From an uncultured bacterium (GTDB taxonomy: Bacteria; Chloroflexota; Anaerolineae; J036; Brachytrichaceae), in contig CAIXPS010000460.1 in NCBI GenBank assembly GCA_903921365.1, positions 1-44,609 on the forward strand: 44,609 nt of DNA. The letters are read 5' to 3'. Below are positions 1 to 44,609 of the stretch, piece after piece (position 1 is the stretch's first letter; each line of letters starts with the position of its first letter). A program made the translations under genes and the position numbers. The notes beneath the pieces are model-generated. The model was not told where the DNA came from, ran no database searches, and saw only the letters and a program-made list of their open reading frames with translations.

Positions 1-315
1 GTGTCTGCCCAACGACGTATATGCCAAACGTAGACGCAGACCCATGTGTCTGCCTAACGACGAACATGTCAAACGTAGACGCAGACCCATGTGTCTGCCC
101 AGCGACGTATATGCCAAACGTAGACGCAGACCCATGTGTCTGCCTAACGACGAACATGTCAAACGTAGACGCAGACCCATGTGTCTGCCCAACGACGTAT
201 ATGCCAAACGTAGGCGCAGACCCATGTGTCTGCCCGACGACGTATATGCCAAACGTAGGCGCAGACCCGCGTGTCTGCCCGACGACGTATATGCCAAACG
301 TAGACGCAGACCCGC
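1..315. repeat. 45-bp tandem repeat array, seven full copies
   Basis: Seven consecutive 45-bp units start at 1, 46, 91, 136, 181, 226 and 271, and an eighth decays after about 10 bases. Two unit types alternate A-B-A-B and then run A-A-A; they differ around bases 10-28 of the unit (CGTATATGCC versus CGAACATGTC). At each junction GCAGAC and GTCTGC form a 6-bp inverted repeat around a 6-base spacer. Because 45 is a multiple of three, every frame without a stop stays open. This creates spurious ORFs, including an Arg-rich 15-residue repeat that runs in frame into hypA. The array begins at or before the window edge, so its true length is unknown. Confidence 0.95.
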
Positions 316-331
316 ATGTCTGCCTGAGAGT

Positions 332-358
332 TTGATTCTAACGCGGTTAGCGGATAAT
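332..358 (+). promoter_or_regulatory. Possible hypA promoter
   Basis: TTGATT (332-337) and GATAAT (353-358) resemble -35 and -10 boxes with a short 15-bp spacer. A small inverted repeat, CTAAC-GCG-GTTAG, lies between them and could be an operator. The spacing is suboptimal, so this is a weak call. Confidence 0.3.
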
Positions 359-385
359 CATGAGATTGTCCAAAGAGATGTAAGA

Positions 386-727
386 ATGCACGAAATATCA
401 GTCATGCAAAGCGCGATAGAACTCGCGGTTGAGAACGCCAAAGCGCAGGGCGCACAACAGATTCACCGCGTCAATATGCGCGTGGGCGCGCTGGCCGGCG
501 TCGTGCCGGATTCACTCGAGTTCGCCTTCCCCATCGTCTGCCAGGGCACGATGGCCGAGGGCGCCACGCTTGAGATCGAATTTATCCCGGCGTTGTGCCG
601 CTGCAGCAGTTGCAACAGCGAATTCGAGCCAAAGGATTTTTTCTACGAATGCCCCAACTGCAAAGCGCTTACGGTTGACCTGTTGCGCGGCAAAGAGTTG
701 GAGTTGGCGTATCTGGAAGTGTCTTGA
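386..727 (+). CDS. hypA: HypA, hydrogenase nickel incorporation protein
   Basis: HypA delivers nickel to the large subunit of [NiFe] hydrogenases together with HypB. The 113-residue product begins MHEISVMQSAIE; the N-terminal Met-His-Glu is the known nickel-binding motif. A C-terminal zinc ribbon is formed by CRCSSC and YECPNC. Length is normal for the family. The reading frame is open upstream into the 45-bp repeat array, but ATG at 386 is chosen because His2 must follow the initiator Met and family alignment begins here. hypB follows after 26 bp, so the two probably form one transcript. No hydrogenase structural gene is visible nearby. Confidence 0.95.
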   Translation: MHEISVMQSAIELAVENAKAQGAQQIHRVNMRVGALAGVVPDSLEFAFPIVCQGTMAEGATLEIEFIPALCRCSSCNSEFEPKDFFYECPNCKALTVDLLRGKELELAYLEVS

Positions 728-741
728 TCGAGATAAAGACT

Positions 742-771
742 GGAGATTAGAGAATGGAGATTAGAGATCAC
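742..771. repeat. GGAGATTAGAGA dispersed microrepeat, two copies
   Basis: Two tandem copies of GGAGATTAGAGA lie across the hypA-hypB junction. The ATG chosen for hypB (754) and its first codons (MEIRD) are made from this repeat. Relatives occur at 4949-4965 and, as AATCTC-type reverse complements, inside hypF, the P-ATPase and a glycosyltransferase. Confidence 0.8.
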
Positions 772-1449
772 GCAAAGCGGGCGGAAGCGGAACAGCGCAC
801 GATTGTGATTAATCAGGGCGTGCTGTCAAAAAACGATCTGCTGGCGCGTGAGAACCGCGCGCTGTTTAAGTCCAAACGCCTGTTGACGATGAACATCGTG
901 TCATCGCCAGGATCGGGCAAGACCGCATTTATCGAGCGCACGCTGACCGACATCAAGGGGCGGCTGCGCGGCGGCGTGGTGGTGGGCGACCTTGCGACGG
1001 ATAATGACGCCAAACGCATCGCGCGCAGTGGATCGCCAGCGATACAGATCACTACAGGCGACACATGCCACCTCGACGCCGAAATGGTGGCCGAGGCGAC
1101 CGCCAAACTCGACCTGAACGCGCTCGACCTGCTCATCATCGAGAACGTTGGCAACCTGGTGTGCCCATCGGGTTACGACCTGGGCGAGGACCTTCGTGTG
1201 GTGATGCTCTCCACAACCGAGGGCGAGGACAAACCGCTCAAGTACCCCACGATGTTCAAGACCGCCGACGTGGTCATCTTGAACAAGATGGACATCGCCG
1301 AGGTCGTCGGTGTCGACCGCGAGACAGCGTTGAGCAACATCCACCGCCTGACGCCACAGGCGATCGTGTTTGAGGTCTCCGCGCGCACCGGCCTGGGCAT
1401 GGAGGCGTGGTACCAGTTCATTGAGCAGCGGTTGGCGGCGGCGAGGTAA
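754..1449 (+). CDS. hypB: HypB, GTPase for hydrogenase nickel insertion
   Basis: HypB is a SIMIBI-class GTPase that acts with HypA in nickel delivery. The 231-residue protein has a Walker A SSPGSGKT near residue 50, the family signatures GDLATDNDAKR, TTGDTCHLDA (metal-binding Cys-His) and ENVGNLVCP, and the guanine-specificity motif NKMD near residue 175. It lacks the N-terminal His-rich nickel store found in some HypBs. The N-terminus before about TIVINQGVLSKND is unlike the family and is encoded by a dispersed microrepeat, so the true start may lie a little downstream. Confidence 0.95.
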   Translation: MEIRDHAKRAEAEQRTIVINQGVLSKNDLLARENRALFKSKRLLTMNIVSSPGSGKTAFIERTLTDIKGRLRGGVVVGDLATDNDAKRIARSGSPAIQITTGDTCHLDAEMVAEATAKLDLNALDLLIIENVGNLVCPSGYDLGEDLRVVMLSTTEGEDKPLKYPTMFKTADVVILNKMDIAEVVGVDRETALSNIHRLTPQAIVFEVSARTGLGMEAWYQFIEQRLAAAR

Positions 1450-1456
1450 ACCCGCG

Positions 1457-1500
1457 ACCAGGCCCCCGGAATCCGCTTCACGTAATTCCGGGGGCCTGGT
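1457..1500. repeat. Palindromic element, 16-bp perfect stem
   Basis: ACCAGGCCCCCGGAAT (1457-1472) is the exact reverse complement of 1485-1500, with a 12-base loop. It begins 8 bases after the hypB stop, so it could act as a transcription or RNA-stability element. No T-tract follows, so it is not a classical intrinsic terminator. The ATTCCG/CGGAAT ends are shared with the palindrome at 5032-5095. Confidence 0.85.
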
Positions 1501-1563
1501 CCGCTGGGATTCAAGTGAGCACATGGGTTACGGTCGCGCGTGCATCGTCGTTCGATCATTGCA

Positions 1564-1627
1564 GGGGCGATAGCATTGCCTGCACGAAACCATGTGAATC
1601 ACGGTCAACATGGCAATGCTTCTCCCC
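1564..1627. repeat. Degenerate GGGGCG...GCATTGCC palindromic element
   Basis: GGGGCGATAGCATTGCC (1564-1580) pairs imperfectly with GGCAATGCTTCTCCCC (1612-1627). Core words (GCATTGCCTGC, CATGGCAATGCT) are shared with the element inside hypF at 11066-11132, so the two are copies of one family. Confidence 0.75.
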
Positions 1628-1901
1628 GCCGATATCGGCACGGAAACGACGTTGCGGGCAATGGCTTCGCGTGCGCCCTTGTGTTGTAGTTGGCGACGAC
1701 TTCACACTCACCAGTCCCCTATCCAAAGGCGACCTGACGAACAAAGCGGGCTAGATTGCCGGTGCAACCACCACTCACGCTGGTAAATCGTTTCGCTTTG
1801 GCCATTGCGACGTGCGCGTTTACGGCGATGCAGCGGTGGTCAACGTATGGTACTGGCAGGTTGTGGCGCGTCATGCCAGTTGGTTGAAATGATGACACGC
1901 G

Positions 1902-1941
1902 GCATTTCCATCTTGTGAAGTGCATTTCCATCTTGTATAAT
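1902..1941 (+). promoter_or_regulatory. Promoter with duplicated 15-bp box before the toxin-antitoxin operon
   Basis: TTGTGA (1913-1918), a 17-bp spacer and a perfect TATAAT (1936-1941) form a strong sigma70-type promoter. GCATTTCCATCTTGT occurs twice (1902-1916 and 1922-1936), 20 bp apart, overlapping both promoter boxes. This is the pattern expected of an antitoxin operator. The -10 box ends 6 bases before ATG 1948, so transcription should start at or next to the start codon, giving a leaderless mRNA. Confidence 0.7.
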
Positions 1942-1947
1942 ATCGTT

Positions 1948-2181
1948 ATGGAGACAAAAATAACGCGGCGCTGGCAAACGGTGATCCCAGCAGATATCCG
2001 CCATCGATATCAGATCAAGGAAGGCGACACGCTGGTCTGGCTGGACGACGGCCAGATGATCCGCGTCGTACCTGTCCCGGCCGATCCACTGGCAACATTA
2101 CGCGGGATTGGCAAGGGTGAGGGGCTCACCCGGAAACTTCTTGAGTCGCGCCGTAAGGATCGAGAGCGTGAGCAACAGTAA
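1948..2181 (+). CDS. AbrB/MazE-type antitoxin
   Basis: The 77-residue protein has an N-terminal SpoVT/AbrB swapped-hairpin domain (TKITRRWQTVIPADIRHRYQ, then a GDTLVW strand) and a charged C-terminal tail (LLESRRKDREREQQ) of the kind that neutralises a toxin. The frame is open 33 bases further upstream, but ATG 1948 is preferred because METKITRR is where the family begins and the upstream codons overlap the promoter. Its last 14 bases overlap the start of a PIN-domain gene, as in VapBC modules. It is likely to bind the duplicated box upstream and repress its own operon. Confidence 0.85.
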   Translation: METKITRRWQTVIPADIRHRYQIKEGDTLVWLDDGQMIRVVPVPADPLATLRGIGKGEGLTRKLLESRRKDREREQQ

Positions 2182-2575
2182 CCCCACTTATCTCCTCGAC
2201 ACGTCGGCACTCATGACCTTCATGGAAGATGAAGAAGGCGCGGAACGTGTCGAGCGCATTCTGGCACATGAGGGTGTCCTGATTCCATCGATTGCACTGA
2301 TTGAGGTCGTCTATATCACCCGTCAGGAACAGGGACAACGCGCAGCCGAGTACCGGTATGCTTTATTGAAGCAGACACGCGCCACAATCCTGTGGGAGAT
2401 CGATGAAACAATTCTGTTCACTGCTGCACGATTCAAGGCCGATTTCCATATTTCTTTCGCCGATGCTACCATCGCCGCCTTCGCAGCATGCCATCACGCC
2501 ATCCTGGTGCACAAGGATCCAGAATTCAAGGCGCTGAACAACGAACTGACAATGGAAACTTTGCCATTCAAGTAA
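2168..2575 (+). CDS. PIN-domain ribonuclease toxin (VapC-like)
   Basis: This is a 135-residue PIN-domain protein and the presumed toxin of the pair. Acidic residues expected at a PIN active site are present: Asp in LLDTSAL near the N-terminus, Glu in IALIEVVY, Asp in SFADATIAAFA and Asp in HKDPEF. GTG 2168 is chosen as start; the frame is open further upstream inside the antitoxin, but the domain begins at about TYLLDTSAL. An AAGGA-like ribosome site (about 2156) precedes it. Its 14-bp overlap with the antitoxin implies coupled translation. VapC relatives cleave RNA; the target here is unknown. Confidence 0.87.
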   Translation: MSNSNPTYLLDTSALMTFMEDEEGAERVERILAHEGVLIPSIALIEVVYITRQEQGQRAAEYRYALLKQTRATILWEIDETILFTAARFKADFHISFADATIAAFAACHHAILVHKDPEFKALNNELTMETLPFK

Positions 2576-2693
2576 CATCACCATAATCACTCGCGGCACG
2601 CGCCTGTTACCATAGAAGTGAGTACACTTAGCTCATACATATAAGCGCGCCACCAACATTCAGGCGCGTCGAACAACGAACGGAACGTAACTC

Positions 2694-4946
2694 ATGACCC
2701 TTAAACAAGAGGCTCTCGACTATCACAGTAAGTATCCAGCCGGTAAGCTGGAAATCACCCCCACCAAGCCCTGCCTGACCCAGCATGACCTGGCGTTGGC
2801 CTACACCCCCGGCGTCGCGGAACCCTGTCTCGCCATCGAGAAGAACCCGGATGACGCCTACAAGTACACTTCAAAGGGCAACTTCGTCGCCGTGGTCACG
2901 AACGGCACTGCCGTGCTCGGCCTGGGCGACATCGGCGCACTGGCGGGTAAACCGGTGATGGAAGGCAAGGGGCTGCTATTCAAGCGCTTTGCCGATATCG
3001 ACGCCATCGACATCGAACTGAACACGAAGGACCCGGAATTGATCATCCAGACAGTGAAACTGCTGGAGCCGACCTTCGGCGGGATCAACCTCGAAGACAT
3101 CAAGGCGCCCGAGTGTTTCATGATCGAAGAGCGGCTGAAGAAGATCATGAACATCCCGGTCTTCCACGACGACCAGCATGGCACCGCGATCATCTCCGGC
3201 GCGGCCATGCTGAACGCGCTCGAACTGATCGGCAAGCAGTTCGCAGACGCGCGCATCGTGATCAACGGCGCCGGCGCGGCGGCAGTCGCGTGCGCGCGCT
3301 TCTATCTGGCGCTCGGTGCGGTGCGCGAGAACATCGTGATGTGCGACAGCAAGGGTGTGATCTACAAGGGCCGCACCAGCGGGATGAATCCATATAAGGA
3401 AGAGTTCGCCAGTGACACTGCCGCGCGCACGCTGGCCGAGGCGATGGTTGGCGCGGATATCATCGTGGGACTGTCCGTCGCCGGCGCGGTGACGCAGGAG
3501 ATGGTGAAGCAGATGGCGGCACAGCCCATCATCTTCGCGCTGGCCAATCCCAACCCCGAAATATCCTATGAGGATGCCAGGGCTGCCCGCCCGGATGCCA
3601 TTATTGCCACCGGGCGATCAGATTATCCGAACCAGGTCAACAACGTGCTGGGGTTCCCGTTTATCTTCCGTGGCGCGTTGGACGTGCGCGCCACGCAGAT
3701 CAATGAAGAAATGAAGGTGGCTGCGGCGCGCGCCCTTGCGGCATTGGCCAAAGAGGATGTGCCTGATTCCGTCGTGCGGGCTTACGGCGTGGAGTCGTTG
3801 CACTTCGGTCTGGACTATCTGATTCCCAAACCCGTCGATACGCGCATTCTGCTGTGGGAAGCGCCCGCAGTGGCGCAGGCCGCTATGGAGACCGGTGTGG
3901 CGCGCGTTCAGCTCGATCTGGTGAAGTACCGCGAAACGCTGGAGGGGCGCCTGGGCAAGTCGCGCGAGCTGATGCGCATCGTGTTCAACAAGGCCAAGCT
4001 CAACCCGCGGCGCATCGTGCTGGCCGAGGGCGAACACGAGAAGATGATCCGCGCTGCGAACCAACTGGCTGATGAAGGCATCGCGCAACCGATTCTGCTG
4101 GGCGACCCGGCGGTGATCGCTCTCAAGGCCGCCGAGATGCAGTTGGCCGTCAACAGCCTGGTGCAGATCATTCACCCGGCGACTTCGGACAAACACGCCG
4201 CCTACGAAGCGCGCATGTACGAACTGCGCAACCGTAAAGGCGTCACGCTATCGGCGGCGCACGATCTGGTGAACGATACCAGCTACTTCGCCGCGCTGAT
4301 GGTCGAGCAGGGCGACGCCGACGGTATGATCGCCGGACTGACCTCGCACTACTCGGATGCGTTGCGTCCGCCGTTGGAAATCATCAAGACGCTGCCCGAT
4401 GTGACAACCGCTGCGGGTGTGTATCTGATGACCATTCGTAACCGCGTGTTGTTCTTCGCCGACGCGACAGTAAACGTTGACATGGACTCCGTTAAACTGG
4501 CCGAGATTGCTATTCGCACGGCGCGGTTGGCGAGCGACTTCGACATCGAGCCGCGCATCGCCTTCCTGAGCTTCTCCAACTTCGGCAGTGTGCGCCACCC
4601 GCAAACCGACATGGTGCGCGATGCGGTGGAGATTGTGCGCCAGCGTCAGCCCGACTTGATCGTCGACGGCGAGATGCAGGCCAACACCGCGCTCAACGCG
4701 GAAATCCTGAATGGCACGTATCCGTTCAACCGCCTGCACGAGCCGGCCAACGTCCTGATCTTCCCGAGCATGGAAGCGGCCAACATCGCTTATAAGCTGG
4801 TGCAGCAATTGGCCAACGCCGACGTCATCGGCCCGATCCTGGTGGGCATGCGCAAGCCGGTGCACATCATGCAGCGGGGCGACGAGGTCAAGGACATCGT
4901 CAACCTGGCGGCGCTGGCGGTGGTGAAGGCGCAGAACCTCGAATGA
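2694..4946 (+). CDS. maeB: NADP-dependent malic enzyme with C-terminal phosphotransacetylase-like domain
   Basis: MaeB oxidatively decarboxylates malate to pyruvate with reduction of NADP. The 750-residue length is typical of the fused form. The N-terminal malic domain (about 1-160) has [32 protein letters not shown] (catalytic Lys) and FHDDQHGTA (metal ligands). A Rossmann domain (about 160-400) has [12 protein letters not shown]. From about 430 to the end lies a phosphate acetyltransferase-like domain ([26 protein letters not shown]), which in relatives has an allosteric role, sensing acetyl-CoA. It appears monocistronic, starts 118 bp after the toxin gene, and is unrelated in function to its neighbours. 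Confidence 0.96.
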
Positions 4947-5031
4947 CGGAGAGATTAGAGATTCGTGATGCGTCGCGATGGATGGGTTGGCAGAAACGTC
5001 CGTCATTATGAGCACCTCATCGACGCCTGTC

Positions 5032-5095
5032 ATTCCGAGGCAAGCCCCGCAGGCACAAGCCGCACTGCGGATGAGTCGGGGGCTTGCCTCGGAAT
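5032..5095. repeat. Palindromic element, 17-bp perfect stem
   Basis: ATTCCGAGGCAAGCCCC (5032-5048) is the exact reverse complement of 5079-5095; the 30-base loop holds a smaller CCGCA/TGCGG pairing. The element sits just before the GH35 gene and lies inside the long upstream open frame, so a start call at 4965 would wrongly translate it. Confidence 0.85.
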
Positions 5096-5116
5096 CTCGA
5101 CTTCTCAGTTCTGCGC

Positions 5117-5122
5117 TACACT
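5117..5122 (+). promoter_or_regulatory. Candidate -10 box of the GH35 gene
   Basis: TACACT ends 7 bases before GTG 5130, and no Shine-Dalgarno sequence is visible, which is compatible with a leaderless transcript. No clear -35 box is seen; the palindromic element ends 21 bases upstream. Confidence 0.4.
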
Positions 5123-5129
5123 TTCCCTC

Positions 5130-7289
5130 GTGTCATACGCCATAAAGCCGATCACCTTTGATAAATGTTGTTATCGCATTGACGGTCATCCCGTTTACCT
5201 GTACTCGGGCGAGTTCCACTATTTTCGTGTGCCCAGGTCGGACTGGCGCAAGCGCATGCAGTTGTTCAAGGATGCCGGCGGGAACTGCATCGCCACTTAC
5301 ATCCCGTGGTTGATTCACGAACCCAGCGAGGGCAATATCCTCTTTGGCGATGAGTCCTACCGGGACTTCGAAGGATTTCTACGGGCGGCGCAGGAAATGG
5401 GGCTGTGCGTCATCGCGCGCCCCGGCCCCTACCAGTACTCCGAATTGAAATACGACGGGCTGCCAGGCTGGCTGTGCGAAAACTATCCCGAGTTGCGCGC
5501 GCATAACATCGAGGGCAAGCCCTTCCGCGCGTCGTCCATCTCGTACCTGCACCCATTGTTCCTCGAAAAAGTGCGCAGCTGGTTTGATGTGGTCTGCCCG
5601 ATCATCGCGCGGCACACCGTGTCGAAAGGTGGGCCGGTAGCATTCACCCAGATCGACAATGAGATGACCGGCATCCATGTGTGGTTCGGCAGTCTGGACT
5701 ACAACGCGGTCACGATGGGCTTCGGCCTGCCGGGCGGGCGTTATCCGTCCTTCCTGTCCAGACAGTTCGGCGACATCGGCGCGTTGAATCGCGCATATGA
5801 GACCGGCTTCGCATCATTCGAGGAAGTGCGACCGATCCCAGTGGCAGCAACAAACGCCAAAACCGCCAGCATCCGGCGCACGCGCGACTACTTCAATTTC
5901 TACCTCGGAACGATTGCGGAATACTCCCAGACCCTGGCGGGCATGTTGCGCGAGCATGGTATCGACACACCGCTGGTTCACAATGCCGCCAACCCCGGCA
6001 TGAATGCCAACTTCTGCGAGACCGTCGACGCGCTGGGCAAGAATTTCCTCCTCGGCTCCGATCACTACTACAACCTCGACCAGAACTGGCCGCAGAATAA
6101 CCCGACGCCGCAGTACGCGATCAACGTGTTCTGCTCAAACGAGATGCTGCGCCTGATGGGGTTCCCGCCCACCGTGTACGAACTTCCTGGAGGCAGTCTG
6201 TCGGATTGGCCGCCGATTACTCCGCAGGACGCGCGCGCCTGTTACCTGGCCAACCTGGCGTTGGGCATGAAGGGCAGCAACTATTACATCCTCACCGGCG
6301 GGCCAAACGCCCCCGGATCGGGCGTTACCGCCGACGTGTACGACTACGGCGCGTCGATCGGCCCGTTTGGCGATATCCGCCCGCTGTATCAGGTGCAGAA
6401 GGAGTTCGGGCATCTTGTGGCTGACCGGCCGTGGCTGGCGGAGGCCGAGCGAGAATACGATTGCCGCGTGGGGCTGGACTTCGAGTATGTGCGCGCCGAC
6501 AACTACTGGAAAGGGCGTGGCAACTTTGCGTTCACTAACAGTGATGCCTATGATTTTCTGCGTCGTGGCGTGCTGACCACTGCTTTCTGCGCCAGCCTGT
6601 CGCCGGCGTTGTGCAACCTGGGCGCCGACGATTGGGTGAGTGATACGACCACACCAGTTGTGATTGTCTCCTCAGTCTGCATGGCGCGGGCGAAACAGCA
6701 GCGCGTTGTCGACTTTCTGAAAAACGGTGGGCGCGCGCTGATCACCCCGTTGCTGCCGACGCTGGACGAGAACCTGAACCCATGCACACTTCTGGCGGAC
6801 TTCCTGGGCGGTCCCGTGCTACAGGCCAGCGCAAACCACGCCGGTCATGTGCGCGTGACTATCGAGGACGTGGTGAACATCTGGAACAACGGCGATATCT
6901 TCTTTGGCAGCCGGTTACCGCCGAATGCGAAGGTCATCGGTCACGACGAGGTCAGTGGCAACCCCATCGCGTGGAAGCAATCGCTTGAAGGCAGTGGGCA
7001 GGCCATCGTGTTGGGATTCCGCTGGTATCAAGCCAAGCGCGAGCACGAACAGATGCTCAAGGCGCTGCTGCAGGCGCTCGGTTTGAAAAAGAAAGTGGAG
7101 TGCTCCAATCCGAACGTATGGACCTCGCTGCGCACTGCCGGATCGCGGTCGATGCTGTTCATCATGAATCTGCTGTCCTCACCGCTGGAGGCGCATGTCG
7201 ATTGCCGCCCCGCCTGGAGCGAGGGCATTCTTGAAATGGGTAAACATGAGCTTGGGCCGATGAGCGTTAAAACCATCGAAATCGAGTAG
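5130..7289 (+). CDS. GH35-like beta-galactosidase family glycosidase
   Basis: This is a 719-residue glycoside hydrolase with a GH35-type TIM barrel at its N-terminus: SGEFHYFRVPRSDWRKRM, then GGNCIATYIPWLIHEPSEG, ARPGPYQYSE, and FTQIDNEM with Glu178 the likely acid/base. Glu351 in YELPGGSLSDW is the candidate nucleophile. The C-terminal half (VVIVSSVCMARAKQQRVVDFLKNGGRALI) resembles a glutamine-amidotransferase-like fold seen in related glycosidases. No signal peptide is visible, so it probably acts on imported oligosaccharides. GTG 5130 is preferred; the ATG at 4965 would add 55 residues read from a palindromic repeat. A UroD-like gene follows after 13 bp. Confidence 0.85.
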   Translation: MSYAIKPITFDKCCYRIDGHPVYLYSGEFHYFRVPRSDWRKRMQLFKDAGGNCIATYIPWLIHEPSEGNILFGDESYRDFEGFLRAAQEMGLCVIARPGPYQYSELKYDGLPGWLCENYPELRAHNIEGKPFRASSISYLHPLFLEKVRSWFDVVCPIIARHTVSKGGPVAFTQIDNEMTGIHVWFGSLDYNAVTMGFGLPGGRYPSFLSRQFGDIGALNRAYETGFASFEEVRPIPVAATNAKTASIRRTRDYFNFYLGTIAEYSQTLAGMLREHGIDTPLVHNAANPGMNANFCETVDALGKNFLLGSDHYYNLDQNWPQNNPTPQYAINVFCSNEMLRLMGFPPTVYELPGGSLSDWPPITPQDARACYLANLALGMKGSNYYILTGGPNAPGSGVTADVYDYGASIGPFGDIRPLYQVQKEFGHLVADRPWLAEAEREYDCRVGLDFEYVRADNYWKGRGNFAFTNSDAYDFLRRGVLTTAFCASLSPALCNLGADDWVSDTTTPVVIVSSVCMARAKQQRVVDFLKNGGRALITPLLPTLDENLNPCTLLADFLGGPVLQASANHAGHVRVTIEDVVNIWNNGDIFFGSRLPPNAKVIGHDEVSGNPIAWKQSLEGSGQAIVLGFRWYQAKREHEQMLKALLQALGLKKKVECSNPNVWTSLRTAGSRSMLFIMNLLSSPLEAHVDCRPAWSEGILEMGKHELGPMSVKTIEIE

Positions 7290-7302
7290 AGGAATTAATG
7301 AT

Positions 7303-8598
7303 ATGTCTGACACACCCGTGCAAACCGTGTCTGAAATGATGCGCAAGGAAACCCGCGCCGAAGATCTGTATGTAAGCGCCAGTGAACGGCAGGTGTTGCG
7401 TCGCCTGGCCGAACGGGTGGCCGAACTGGCTGCGCGCCCGGTCGAGGCTCAAAAGCGCGACTTGTGGACAAGTCACAACATGTTGCAGCCCACCCGCCCG
7501 CTCATCTTCTGCGACCCGGAGAACGGCTGGAACGAGGTGATCACCCCCGGCCTGCTCACCTGCGAGGGACGGCTGGCGCGCGAGTGGGAGATGATGCTGC
7601 GCAAAGAGATGTTCTGGGGCGAGCAGATGCGCGATGATCGCGTGGTGCAGCCCTTCTTCGATGTGCGGCATGTGTATGCCGAGAGCGACTGGGGCATGCA
7701 CGAGACCAGGATCGGCGGCGAGCATGGCGGAGCATACACCTGGGAAGCGCCCTTGCAGAGCTACGACGACCTGCCGCGCCTGCGCTTTCCCACCATCACG
7801 ATCGACGAGGAAGCCACACAACGGGTGATGCGCATCGCACAAGAAACCTTCGGCGACGTGCTCACGGTGCGGCTTAAGACGTCGTGGTGGTGGTCTCTGG
7901 GGATGACATGGGCGCTGGTGAATCTGCGCGGGCTGTCGCAGATGATGTACGACATGATGGATTTCCCCGACCAGTTGCATCAAGTCATGGCTATACTGCG
8001 CGACGGCCACCTGGCCAAACTCGACTGGCTGGAACAACATGATCTGCTCAGCCTTAACAACGACGGCACTTATGTCGGATCGGGCGGGTTTGGCTGGACC
8101 AGGGAACTGCCACAGCCCGACTACGCCGGGCATGTCCGCCCCGGCGACATGTGGGGCTTTTTGGAAAGCCAGGAAACCGTCGGCGTATCAGCCGCGATGT
8201 TTGCGGAGTTCGTGTTTCCCTACCAGTTGCCCATTCTCGAACGCTTCGGGCTGAACTGCTACGGCTGCTGCGAGCCGCTGGACAAGCGCTGGCATGTGAT
8301 CGAACAGATTCCTCGGCTGCGGCGCGTCTCCGTGTCGGCGTGGGCCAACGTCAGCAACATGGCGGAGAAACTGAGCGACCGCTATGTCTTCTCGTGGAAG
8401 CCTAACCCCGCGCACCTGGCGATGGACTCGTTCGACGAAGACATGATCCGCAAGGACTTGCGCGAGGCGATGCACATCTGCCGGTCGCACAACTGCCACA
8501 TGGAAGTGATCATGAAGGATTGCCACACCATCCGCAACGATCCGCGCCGCGTGGTGCGCTGGGTGCAGATTGCGCGCGAGGAAGCGGAGGCGTCGTAA
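7303..8598 (+). CDS. Uroporphyrinogen decarboxylase-like / methyltransferase-like protein
   Basis: A 431-residue member of the UroD superfamily, which contains true HemE enzymes and corrinoid-linked methyltransferases. The N-terminus (YVSASERQVLRRLAERVAEL) and the long Trp-rich insert (KTSWWWSLGMTWALVNLRG) are unlike HemE; NCYGCCEPLDKRW carries clustered Cys residues that could bind zinc, as in MtaA/MtbA-type enzymes. Ribosome site AGAGGA precedes ATG 7303. It follows the glycosidase closely, so both probably serve one pathway for a plant-type or methylated glycoside; that link is inference, and no corrinoid protein is present nearby. It ends 1 bp from the convergent yihY-type gene. Confidence 0.75.
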   Translation: MSDTPVQTVSEMMRKETRAEDLYVSASERQVLRRLAERVAELAARPVEAQKRDLWTSHNMLQPTRPLIFCDPENGWNEVITPGLLTCEGRLAREWEMMLRKEMFWGEQMRDDRVVQPFFDVRHVYAESDWGMHETRIGGEHGGAYTWEAPLQSYDDLPRLRFPTITIDEEATQRVMRIAQETFGDVLTVRLKTSWWWSLGMTWALVNLRGLSQMMYDMMDFPDQLHQVMAILRDGHLAKLDWLEQHDLLSLNNDGTYVGSGGFGWTRELPQPDYAGHVRPGDMWGFLESQETVGVSAAMFAEFVFPYQLPILERFGLNCYGCCEPLDKRWHVIEQIPRLRRVSVSAWANVSNMAEKLSDRYVFSWKPNPAHLAMDSFDEDMIRKDLREAMHICRSHNCHMEVIMKDCHTIRNDPRRVVRWVQIAREEAEAS

Positions 8599-8599
8599 G

Positions 8600-9526
8600 T
8601 TACCGCAGTGCTTCCACAGGCTTTTCTGATTGCGCTCGCTCTTCCAGAGTTTTGATTGCTCCCTCCGGAGTGCGTGAGCCTTGCTTGCTGGCGTACACAT
8701 GCGTGAATTCTGCGCCAAACAAGAAAATAAGCGCGGAGTAGTTGACCCACAAAAGCAACGCTACAAGCGACCCGGCCGCTCCATAGGCTGACGTGGCGCT
8801 GCCAGCGCCCAGGTAAAGGCCGATCAACAGCCTGCCAATGCTAAAGAGGAACGATGTAACTGCTGCGCCAATCCATACATCGCTCCAACTCACAAAGGTA
8901 TTGGGCAACACTCTATAGACGATCGCAAATGCAACCGTGGCGATTGCGAATGACGCCACAAAGGTCAGGATTTCGATCACAGCGTAACCCATGGGTGAGG
9001 ACTGGCTGCTGATGACATTCCCAAAAGCAGACAGGAGCACGGTGATCAAGGAAGATGCAAGCAGCAGCACGCCAACCCCCAGCACCAGCAGGAAAGCAAC
9101 AAGCCGGTTCCTGAGCAAATCGAGGACGCTCGCGACGAGGTTTGTAGGCGGTTCGATATGCACCTCCCAGATGGTGTTCAAATCGGCCTGCAGTTCACCG
9201 AACAAGCCCGATGCGCCCATGATAATTGTCGCTATGCCGATCACAGACGCGATCAGGCCGGCGTTTGGTTTTGTCGTCGTTTCAATTAGTCCCAGAATCA
9301 CTTTGGCCGTCCCTTCCCCTAGATAGGCCTGGATCTGGGCATTGAGCTGAGTCTGCGCTGTCTGCGTTCCAAGGAAGAAGCCGGCTACGGCAACGGCAAC
9401 AACCAGCAGCGGCGCGAGTGAAAACAACGCGTAGTAACTGAGCGCCGCAGCCGCGCGACCGGCGCTGTGGCTTTGCCATTTGTTGTACGACCCTACAACT
9501 AACTCTCCAATCTGCTTAAGATTCAT
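8600..9526 (-). CDS. YihY/BrkB family inner-membrane protein
   Basis: A 308-residue polytopic membrane protein of the YihY family (historically tBN/'ribonuclease BN', also BrkB). The N-terminal signature SAGRAAAALSYYALFSLAPLL is characteristic. About six hydrophobic segments follow, including LLVVAVAVAGFFLG, VAFLLVLGVGVLLLASSL and VALLLWVNYSALIFLFGAEF, the last being the conserved C-terminal family motif. ATG 9526 is chosen over the frame start at 9610 because GGGGT lies just upstream and the longer form has a non-family N-terminus. The molecular function of the family is not settled. It is transcribed divergently from a small antitoxin-like gene. Confidence 0.88.
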   Translation of the reverse strand: MNLKQIGELVVGSYNKWQSHSAGRAAAALSYYALFSLAPLLVVAVAVAGFFLGTQTAQTQLNAQIQAYLGEGTAKVILGLIETTTKPNAGLIASVIGIATIIMGASGLFGELQADLNTIWEVHIEPPTNLVASVLDLLRNRLVAFLLVLGVGVLLLASSLITVLLSAFGNVISSQSSPMGYAVIEILTFVASFAIATVAFAIVYRVLPNTFVSWSDVWIGAAVTSFLFSIGRLLIGLYLGAGSATSAYGAAGSLVALLLWVNYSALIFLFGAEFTHVYASKQGSRTPEGAIKTLEERAQSEKPVEALR

Positions 9527-9574
9527 CAGTACCCCACTATACCCAGATGTTATACTCCGTTTTAGAGGATCGGC
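9527..9574. promoter_or_regulatory. Divergent promoter region between yihY-type gene and antitoxin
   Basis: On the plus strand TATACT (9551-9556) is a -10 box followed by a GAGGA ribosome site before ATG 9575. On the minus strand TATAGT (complement of 9536-9541) lies 9 bases before the yihY-type ATG. The two promoters overlap, so binding of the antitoxin here could affect both genes. Confidence 0.45.
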
Positions 9575-9802
9575 ATGCAACAGATCAATTTGACAGACGC
9601 AACTCAGCATCTTGCTGCCTTGATTGATGCTGCTTTACATGGTGAAGCAGTCTTCATAACGAGGAACGGCCAGGATGTTGTGCAACTGGTTCCTGTTACG
9701 TTGCCCAAACCACATCCACGATTCGGAAGCGCCAAAGGCCTGATTGTCGTTGCTGAAGACTTTGATGATCCCCTTGAAGACTTCAAAGAATACATGGGAT
9801 GA
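9575..9802 (+). CDS. Phd/YefM-type antitoxin without visible toxin
   Basis: A 75-residue protein with the prevent-host-death pattern: MQQINLTDATQHLAALIDAALHGEAVFITRNGQDVVQLVPV gives the DNA-binding fold, and the acidic tail AEDFDDPLEDFKEYMG is the toxin-wrapping segment usually paired with a PIN toxin. Here the next gene begins 29 bp downstream and is hypF; no toxin is seen on either strand. It is therefore an orphan antitoxin, either a remnant or a solitary regulator. The GAGGA sequence (9565-9569) supports the start. Confidence 0.82.
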   Translation: MQQINLTDATQHLAALIDAALHGEAVFITRNGQDVVQLVPVTLPKPHPRFGSAKGLIVVAEDFDDPLEDFKEYMG

Positions 9803-9831
9803 AACTGCTCCTGTGGTAATGTAACGGCCTG

Positions 9832-12243
9832 ATGGATCTCACACAACACCAGCGTCTGCGCGTCGTCATTCGCGGCGCCGTACAGGGCGTCGGGTTTCGC
9901 CCGTTTGTTTATCGCCTTGCCACCGAGATGGGTCTGCCCGGCTGGGTGATCAATTCGTCGCAGGGGGTCTTTATCGAGGTGGAGGGGCACAAACTACAAC
10001 TCGACGCCTTCCTGTTGCGCGTCGAACGCGAGAAGCCACCCCGCTCGTTCATCCAGAGCTTCGAATCGTCCTTCCTCGACCCGATCGGGTTTACGAAGTT
10101 TGAGATTCACCACAGCGAAGAGTCCGGCGTGAAGAGCGTGCTGGTGTTGCCCGACCTGGCGATCTGCCCCGACTGCCTGCGTGAGATAGTCGACCCGGCG
10201 AACCGGCGCTACCATTACCCGTTCACCAACTGCACCAACTGCGGGCCGCGCTATAGCATCATCGAGGGGCTGCCCTACGACCGCCCGAACACGAGCATGA
10301 AGGCGTTCCCGATGTGCGACGCCTGCCGCGCCGAATATGAGAATCCGCTCGACCGGCGCTTCCATGCCCAGCCCAACGCCTGCCCCGTCTGCGGCCCGCA
10401 CATCGAGTTGTGGGATCGCACAGGGATGGTGCTCGCGACGCACCATGACGCGCTTCTTCTGGCTGCCGACGCCCTCCGGGGCGGTCAGATCGTGGCAGTG
10501 AAAGGCATCGGCGGGTTTCACCTGATGGTCGACGCGCGGAATGACGCGGCGGTGCGGTTATTGCGCTCGCGCAAGCACCGCGTGGACAAGCCGTTCGCGC
10601 TGATGGTTCCATCAATAGCACAGGTCAAAACGTTGTGCGAGGTGTCGGAGTTCGAAGAACGGCTGCTGCTGTCACCGGAATCGCCGATTGTGTTGTTACG
10701 GCGGATTGGGCGACAGCAGGACATGGAGTATGCCCCTGCAATCTCGAATCTCGAATCCCCAATCTCTTCCGAAGTCGCACCTGGCACAAACCCCTCCCTG
10801 GGTCTGATGCTGCCCTACACGCCGCTGCACCATTTGTTGATGGCTGAGCTGGGATTTCCGGTCGTCGCGACCAGCGGCAACCTGTCCGACGAGCCGATCT
10901 GCATCGATGAGCACGAGGCGCTTGACCGGCTGGGTGACATCGCGGACGTCTTCCTGGTGCACAACCGCCCGATCGTGCGGCACGTGGATGATTCCATCGT
11001 TCGGATGGTGCTGGGGCGCGAGATGGTGTTGCGCCGCGCGCGTGGGTATGCCCCGCTACCGGTGAGTAGGGGCGCAGCATTGCCTGCAAAGCCTGGGATA
11101 ACCGAGACGTCATGGCAATGCTGCGCCCCTACGCTTGCTGTAGGCGCTCATCTGAAGAACAGCGTAGCCATCACTGTCGGCAACAACGTATTCATCAGTC
11201 AACACATCGGCGACCTGGAAACACCGCAGGCGTTCGACGCCTTTCAGCGCGTCATCACCGACCTGAGCGCGTTGTACGAGTTCCACCCCGCGGCAATCGC
11301 GTGCGACCTGCACCCCGATTACATGTCGACGCACTATGCGCGCCAGCGGGCGGCTCAAGCACAGATACCCGTGATCGCGGTGCAACACCACTTCGCGCAC
11401 GTCGTCGCGTGTATGGCCGAGAATGAGTTGATAGGAAAACCGGGACGCGTCCTCGGCGTGGCGTGGGACGGCACCGGTTATGGACTGGATGGGTCGATCT
11501 GGGGCGGCGAATTTCTGCTGATAGACGAAGGCTGCACAGGATTTACCCGCGCCGCGCACTTGTGCGCGTTCCGGCTGCCCGGCGGCGACCAGGCGGTGAA
11601 GGAACCGCGCCGCACCGCCTTCGCCCTGCTGTGCGAGATATTCGGCGACGACGTCGTCACGCACACCGATCTCGCGCCAGTCGCCGCGTTTTCGACCGTC
11701 GAGCGCAACGTGCTTCTCAAGATGATCCATGCGAGGCTGAATACCCCGCTGACTTCCAGCGCCGGACGTTTGTTCGACGCCGTCGCCGCGATTGTCGGCC
11801 TGCGCCAGCAGGTCACCTACGAGGGTCAGGCGGCGATGGAACTCGAATTCGTTGCGACGAGAACAGACAAAGTGTATCCAATCCCCAATCTCCAATCCCC
11901 AATCTCCAATCTCTCTGTGGATTGGGAACCAATGATTCACGCCATCATCGCCGATATTCGACAGGGAACGCCGGTCGGGCTCATCTCAGGGACTTTTCAT
12001 AACACGCTGGCCGAGATGATCGTCGCCGTGGCTCGGCGGGTGGGCGAACAGCGCGTTGTGTTGAGCGGGGGTGTGTTTCAGAACTGCCTGCTGCTGGAGC
12101 AGACGGTCACGCGACTCACTGTGGCCGGGTTTCACCCATACTGGCATCAGCGCGTCCCGCCCAATGATGGCGGCATCGCGCTCGGTCAGGCGGTTGCGGC
12201 GCTGGCCAAGGCGCCAAAAGTGCCAATCGTCAGGGCGAAATAA
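9832..12243 (+). CDS. hypF: HypF carbamoyltransferase, with three repeat-derived insertions
   Basis: HypF makes the thiocarbamate on HypE from carbamoyl phosphate, the source of the CN ligands of the [NiFe] site. Domains in order: acylphosphatase (about 8-95, RGAVQGVGFRPFVYRLA), two zinc fingers (about 113-190, CPDC, CTNCGPRYS, CDAC, CPVCGP), YrdC-like (about 205-400, VAVKGIGGFHLMVDA) and a Kae1-like C-terminal domain (about 440-800, HHFAHVVACMAE, WDGTGYGLDG, VVLSGGVFQN). The 803 residues exceed the family norm because of repeat-encoded peptides at about 303-315 (AATCTC repeat), 412-434 (19-bp-stem palindrome) and 683-696 (AATCTC repeat). All three keep frame, and core motifs are intact, so the enzyme is probably active. 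Confidence 0.96.
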   Translation: MDLTQHQRLRVVIRGAVQGVGFRPFVYRLATEMGLPGWVINSSQGVFIEVEGHKLQLDAFLLRVEREKPPRSFIQSFESSFLDPIGFTKFEIHHSEESGVKSVLVLPDLAICPDCLREIVDPANRRYHYPFTNCTNCGPRYSIIEGLPYDRPNTSMKAFPMCDACRAEYENPLDRRFHAQPNACPVCGPHIELWDRTGMVLATHHDALLLAADALRGGQIVAVKGIGGFHLMVDARNDAAVRLLRSRKHRVDKPFALMVPSIAQVKTLCEVSEFEERLLLSPESPIVLLRRIGRQQDMEYAPAISNLESPISSEVAPGTNPSLGLMLPYTPLHHLLMAELGFPVVATSGNLSDEPICIDEHEALDRLGDIADVFLVHNRPIVRHVDDSIVRMVLGREMVLRRARGYAPLPVSRGAALPAKPGITETSWQCCAPTLAVGAHLKNSVAITVGNNVFISQHIGDLETPQAFDAFQRVITDLSALYEFHPAAIACDLHPDYMSTHYARQRAAQAQIPVIAVQHHFAHVVACMAENELIGKPGRVLGVAWDGTGYGLDGSIWGGEFLLIDEGCTGFTRAAHLCAFRLPGGDQAVKEPRRTAFALLCEIFGDDVVTHTDLAPVAAFSTVERNVLLKMIHARLNTPLTSSAGRLFDAVAAIVGLRQQVTYEGQAAMELEFVATRTDKVYPIPNLQSPISNLSVDWEPMIHAIIADIRQGTPVGLISGTFHNTLAEMIVAVARRVGEQRVVLSGGVFQNCLLLEQTVTRLTVAGFHPYWHQRVPPNDGGIALGQAVAALAKAPKVPIVRAK
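10740..10767. repeat. AATCTC-type microrepeat inside hypF
   Basis: Tandem AATCTCGAATCTCGAATC words, continuing into CCCAATCTCT, encode the non-family peptide AISNLESPIS in the YrdC-like domain. This is the reverse-complement relative of GGAGATTAGAGA. Confidence 0.8.
11066..11132. repeat. Palindromic element inserted in frame in hypF
   Basis: GTAGGGGCGCAGCATTGCC (11066-11084) is the exact reverse complement of 11114-11132. The element encodes roughly SRGAALPAKPGITETSWQCCAPTLA, between the conserved GYAPLPV and the start of the Kae1-like domain (GAHLKNSVAI). A degenerate copy lies between genes at 1564-1627. Confidence 0.88.
11878..11917. repeat. CCAATCTCCAATC microrepeat inside hypF
   Basis: Four to five tandem CCAATC(T/C)C words encode IPNLQSPISNL in the C-terminal domain of HypF, in frame, just before the normally aligned DWEPMIHAIIADI. 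Confidence 0.8.
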
Positions 12244-12255
12244 CGCGCATCCACA

Positions 12256-12285
12256 TTAACTTTATTTGTGCGCGGGTGCTACACT
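12256..12285 (+). promoter_or_regulatory. Candidate promoter of hypC-hypD
   Basis: TTAACT (12256-12261), an 18-bp spacer and TACACT (12280-12285) precede an AAGGAG ribosome site (12295-12300) and the hypC ATG at 12309. It suggests hypCD can be transcribed independently of hypF, which ends 65 bp upstream. Confidence 0.45.
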
Positions 12286-12308
12286 TAAATTGACAAGGAG
12301 AACAAGCG

Positions 12309-12603
12309 ATGTGTTTAGCGGTTCCGGGAAGAGTAATGACGGTCAGCGGCGATGAGCCCCTCACGCGAGTTGGCAAGGTGAACTTCGGCGGCATCATCAA
12401 GGATATCAACTTTGCCTATGTGCCGGATGTCAAGGTCGGCGAATATGTCATCGTGCATGTCGGTTTTGCCCTGAACACGGTGGATGAGGCGGAGGCCAAC
12501 CTGGTGTTCGGGTATCTGAAAGAGATGGGCGAACTGGCGGATCTGGAAGAATCCGACACCTCGTCGCAGGAGAACTTGACCCTCATTCCGACACGTGTGC
12601 CCG

Positions 12604-12617
<14 letters not shown>
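12309..12617 (+). CDS. hypC: HypC, hydrogenase maturation chaperone
   Basis: HypC is the small chaperone that carries the Fe(CN)2CO unit with HypD and hands it to the hydrogenase large subunit. The 102-residue protein starts MCLAVPGRV, with the essential Cys2, followed by an OB-fold ending [17 protein letters not shown]. The C-terminal tail beyond about residue 75 is longer than in short HypCs but within range. A strong AAGGAG precedes the start. The last 14 bases overlap hypD, indicating translational coupling. Confidence 0.95.
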
Positions 12618-13689
<1,072 letters not shown>

Positions 13690-13695
13690 AGGCGG

Positions 13696-14823
13696 ATGAA
13701 AGTAGCTCTCATCGGCACGCGCGGCATCCCCGCCTCCTACTCCGGCTTCGAGACCTGCGCCGAAAACCTGGGCGCGCGGCTTGTTGTGCGCGGGCATGCC
13801 GTCACGGTTTACAACCGCGCGCACCACATCCCCTATCGCGAATCGGTCTATAAAGGGATGCGGCTGGTGCGGGTTCGCGGCGTCGCCACCAAGCACCTCG
13901 ACACGATCACCCATACGACGCTATCGATGTTGCACGCATTGACGCAGAACTATGATGCGATGGTCGTGTTTATTGCGGGTAATGCGCCGCTTTGTGTGAT
14001 CCCGCGACTGTTCAGCCGCGCGCGCGTAGTCTTGAACGTCGATGGACTGGACTGGAAGCGCAAGAAGTGGGGCGGCGCGGCGCGCGGGTACCTGCGCTGG
14101 TCAGAGCAGGCGGCGCATCACGTCGCTCATGTTGTCGTCACAGATTCGCGCCGCGTGCAGGAATACTATCGCCGCGAGCACAAGGTGGAAACAGTCTTTA
14201 TTCCCTATGGGGCGGATGTCGCGGCGCGCCCGCCTGGCAATGTGCTGAGCCGGTTTGGCCTCGCACCGCGCAAATACGTGCTGTTTGTCGGCCGGCTGGT
14301 TCCTGAGAACTGCGCCCATCACCTGGTGGATGCCTGGTCGGCCATCCAGCGCTTCGCCGCGCAGACGGGTGACGACATGAAGTGCGTAATTGTCGGCGAC
14401 GCGCCGTATGCCGCCAGTTATATTGAATCCCTTAAGGCGCGCGCGGGGTCAAACCCGTCCATCGTGTTTACCGGCTACCAATTTGGCGACGCCTATGCCG
14501 AGTTGACGAGTAACGCATTGCTGTTCGCAGAAACATCCGAGGTCGGCGGCACGCACCCGGCGCTTGTGGAGGCGATGTCGATGGGGAACTGCGTCGTAGT
14601 GAACGACACCGCCGAGAACGCCGAAACCATCGGTGATGCGGGGTTTGCCTATCGCGGCGACATCGGCGCGGCGGCGCTGGCCGAGACAATCACTTCTTTG
14701 CTGCGCCAGCCGCAACTTATCGCGTCGTATCGCGCGCGCGCGCAGGCATACGCTAGCGCAAACTACTCATGGGATCGCGTTACCGACCAGTACGAGCGCT
14801 TATTGCGTGGTTCCGCCAGCTGA
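13696..14823 (+). CDS. Glycosyltransferase with DUF1972 N-terminal domain (GT4-type)
   Basis: A 375-residue GT-B glycosyltransferase for a surface polysaccharide. The N-terminal IGTRGIPASYSGFET is the signature of the DUF1972 rhamnosyl/mannosyl-type transferases. The C-terminal nucleotide-sugar domain has GRLVPENCAHHLVDAW, FTGYQFGDAY and the E-x7-E-like segment TSEVGGTHPALVEAMSMG. It follows hypD by 6 bp with no visible promoter, so it may be co-transcribed with hyp genes by accident of position. It converges with a sugar transferase on the opposite strand, 18 bp away. Confidence 0.88.
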   Translation: MKVALIGTRGIPASYSGFETCAENLGARLVVRGHAVTVYNRAHHIPYRESVYKGMRLVRVRGVATKHLDTITHTTLSMLHALTQNYDAMVVFIAGNAPLCVIPRLFSRARVVLNVDGLDWKRKKWGGAARGYLRWSEQAAHHVAHVVVTDSRRVQEYYRREHKVETVFIPYGADVAARPPGNVLSRFGLAPRKYVLFVGRLVPENCAHHLVDAWSAIQRFAAQTGDDMKCVIVGDAPYAASYIESLKARAGSNPSIVFTGYQFGDAYAELTSNALLFAETSEVGGTHPALVEAMSMGNCVVVNDTAENAETIGDAGFAYRGDIGAAALAETITSLLRQPQLIASYRARAQAYASANYSWDRVTDQYERLLRGSAS

Positions 14824-14841
14824 TCGCGGCTGCTACGCGCG

Positions 14842-16320
14842 TCAATAAGCCCCTTTGCCGCTCAGAACCACGGGTATCGTCCGCAACAGAATGACGACAT
14901 CCAGCCACAGCGAGTAATTGCGGATGTAATACAAATCATCCTCGACGTTGAGGTGCATTGGCCGGTCACTGCGCCCGCGAATCTGCCACCAGCCGGTCAT
15001 TCCCGGCGGCGCGGCGAAGCGATGGCGCTGCCACGATTCATAGCGATCCACCAGCCACGGCAGCTCTGGCCGCGGCCCAACCAGGCTCATCTCGCCGCGC
15101 AACACATTCACCAATTGCGGCAACTCATCCAGGCTATAACGCCGCAGCACCCGTCCGGCCCGCGTTACCCGCGGATCATCCGGTCGCTTGTGCAACCCAG
15201 AGGGATTGAAGACTGGATACTGGAGATTCTTCTCCTCCCCCTCTCCTCCGCTCCTCCTCTCCTCCGCTCCTCCTCCCTGCGCCATCGTTCTGAACTTCAG
15301 CATCTCAAAGGGCTGGGCGTATTCGCCGATGCGCTTCTGCCGGATGATGACCGGGCCGGGGGAGTCGAGCCTGACGATCAGGGCAACCAGCGCCATAGCG
15401 GGCGCGGCACAAATGAGCAGGAGGCTTGACAGCACGATGTCCATCAGCCGCTTGACAGTGCGCGCAGGCCCGTTCAAGGGCGATTCGTGCAGGCGCAGGA
15501 GCGGCACACCGTTGACATCGTCCACACGTGTGTGGAACCACGACAGGTCGAGCACATCAGGCACCAGGCTGACCTGCACGGAGGCCGGCAGCCTCTCCAG
15601 TTCCGTGATCAACGCCAGCATTCGGCTGTAGTTATCGCGCGGCAGCGCCAGCACGATCTCGCAGATGCGCTCACGCTGGATGACCTCGATGGCCATGTCC
15701 AGTGTCCCGATTACGCACAGACCATCGATCACTTGATTCTGCTTGGTCGCATCATCGTCGAGGAAACCGACGACCTGTATGCCGCTTGGTCGCCCGCCAG
15801 CAGCGACGAGTTGCGCCGCGAGAGATCGTCCCGCCGGCCCGCTACCTGCGATCAGGATGCGCCACAGGTCGCGGTCTTTGGCCGCCGCGCGCCACGATTC
15901 CATTCGCGTTCGCACTGCGCGCACTGCAATCAACAGGATCAGGTCGAGTGCGCCGAAGTAGACGAATTGCAGGCGCGATATCTGGCGAAAAGTCATATAC
16001 AGAATGCCCGCGAGGATGAACAATGCCACGAGCACCGCCAGCGTCACCGTGCCCCACTCATCGCGCAGGCGCACCCAGCGCCGCGTGTACAGGCCAAACT
16101 GCGCAAATGCGGCCAGCCAGATCATCGCTGTCAGCGCATAGACGACCCAGTTGACGCGCACTGTGGGTTCATTCAAATCCTTACCAAAGGGCAACGCCAG
16201 CCGTATCTCGCTGGACAGGAACATCGCCAGCAACGTCAATGCCACATCAATGCCCGCGCCCAGCAGGACGTGGTTGGTTCGCACAGGAACGGAGCGCATG
16301 TATTCACCAGTCGCTTTCAT
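14842..16320 (-). CDS. Polyprenyl-phosphate sugar-1-phosphate transferase (WcaJ/exopolysaccharide type)
   Basis: This enzyme transfers a sugar-1-phosphate to undecaprenyl phosphate, starting a repeat unit of exopolysaccharide. The 492-residue protein has four or five N-terminal membrane segments (LLGAGIDVALTLLAMFL, VVYALTAMIWLAAFAQFGLY, LAVLVALFILAGILY), a CoA-binding-like Rossmann segment (ILIAGSGPAGRSLAAQL), then the bacterial sugar transferase domain: KRLMDIVLSSLLLI, EMLKFRTMAQ, YSLDELPQLVNVLRGEMSLVGPRPE, PGMTGWWQIRGRS. A repeat-encoded insertion (about residues 346-371, GGGAEERRSGGEGEEKN) lies inside the catalytic domain after KFRTM. It is last in a minus-strand operon. Confidence 0.92.
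   Translation of the reverse strand: MKATGEYMRSVPVRTNHVLLGAGIDVALTLLAMFLSSEIRLALPFGKDLNEPTVRVNWVVYALTAMIWLAAFAQFGLYTRRWVRLRDEWGTVTLAVLVALFILAGILYMTFRQISRLQFVYFGALDLILLIAVRAVRTRMESWRAAAKDRDLWRILIAGSGPAGRSLAAQLVAAGGRPSGIQVVGFLDDDATKQNQVIDGLCVIGTLDMAIEVIQRERICEIVLALPRDNYSRMLALITELERLPASVQVSLVPDVLDLSWFHTRVDDVNGVPLLRLHESPLNGPARTVKRLMDIVLSSLLLICAAPAMALVALIVRLDSPGPVIIRQKRIGEYAQPFEMLKFRTMAQGGGAEERRSGGEGEEKNLQYPVFNPSGLHKRPDDPRVTRAGRVLRRYSLDELPQLVNVLRGEMSLVGPRPELPWLVDRYESWQRHRFAAPPGMTGWWQIRGRSDRPMHLNVEDDLYYIRNYSLWLDVVILLRTIPVVLSGKGAY
15209..15283. repeat. CT-rich tract with AGACTGGATACTGGAGATT word, inside sugar transferase
   Basis: The plus strand carries CTCCTCCCCCTCTCCTCCGC-like runs preceded by GAAGACTGGATACTGGAGA, a relative of the word upstream of hypB. 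It encodes the Glu/Gly/Arg-rich insertion in the minus-strand gene. Confidence 0.75.
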
Positions 16321-16351
16321 CGTAGCTTTGCATCCTTCAGGGCTGGGCTGC

Positions 16352-17136
16352 TCATGAACTCGCGCTGCTGTAGTGCCGCAACGCTACCCGCCACAGGCTG
16401 ACACTGAACGCCAGGAGAACGGCGGCAACTACCCAGCCATACAACACGAACTGCGGCGTCAGTCTGCCGAGTAATACTTCCGCCGGGACGGTGGTGATGA
16501 ACGCGATCGGCACGATGAAGGTGATAATGCCGCGCACGGGTTCGGGGAACGCATCCGCCGGATAGCGTCCGGCTTCGAGGAAGCCGACGATGAACTCGTC
16601 AATATTGCTGATGTCTACCAACCAGAACGAGAGCGTGCCGAGAATCGTCATGGCCGAGTAAAGCAGAATGCAGCCGCCCGCACACAGGAATATAAAGAGC
16701 AGGCACTGCCCGAGATCGGGCGTCGCGCCAACCCGGATCAGCCCATAAGCCAGGATGACGACGCCTACGAGTATGCCGGTGACCTTCTGGAAACGATACT
16801 CGCGCAGTGTGGCATACACCTGCGAGTCAAGCGGTTTGGTCAGCACAAAGTCCATGCTGCCCGTGCGAATGTGTTCGACCACGGCGTCGATGTTCGGGCG
16901 CACGGCCATATCGACAAAGCCGCCAGCCAGGAAGTACAACCCGATGACGACCAGCGCCTCGTTAAACGTCCACCCGCCAATGACAGGTCGATGGTTATAG
17001 AACAGCACCGCCCCGCCCACCGACCATGCCGCATCCATGATCGACATGAACAGCAAGCCAACAAAGTTGATGCGGTACTCCATCTCCACCTGCAGGCTGT
17101 TTTTGATGAACAGGTCGATGAGCGCCAGATAACGCC

Positions 17137-17140
<4 letters not shown>
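16352..17140 (-). CDS. ABC-2-type transporter permease
   Basis: A 262-residue permease of the uncharacterised ABC-2 family (COG3694-like), with about six membrane segments: INFVGLLFMSIMDAAWSVGGAVLFY, FNEALVVIGLYFLAGGFVDMAV, ILVGVVILAYGLIRVG, CLLFIFLCAGGCILLYSAMTILGTL, GIITFIVPIAFITTVPAEVLLG and FVLYGWVVAAVLLAFSVSLW. The motif NIDAVVEHIRTGSMDFVLTKPL is characteristic of the family. The start is taken as TTG 17140, which overlaps the stop of the P-ATPase (TTGA); a longer frame to 17320 only re-reads the ATPase C-terminus. The partner ATPase and second permease normally found beside this family are absent. Confidence 0.82.
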
Positions 17141-20039
<2,899 letters not shown>

Positions 20040-20043
<4 letters not shown>

Positions 20044-22328
20044 CTCTGTACCTTCAATTCACTCAGCACCACAACATCGTCGGGCAGGCGCGCGACCCGA
20101 TTCGAATCGCCGCCCATCGCGTATGCCGGCAAGCGCACCTGCGTGTCGGAGCGATACACGCCAAGCTGCAGGCGATACTGCCCCGCCGGCAACTCGGCAG
20201 GGAGCGCTAGTTGTGCCGCATCAACAACCACCTCGCCAGGATGCCACACTTGTGTTGGGTATGCGCCGCCGCGCGGTTGCGCGTCAACCTGGGCAACCAT
20301 TTTGCCGTCTGGCGAAATCATGTGGACGAAGAACGTCAGGTCGCCAAGCGTCTGCGCGCCCGACGCCAGCCGCCACGTGGTGGTGACAACCACTGACTGC
20401 CGCGCTGACGACACGTCCACGGCTGCCGCATTCAGAAGCTCCAATTCCTGCCCTGCGCCAAACGTGTCGATCGGCGGCGCGCGCAACCACGTCGCAACCG
20501 TTCCATAGTCTAGTCCAATCGGGATGACCGCCACCTTGGGGTCACAGGCCACACCGTCGCGCGTAGCTGGCAAGGCCGCGCCGGTCTGCGGATCGATCCA
20601 GCTCACTTTAAATGTCGCTAGTTGAGGCGCGTCAACCGTTGTCCAGATGGTCATATAGCGCATCTGCTGATAAATCTCGCCCGGCTGCCAGGCGCTGAGC
20701 GGGGCTTCATCCGCCGGGCTCTCGTTGAAAAGCTCCAGCGAGCGGCCATCGAGCGCGAACGCATCGATGCGCAGGCGATACTCCTTTGTCAACGGGCGCA
20801 ACGGCTTGAAGAACAGGTTGATCTTCATGATGCCCGTGCGGAAGGTGCGTTGCCTTGGCAGATAGTAACCCACTAACTCGATTGCATCGCCGTACGTGAT
20901 GGCAGTGGCGGTTGCGGACTGGACCAGCGTGCCAGGCGATGCGACCCAGTTGGCTGCGCGCCTGCCGCCGGGCATTGCCATCGTGACAATCAGCGCCGCG
21001 ACAATCGCCGCCATCACGCCAGTTCCGATGCCCAGGACAAGGCCGACGCGCTGGCGCAACCGCGCGTCACCCGCGCGCGCGCGCCACAGCGTGATCATCG
21101 GGACGACGATCACAATCGCGGCAAAGTTCAACCAGGTGAATACCTTCACATCCGGCAGGAAGCGATTCCACCATGCCAGCGCCTGTAACACGGTGGCATA
21201 GGCGGAGAGCGAGATCAACTGATACGCAATGGGCAGCAAAATCAGCAATCGCCAGCGCCTTCTTTCCCCCTTCCCCTCCTCTCCTCTCCTCCCCTCCTCC
21301 TCTCCTCCTCTAACTGCCATGGTTGCAACTATCGCGACGATCATCGATAGCACGTCGGCTGGAAAGAAGTAGCGTTCGTGCAACTTGGGCAGCACAAATG
21401 GCATGACCATCACACACACCAGCGCGCAGAGCAAGACATCCTCGGCGCCTGCATCGTCGCGCCGCTGCGCAAATGCCAGCGATATCATCAGCCCTGCAAT
21501 GACGCCAATGACAAGCCCGGCTTGCACGCCGCGTGTATACAGATCCTCCGGCACAAACAGGTAAAAGTTGGGCGCGCCCATTGAGAGCGAATGAAATTCG
21601 CCCGCCTGGACGATATACGATCCGAGCGCCTCGAGCGGCGGCCGGCCCAACAGAATAGCCGGCAACATCAGCGCGGCGTATACAGTGGGGACGATCAGTA
21701 AATGCGTCACGCGCAATTGGCGGCGGAGCAGCAGATACAAAAACAGCGGCGCGATAAACACCGCCTGCAACTTAATCGCCACCGCAATCCCAAAGGCCGC
21801 CATTGCAAGCGCCGGGCGCTTTGCGCACAAGAAGTAAATGCACCACAGGACGCCGGCGGTATACATGCCGTCGGCCTGCCCCCATACGGCGCTGTTAATC
21901 ACGACCGTAGGCAACAGCAGAACCGCAATGAACGCGATCGCAGGCGCAAGATTTGCGGTTTGTCCGCGCCCGCGCATCACGGTCTTTACGATGTTGTATG
22001 CGGCGGCGGCCATCAAAAAGTCTGCGGCAATTGAGGGCAGCTTGATCGCCGCGACCTTTGACATCATGGGCAGCGCGATTTCGCGCACATACGCCGTAGC
22101 TGTCAGCAGATACAGATAGGCGGGTGTGTATTCCGCAAAGCGATCTCCCAGCGCATAGATGCCGCCATTCAGCACGATGTAGTCGTACCACTGCCCCAGA
22201 TTGCCGATGATGTCATGGCTGAGCATCTCAAGAAAAGGCAGGCGGACGAGGATGCCGGCGATGACTCCCGCAATGATCAGGGCGGTAGTGATGCTGAGCC
22301 AGCCGTGCGACCGGAGCGCGCTATTCAT
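20040..22328 (-). CDS. Integral-membrane glycosyltransferase (GT87/mannosyltransferase-like)
   Basis: A 762-residue polytopic protein with at least ten hydrophobic segments in the first 480 residues and a soluble C-terminal beta-rich region (about 480-762). The N-terminus (YDYIVLNGGIYALGDRFAEYTPAYLYLL) and AAIKLPSIAADFLMAAAAYNI followed by NSAVWGQADGMY resemble membrane mannosyltransferases that use polyprenyl-phosphate sugars. A repeat-encoded loop (VRGGEEEGRRGEEGKGERRR, about residues 339-357) sits between membrane segments. ATG 22328 is preferred over the frame start at 22376, since the extra codons overlap the terminator hairpin. It heads the operon glycosyltransferase, P-ATPase, ABC permease, sugar transferase. 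Confidence 0.75.
21259..21313. repeat. CT-rich tract inside the membrane glycosyltransferase
   Basis: A run of CTCCTCTCCTC-type words encodes the charged Glu/Gly/Arg loop between two membrane segments on the minus strand. It resembles the tracts at 15229-15283 and 29860-29902. Confidence 0.75.
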
Positions 22329-22343
22329 GGTGTAACGATTGTA
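22329..22343 (-). promoter_or_regulatory. Candidate -10 region of the glycosyltransferase operon
   Basis: Reading the minus strand, TACAAT (22343-22338) lies 9 bases before ATG 22328 and no ribosome-binding site is visible, suggesting a very short or absent leader. The upstream side abuts the terminator hairpin of the neighbouring operon. Confidence 0.4.
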
Positions 22344-22355
22344 ATGGAGCGTTAC

Positions 22356-22390
22356 AAAAAAAGCCGGCGGTTTCAACCGCCGGCTTTTTT
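22356..22390 (-). terminator. Strong intrinsic terminator, bidirectional in structure
   Basis: GCCGGCGGTT (22363-22372) and AACCGCCGGC (22375-22384) form a 10-bp GC-rich stem with a 2-base loop. It is flanked by seven A's (22356-22362) and six T's (22385-22390). On the minus strand it lies 47 bp after the stop of the solute-binding protein gene and should end the long 29380-22438 transcript. Confidence 0.92.
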
Positions 22391-22437
22391 ATCTGCGTGT
22401 TCAGACGCTGCCCAACCCACCTCGGAATATTTCCCGT

Positions 22438-23814
22438 TCAGCCGCCCAGCGTGGCAAGGTCCTTGCGCACCGGCTCGGCTTCCTTCTCCAGTTGTGCGGC
22501 GATATCCGTCCATACCGCCTTGATGTCTTCCTTGCCCACCACGATGCGGTCAAGACCCTTGCCCAGTATCTGGTCCCCGCCGGGGATAAACACGCGCGCG
22601 GCATCCTGCGGACGAGTGCGCGGCAACTGATCGACCGCCGTCTTGGCCTGCGGGTGATCTGCGAAGAATTTCTGGTATGTGGCGCTGCTGACCGTGCTCT
22701 TGCGCACTGGCATATAGCCGGAGTTCTGTGACCAGAACTCGCCGCCTTCGTTGCCGGTGGCATACGCGATGTAATTCGCTGCGGCAGTCGCTTTGTCTGC
22801 CGCAGTGCCGGTCAGAATTGTCAAACCCGAACCGCCGGTGCACACGCCGACAGCCTTCTCTTCGGGGACAAACGCTGTGCCGACGTTGAACTGCGCATCT
22901 TTCAGAATGCCGGTCAAGCCGCCGGTTGACAGTAGCGCTGTCGCCGTCAAGCCGGTGGTAAAGTCCTTCTGCACGTCCTTCGGCGTGCTGGCTAACTGCT
23001 TCTTATTCACCAAGTCGGTGTAGAACTGCGAGGCGTCAATCGTTCCGGGATCAAGCAAAGTGATCTTGAGATCGGGCGAGCTGTAGCTGCCGCCAAAGGC
23101 CCAGTTCACGCACTGGAACACCCACGCGCTGTACGATGCTGCGGCCAAACCGGCAAACGCGGCCACTTTCATGGTGCTGCCATCCATCTTCACCAGCTTG
23201 GGCGCCCATTCGGAAAATTCTGTCCACGTCTTCGGCCCACGATCCGGCAACCCAGCCGCCTTGAACATATCCGCGTTGTAATAGAACAGCGGTGTGCTTC
23301 GCGCAAACGGTATCCAGTACTGGTTACCCTGGCGGACGCCTTCCTTCCAAAGTGACTCAACAAAATCCGCGCTGTCGATCTTGGCTGTGGCCGCGAGATC
23401 GTTCATCGGCAGCAGCGCCTTGGCGCGATAGAACTTGAACCACCACACGTCCGAGAGCAGCACCATATCAGGCGCGGTCTTGGCAGCGAGCGCAGCAGTG
23501 AGTTTCTGCGCCGTTTCTTCGTAGCTGCCCTGCACCTGGCGGTCAATCTTGACCGCGGTCTGCTTGGCGTGGTATTTGGCGACCAGGTCATCCTCGGTCT
23601 TGCCGAGTGCGCCACTGAAGCCCCAGTAGGTTACAGTGGTTGTGCCGGTAGCAGCGGCCGGCGCCGTTGTCGGCTGCGCCGCGGCGGGCGCATTTGTCGG
23701 TTGTACCGCAGTGGGTGCAGTTGTCGCCGCAGGCGCGCAAGCGGCCAAGGCGATGGCGCCAACTCCAAAACCAATTCCTTTCAACAAGTCACGACGAGTT
23801 ACTTTCTTATTCAT
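22438..23814 (-). CDS. ABC transporter substrate-binding lipoprotein, family 1 (UgpB-like)
   Basis: A 458-residue extracellular solute-binding protein. The N-terminus has a Tat-like TRRDLLKG followed by a hydrophobic stretch and lipobox ALAAC, then a Pro/Thr/Ala-rich linker (about 28-58) that tethers it to the membrane. The mature part (VTYWGFSGALGKTEDDLVAKYH, PFARSTPLFYYNADMFKAAGL, KTWTEFSEWAPKL) is closest in feel to UgpB, which binds glycerol-3-phosphate and its diesters; other sugars are possible. It is the last gene of a permease-permease-binding-protein set. No ATPase subunit is in the window, so a shared MsmK/UgpC-type ATPase is presumed. Confidence 0.9.
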   Translation of the reverse strand: MNKKVTRRDLLKGIGFGVGAIALAACAPAATTAPTAVQPTNAPAAAQPTTAPAAATGTTTVTYWGFSGALGKTEDDLVAKYHAKQTAVKIDRQVQGSYEETAQKLTAALAAKTAPDMVLLSDVWWFKFYRAKALLPMNDLAATAKIDSADFVESLWKEGVRQGNQYWIPFARSTPLFYYNADMFKAAGLPDRGPKTWTEFSEWAPKLVKMDGSTMKVAAFAGLAAASYSAWVFQCVNWAFGGSYSSPDLKITLLDPGTIDASQFYTDLVNKKQLASTPKDVQKDFTTGLTATALLSTGGLTGILKDAQFNVGTAFVPEEKAVGVCTGGSGLTILTGTAADKATAAANYIAYATGNEGGEFWSQNSGYMPVRKSTVSSATYQKFFADHPQAKTAVDQLPRTRPQDAARVFIPGGDQILGKGLDRIVVGKEDIKAVWTDIAAQLEKEAEPVRKDLATLGG

Positions 23815-23827
23815 GATTTACTTCTCC

Positions 23828-24718
23828 TTATCCTTTGACAGCGCCTGCGGCGATCCCGCTGACCAGGAAACGCTGTGCATACAAAAACACAAGCACGACC
23901 GGCACGACGACAAACAGCGTCGCGGCCATGACGACGCCCCATTCGGTATTGCCCTCCTGATCAAGCAGCCACGAAATGCCGATCGGCAATGTGCGCATAT
24001 CTGCTGTGGAGGTCACGATCAGCGGCCACAGGTAGTCATTCCACTTGGCAACGACCGACAACAGCCCTGCCGTCGCCACTGCTGGCGCTGCAATCGGCAC
24101 GATGATTGAGAGCATGGTGCGCATATGCCCCGCGCCATCCACGCGCGCCGCGTCGATCAATTCGGGCGGAAGCGAGCGAAAGTATTGGCGCAACAGGAAC
24201 GTGCCAAATGCAATCGATGCGCCAGGCAGCACGATACCCGCATACGTGTTCACCAGATGCCAGTTCGCGATAGTGAGGTAGTTGGGCACGATCACCACCT
24301 CCTCCGGCACCATCAGCGCCACCAGCAGCAGGACAAAGACCCAGTCGCGCTTCGGAAAGCGCACGAACACCAGCGCGTAGGCGGTGGTAATGCCCATTGT
24401 TATCTCGCACGCTGCGCCGAGAATTGTGGTGATAAAACTGTTGATGTAGTAACGCCCGAATGGCGCGCCTTCCCACGCCTTGGTGAAGTTGTCGAACATC
24501 ACCTGCGATGGCAGCCACTGCGGATTGGGGCTGAAAATCTCACGGTTCGTCTTCAACGCGCCCGTGATCAACCAGAAGACCGGAATGCCAATAATCAACA
24601 CCGTAAAGACTATGGCGCTGTAACCTAGCGCCTTTGAGAGCGTCTCCTCGGCGCGCATGCTGCGTGACGCCGCGCGTCTGGGTGTGGGAAGCGTCTCCGT
24701 TTGTGTTCGCGCGCTCAT
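23828..24718 (-). CDS. CUT1 sugar ABC transporter permease, MalG/UgpE type
   Basis: A 296-residue inner-membrane permease. The EAA loop that docks the ATPase is seen as LPPELIDAARVDGAGHMRTMLSIIVPIAAPA. Six membrane segments include ALGYSAIVFTVLIIGIPVFWLITGAL and VVMAATLFVVVPVVLVFLYAQRF, and the C-terminus QRFLVSGIAAGAVKG is typical of the MalG family. ATG 24718 overlaps the stop of the upstream permease (ATGA), so the two are translationally coupled. The solute-binding protein follows after 13 bp. Confidence 0.94.
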   Translation of the reverse strand: MSARTQTETLPTPRRAASRSMRAEETLSKALGYSAIVFTVLIIGIPVFWLITGALKTNREIFSPNPQWLPSQVMFDNFTKAWEGAPFGRYYINSFITTILGAACEITMGITTAYALVFVRFPKRDWVFVLLLVALMVPEEVVIVPNYLTIANWHLVNTYAGIVLPGASIAFGTFLLRQYFRSLPPELIDAARVDGAGHMRTMLSIIVPIAAPAVATAGLLSVVAKWNDYLWPLIVTSTADMRTLPIGISWLLDQEGNTEWGVVMAATLFVVVPVVLVFLYAQRFLVSGIAAGAVKG

Positions 24719-25638
24719 GCGTAACTCACCTGCCGGTCGAGGTAGCGCAATTGCAGCAGTGTGACAGCGAACATCATGACAAACAGCACCATCCCGATCA
24801 CGCCAGCGCGCCCGATCGCGAAGTTGATAAAGCCAAGTTCGTATAAGCGATAAATCAATGTGTTCGTCGCGTTGACCGGCCCACCCTTCGTCATGACATT
24901 GATAATGTCAAACGATTGGAACGACGACAGGATGCTGGTGAGGATCAAAAAGAACATTACCGGCGACAGTCCTGGCAGTGTCACGTGGCGGAAACGCATC
25001 CACGCGCTGGCGCCATCGACGCGGGCGGCTTCGTACAGATCGCCCGGGATGGCCTGCAACCCGGCGATATAAATCACCGTGGCGTAGCCCAGATACTTCC
25101 ACACATACACAATGACAATGGCCGGCAACGCCCAGTTCGGGTCGGTCAGCCATTTGGGCGAGTCGATACCGAGCGGTTTTAGAACGGTGTAAATCAACCC
25201 GAAGCGCGGATCGAAGATGTATATCCACACGATAGCGATAGCGGCGCCCGAAAGGATGTTGGGGGTAAACAAGATGCTGCGCGCGGCATTGCGCCCGCGC
25301 AATTTCTGATTGAGCAACAATCCACCACCCAGCCCCAATAACAGCACCAGCAGAACCGAACTGGAGGTAAATAAAACCGTGTTCAACAGAACCTTGCCCA
25401 TCTGCGAGTCGTTGATGATGTCTACGTAGTTCTGCAGACCCACGAAGTTCTTGTCCGCGGAGATCATGTTCCAATCACTGAACGACAGGAGCAGGTTGTT
25501 GATCAGCGGGGTGTAGGTGAAGATGGCGAATAGCGCCACGTTCGGTCCCGCAAAGGCGAGAAAGACCAGCCATTCGCGCCAATCGCGTTTGATGAGGCGT
25601 CGGATAGAGTTCGCCGGGTGTCTGGCAGTGTTCTGCAT
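24715..25638 (-). CDS. CUT1 sugar ABC transporter permease, MalF/UgpA type
   Basis: A 307-residue permease forming a heterodimer with the MalG-type protein. Features: N-terminal FLAFAGPNVALFAIFTYTPLINNLLLSFSDW, SILFTPNILSGAAIAIVWIYIFDPRFGLI, EAA loop IPGDLYEAARVDGASAWMRFRHVTLPGLSPV, and TKGGPVNATNTLIYRLYELGF, all standard for UgpA-like proteins. It starts 56 bp after the SDR gene and probably belongs to the same long minus-strand transcript. Confidence 0.94.
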   Translation of the reverse strand: MQNTARHPANSIRRLIKRDWREWLVFLAFAGPNVALFAIFTYTPLINNLLLSFSDWNMISADKNFVGLQNYVDIINDSQMGKVLLNTVLFTSSSVLLVLLLGLGGGLLLNQKLRGRNAARSILFTPNILSGAAIAIVWIYIFDPRFGLIYTVLKPLGIDSPKWLTDPNWALPAIVIVYVWKYLGYATVIYIAGLQAIPGDLYEAARVDGASAWMRFRHVTLPGLSPVMFFLILTSILSSFQSFDIINVMTKGGPVNATNTLIYRLYELGFINFAIGRAGVIGMVLFVMMFAVTLLQLRYLDRQVSYA

Positions 25639-25694
25639 CCCGGCGAGTCTATGCGAGCGATATTAAGCCCATTTGAAGGGCAGGTTAAGCCTGA

Positions 25695-26480
25695 TTATCC
25701 CTGCGAAATCCCTGGGAGCGGCTGCCGATATACCACGCCCGCAGAAGCCTGCGCCACGGGCATCATGATCACATCGTTTATATTGACATGCGACGGGCGT
25801 GTGGCGCAGAACAGCACCACGTCGGCCACATCCTCGCCGGTCAGCGGCCGGATGCCGTCGTACACTTTCTTCGCGCGATCAGCATCGCCGTGGAATCGCA
25901 CGACGCTGAACTCGGTCTCGACCAGTCCGGGATCGACCGACGTGACGCGCACAGGTGTGCCATTCAGGTCGAACTTCAGCCCCTCGCTGATCGACTTCAC
26001 GGCCGCCTTCGTGGCGCAATACACCGCGCCGTTCGGGTAGGTCGAGTGCCCGGCGATGGAGCCGATGTTAATGATGTGTCCGCGCTGGCGCGCCACCATC
26101 CCCGGCGCGACCGCGCGAGTCACATACAGCAGCCCCTTGATGTTCGTATCCACCATCTCGTCCATGTCGGTGATGTCATAGTCCTGCAGCTTGGCCAGCG
26201 CGCGGCTCAGCCCGGCGTTGTTCAACAGAATATCGATCTCCTGCCATTCTGCCGGCAGGTCGGCAACCGCTTTGGCCACAGCAGCCTGGTCGCGCACGTC
26301 GAGCTCGACCAGAAGCGTTGGCGCGCTCAACTCCGCGGCCAGTTTCTCCAGACGCTCGTATCGCCGTGCTGCCAGGATCAACTTTGCCCCTGCATCCGCG
26401 AATGCGCGGGCGCAGGCCTCGCCAATACCGCTGCTCGCGCCGGTTACCAGCACGATTTTGCCTGTCAATGAATAGCTCAT
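25695..26480 (-). CDS. Short-chain dehydrogenase/reductase, YdfG-like
   Basis: A 261-residue SDR that should oxidise a hydroxy acid or related alcohol with NADP. The cofactor motif is TGASSGIGEACARAFADAGA with LILAARRYERL after the second strand (Arg pair suggests NADP). NNAGLSRALA, the catalytic Ser in NIGSIAGHS, and Tyr-x3-Lys in AVYCATKAAVK are present. The C-terminal part DPGLVETEFSVVRFHGD and PSHVNINDVIMMPVAQASAG matches YdfG-type 3-hydroxy acid dehydrogenases. A GAGGA ribosome site precedes ATG 26480. It sits between a glycosyltransferase and the ABC permeases. Confidence 0.9.
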   Translation of the reverse strand: MSYSLTGKIVLVTGASSGIGEACARAFADAGAKLILAARRYERLEKLAAELSAPTLLVELDVRDQAAVAKAVADLPAEWQEIDILLNNAGLSRALAKLQDYDITDMDEMVDTNIKGLLYVTRAVAPGMVARQRGHIINIGSIAGHSTYPNGAVYCATKAAVKSISEGLKFDLNGTPVRVTSVDPGLVETEFSVVRFHGDADRAKKVYDGIRPLTGEDVADVVLFCATRPSHVNINDVIMMPVAQASAGVVYRQPLPGISQG

Positions 26481-26496
26481 GTTTTTTTCATCCTCT

Positions 26497-27786
26497 TTAT
26501 ATCGGTAGTCTTTTTGGTTCGTTTAACAACGTGGTGTAGATATGCTCAAGCTGCGGCACAATCACGCTCCAGGCATACTGCTCCGACACAAACGCGTGGG
26601 CGCGTTGCACCAGACCGTCGCGCAACGCCTGATCGTTCAACAGGCGCAGCACCTGCGCCGCAAAATCGGCGGGAGTATCGCCGATCAACAATTCCCGCCC
26701 ATCGGCCACGGGGAATCCCTCACAGCCCAATGACGTGCTCACGATCGGGCGGCGCATCGCCATTGCTTCGAGCAACTTGAACCGCGTCCCGCCGCCCACG
26801 CGCAGCGGCGCAATATACACGGCCGCGTTCGCGATGTACGGTCGCACATCCTCCACGGCGCCGGTGATCGTGATGTTCGGATCGGCGCGCAACACATCGA
26901 GGCGCGGGCTGGGTTGCTGTCCCACAATCATCAAACGCATATCGGGGGCGCGCTGTCTGACCAGTGGAAACACTTCGCGCCCGAACCACATCATCGCATC
27001 GATGTTCGGGCGAAAGTCCATCTTGCCGGTGAAGATGACGCTTCGCGTAGACGCTTCGCGTGATGATTCGAGATTCGAGATTAGCGGGTTCGCGCTTCTA
27101 TGTGCGAAGTCAACGTCGTAACTGCGCATGTCGATGCCATTGGGAATGACGCGCGCGGGAGGGACTGCGCCGAGGCGCGCCAGCATCCGGGCATCCTGCA
27201 GCGACACGCACAATGTGGCATCCGCCGCAACCATGGCGCGGCGCTCGAACGCGCGCAAGCGCTGCCACTGCGCCAGCGAGTAGGCGGCGGCATGCCAGCG
27301 GCGCGGCTGGCGCGCGTCGGTTTCAAATGAGCGCCGCTGCAACACATACTCGCAGTTGTGATCGTCAAATACGGCGCACGCGCCGCGAGCAGCGTTTGCA
27401 CCATGCGCACGGCGCGCGCCGTCCAGCGGGTAACGCATCAGTTCAATACCCTCGACTTGGATCAAGTCAAAGTGCTGCGCCCCCGTCCATTCGCGGTATC
27501 TGGCGGCGAAATCGGGCGACCACAATCGCCACGCCATATCGGGCAATGCAGACGTGAACAGCCGGCGCACCCGTTGCGATGGCGAGCGACGCGGCACAGG
27601 AAACAGCGCTATCTCGCGACACGCGTCACACAGTTCTGGCGCGATGGGCGCGCCGGGATGCTCGTCAAACGACAGCAGCCACACCTCGTGCGACCGCGCC
27701 AGATTTGAGAGCAGCCCCCAGTTGCGCAGGGCGGTTCCCTGCCGCGGGGGATACGGCAGTTGGGGCGTCAGGAACAGGATGCGCAT
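26497..27786 (-). CDS. GT4-type glycosyltransferase with repeat insertion
   Basis: A 429-residue GT-B enzyme. The N-terminus MRILFLTPQLPYPPRQGTALRNW and FDDHNCEY with its following Arg-rich helix resemble the PEP-CTERM-associated/TIGR03087-like sugar transferases. The C-terminal donor-binding part has VIFTGKMDFRPNIDAMMWF, VIPNGIDM, APLRVGGGTRFKLLEAMAMRRPIVST. At about residues 235-249 the peptide LISNLESSREASTRS is encoded by a microrepeat (27039-27083). ATG 27786 is chosen over the frame start at 27912, which would overlap the next gene. It starts 2 bp after the upstream glycosyltransferase stop, so the two are coupled. Confidence 0.87.
   Translation of the reverse strand: MRILFLTPQLPYPPRQGTALRNWGLLSNLARSHEVWLLSFDEHPGAPIAPELCDACREIALFPVPRRSPSQRVRRLFTSALPDMAWRLWSPDFAARYREWTGAQHFDLIQVEGIELMRYPLDGARRAHGANAARGACAVFDDHNCEYVLQRRSFETDARQPRRWHAAAYSLAQWQRLRAFERRAMVAADATLCVSLQDARMLARLGAVPPARVIPNGIDMRSYDVDFAHRSANPLISNLESSREASTRSVIFTGKMDFRPNIDAMMWFGREVFPLVRQRAPDMRLMIVGQQPSPRLDVLRADPNITITGAVEDVRPYIANAAVYIAPLRVGGGTRFKLLEAMAMRRPIVSTSLGCEGFPVADGRELLIGDTPADFAAQVLRLLNDQALRDGLVQRAHAFVSEQYAWSVIVPQLEHIYTTLLNEPKRLPI
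27039..27083. repeat. CGCTTCGCGT plus GATTCGAGATT microrepeat inside glycosyltransferase
   Basis: GACGCTTCGCGTAGACGCTT with a second copy of ACGCTTCGCGT, then ATTCGAGATTCGAGATTAG, encodes an extra loop in the minus-strand gene. The same combination of words occurs inside the P-ATPase at 18807-18845, giving the shared peptide SSREAS. Confidence 0.8.
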
Positions 27787-27788
27787 CT

Positions 27789-28913
27789 TTATGATTTGTG
27801 CGCGGTCTGATAGACCCGCCAGGTCGCCTGAGCCGTGCCATCCCACGAGAAATTGCGGGCGCGTTGCAGGCCGCGCCGTCCGTAGTCTCCGCGCACGACG
27901 TCGCTCGACCACACCACGCGCATGAGCCGCGCGAGCGCCGCGACATCGAGCGGATCGTGCATCAGCGCCGCGTCGCCTGCGATCTCAGGCAATGCGCCGG
28001 CGTTACTGGACACCACCGGCACGCCGCGCGCCATAGCCTCGAGCACAGGCAGCCCAAAACCCTCGGATAACGACGGTATGACGAGCATGCGCGCGCCGCG
28101 ATAATGGCGATCAAGCTCCGCATCGCTCACGCGCCCCGCAAAGGTCACGCGATCCACCACCCCCAGTTCCTGCGCCACGCGCGCGGGTGTGGTCGCGCCC
28201 CAGCCGCGCTCGCCGATGATCATCACTTTTATGTCCTCAGGCAGTTCCTTTAACGCGCGCAACAACGTCACCAGGTTTTTGCGCGGCTCGAACGTCCCGA
28301 CGAACAAGGCGTATTTTAGACTTTCTATCGGCGCATCGAGCGCTGACACAGGCAACTGATTTGCGCCGGCCTCGTGAATAACCGAGACCTTCTCCGCTGG
28401 AACCTGCGGCAGAAGCCGATTGATCTCACGCCGCGTGAAGTCCGACACGGCGATGATGTGATCGGCCATGTGCGCCGACCCGCTCATGCGCCCGTAGTAG
28501 CGTTTGCCCACCGGCTCCATCACCTCGGGGTGTTCGAGAAAGTACAGATCATGGATGGTGATGATCTTCTTAAAACGGCCGCGCGGGGCGATGAAGTCGG
28601 GGCTGTGCAGCACGTCGAAGCGCGACAGGTAGCGCGTTAGTTCAAGCGGCAGGAACAAGTGTTCGTAGCGGTGATGCGCGGGGGTTATGGTGCGCAGCAC
28701 GTTCACGCCGGGCGGCACCCAGGCCGTATCGCGGTCGCGGCGATCCAGCAGAACCGACAACTGACCCATCCCAAACGTGGTGTGGGTCTGCGCCAGCGCG
28801 CGCGTGAGGTGGCGGGTGTACTGGGAAATCCCGGCCCGGCGGTAGTACATCAGGCGGGCGTCGATGACAACGCGCAGAACGCGTGAGGCAGGGAAGGTTG
28901 TGTTGGTTTCCAT
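27789..28913 (-). CDS. GT4 family mannosyl/glucosyltransferase
   Basis: A 374-residue GT-B glycosyltransferase. The N-terminal DARLMYYRRAGISQYTRHLTRAL and DVLHSPDFIAP are typical GT4 mannosyltransferase acceptor-side features. The donor site has FVGTFEPRKNLVTLLRAL and the E-x7-E segment SEGFGLPVLEAMARGVPVVSSN. ATG 28913 is selected because the frame start at 29156 would translate the antisense of the MGMT gene. It lies 5 bp after the MGMT stop and 2 bp before the next glycosyltransferase, inside a tight operon. Confidence 0.92.
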   Translation of the reverse strand: METNTTFPASRVLRVVIDARLMYYRRAGISQYTRHLTRALAQTHTTFGMGQLSVLLDRRDRDTAWVPPGVNVLRTITPAHHRYEHLFLPLELTRYLSRFDVLHSPDFIAPRGRFKKIITIHDLYFLEHPEVMEPVGKRYYGRMSGSAHMADHIIAVSDFTRREINRLLPQVPAEKVSVIHEAGANQLPVSALDAPIESLKYALFVGTFEPRKNLVTLLRALKELPEDIKVMIIGERGWGATTPARVAQELGVVDRVTFAGRVSDAELDRHYRGARMLVIPSLSEGFGLPVLEAMARGVPVVSSNAGALPEIAGDAALMHDPLDVAALARLMRVVWSSDVVRGDYGRRGLQRARNFSWDGTAQATWRVYQTAHKS

Positions 28914-28918
28914 TTCTA

Positions 28919-29380
28919 TTACATGAGCACGGCGCTCTCGTGTTGCAGCAACCACTCTTTGGCTTTGAGTCCGCCGCGATATCCTGACAGTTTGCCGCTG
29001 GCGCTCAGCACGCGGTGACACGGTATGACAATTATCAACGGGTTCGCCGCTGCTGCCCGGCCCACGGCGCGTTGCGCCGTCGGACGCCCGATGGCGCGAG
29101 CCAATTCGGTGAATGTCGTCGTCTCGCCAAAAGTGATCTTCGTCAGCCCCATCCAAACGCTGCGCTGGAACGGCGTTCCCATTGACAGGTCGAATGGGAG
29201 ATCAAATTCGGTGCGCTTGCCCGCAAAGTAATCGCGCAATTCTTTGCGCGCCGTATTCAACAGCGCGCACGACTTTCCCTCCGCCGTTTTGCTGCGGGCA
29301 TACTGGATCGAAGTGACGAAGTCGCGCGTGCCTTCGATGATCAGTGCGCCAACCGGAGTGTCTAGGGAAGTCTGGAACAT
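28919..29380 (-). CDS. ogt: Methylated-DNA-protein-cysteine S-methyltransferase (MGMT/Ogt)
   Basis: This protein repairs O6-alkylguanine by a suicide transfer to its own cysteine. The 153-residue protein has the C-terminal DNA-binding wing-helix (TPFQRSVWMGLTKITFGETTTFTELARAIGRPTAQRAVGRAAAANP) and the catalytic IVIPCHRVLSASGKLSGYRGGLKAKEWLL. Length matches small Ogt proteins without an Ada domain. It is the first gene of the minus-strand run and is divergently transcribed from the E1-alpha gene, sharing the small palindromic ATTATAAT at 29410-29417. Confidence 0.95.
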   Translation of the reverse strand: MFQTSLDTPVGALIIEGTRDFVTSIQYARSKTAEGKSCALLNTARKELRDYFAGKRTEFDLPFDLSMGTPFQRSVWMGLTKITFGETTTFTELARAIGRPTAQRAVGRAAAANPLIIVIPCHRVLSASGKLSGYRGGLKAKEWLLQHESAVLM

Positions 29381-29409
29381 TGCATCGTCTACCTGTGAAC
29401 AACGAAATA

Positions 29410-29417
29410 ATTATAAT
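29410..29417. promoter_or_regulatory. Shared palindromic -10 element of two divergent genes
   Basis: ATTATAAT reads TATAAT on both strands (plus 29412-29417; minus 29415-29410). On the plus side it ends 6 bases before ATG 29424, the same spacing as in the toxin-antitoxin promoter, predicting a leaderless mRNA. On the minus side it leaves about 29 bases before the MGMT start. The -35 boxes are not clear. Confidence 0.6.
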
Positions 29418-29423
29418 GACCTT

Positions 29424-30479
29424 ATGGCGAATTCAGGATTGGAAACATCAGGCAATGTCACATCACTTGGGAATGATCGACTGCTGGAACTTTACAAGCA
29501 ATTGGTGCTCATCCGCCAATTTGAACTGCGCGCGATTGACGAACGCCGCCAGGGGCTGATTCCCGGCTTCATTCACCCTTACATCGGCGAGGAGGCGTGC
29601 GCAGTCGGCGCGTGCGCCGCGCTCAACAAGGATGACTTCATCACCAGCACCCACCGCGGCCACGGTCACCTGATCGCCAAGGGCGGCGATGTGCGCTACA
29701 TGATGGCCGAACTGGCCGCGCGCGAAGTCGGCTACTGCGCCGGCAAGGGCGGGTCGCTGCACATGACCGACTTCGATCTCGGAATCATGGGCGCGAATGG
29801 AATCGTGGCAGGCGGCATACCCATGGCCGTCGGCGCAGCGCTGGCGTTCAAGATGCAGACCCCCCCTCTTTCCCCCCCACTTGTGGAGGGGACGGAGGGG
29901 CGGATGCGCGTGGCGCTGTCTTTCTTCGGCGACGGCGCAACAAACGAGGGCGCTTTTCATGAGGCGCTCAACATGGCCGGGCTATGGAAACTGCCGGTCA
30001 TCTTCTTCTGTGAGAATAACCTGTATGGCGAGGGCACCCCGCAGAACAAGCAAGCGCCAGTCGCTCAGTTGAGCAACCGCGCTGCCAGCTATGCCATGCC
30101 GGGCGTCACCGTTGACGGCAACGATGTCTTCGCGGTGTATGAGGCGACCCACGCCGCCGTGGAACGCGCCCGCAACGGCGCAGGCCCCACGCTGATCGAA
30201 GGCCTGACCTACCGGTATCGCGGTCACTACGAAGGCGATCCGCAGGTGTACCGCAGCCGGCAGGAAGTGGAGGAATGGCAGGGTCGCGACCCGCTTCCAC
30301 GCTTCCGGCGCGCGCTGATTGAGCATGGCATCAGCGACGGCGAAATCGAGGAAAAAGAAGGCGAGGTTTTCGCGCTTGTGGATGAGGCGGTGATATTTGC
30401 GCGTCAGGCCGCGCCCGCAAAAGTCGAGGACGCACTGGTCGGTGTGTATGGCGACACGCACAATGGCCTTGTTTTCTAG
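29424..30479 (+). CDS. Thiamine-diphosphate 2-oxoacid dehydrogenase E1 alpha subunit (PDH/acetoin type)
   Basis: The alpha subunit of a heterotetrameric E1, which decarboxylates pyruvate, acetoin or a branched-chain oxoacid. The 351-residue protein has LYKQLVLIRQFELRAI, STHRGHGHLIAKGGD, GKGGSLHM and the thiamine-diphosphate/Mg site GDGATNEGAFHEALNMAG through CENNLYGEGTP. A repeat-encoded peptide, TPPLSPPLVEGTEGR (about 146-160), lies in frame just before that site. The usual partner E1 beta is not next to it; the downstream gene is unrelated. ATG 29424 is chosen by family alignment and the -10 box directly upstream; the frame start at 29244 lies in the antisense of MGMT. Confidence 0.9.
   Translation: MANSGLETSGNVTSLGNDRLLELYKQLVLIRQFELRAIDERRQGLIPGFIHPYIGEEACAVGACAALNKDDFITSTHRGHGHLIAKGGDVRYMMAELAAREVGYCAGKGGSLHMTDFDLGIMGANGIVAGGIPMAVGAALAFKMQTPPLSPPLVEGTEGRMRVALSFFGDGATNEGAFHEALNMAGLWKLPVIFFCENNLYGEGTPQNKQAPVAQLSNRAASYAMPGVTVDGNDVFAVYEATHAAVERARNGAGPTLIEGLTYRYRGHYEGDPQVYRSRQEVEEWQGRDPLPRFRRALIEHGISDGEIEEKEGEVFALVDEAVIFARQAAPAKVEDALVGVYGDTHNGLVF
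29860..29902. repeat. CCCCCTCTTTC...GGAGGGG repeat inside E1 alpha
   Basis: A C-rich run followed by ACTTGTGGAGGGGACGGAGG forms a weak hairpin and encodes TPPLSPPLVEGTEGR, absent from normal E1 alpha between AALAFKM and RVALSFFGDG. Confidence 0.75.
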
Positions 30480-30504
30480 GGCGAAATCGTGGTGCGTGTG
30501 GCAT

Positions 30505-30774
30505 TTATCCACAAACACCCTCTCTTATCCCCAGAATGTATAGGACTTGTCCACATTTCTAACGAGTTATGTAATGCGGCGACTTTACTTAACTCTATCT
30601 TAACGTGAGTCTAATGCAATCCATACCCTACCTGTGGCATCCTTCAGGCATGCTATCCCCACATCTGGCGGGTAGTTTTGCCCCCTGTAGCGGCGATGTT
30701 GGGTGTATTTGAGTGGATTTTTGTGGATTTCTGTGAATAACCTGTGGATTAATAGTCGCACAAGCTGTGAACAA
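30505..30774. other. Cluster of DnaA-box-like 9-mers in a gene-free stretch
   Basis: Perfect TTATNCACA boxes are TTATCCACA (30505-30513, plus) and TTATTCACA (complement of 30732-30740). One-mismatch or looser relatives are TTATCCCCA (30525-30533), TTGTCCACA (30547-30555), and the complements of 30722-30730, 30743-30751 (TAATCCACA) and 30766-30774 (TTGTTCACA). A more AT-rich segment with ACTTTACTTAACTCTATCTT lies between the two groups (about 30555-30620). The left group is all plus and the right group all minus. It may be an origin-like or DnaA-titrating site; the gene-free part contains nothing else recognisable. Confidence 0.55.
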
Positions 30775-30777
30775 CTC

Positions 30778-32058
30778 GTGCATCGTGTGGCGCGCGCGCG
30801 CCGCGCGGTTTTGCCGAAACTCATCCTTCTGGTAGTCCTCCTGACGCTGGTGCGCACCGACGTTGCCCAGGCCTATTCGCGCGATGCGATTCTCGACCGT
30901 CTGCTGATCGGCAAGGAGTTTGACTTTGTCAACTGGGAAGTGGACGCTGCTTTTGCCAAGATCGGTCACGAGTTGACGTTGCCGCAGTTGGGCATGACTG
31001 ACGCCGATCAGCTCGTTTTTGTCAAGGCCTATATGCGGCGGGTAGGCGACTTTCAACAGCTTGAAAATCAGATCGACGCGCTCTACACTGACCCGCAGGA
31101 GAAAGACCCGGCAACTGCGAGCGCAGCCCTGCGCGCGCAACGCGATCAGTTGAGGGCAGAGATCGACGCGCGCCAGAATCTGGCAGAGGCGATCATGCAG
31201 GAGCAGGTGGAGAGCATTCTGCGCGAGGAAGGCTTTGCGGTGGGCGGCCAGATCATGCCCCCGTTGCGTTTCCGCTTCACGCCGCTGCCGTATGTGTTGA
31301 TTATCTCGCGCCGCGACAAGATCGAGCGGACCGATCAACGCGAACTGACCACCGGCCTGACGGTGGACGAATTCGACCGCATCGAGAAGGCGGTTGAAAA
31401 ACGGCTGAACGTGTCCGCGCTGGTCACCCCGATCGGCGGATTGGGCGCCTATCCCACCATGTTGCCCGAGACGGCATCGTTGCAGTTCACACTGGAGACG
31501 GCTGCGCATGAGTGGACGCACAATTTCCTGCTGTTCAGCCCGGTTGGCGCCCATTACGGCGACGACCCGGTGGCGCGCGTGATTAACGAAACGACCGCCG
31601 TGATCCTGCAAAGAGAGATTGGCATGCGCGTGCTGGAGCGGTACTACCCCGAACTCCTGCCGGCGCCGGCAGCAACGCCGGCTGCAAAGCCTCCGGCGCC
31701 AAGCGAGCCCACAAACCAGCCGCCGCCGTTCAGCTTTAACGCCGCGATGCGCGAGACGCGCCAGCGCACCGACGAGTTGCTTGCTGAGGGCAAGATTGAC
31801 GAGGCCGAGGCATACATGGAGGAACGGCGCGCGCTCTTCGTCAAGAACGGTTACGCGCTTCGTCGCTTAAACCAGGCGTACTTCGCTTTCTACGGCGCCT
31901 ATAATGCCGAGCCGGGCGGCTCACCAACCTCCGGCAAAGACCCCATCGGCCCGGCGGTGCAGGCGTTGCGCAAGAACAGCGCGTCACTTGGCGACTTCGT
32001 GCGCAAGATCGCGACGGTGCAGACATTACAGGATGTGCAACGGCTGGCCGCCCCATGA
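30778..32058 (+). CDS. Putative secreted zinc metalloprotease-like protein (HExxH)
   Basis: I do not recognise a named family. The 426-residue product begins with an Arg-rich N-terminus and a hydrophobic core (AVLPKLILLVVLLTLVRTDVAQA), a probable signal peptide. HEWTH at 244-248 is a zincin motif, and NETTAV places Glu271 as a plausible third zinc ligand, as in gluzincins. A Pro/Ala-rich linker (about 295-320) is followed by a charged helical region. GTG 30778 is chosen because it gives a compact signal peptide; the frame is open to 30703, but that part overlaps DnaA-box-like sequence. Alternative GTG at 30790. Catalytic activity is inferred only from the motif. Confidence 0.65.
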   Translation: MHRVARARRAVLPKLILLVVLLTLVRTDVAQAYSRDAILDRLLIGKEFDFVNWEVDAAFAKIGHELTLPQLGMTDADQLVFVKAYMRRVGDFQQLENQIDALYTDPQEKDPATASAALRAQRDQLRAEIDARQNLAEAIMQEQVESILREEGFAVGGQIMPPLRFRFTPLPYVLIISRRDKIERTDQRELTTGLTVDEFDRIEKAVEKRLNVSALVTPIGGLGAYPTMLPETASLQFTLETAAHEWTHNFLLFSPVGAHYGDDPVARVINETTAVILQREIGMRVLERYYPELLPAPAATPAAKPPAPSEPTNQPPPFSFNAAMRETRQRTDELLAEGKIDEAEAYMEERRALFVKNGYALRRLNQAYFAFYGAYNAEPGGSPTSGKDPIGPAVQALRKNSASLGDFVRKIATVQTLQDVQRLAAP

Positions 32059-32106
32059 GGACTTGCGAATTCTGAAGTATCATCTCTCTCACAGGGAATC
32101 AAACGC

Positions 32107-35100
32107 ATGAAACGGCCGTCGCAGATCAACAACATCGCCAAAGACTACGCTGTCCAAACCGAAAGCCCTCCCACGATTGATTTCAACGCAGACCCGGACA
32201 TCGTGCGGGTAGTCGTGGAAGGGGAACGCCTGACTTACGGCCACTTATTCAACCCGGCATTCGCGACAGAGACATCGAAGATTGACCCGCTGCCGCATCA
32301 GCGCATCGCGGTGTACAAGAAGATGCTGCCGCAGCCTCGGTTGCGTTTCCTGCTGGCCGACGATGCAGGCGCTGGTAAGACAATTATGACCGGGCTGTAC
32401 ATCCGCGAGATGCTTTCACGCCGCTTAATCCGCCGCGTGCTGATCGCGCCGCCAGCGGGTTTGATTAACAACTGGGAACGCGAAATGCGCACCTTGTTCA
32501 ACCTGTCTTTCAATGTGCTGTCAGGCGCAGATGCACGATCAGGGAATCCATTCATAGGCGAGGACAGCAATCTGCTCATCGTCAGCATGGATACGCTGGG
32601 CGGCGATAAGATGTTTGCCCGCCTGCAAGAGCCATCCGTTGAACCTTACGACCTTGTTATCTTCGATGAGGCGCATAAGCTCTCCGCCGATCGACTGCCC
32701 GACTATACCCTTCGTCGCACAGATCGCTACCGTTTGGCCGAAGCGCTGGCCGGCGTTCATGGCGACGGTCCATGATGGGCATTGAATTGGAGCGCGCATC
32801 ATCTGCTCTTGCTTACGGCGACGCCGCACATGGGCAAAGATTACCCGTATTACTGCCTGTGGCGTTTGCTGGAGCCGGAGGTGCTATCGACCTTTGACGC
32901 CTTCAACTCATATCCACCCGATGCGCGCAGCCGACATTTTGAGCGGCGCACCAAGGAAGAGATGATCCGCTTCGATCATTCGCGCATTTATCCCATGCGC
33001 GTCTCGAATACGCTCAGCTATGAACTCTCGCAGGGCGACATCAGCGAACAGGCGCTCTATGACCAGACAACGGAGTACATCAAGATCGTTTATAACCGGG
33101 CTCGCTTTCTGAACCGTTCGGCGGCGCGGTTGGCGATGACCATCTTTCAGCGGCGGTTGGCCAGTTCCACCTATTCGCTGTTGTGCTCGCTCAGAAAACG
33201 CCTCGACAAGCTCAATGGGATGATTGCGGATGTCCAGTCGGGCAAGATCACGCTGGCGCAATTGCGGACTCATCAAAGTGAGCTTGAAGTCAAAGATGTT
33301 CTCGACGAAATGACCGGCGATGAAGAGCGCCCCGAGAATGGTCTTGAGGAAAATGAGGTCGCTGAAGATCAGGCGATGATGGGTGTTGTTGCCAGCACAC
33401 TGGCAGAGCTTCAGGCTGAACGCGAAAAGGTCATTGGTTTAGCCCGCCTGGCAGAGCAAGTGGACGAGAAGGGCGACGAATCGAAGTTTGACAAGTTGCG
33501 CGAGGTGATCACCGACCCGCAGTTCAGAGATGAGAAAGTCCTGATTTTTACTGAGCACCGCACCACACTTAACTTTCTGGTGCAGCGACTGGAGGGCATC
33601 GGTTTTGCGGGCCAGGTTGCCTGTATTCATGGCGGGATGGGAACACAACCCGATTCCGTGACACGTTTGAGCGAACGCGATGAGCAGGCTGAGTTCTTCC
33701 GCAAACCGAGTGCGGACGGCGGGGCGCGCTTCCTGGTCGCAACCGAGGCTGCCGGGGAAGGCATTAACCTGCAGTTCTGTTGGATCATGGTCAACTACGA
33801 TCTGCCATGGAATCCCGCGCGGCTGGAACAACGCATGGGGCGCATCCACCGCTATGGGCAGGCGCATGATCCTGTCGTGATTGCGAACCTGGTGGCGGGC
33901 AAGACGCGCGAAGGGCGCGTGATGAAGACGCTGCTCGATAAGCTGGAGCGCATCCGCAAGGAACTGGGTTCCGACAAGGTGTTTGACGTCATCGGACGAT
34001 TGTTCGAGGGTCTGTCGATCCGCGACTACATGGAAAAGGCGCTGACCGAAGAAGGCGCCAGACAGGTGGAACTGGAGACACAAGGCGCCTTTACCAAAGA
34101 ACAGGTCGCCGCTCTGGAAGCGCGCGAACAACAACTCTTTGGATCTGGCGGCGATGTGGCCGATGCGTTGGCGGATCAGCAGGCCGAACTCAAGATCGAA
34201 GAGATGCGCCGCCTGCTCCCTGGCTATGTGCGCCGGTTCTTCGAAAAAGCCGCGCCATTGGTGGACATTCAACCCGAAGGCGACATGGACGGTGTTTTCA
34301 GCCTGAAGGCGCGCCGGCCTTTCGCGCTTGATCCATTCTGGCCTGTGCTCGAAACGTATCCGATCGAGCAACGACAGCGCTTCACTCTGTATCGCGCACA
34401 CGCGCAGGAACCAGCGATCTTTCTGCACCCCGGCGAGCCGTTCTTTGATCGGTTCAGCGATTACGTTTGCAGGCGGTTCTCCCGTGACGCTTTGCGCGGC
34501 GGCGTGTTTGTCGATCCTTACGCCCAACGCCCGTATTTCTTTCATCTCATGTTGATCACTGTGTCACGCCGATCAGAGCCCGGTATGCGGGCATTGGCGC
34601 GGGGTGAGTTGCTGGACTGCCGGTTGCTTGGTCTCAAACACAGCGAGGATGGCGCGATCGAAGAATGCCCGATTGAGAGCCTGATGCTGTTGAGAGGCGG
34701 GCCTGGGCGCGCCCCGGAGGCGGCTGACTTCGCCAGGACAGCCGAGCACTCCTGCGCAGGGGTGCGGACTTATGCGCTCGAACAAGTCGCCGAGTCCATT
34801 GCCAATGGGCGCCGTCAAGCACTGCTGGCATCCCTGCCGGAACGCGAGGCGTTTGTTGTGCGCGGGTACGATTTTCAGGATTCCGATCTGGCGGCTGCGC
34901 GCAGTCGTCTGAGGGACAAGGCATTGGCGGGCGACCCACGGGCTAAGGGCGAGGTCACGAAGATTCGCGAGCGCCAACAGGCGCTATCAGCCAGACGGGA
35001 GGCCGCCATCGCCGCGTTGCGCCGCGAACCGGAGCTGATTGCGCCCAATGCGGATGCATTCACTTGGCTGGCGCATGCGCTCGTTGTGCCCACTAGCGAC

Positions 35101-35538
35101 CCGGAAGACCGCAGGAGGCATGACGATGAGGTTGAGGCCATTGCCGTCAGAATCGCGCGGGCGCATGAAGTCGACCATGTCGACCATGATGGCAAGGTCA
35201 AGGATGTCTCAACCCCCAGACTGGCACTGGCTGCCGGCCTGATGGAACATCCCGGCTTCGACCTGTTGTCAGAACGCTCGGCGGCAGAGAGCCGCTATAT
35301 TGAAGTGAAAGGCCGCGCCGGGGTGGGCGATGTGGAACTGACTGAGAACGAGTGGGCACAGGCCTGTAACCATCGCGGCAAATACTGGCTGTATGTCGTC
35401 TACAATTGCGCCACACCCAACCCGCAGTTGCTGTGCATTCGCGACCCATTTGAGAAGCTATTCATCCGCCTCAGGGGCGGCGTTATCGTCGGTGAGCGGG
35501 AGATATTTGGGGCGGCAGAAATTGAAGAGAACCTATGA
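32107..35538 (+). pseudogene. SNF2-family helicase with C-terminal DUF3883, interrupted by one in-frame TGA
   Basis: ATG 32107 opens a helicase whose frame is stopped by TGA at 32773-32775 and then continues in the same frame to 35538, so this is a single nonsense codon, not a frameshift. Before the stop: ADDAGAGKTIM (Walker A), IAPPAGLINNWERE, FDEAHKLSA. After it: LLLLTATPHMGKDYPYY (motif III), HGGMG, ATEAAGEGINLQFC and PWNPARLEQRMGRIHRYGQ (motifs V-VI). The C-terminus (SRYIEVKGRAGVGDVELTENEW) is DUF3883, a nuclease-like fold. The uninterrupted product would be about 1,140 residues. The 3' end overlaps the methylase start (ATGA). A second product could start at TTG 32782. Sequencing error, decay or phase-variable loss are possible. 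Confidence 0.85.
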
Positions 35539-38500
35539 CCAATGACCGGCGACTGATTGAAGTCGCCTTTCCACTCAAACAAGCCTCGCTGGATTCCGTT
35601 CACGAAAAGAACGTTCGGCACGGGCATATCTCCACGCTGCATATCTGGCCGGCGCGGCGACCATTGGCCGCCTGTCGCGCGGCGCTGATTGCAACTCTGC
35701 TGCCTGATCCCGGCACGCCGGAAGAGCGCCAGGCGCTGATCGAGAAGATCGGCGGCAAAGTGAAGCAGCGGATTGAGAAGAAGAAGGTCGGCGGCAAGAT
35801 CGTCGAGACGGTTCGCGAGGAAACGGAAGGCGGCATTCTGCACTGGGGACGTGAATCCAACCCGGATATGGACTGGTTCCGCGCGGAGATACGCAAAGCC
35901 TATGGTGGGCGAGCGCCGAAGGTGCTGGATCCGTTCGCTGGCGGTGGGGCTATCCCGTTGGAGGCGATGCGGCTGGGCTGCGAAACGACGGCCATTGACA
36001 TCAACCCGGTGGCATGGTTCATTCTCAAGTGCACGCTCGAATACCCGCAGAAGTTGGCGGGCCAACGGTGCCCGTTACCTTCATTTATTCTCAAAGATCG
36101 CGATTTCATGGAGGCGTATTTCAAGGCTCAGGGATTCAAGGGCAAAACGCTACAGGCCCAACTCGACAAACTGGGCTTGACGGAGACAAATTCGCCCACA
36201 TTAAGCGGTTTCGGAGTTGAAACGCCCTCATTGGAAGCTGACCTGGCCTGGCATGTGCGCGCCTGGGGGAAATGGGTCTTGGGGAAGGCGCGTGAGGAGT
36301 TGGCGACTTATTATCCAACCTACGCTGACTTTCAACCACTCACTGGCACGACCGCATGGAACGAGAGCGCGGAACGCATAAATTATGTGGGTGAACGCAA
36401 GCTCGTCCCGCTTAAGCGCGATGGGACGCTTGACGTGGAGACATTGAACGCCGAATTTGATAAGGTTTACCTCAGTGATCCCAGGAACCCACGGTGGGTG
36501 CCTAAGCCATCGGTCGCTTATCTGTGGGCGCGCACAGTAACCTGTAAGAACTGCCGGGCGACCATCCCATTGCTCAAAACACGTTGGCTGTGCAAGAAAG
36601 ACAGCAAGCGTGTGGTGCTTGTGATGCACCCGAATCCTGACAAGACAGGAGTAGTGTTCGATGTACTTGCAGAGGTACCGCAAGCTGCCAGTAACACTGT
36701 ACAACGCCGTGAGCATGACAAGCGAGTTGGTGCAGGAACAATGACACGCTCTGGTGCAACATGTCCATGCTGTGGAACGATTATCACAATGGAAGATATT
36801 CGTTTGGAGGCAAGAGCGGGATGTATGAGTGCAACGATGACTGCAGTTGTAATAGACGGCATGAAAGGCAAGGAGTATCGTTCGCCAACACAAGAAGAGC
36901 GTATCTCAATAGATTTGGCTGAAAAAGAACTACCACGTGTATTTGCGAATGTGCCATTCGATATTCCTAATGAACCTCTACCAACAAAGGAGGCACTTGG
37001 GTTTCGGGTGCCTTTATACGGTATAGATAAATGGAGTAAATTATTCACGCATCGCCAACTGCTTTCACTTGGTATGTTCGTAAATATTACTCGTTCAGTC
37101 CAAAGAGAAGCTTCCGCTAAGTACAAATCCAAATTGTGGATAGAAGCGATCAATGCCTACTTAGCACTTGCGGTGAGTAGACTTGCAGATCGATCAAGCA
37201 CGATTTGTCATTGGAGTCTTGGGCGAGAAACGATACAGAATACCTTCTCGCGTTACGCTTTACCAATGAATTGGGATTATTCAGAAACTAATCCAATTGC
37301 TTCTAGCAGCGGTACATATGATGGCCATGTGGAGTGGATTGCGGAGGTTATCGAACACTGTGAAAATGCCCAACAACGAGCACCTGATTCCAGAGTAATA
37401 AAGACGTCTGCGACCAAAACAACCACTGAAAATAATTGGGACCTTGTTCTTACTGACCCCCCTTACTACGACGCAATTCCTTACTCTGACTTGATGGATT
37501 TTTTCTATGTCTGGTTACGAAGAGCACTATATGGCTTGACCCCGGAAATTGATGCGTCATTTACGCAACCGCTTTCACCAAAATGGGAAACGAATCAGAA
37601 CGATGGTGAACTAGTAGATGATTCGAGTCGTTTTGGTGGCGATAAGGAATTATCAAAAGCAACCTATGAGTCAGGTATGTATCGCGCATTTCAAAGCTGT
37701 CATCGCTCCTTGCGAGCAGATGGCCGTTTGGTGGTTGTTTTTGCACACAAACACCCTGATGCGTGGGAGACACTCGCTTCTGCAATCATTCATGCTGGTT
37801 TTGTAGTGGATGGTAGCTGGCCTATACAGACAGAGATGGGTAACCGCACACGCGCTCTTTCTTCGGCAGCCCTTTCCTCTTCGGTTTGGCTTGTCTGCAA
37901 GAAGCGATCGGAAGCGGCCCGACCGGGTTGGGACAATCGCGTACTGGATACGATGCAGGCGAATATATACACCCGGCTGCGCGAGTACTGGGATGCGGGC
38001 ATCCGTGGCCCGGACTTCGTCTGGGCGGCTACTGGCCCTGCACTTGAAGCCTATAGCCAGCATCCTGTAGTCAAGAAGGCGAATGCCCCCAATGAGTTCA
38101 TGACGGTTTCTGAATTCCTGCATCATGTGCGGCGCATTGTGGTTGACTTCGTCGTCGGGCGGATTTTGTCTCGCGATGGCGCCGAGGCAGTCAGCGGCTT
38201 GGACGATGTAACGAACTATTATCTGCTTCACCGGCATGATTTCGGGTTGGGAGATGCGCCGGTCGGGGCCTGCATCTTGTACGCAGTCTCATGCAGTCTG
38301 ACGGACACCGCGCTCGTGGATCAGGTTGACATACTGTTTCACTCTGGCGGTCAGGCTGAAGCCGAAGCGGAAGCCGAGGAAGATGGTGATGGTGAGGAAG
38401 CCGCAACGGATGAGGAAGATACCGTTGAGGGATCCGGCTCCAAGGTGCGTTTGAAGGCATGGAATCAACGCAAGCGACCAGCCATGGGGTACGACCCGGC

Positions 38501-38837
38501 AATTGATAGCCCACGCGCGCGCGCCAATGCAGCCACTCCATTGCTATTTCCAGATATGGAACGCCCGACACCCAAGCTGCGCGTGGTCCCGTTGATCGAT
38601 CAGGTGCATCGCCTGATGCAGTTGTGGAAGGCCGGCGATGTGGTGAAGGTCAATGATTACCTGGACGCGCGCGCCTTGAGCAAGAACACGCTGTTCCACA
38701 AACTGCTGCAAGCGCTCATCGAACTGGCGCCGGCCGGCAGCGAGGAACGGGCATTATTAGAAAGCATCAGCAACCACGTCGTCGCGAAGGGCATGGCGGT
38801 CGAACAGAGGCCTGGGTTGTTTGACGACGTGACCTGA
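35535..38837 (+). CDS. DUF1156 Zn-ribbon adenine-specific-type DNA methylase
   Basis: A 1,100-residue DNA methyltransferase of the COG1743 type. The N-terminal DUF1156 (LIEVAFPLKQASLDSVHEKNVRHGHISTLHIWPARRPLAACRA) is followed by SAM motif I (LDPFAGGGAIPLEAMRLGCE, about residue 130), a Zn-ribbon (CKNC about 336, CPCC about 411) and catalytic DPPYYD near residue 641. The C-terminus has an acidic low-complexity linker (AEAEAEAEEDGDGEEAATDEE). It starts in an ATGA overlap with the helicase. The middle (about 36,600-37,860) is AT-rich relative to both ends, suggesting exchange of a specificity region. It probably modifies host DNA in a defence system; base and site are unknown. Confidence 0.9.
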   Translation: MTNDRRLIEVAFPLKQASLDSVHEKNVRHGHISTLHIWPARRPLAACRAALIATLLPDPGTPEERQALIEKIGGKVKQRIEKKKVGGKIVETVREETEGGILHWGRESNPDMDWFRAEIRKAYGGRAPKVLDPFAGGGAIPLEAMRLGCETTAIDINPVAWFILKCTLEYPQKLAGQRCPLPSFILKDRDFMEAYFKAQGFKGKTLQAQLDKLGLTETNSPTLSGFGVETPSLEADLAWHVRAWGKWVLGKAREELATYYPTYADFQPLTGTTAWNESAERINYVGERKLVPLKRDGTLDVETLNAEFDKVYLSDPRNPRWVPKPSVAYLWARTVTCKNCRATIPLLKTRWLCKKDSKRVVLVMHPNPDKTGVVFDVLAEVPQAASNTVQRREHDKRVGAGTMTRSGATCPCCGTIITMEDIRLEARAGCMSATMTAVVIDGMKGKEYRSPTQEERISIDLAEKELPRVFANVPFDIPNEPLPTKEALGFRVPLYGIDKWSKLFTHRQLLSLGMFVNITRSVQREASAKYKSKLWIEAINAYLALAVSRLADRSSTICHWSLGRETIQNTFSRYALPMNWDYSETNPIASSSGTYDGHVEWIAEVIEHCENAQQRAPDSRVIKTSATKTTTENNWDLVLTDPPYYDAIPYSDLMDFFYVWLRRALYGLTPEIDASFTQPLSPKWETNQNDGELVDDSSRFGGDKELSKATYESGMYRAFQSCHRSLRADGRLVVVFAHKHPDAWETLASAIIHAGFVVDGSWPIQTEMGNRTRALSSAALSSSVWLVCKKRSEAARPGWDNRVLDTMQANIYTRLREYWDAGIRGPDFVWAATGPALEAYSQHPVVKKANAPNEFMTVSEFLHHVRRIVVDFVVGRILSRDGAEAVSGLDDVTNYYLLHRHDFGLGDAPVGACILYAVSCSLTDTALVDQVDILFHSGGQAEAEAEAEEDGDGEEAATDEEDTVEGSGSKVRLKAWNQRKRPAMGYDPAIDSPRARANAATPLLFPDMERPTPKLRVVPLIDQVHRLMQLWKAGDVVKVNDYLDARALSKNTLFHKLLQALIELAPAGSEERALLESISNHVVAKGMAVEQRPGLFDDVT

Positions 38838-38853
38838 TTGCTGCGATTGAAAG

Positions 38854-38871
38854 CTGCGAATGAATTCGCAG
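38854..38871. repeat. CTGCGAAT-GA-ATTCGCAG palindrome
   Basis: Perfect 8-bp stem with a 2-base loop, starting 17 bp after the methylase stop. No T-run follows. Confidence 0.85.
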
Positions 38872-38885
38872 CCTGACACCGCTTC

Positions 38886-38950
38886 GCGAAACGCGCTGAA
38901 GCGCGTTGCAGAGGTTGGCCATCGTCTTAACGCGCTTCAGCGCGTTTCGC
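38886..38950. repeat. 22-bp perfect inverted repeat with self-complementary arms
   Basis: The arm at 38886-38907 is the exact reverse complement of 38929-38950, with a 21-base loop. Inside each arm AACGCGCT and AGCGCGTT pair around two bases, so each arm can also fold alone. The structure can switch between one long hairpin and two short ones. Confidence 0.88.
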
Positions 38951-38959
38951 ATTGTCAGC

Positions 38960-39051
38960 CGCGAATTCATTCGCGGGACTCATTCGCTCATTCGCGGGAT
39001 TCATTCGCGGGGCATATTCGCGCACATACGCGCGGGACACATTCGCGGACT
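38960..39051. repeat. Degenerate (C)ATTCGCGGGA tandem repeat
   Basis: Repeated words CGCGAATTCATTCGCGG, CATTCGCTCATTCGCGGG, ATTCATTCGCGGGG, CATATTCGCGC and CACATTCGCGGAC follow at 10-18-bp intervals. It could be an expanded palindrome fragment or a binding array; no gene product is implied. Confidence 0.7.
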
Positions 39052-39113
39052 CTGATGCTGCGGCGTAAAATGATGGGGTTATTTACGGTCAAACCCTTAG
39101 ACTGGAGAACACG

Positions 39114-42100
39114 ATGAGCACGAGTAAATTGGCATGGAAACCCTGGCATCAAGTAGTTTCTCTCCGCGATGACATGCGCACCGGTGAGTTGTCGCTGGCG
39201 GTGTTCGCGGCGGATCTATACGATGTGATGAGGGGAACGGCTCGTCCTGTCTACCAGAATCCGGTCAGTTTCTTTGCGCTGACCTACCCCACCTACAACC
39301 TGCGTGAGCTTGCCAAGGATGTGGTGTTGCGGCTGATGGGAAAGAATGAGAAGGCGGTGCGCCAGCTCGAACTCACTTATGGTGGCGGGAAGACGCATAC
39401 GCTGATCACCCTGTATCACCTGGTGCGCAACCCAGAGCAATTACCGCAGTTGCCAGCCGTCAACGAGTTTATCCAGCATATCGGCGGACGACCGCCCAAG
39501 ACGCGCGTTGCCGTGCTGGCTTTCGATAAACTCGATGTCGAGAAGGGCATGGAAGTGCGCAGCCCCACCGGCGATATGCGCTGGCTTCGAAATCCCTGGA
39601 GCGTGCTGGCCTATCAACTCGCCGGTTCAGACGGGTTGCGATTGTTGCATGCCGATGGGCAGGATGCAGAGCGCGAAAGCGCCCCGGCAGAAAACCTGAT
39701 GGTCGAACTCCTGGCGCTTCCGTATCAAGATGGCTTGTCCACGCTCATTCTGATCGATGAAGTGCTCATGTATGCGCGCGAGAAGATCGGCAAGGATCCT
39801 GCCTGGCGCAGCCGTCTGGTGAACTTCTTCCAGTATCTGACCCAGGCGGCCACCAAGGTGGATCATTGCGCGATTGTGGCGTCGCTGCTCGCGACGGATC
39901 CGGCCAAGAGCGACACACTGGGCAAGGAAATCACCCAGGAACTCTATGCCATTTTCCGGCGCGAGCGCGAGGAAAGCGTGCAGCCGGTGTTGAAGGAAGA
40001 CGTGGCCGAAGTGCTGCGCCGCCGCTTCTTCACGCAGGATTCCGTGCGCGACCCGGGGGCGTTTCGTTCGCACGTGGTTGCGGCGCTCAAGGGGATATCC
40101 GATCTGGATGAACAGACTCGCAAAGATGCTGCCTCTGCCGAGAAACGCTTCCTCAACAGTTATCCTTTCCACCCGGATTTGACCGAGGTGTTCTACACCA
40201 AGTGGACCGGGCTGGAGGGATTCCAACGCACGCGCGGCATCCTGCGCACATTTGCCCTGGCGTTACGCGATGCGGAACACTGGGATGAAGCGCCATTGAT
40301 CGGCGTCAACGTGTTTATCGGCCCGCCTGGACAAACGGGCCTCTCTGATGCCGCCCGCGAACTGACCAGCACCGCTGCGTCTGAGGAGTACGAGGGCAAG
40401 AAACAGGACTGGGCCAGCATCCTCGAAGGCGAGTTGACCAAGGCGCGCGACATTCAGTCCGATACCGGCGGCCTGAGGTTTCGCGAGGTCGAACAGGCGG
40501 TGTTTGCCACTTTTCTGCATTCACAGCCAATTGGGCAAAAGGCGCTCACCCGCGACCTGATGCTGTTGCTGGGCGCAACCCGACCGGACAAGATCGAACT
40601 GGAGAAGGCGTTAAAACGCTGGATTGAAACCTCATGGTTCCTTGACGAAGGGGCGCTCAGCGATGCGGAAACCTCATCCGATGGCAAGCGCCAGTTGCCA
40701 AAGTCATGGCGGCTTGGATCAAAGCCCAATCTGCGGCAGATGCACCATGACGCGTGTCTGCGCGTCACAGAGCTGGTCGAACCCAGGCTCATTGAAGAGA
40801 TCGGGAAGCTCAAAAACCTGACATCCGGCGCTTCAGGCGCAGGGGTGAAATCGCATAGTTTGCCCAGGAGCCCGCGCGACATCGAAGACGATGGCGAGTT
40901 TCATTTTGCAGTGCTGGGTCCCAAAGCCGCATCGGAGAGCGGAAAACCCAGCCCCGAGGCAAAACGATTTATCGACGAAACCACGGCGGCAGATCGACCG
41001 CGCGTGAATCGCAATGCGATGATTCTCGCTGTTCCTTCACGTGACGGGTTGGATGTGGCGCGCAGCCGCATTACAGACCACCTGGGGTGGATTGAAGTCC
41101 AAAGCCAGATGAAGGGTCAGGATATTGATCCAATCCGCTTCGAAATGCTGGCTGTGAGCCTGGAAACGGCGCGGAGACGCGTGCCCGAGGCCATCCAGCA
41201 GGCATACTGCATCGTGGCGACGGTGTCCGATAAAAATGAAGTGCAGGCATTCAAAATCACGGTGGGCGACAAGCCATTGTTTACCCAGATATGCGAGGAT
41301 AGCCGTTCGCGTATCCAGACAACGGCGGTGACCGCAGAAGCCCTTTTGCCCGAAGGCCCCTATAACCTGTGGCGGGACAACGAGACTTCGCGGCGGGTGA
41401 AAGACCTGGTCGGCGCGTTTGCACAGTTCACGCATCTGCCCAAGATGCTCAACCGCAGCGCCATCCTCGACACCATCATTCAGGGCTGTAAGCAAGGGCT
41501 GTTCGTGTTGCGCCTGACACGACCGGACCGTTCCTATCGATCCATATGGCGCCAAACGCCATCCGAGGTTGATCTCAAGGAGCCCAGCCTTGAAGTCATA
41601 TTACCTGAGGCGGCAACGCTCACTGAGTTCTCGCCTGCGCTCCTGATCGCAGGCGCTCTCCCAGACCTTTGGGCTCATTCTGAAATCAGCATGCAGGACA
41701 TCGCCGCTTATTTCTCAGGTGGGCATGTGGTGAAAATAAAGCACGAGAACTATGAGGAGCCTTTTACGATTCCGCAGGCAGAGCGCCCGGCTATTGAAAC
41801 GGCAATTCGGGCGGCTGTCCACGATGGCAAGTTATGGTTAACCTCAGGCCCAGCCAGCCTATTGGCGGAGGACATTCCAACTGGCATCCTGACCGACAAC
41901 GCACTTCTGCAAGCCCCGCCACTGCCCATTGCGGTTAACGATATCCTGCCTGCAAGCTTGCCGGATGCATGGAGCAACGGGATTACGACTGCGCTTGCCA
42001 TCTCGGTTGCACTGTCGCAGAAAGCTGGCAAAACACTGCCCTGGATCACCGTGCGCAATGGCATCGACAGCGCAATCCACGCCAGAATGATTGAGACAGC

Positions 42101-42431
42101 CTTCGACTCCGGTCAATGGCCGTGTGACTATAGCGGCGCGCAGCATGTGAAGGTGCAACTGCCGGCAAAGATCACACCGGAGCAGCCCCCTTCCACGCCT
42201 CCCCCGCCACTGCAAGCGCCTGGCGTGATGGTGGCAGAAGCGATCCTGAGCATTAGCCAGATCCAGGATTTGGCCGACGCGGTTGCTGACCTCGGTAAAA
42301 CCGCCGTCGGGCTGGACTTGAAGTTGCATCTGCGCGTCGAGCTGGGCGGCAAAACCAAACCATCCGCAGAAGTGGCGGCTAAGATCAATGAACTCCTGAA
42401 GGGAGTGTCGGCGGAGTTCAAGCTTAAGTAG
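39114..42431 (+). CDS. DUF499 AAA+-type ATPase (COG1483-like)
   Basis: A 1,105-residue large P-loop ATPase. The N-terminus (KPWHQVVSLRDDMRTGELSLAVFAADLYDVMRG) is the DUF499 signature. Walker A is LELTYGGGKTHTL at 86-98 and Walker B is TLILIDEVLMYA near 214-225. Further conserved parts are NFFQYLTQAATK and FYTKWTGLEGFQRTRGILRTFALALRDAEHW. Near the C-terminus a Pro-rich linker precedes an alpha/beta segment (SISQIQDLADAV onward). COG1483 ATPases are repeatedly found beside COG1743 methylases and DUF3883 helicases, as here; BREX BrxC/PglY are distant relatives. It is presumably the motor or sensor of the cluster. A GGAGAA ribosome site precedes ATG 39114. Confidence 0.9.
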   Translation: MSTSKLAWKPWHQVVSLRDDMRTGELSLAVFAADLYDVMRGTARPVYQNPVSFFALTYPTYNLRELAKDVVLRLMGKNEKAVRQLELTYGGGKTHTLITLYHLVRNPEQLPQLPAVNEFIQHIGGRPPKTRVAVLAFDKLDVEKGMEVRSPTGDMRWLRNPWSVLAYQLAGSDGLRLLHADGQDAERESAPAENLMVELLALPYQDGLSTLILIDEVLMYAREKIGKDPAWRSRLVNFFQYLTQAATKVDHCAIVASLLATDPAKSDTLGKEITQELYAIFRREREESVQPVLKEDVAEVLRRRFFTQDSVRDPGAFRSHVVAALKGISDLDEQTRKDAASAEKRFLNSYPFHPDLTEVFYTKWTGLEGFQRTRGILRTFALALRDAEHWDEAPLIGVNVFIGPPGQTGLSDAARELTSTAASEEYEGKKQDWASILEGELTKARDIQSDTGGLRFREVEQAVFATFLHSQPIGQKALTRDLMLLLGATRPDKIELEKALKRWIETSWFLDEGALSDAETSSDGKRQLPKSWRLGSKPNLRQMHHDACLRVTELVEPRLIEEIGKLKNLTSGASGAGVKSHSLPRSPRDIEDDGEFHFAVLGPKAASESGKPSPEAKRFIDETTAADRPRVNRNAMILAVPSRDGLDVARSRITDHLGWIEVQSQMKGQDIDPIRFEMLAVSLETARRRVPEAIQQAYCIVATVSDKNEVQAFKITVGDKPLFTQICEDSRSRIQTTAVTAEALLPEGPYNLWRDNETSRRVKDLVGAFAQFTHLPKMLNRSAILDTIIQGCKQGLFVLRLTRPDRSYRSIWRQTPSEVDLKEPSLEVILPEAATLTEFSPALLIAGALPDLWAHSEISMQDIAAYFSGGHVVKIKHENYEEPFTIPQAERPAIETAIRAAVHDGKLWLTSGPASLLAEDIPTGILTDNALLQAPPLPIAVNDILPASLPDAWSNGITTALAISVALSQKAGKTLPWITVRNGIDSAIHARMIETAFDSGQWPCDYSGAQHVKVQLPAKITPEQPPSTPPPPLQAPGVMVAEAILSISQIQDLADAVADLGKTAVGLDLKLHLRVELGGKTKPSAEVAAKINELLKGVSAEFKLK

Positions 42432-42565
42432 AGATGCTTTTAGTTGACCTCCACGCTTCCGGCGATTTGTAAGACAATCTCCTTGATTGAACCGATTTTG
42501 TCCGCTTATCTCGATAGTGTGCACACGAAGTGCATCGATAGAAATAGAAATGAAGGAGTTGCATC
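42432..42565 (+). promoter_or_regulatory. Leader of the aminotransferase gene
   Basis: TTGATT (42483-42488), 18 bp, TATCTC (42507-42512) is a weak promoter candidate. A perfect 10-bp palindrome, GTGTGCACAC (42517-42526), lies at the expected transcription start and could be an operator. AAGGAG (42552-42557) is a good ribosome site for ATG 42566. Confidence 0.35.
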
Positions 42566-43846
42566 ATGTCTGATTCACAGGCAAACGCCAACCTCGCCAT
42601 CAACGGCGGCACGCCCGCAGTGCGCCAACCGCTACCGCTCATGTATCCCGGCGGCAATCGCATCGGCCAGGAGGAGGAGGACGCCGTCGTCGAAGTGATC
42701 CGCAGCAAGCGACTCTTCCGCTACTACGGCCCGAACCCCGGCCCCTCTAAAGTGGCTGATCTTGAAAAGGCCTTCGCCGCGCACATGGGCACGACCTTCG
42801 GCCTGGCCGTCACATCGGGCACGGGTGCGCTCATCTGCAGCCTGACCGGCATCGGCATCGGCCCTGGCGACGAGGTCATCGTCCCAGCGTATACCTGGAT
42901 CGCCTCGGCCTCCGCGGTGTTTGCCGTCGGCGGTGTGCCGATCCCCGCCGAGGTCGACGAGTCGCTCACGCTCGACGCCGCCGATGTGGAGCGCAAGATA
43001 ACAGCGCACACGAAGGCGATCATGCCCGTGCACATGCGCGGTGGGCCCTGCCAGATGGATGCGCTGATGGCCGTCGCGCGCAAGTATGGCCTGAAAGTGA
43101 TCGAAGACTCAGCGCAGGCCGACGGCGCCAGCTATCACGGCAAACGCCTGGGCAGCATTGGTGATGTGGGCGCATTCAGCCTGCAATTCAACAAGATCAT
43201 CACCAGCGGCGAGGGCGGCATAGTCATCACCAACACCCGCGAAGTGTTCAATCGCGCGGTGATGTTCCACGACGTGATCGGCGGCTCGCGCAACAACATC
43301 CCCGAAGACGAGATTCTGCCCGGCGTGAACTTCCGCATGACCGAACTGCAAGCCGCAGTGGCGCTGGTTCAGTTGGGCCGGCTGGACGGGTTGCTTGATC
43401 AGATGCGCCAGCGCAAGGCCATGCTGAAAAACGCCATGTACAGCGTCGCACAACGCAAGGGCATCACTTTCCGCACCGAGAACGACCCGGACGGCGATGC
43501 CGCCATCTGTCTGGTGTTCTTCCTGCCAGAAGCCGCGCGCGCGCACGCCGTCGCCACTGCGCTCAACGCCGAAGGCGCCGGGGCGGGCGTGATGTACACC
43601 CCCGGCCGCAGCGACTATCACATCTATCAGTACTGGTCGCCGATCATGAACAAGCGCACCTGGACGCCGACCTCCGGCCCGTGGCGCTGGCACGAGGGCG
43701 AGGTGAATTACTCACCCGACATGTGCCCGCGCACACTCGAACTCCTCAGTCGCGCCGTTCACATGGATGTCAGTCCCGACCTCAGCAACGATCAGGTGGA
43801 GGAAATCGCCGAAGCGCTCAACAAAGTGCTCGACGCGCTCGCATAG
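42566..43846 (+). CDS. DegT/DnrJ/EryC1/StrS family PLP aminotransferase
   Basis: A 426-residue aminotransferase acting on a keto-sugar nucleotide or a cyclitol ketone. Family features: TSGTGALICSLTGIGIGPGDEVIVPAYTWIASASAVFAVGGVPI, EDSAQADGASYHGKRLGSIGDVGAFSLQFNK with the PLP-binding Lys in FNKIITSGEGG, and NFRMTELQAAVALVQLGRLD. The N-terminus LAINGGTPAVRQPLP is the usual opening of the AHBA/StrS-type subgroup. A strong ribosome site precedes it. It converges with a Gfo/Idh/MocA oxidoreductase 11 bp away; this pairing of families is common in amino-sugar or inositol pathways. Confidence 0.93.
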   Translation: MSDSQANANLAINGGTPAVRQPLPLMYPGGNRIGQEEEDAVVEVIRSKRLFRYYGPNPGPSKVADLEKAFAAHMGTTFGLAVTSGTGALICSLTGIGIGPGDEVIVPAYTWIASASAVFAVGGVPIPAEVDESLTLDAADVERKITAHTKAIMPVHMRGGPCQMDALMAVARKYGLKVIEDSAQADGASYHGKRLGSIGDVGAFSLQFNKIITSGEGGIVITNTREVFNRAVMFHDVIGGSRNNIPEDEILPGVNFRMTELQAAVALVQLGRLDGLLDQMRQRKAMLKNAMYSVAQRKGITFRTENDPDGDAAICLVFFLPEAARAHAVATALNAEGAGAGVMYTPGRSDYHIYQYWSPIMNKRTWTPTSGPWRWHEGEVNYSPDMCPRTLELLSRAVHMDVSPDLSNDQVEEIAEALNKVLDALA

Positions 43847-43857
43847 ACCATCAGACG

Positions 43858-44609
43858 TCAGACGTTCGACGCTCTGCGTTCGGCGTCGGCGTATGCCGAA
43901 AGGACGAGTTCGATGATCTTGCGCGCCGCGCGGCCATCGGTGGCCGGAGTTGCGCCGCTGTCGATGCAGTCGAGGAAATGCGTCATCTCGTAGATGACGT
44001 CCAAGCCCTCGTCATTGTCCAGCAGCACCCGCTCTGCCTCGCCTGAGACGGTCAGGCGAGTGTGCCAGAGGCAACTCGCCCCTTCGCGCACCAGGTCGCC
44101 GCGCGGCGTCGTCGTGAGGGTGAGTCGCGCCCGCTGGCAGGTCGCGATCAGTGTGTACCACGTCTGGCTGCGCGGCGATGCCCAGGTGTGGCGCGTGGCG
44201 GCAATGACGCCGCTGGTGAACTTGAACACCGAAAAGGCTGTGTCCTCGCCCTCCATGCTCACGCCGCCGCGCGCGCCGACCATCGCGCAACTGCCCGGAA
44301 TGACGTCGCCGCCGATCCACAGCATCGGGTCAAGCATGTGCGGTGAGGAGGAGAAGAACACGCCGCCGCCAAGCGTGTCCTTGCGCGATATCCAGTCGAC
44401 GGTCGTATACGCTTGCAAGGACTCGTCCATCATTGCATCGAGCATGAACAGCCGACCGTATTCCCCGCTCTCGATGGCCTGTTTGAGCAACCGGATGCTG
44501 GGCCGATAGCGGTGCGGCAGTGCGACCATGAACGTCGTGTGGCTGCGTTCGGCTGCGGCAATCAGGTCGTCGGCCTCGCGCAGGGTGCGCGCGATGGGTT
44601 TCTCCAGCA
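43858..44609 (-). CDS. Gfo/Idh/MocA family oxidoreductase, N-terminus beyond the window
   Basis: C-terminal 250 or so residues of an NAD(P)-dependent sugar or inositol oxidoreductase. The visible part begins with LEKPIARTLREADDLIAAAE (the conserved EKP carries the catalytic-site Lys), then MVALPHRYRPSIRLLKQAIESGEYGRL and the C-terminal sheet domain with GGGVFFSSSPHMLDPMLWIGGDV, which has the conserved His near the active site. The Rossmann nucleotide-binding segment lies upstream, past position 44609. It is convergent with the aminotransferase gene. Confidence 0.9.
   Translation of the reverse strand, partial: LEKPIARTLREADDLIAAAERSHTTFMVALPHRYRPSIRLLKQAIESGEYGRLFMLDAMMDESLQAYTTVDWISRKDTLGGGVFFSSSPHMLDPMLWIGGDVIPGSCAMVGARGGVSMEGEDTAFSVFKFTSGVIAATRHTWASPRSQTWYTLIATCQRARLTLTTTPRGDLVREGASCLWHTRLTVSGEAERVLLDNDEGLDVIYEMTHFLDCIDSGATPATDGRAARKIIELVLSAYADAERRASNV

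Follow-up and report, generated by a model that had tools for sequence, protein, structure and literature searches.

An Hma (Type-1 BREX-related) gene cluster with a frame-broken helicase-nuclease gene and a putative HTH-operator branch among its relatives

The locus and its genomic setting

The window, by which we mean the whole stretch of 44,609 nucleotides analysed, belongs to a 6.9 Mb draft genome in 603 contigs with 2.9% contamination. Three genes on its plus strand encode an SNF2-type helicase with a C-terminal DUF3883 domain (Pfam NOV_C, E 7.5e-16), a DUF1156 DNA methyltransferase (E 8.5e-18) and a 1,105-aa DUF499 ATPase (E 4.3e-15) (Table 1). This gene content had been described in an earlier reading made from the letters of the DNA (hereafter the sequence-only reading) and is confirmed by the Pfam matches. 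The ATGA overlap of the helicase and methylase genes at 35535-35538 is confirmed as well, and so is the Zn ribbon of the methylase, whose two CxxC pairs are invariant in 49/49 HmaB sequences. The methylase motifs DPFAGGG (35928) and DPPY (37455) are equally invariant in 49/49, and the catalytic residues of the trio are all intact. The model of the ATPase (pLDDT 85.2) has Cdc6/ORC as its best PDB match, as published for the family. The helicase had been taken for a single gene product, which overlooked an in-frame TGA; reading from 32107 stops there after 222 aa, and the open frame picks up again without a shift at 32782, running to 35538.

Table 1 Coordinates of the features of the Hma cluster in the window
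Feature	Position	Strand	Remarks
Trio block	32059..42550	.	At these flanks, same-genus genomes have no equivalent; holds the entire Hma cluster
hmaA, SNF2 helicase-nuclease	32107..35538	+	1,143 codons including the internal TGA; Pfam Helicase_C and NOV_C; PADLOC HmaA (PDLC00659), 178 and 324 bits for the two helicase fragments, nearly full length
Helicase motif I, DDAGAGKT	32359..32382	+	K and T invariant in 80/80
Helicase motif II, DEAH	32665..32676	+	D and E invariant in 82/82
In-frame TGA in hmaA	32773..32775	+
Helicase motif VI, QRMGRIHRYGQ	33829..33861	+	Q and three R invariant in 82/82
DUF3883 nuclease domain	35089..35535	+	Catalytic D (GFD) and E-x-K near 35254-35316
hmaB, DUF1156 DNA methyltransferase with Zn-ribbon insert	35535..38837	+	PADLOC HmaB (PDLC00661), 412 bits
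hmaB-hmaC spacer	38838..39113	.	Dispersed palindromic repeat
hmaC, DUF499 AAA+ ATPase	39114..42431	+	No N-terminal HEPN; PADLOC HmaC (PDLC00662), 254 bits, positions 3-810 of 941
hmaC Walker A, YGGGKTHT	39378-39401	+
hmaC Walker B, LILIDE	39744-39761	+

The left flank is collinear with a genome of the same genus (G001) up to 32048, with 75.5% over 6.1 kb, and hmaA starts 48 bp past the left flank gene, at the synteny break. Collinearity on the right returns at 42554 and 42551, on other contigs of G001 and G002, respectively. To the right of the left flank gene, G001 and G004 have the same gene, which differs from that in the window, and G001 and G002 agree in the gene to the left of the right flank gene. 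Because the congeners thus share other neighbours at both flank genes, the join in the window is, judged by gene order, the derived state. A clean empty site was not found in the congeners, where the flanks sit on separate contigs. The ORF at 30703-32058 was considered as a fourth member of the cluster and rejected, as other members of the genus have it, with 68-77% identity, and it sits beyond the synteny break.

Assignment to Hma

With profile scores assigned protein by protein, the top-scoring PADLOC families were HmaA for both helicase fragments, HmaB for the methylase and HmaC for the ATPase; the HmaC of the window, at 254 bits, stays far under canonical HmaC, of which another copy in the same genome reached 1,177. 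The name Hma dates from 2021, when it was given to a three-gene operon with 1,638 instances in 26 phyla (Payne et al. 2021, PMC8565338). In 2026 PMC12839542 described a Type-1 BREX-related (BR) class, homologous to the Type-3 BREX core, that consists of a DUF499 ATPase, a DUF1156 N6-methylase and a Swi2/Snf2 helicase whose C-terminal nuclease is active and that has neither PglZ nor DUF3780; one experimental study of a Snf2-nuclease is cited there. DUF3883 had been termed a restriction-endonuclease domain already in 2013 (PMC3710099). By gene content and profile scores the trio is the Hma system, equal to Type-1 BR. The cluster found without a settled name by the sequence-only reading has therefore had one since 2021, and a second since 2026. 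The view that it forms a self-contained three-gene defence or modification system matches Hma, and the relationship of the DUF499 ATPase to BrxC was rightly recognized. The set is thus already classified, but its components may not all be whole, the effector gene being interrupted here by a TGA that may be real or an error. What is new is the putative regulatory variant in its branch, while the system itself is known.

Number, order and families of the genes are those of Hma (PMC8565338); the window differs in that it lies in a divergent branch, the N-terminal part of HmaA in that branch is unmatched by the PADLOC profile, and the effector of the window copy is interrupted. Shared with Type-1 BR (PMC12839542) are the DUF499 ATPase, the DUF1156 methylase and the helicase with C-terminal PD-(D/E)XK nuclease. 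An N-terminal TUDOR is reported in the main text of that paper and an XRE-type HTH occurs in most relatives recovered here, whereas the window hmaA encodes neither. We did not find XRE or N-terminal HTH domains on helicases in that main text. Because TUDOR, published as a shared feature, is absent, we class the window cluster as a variant form of Type-1 BR and an untypical member.

Type-3 BREX (BrxC, BrxX, BrxHII) has a homologous ATPase, methylase and helicase, but the window trio carries DUF499 in place of DUF6079 and has no PglZ in the ORFs scanned. PglZ, BrxL and DUF1998 (DrmB) were all absent from the window ORFs scanned, in line with the sequence-only reading, which had noted these absences and concluded that the locus matches neither BREX nor DISARM. 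Type-2 BR, with its HKD/PLD nuclease at the N-terminal end of the helicase and its DUF3780 gene, was not recovered either, the NCBIfam model phospholipD_antiphage scoring 114 of 1,100 bits and DUF3780 being absent from the ORFs scanned. That the locus is a fragment of BREX or DISARM instead of Hma is most improbable: DrmD and BrxH profiles do match the helicase, and HmaC is a distant relative of BrxC, but HmaA outscores DrmD on the helicase (324 vs 206 bits), the NCBIfam model DISARM_DrmD stays far under its cut-off (229 of 610 bits), and the window ORFs scanned lack the partner proteins.

The DUF3883 domain was modelled alone (pLDDT 90.6). Its best structural match was the Hjc resolvase (Z 10.7, 113 residues, 3.1 A), with RecU, PvuII, DpnI and EcoRV next, and its D, E and K are invariant in 81/81 sequences. 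As Foldseek gave no match below E 0.001 for this model, the claim is based on structural alignment and conserved residues, by which DUF3883 is predicted to be a nuclease fold resembling Holliday-junction resolvases. The window helicase accordingly keeps the C-terminal REase of Type-1 BR, with D/E-x-K retained. The role of likely effector that had been proposed for the helicase-DUF3883 protein is in line with the literature and with this fold.

Relatives and the N-terminal domain of HmaA

With the window helicase as query, 80 loci of 51-64% identity were recovered from 84,980 species genomes, and viral contigs yielded one further helicase relative; as this set was picked by similarity to the window helicase, the fractions given below do not apply to Hma systems at large. 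The genes of the trio occur together far beyond chance. The methylase gene hmaB lies downstream of hmaA in 65/81 contigs, and the other 16 end within 2.3 kb of hmaA. All three genes in the order A-B-C were present on 41/81 contigs, and relatives across many phyla keep the order and strand. The idea of a fourth, conserved gene in the A-B or B-C gap was rejected, as the intervening genes are varied; named from sequence reading, they include AbiEii/OLD-type AAA ATPases (10 loci), AlbA/Schlafen-like proteins (7 loci) and others at fewer loci.

An XRE-type HTH is found at the N-terminus of 71/82 HmaA relatives, and Pfam HTH_3 matched 35/43 of those scanned. Only two relatives (L027 and L147) have a TUDOR-like N-terminus. 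The PADLOC HmaA profile meets the HTH types from position 67-69 and the TUDOR-like L027 from position 33; the HTH variant is therefore unrepresented in the profile. In a cyanobacterial HmaA (L043) the N-terminal extension is a different one, most likely a CHAT domain, matched by 1/43 of the sequences scanned. Several HmaA, including that of the window, lack any such N-terminal domain, an absence in the window helicase that the sequence-only reading had also overlooked. Three HTH-less HmaA (L041, L049, L059) are otherwise intact, and loss of the HTH need therefore not by itself signal decay. In the tree the window helicase is placed inside the HTH clade, nearest to L032 with a local support of 99. 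Searched with an HMM built from the 71 HTH domains, neither the six frames of the 44.6 kb window nor the surroundings of the HTH-less relatives L041, L059 and L091 showed a separately encoded HTH. Among further loci from the window's phylum, one genus has a seemingly decayed HTH.

A palindrome upstream of HTH-type hmaA

The 220 bases before the HTH contain the palindrome TATNNCANNTGNNATA in 45/71 HTH loci under a strict pattern (shuffled mean 0.02) and in 49/71 under a looser one, 22/71 having it under neither. Elsewhere in the same loci, 1.13 Mb in all, it matches once. A second motif, ATCGCGTG, lies about 16 bp from the palindrome in 27 of the 45 loci, versus 0.165 in shuffles, and stands either ahead of it or, inverted, behind it. 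At the Desulfofundulus thermobenzoicus locus (L036), for example, the palindrome site reads TATCGCACTTGATATA. The palindrome occurs once per genome, at hmaA, in four large genomes (L088, L094, L103, L105), and six other genomes checked had no exact match to a narrower form of it. When 2.9 million viral contigs were scanned with the composite pattern alone, a single locus was returned, with an HTH-HmaA encoded directly downstream. Loci lacking the HTH had no palindrome (0/8; Fisher p 0.0002 with the loose pattern and kinship ignored), and it is likewise absent upstream of hmaA in the window. The further loci from the window's phylum comprise one HTH locus with the operator (L136) and three HTH loci without it.

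From this association we infer that the HTH-HmaA effector likely represses its own operon via the palindrome, although at the level of sequence activation or a titration switch would look the same as autorepression. A more specific version, to which we attach only tentative weight and which we regard as rather doubtful, is that across a large Hma branch HTH-HmaA forms its own switch on a single composite operator, ATCGCGTG-N16-TATAACANNTGTTATA, ahead of its operon, such that HmaA drawn to invading DNA would free the operator and induce the system at infection. It is unlikely that the HTH serves as a reader of target DNA or methylation and not as an autorepressor; the HTH takes the place of TUDOR at the same position, and reader roles are proposed for TUDOR in PMC12839542, but most HTH loci have the palindrome immediately ahead of hmaA, and the four checked genomes that contain the exact pattern have it only once each. 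The reader role is less favoured since a reader needs no single dedicated site there.

Autorepression by HTH-HmaA would resemble the regulation known for M.SsoII and M.Ecl18kI, whose N-terminal HTH regulates transcription (PMC3978073). There an enzyme of the system binds a regulatory site with a 434-repressor-like N-terminal domain, as HTH-HmaA would, but the HTH is carried by the methylase there and by the helicase-nuclease effector in the HTH-HmaA branch. The XRE-family controller (C) proteins of restriction-modification systems are alike in placing an XRE HTH on the operator of their own operon; they are separate, unfused small proteins, whereas in HTH-HmaA the domain is fused to the effector.

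The interrupted hmaA frame

The TGA falls after motif II (DEAH) and before the TATPH motif, i.e., between motifs II and III. At this position of the alignment, relatives carry R (32), A (17), D (9) or others. No internal stop was found inside the aligned HmaA of the other relatives examined (82 and 13 further loci); one TGA flagged in each of two genomes (G212 and G249) is outside the aligned HmaA. Conserved recoding or readthrough at the TGA was rejected, as none of these loci has a stop there. Near-invariant positions deviate at 3/218 sites in hmaA, 0/249 in hmaB and 4/252 in hmaC. A decay of selection in hmaA was also rejected, there being no marked excess of changes. With so few hmaA deviations, decay would therefore be recent, or the stop an assembly error, and the TGA may represent either.

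If the TGA stems from an error in sequencing or assembly, or from one allele in a mixed population, the window would hold a fully working Hma, and to this we assign slightly less than an even chance. It is favoured by the fragmented and mildly contaminated assembly, which is of the kind drafts from mixed samples give, by the fact that a single C-to-T change of an arginine codon CGA would yield TGA, and by an HmaA that keeps all motifs and deviates at just the three positions. Against it, HTH and operator are missing in the same gene, beside the synteny break, which fits a damaged 5' region. That hmaA is a recent pseudogene and the hmaB-hmaC pair a modification-only remnant is about as probable, at a little under one half. 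The stop does split hmaA between two helicase motifs, the N-terminal domain and the operator are gone, and hmaB and hmaC are intact with the few deviations given above; yet the 920 codons downstream of the TGA hold no further lesion. A restart at TTG 32782 would yield an HmaA fragment without motifs I and II. If the stop is real, the locus could be expected to methylate and would probably no longer restrict.

Putative function

Taken together, we consider it very probable that the trio is an Hma (Type-1 BREX-related) restriction-modification-like phage-defence system of an HTH-operator branch, of which the window holds an HTH-less, frame-broken copy. Assigned by family knowledge and published inference, the steps would be as follows. 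HmaB is predicted to methylate adenine at a recognition site and thereby to mark self DNA, HmaC, an ORC/Cdc6-like AAA+ ATPase, would assemble a scanning complex, and HmaA, a RapA-like translocase with a C-terminal PD-(D/E)XK nuclease, would degrade unmarked DNA. The norm of the branch is an XRE-HTH HmaA with a dedicated palindromic operator upstream, for which autorepression by the effector is the likely role; the window genome departs from it, as its cluster sits at a genomic join, has neither HTH nor operator and carries a TGA that breaks the hmaA frame.

How defence systems stay silent and switch on is poorly known. A dedicated and widely conserved putative operator tied to the HTH of the effector makes regulation in the Hma branch accessible to reporter and binding assays and provides a DNA signature for finding such systems. 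For the window, the label is corrected to the known Hma system; its effector gene may be dead, and the cluster is otherwise ordinary. The same genome has further Hma genes on three contigs (C35, C218 and C328). The repeat AACGCGCTTCAGCGCGTT is present in two copies in the hmaB-hmaC spacer and in nine elsewhere in the genome, with at most one mismatch.

Gene content of Hma clusters

The genes of the three-gene defence system Hma, hmaA (helicase-nuclease), hmaB (DUF1156 methylase) and hmaC (DUF499 ATPase), are separated by gaps of 0–9 kb with varied gene content in loci L032–L112, where the gap genes encode AAA/AbiEii-like ATPases (10 loci), AlbA/Schlafen-like proteins (n = 7) and ParA-like proteins (n = 4), a pattern in which Hma resembles an insertion platform. 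The genes inserted in L027 are perhaps a second defence cassette nested within Hma. The N-terminal extension of the L043 HmaA is probably the CHAT match seen in the scanned set of relatives.

Features of Hma loci and their surroundings (L-numbers, loci with Hma relatives; positions without a locus refer to the window)
Feature	Location	Description
Predicted secreted protein	30703-32058	HEWTH motif; conserved across the genus at 68-77%
Dispersed palindromic repeat	38838-39113	spacer separating hmaB from hmaC; AACGCGCTTCAGCGCGTT and GCGAATGAATTCGCGG-like units
Second Hma set, window's genome	L029, contig C35	helicase C-terminus, HmaB and HmaC
Third HmaC and HmaB, window's genome	L028 and L030, contigs C218 and C328	
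Relative from the window's class	L027:3241-15678	PIN-domain gene separates hmaA from hmaB
hmaB-hmaC gap of the same relative	L027:3241-15678	AAA ATPase and DUF4276-like pair
HmaA of a cyanobacterial draft genome	L043:2016-6248	N-terminal extension of ~300 aa where others have HTH or TUDOR

Hma genes and flanking sequence in the genome of the window

The third HmaC and HmaB reached 1,177 and 1,516 bits in profile scoring, which are canonical Hma scores. The repeat unit AACGCGCTTCAGCGCGTT has 11 matches at ≤1 mismatch across the window's genome. The predicted secreted protein encoded left of hmaA had no match in a Pfam search and has no relation to the defence cluster.

Orientation of the putative operator

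Upstream of hmaA in loci whose HmaA begins with an XRE-type HTH, the putative composite operator (a palindrome plus a second motif) faces one way with respect to hmaA in 16 cases and the other way in 11 (e.g., L101 and L054), and its internal spacing of ~16 bp is unchanged between the two orientations.
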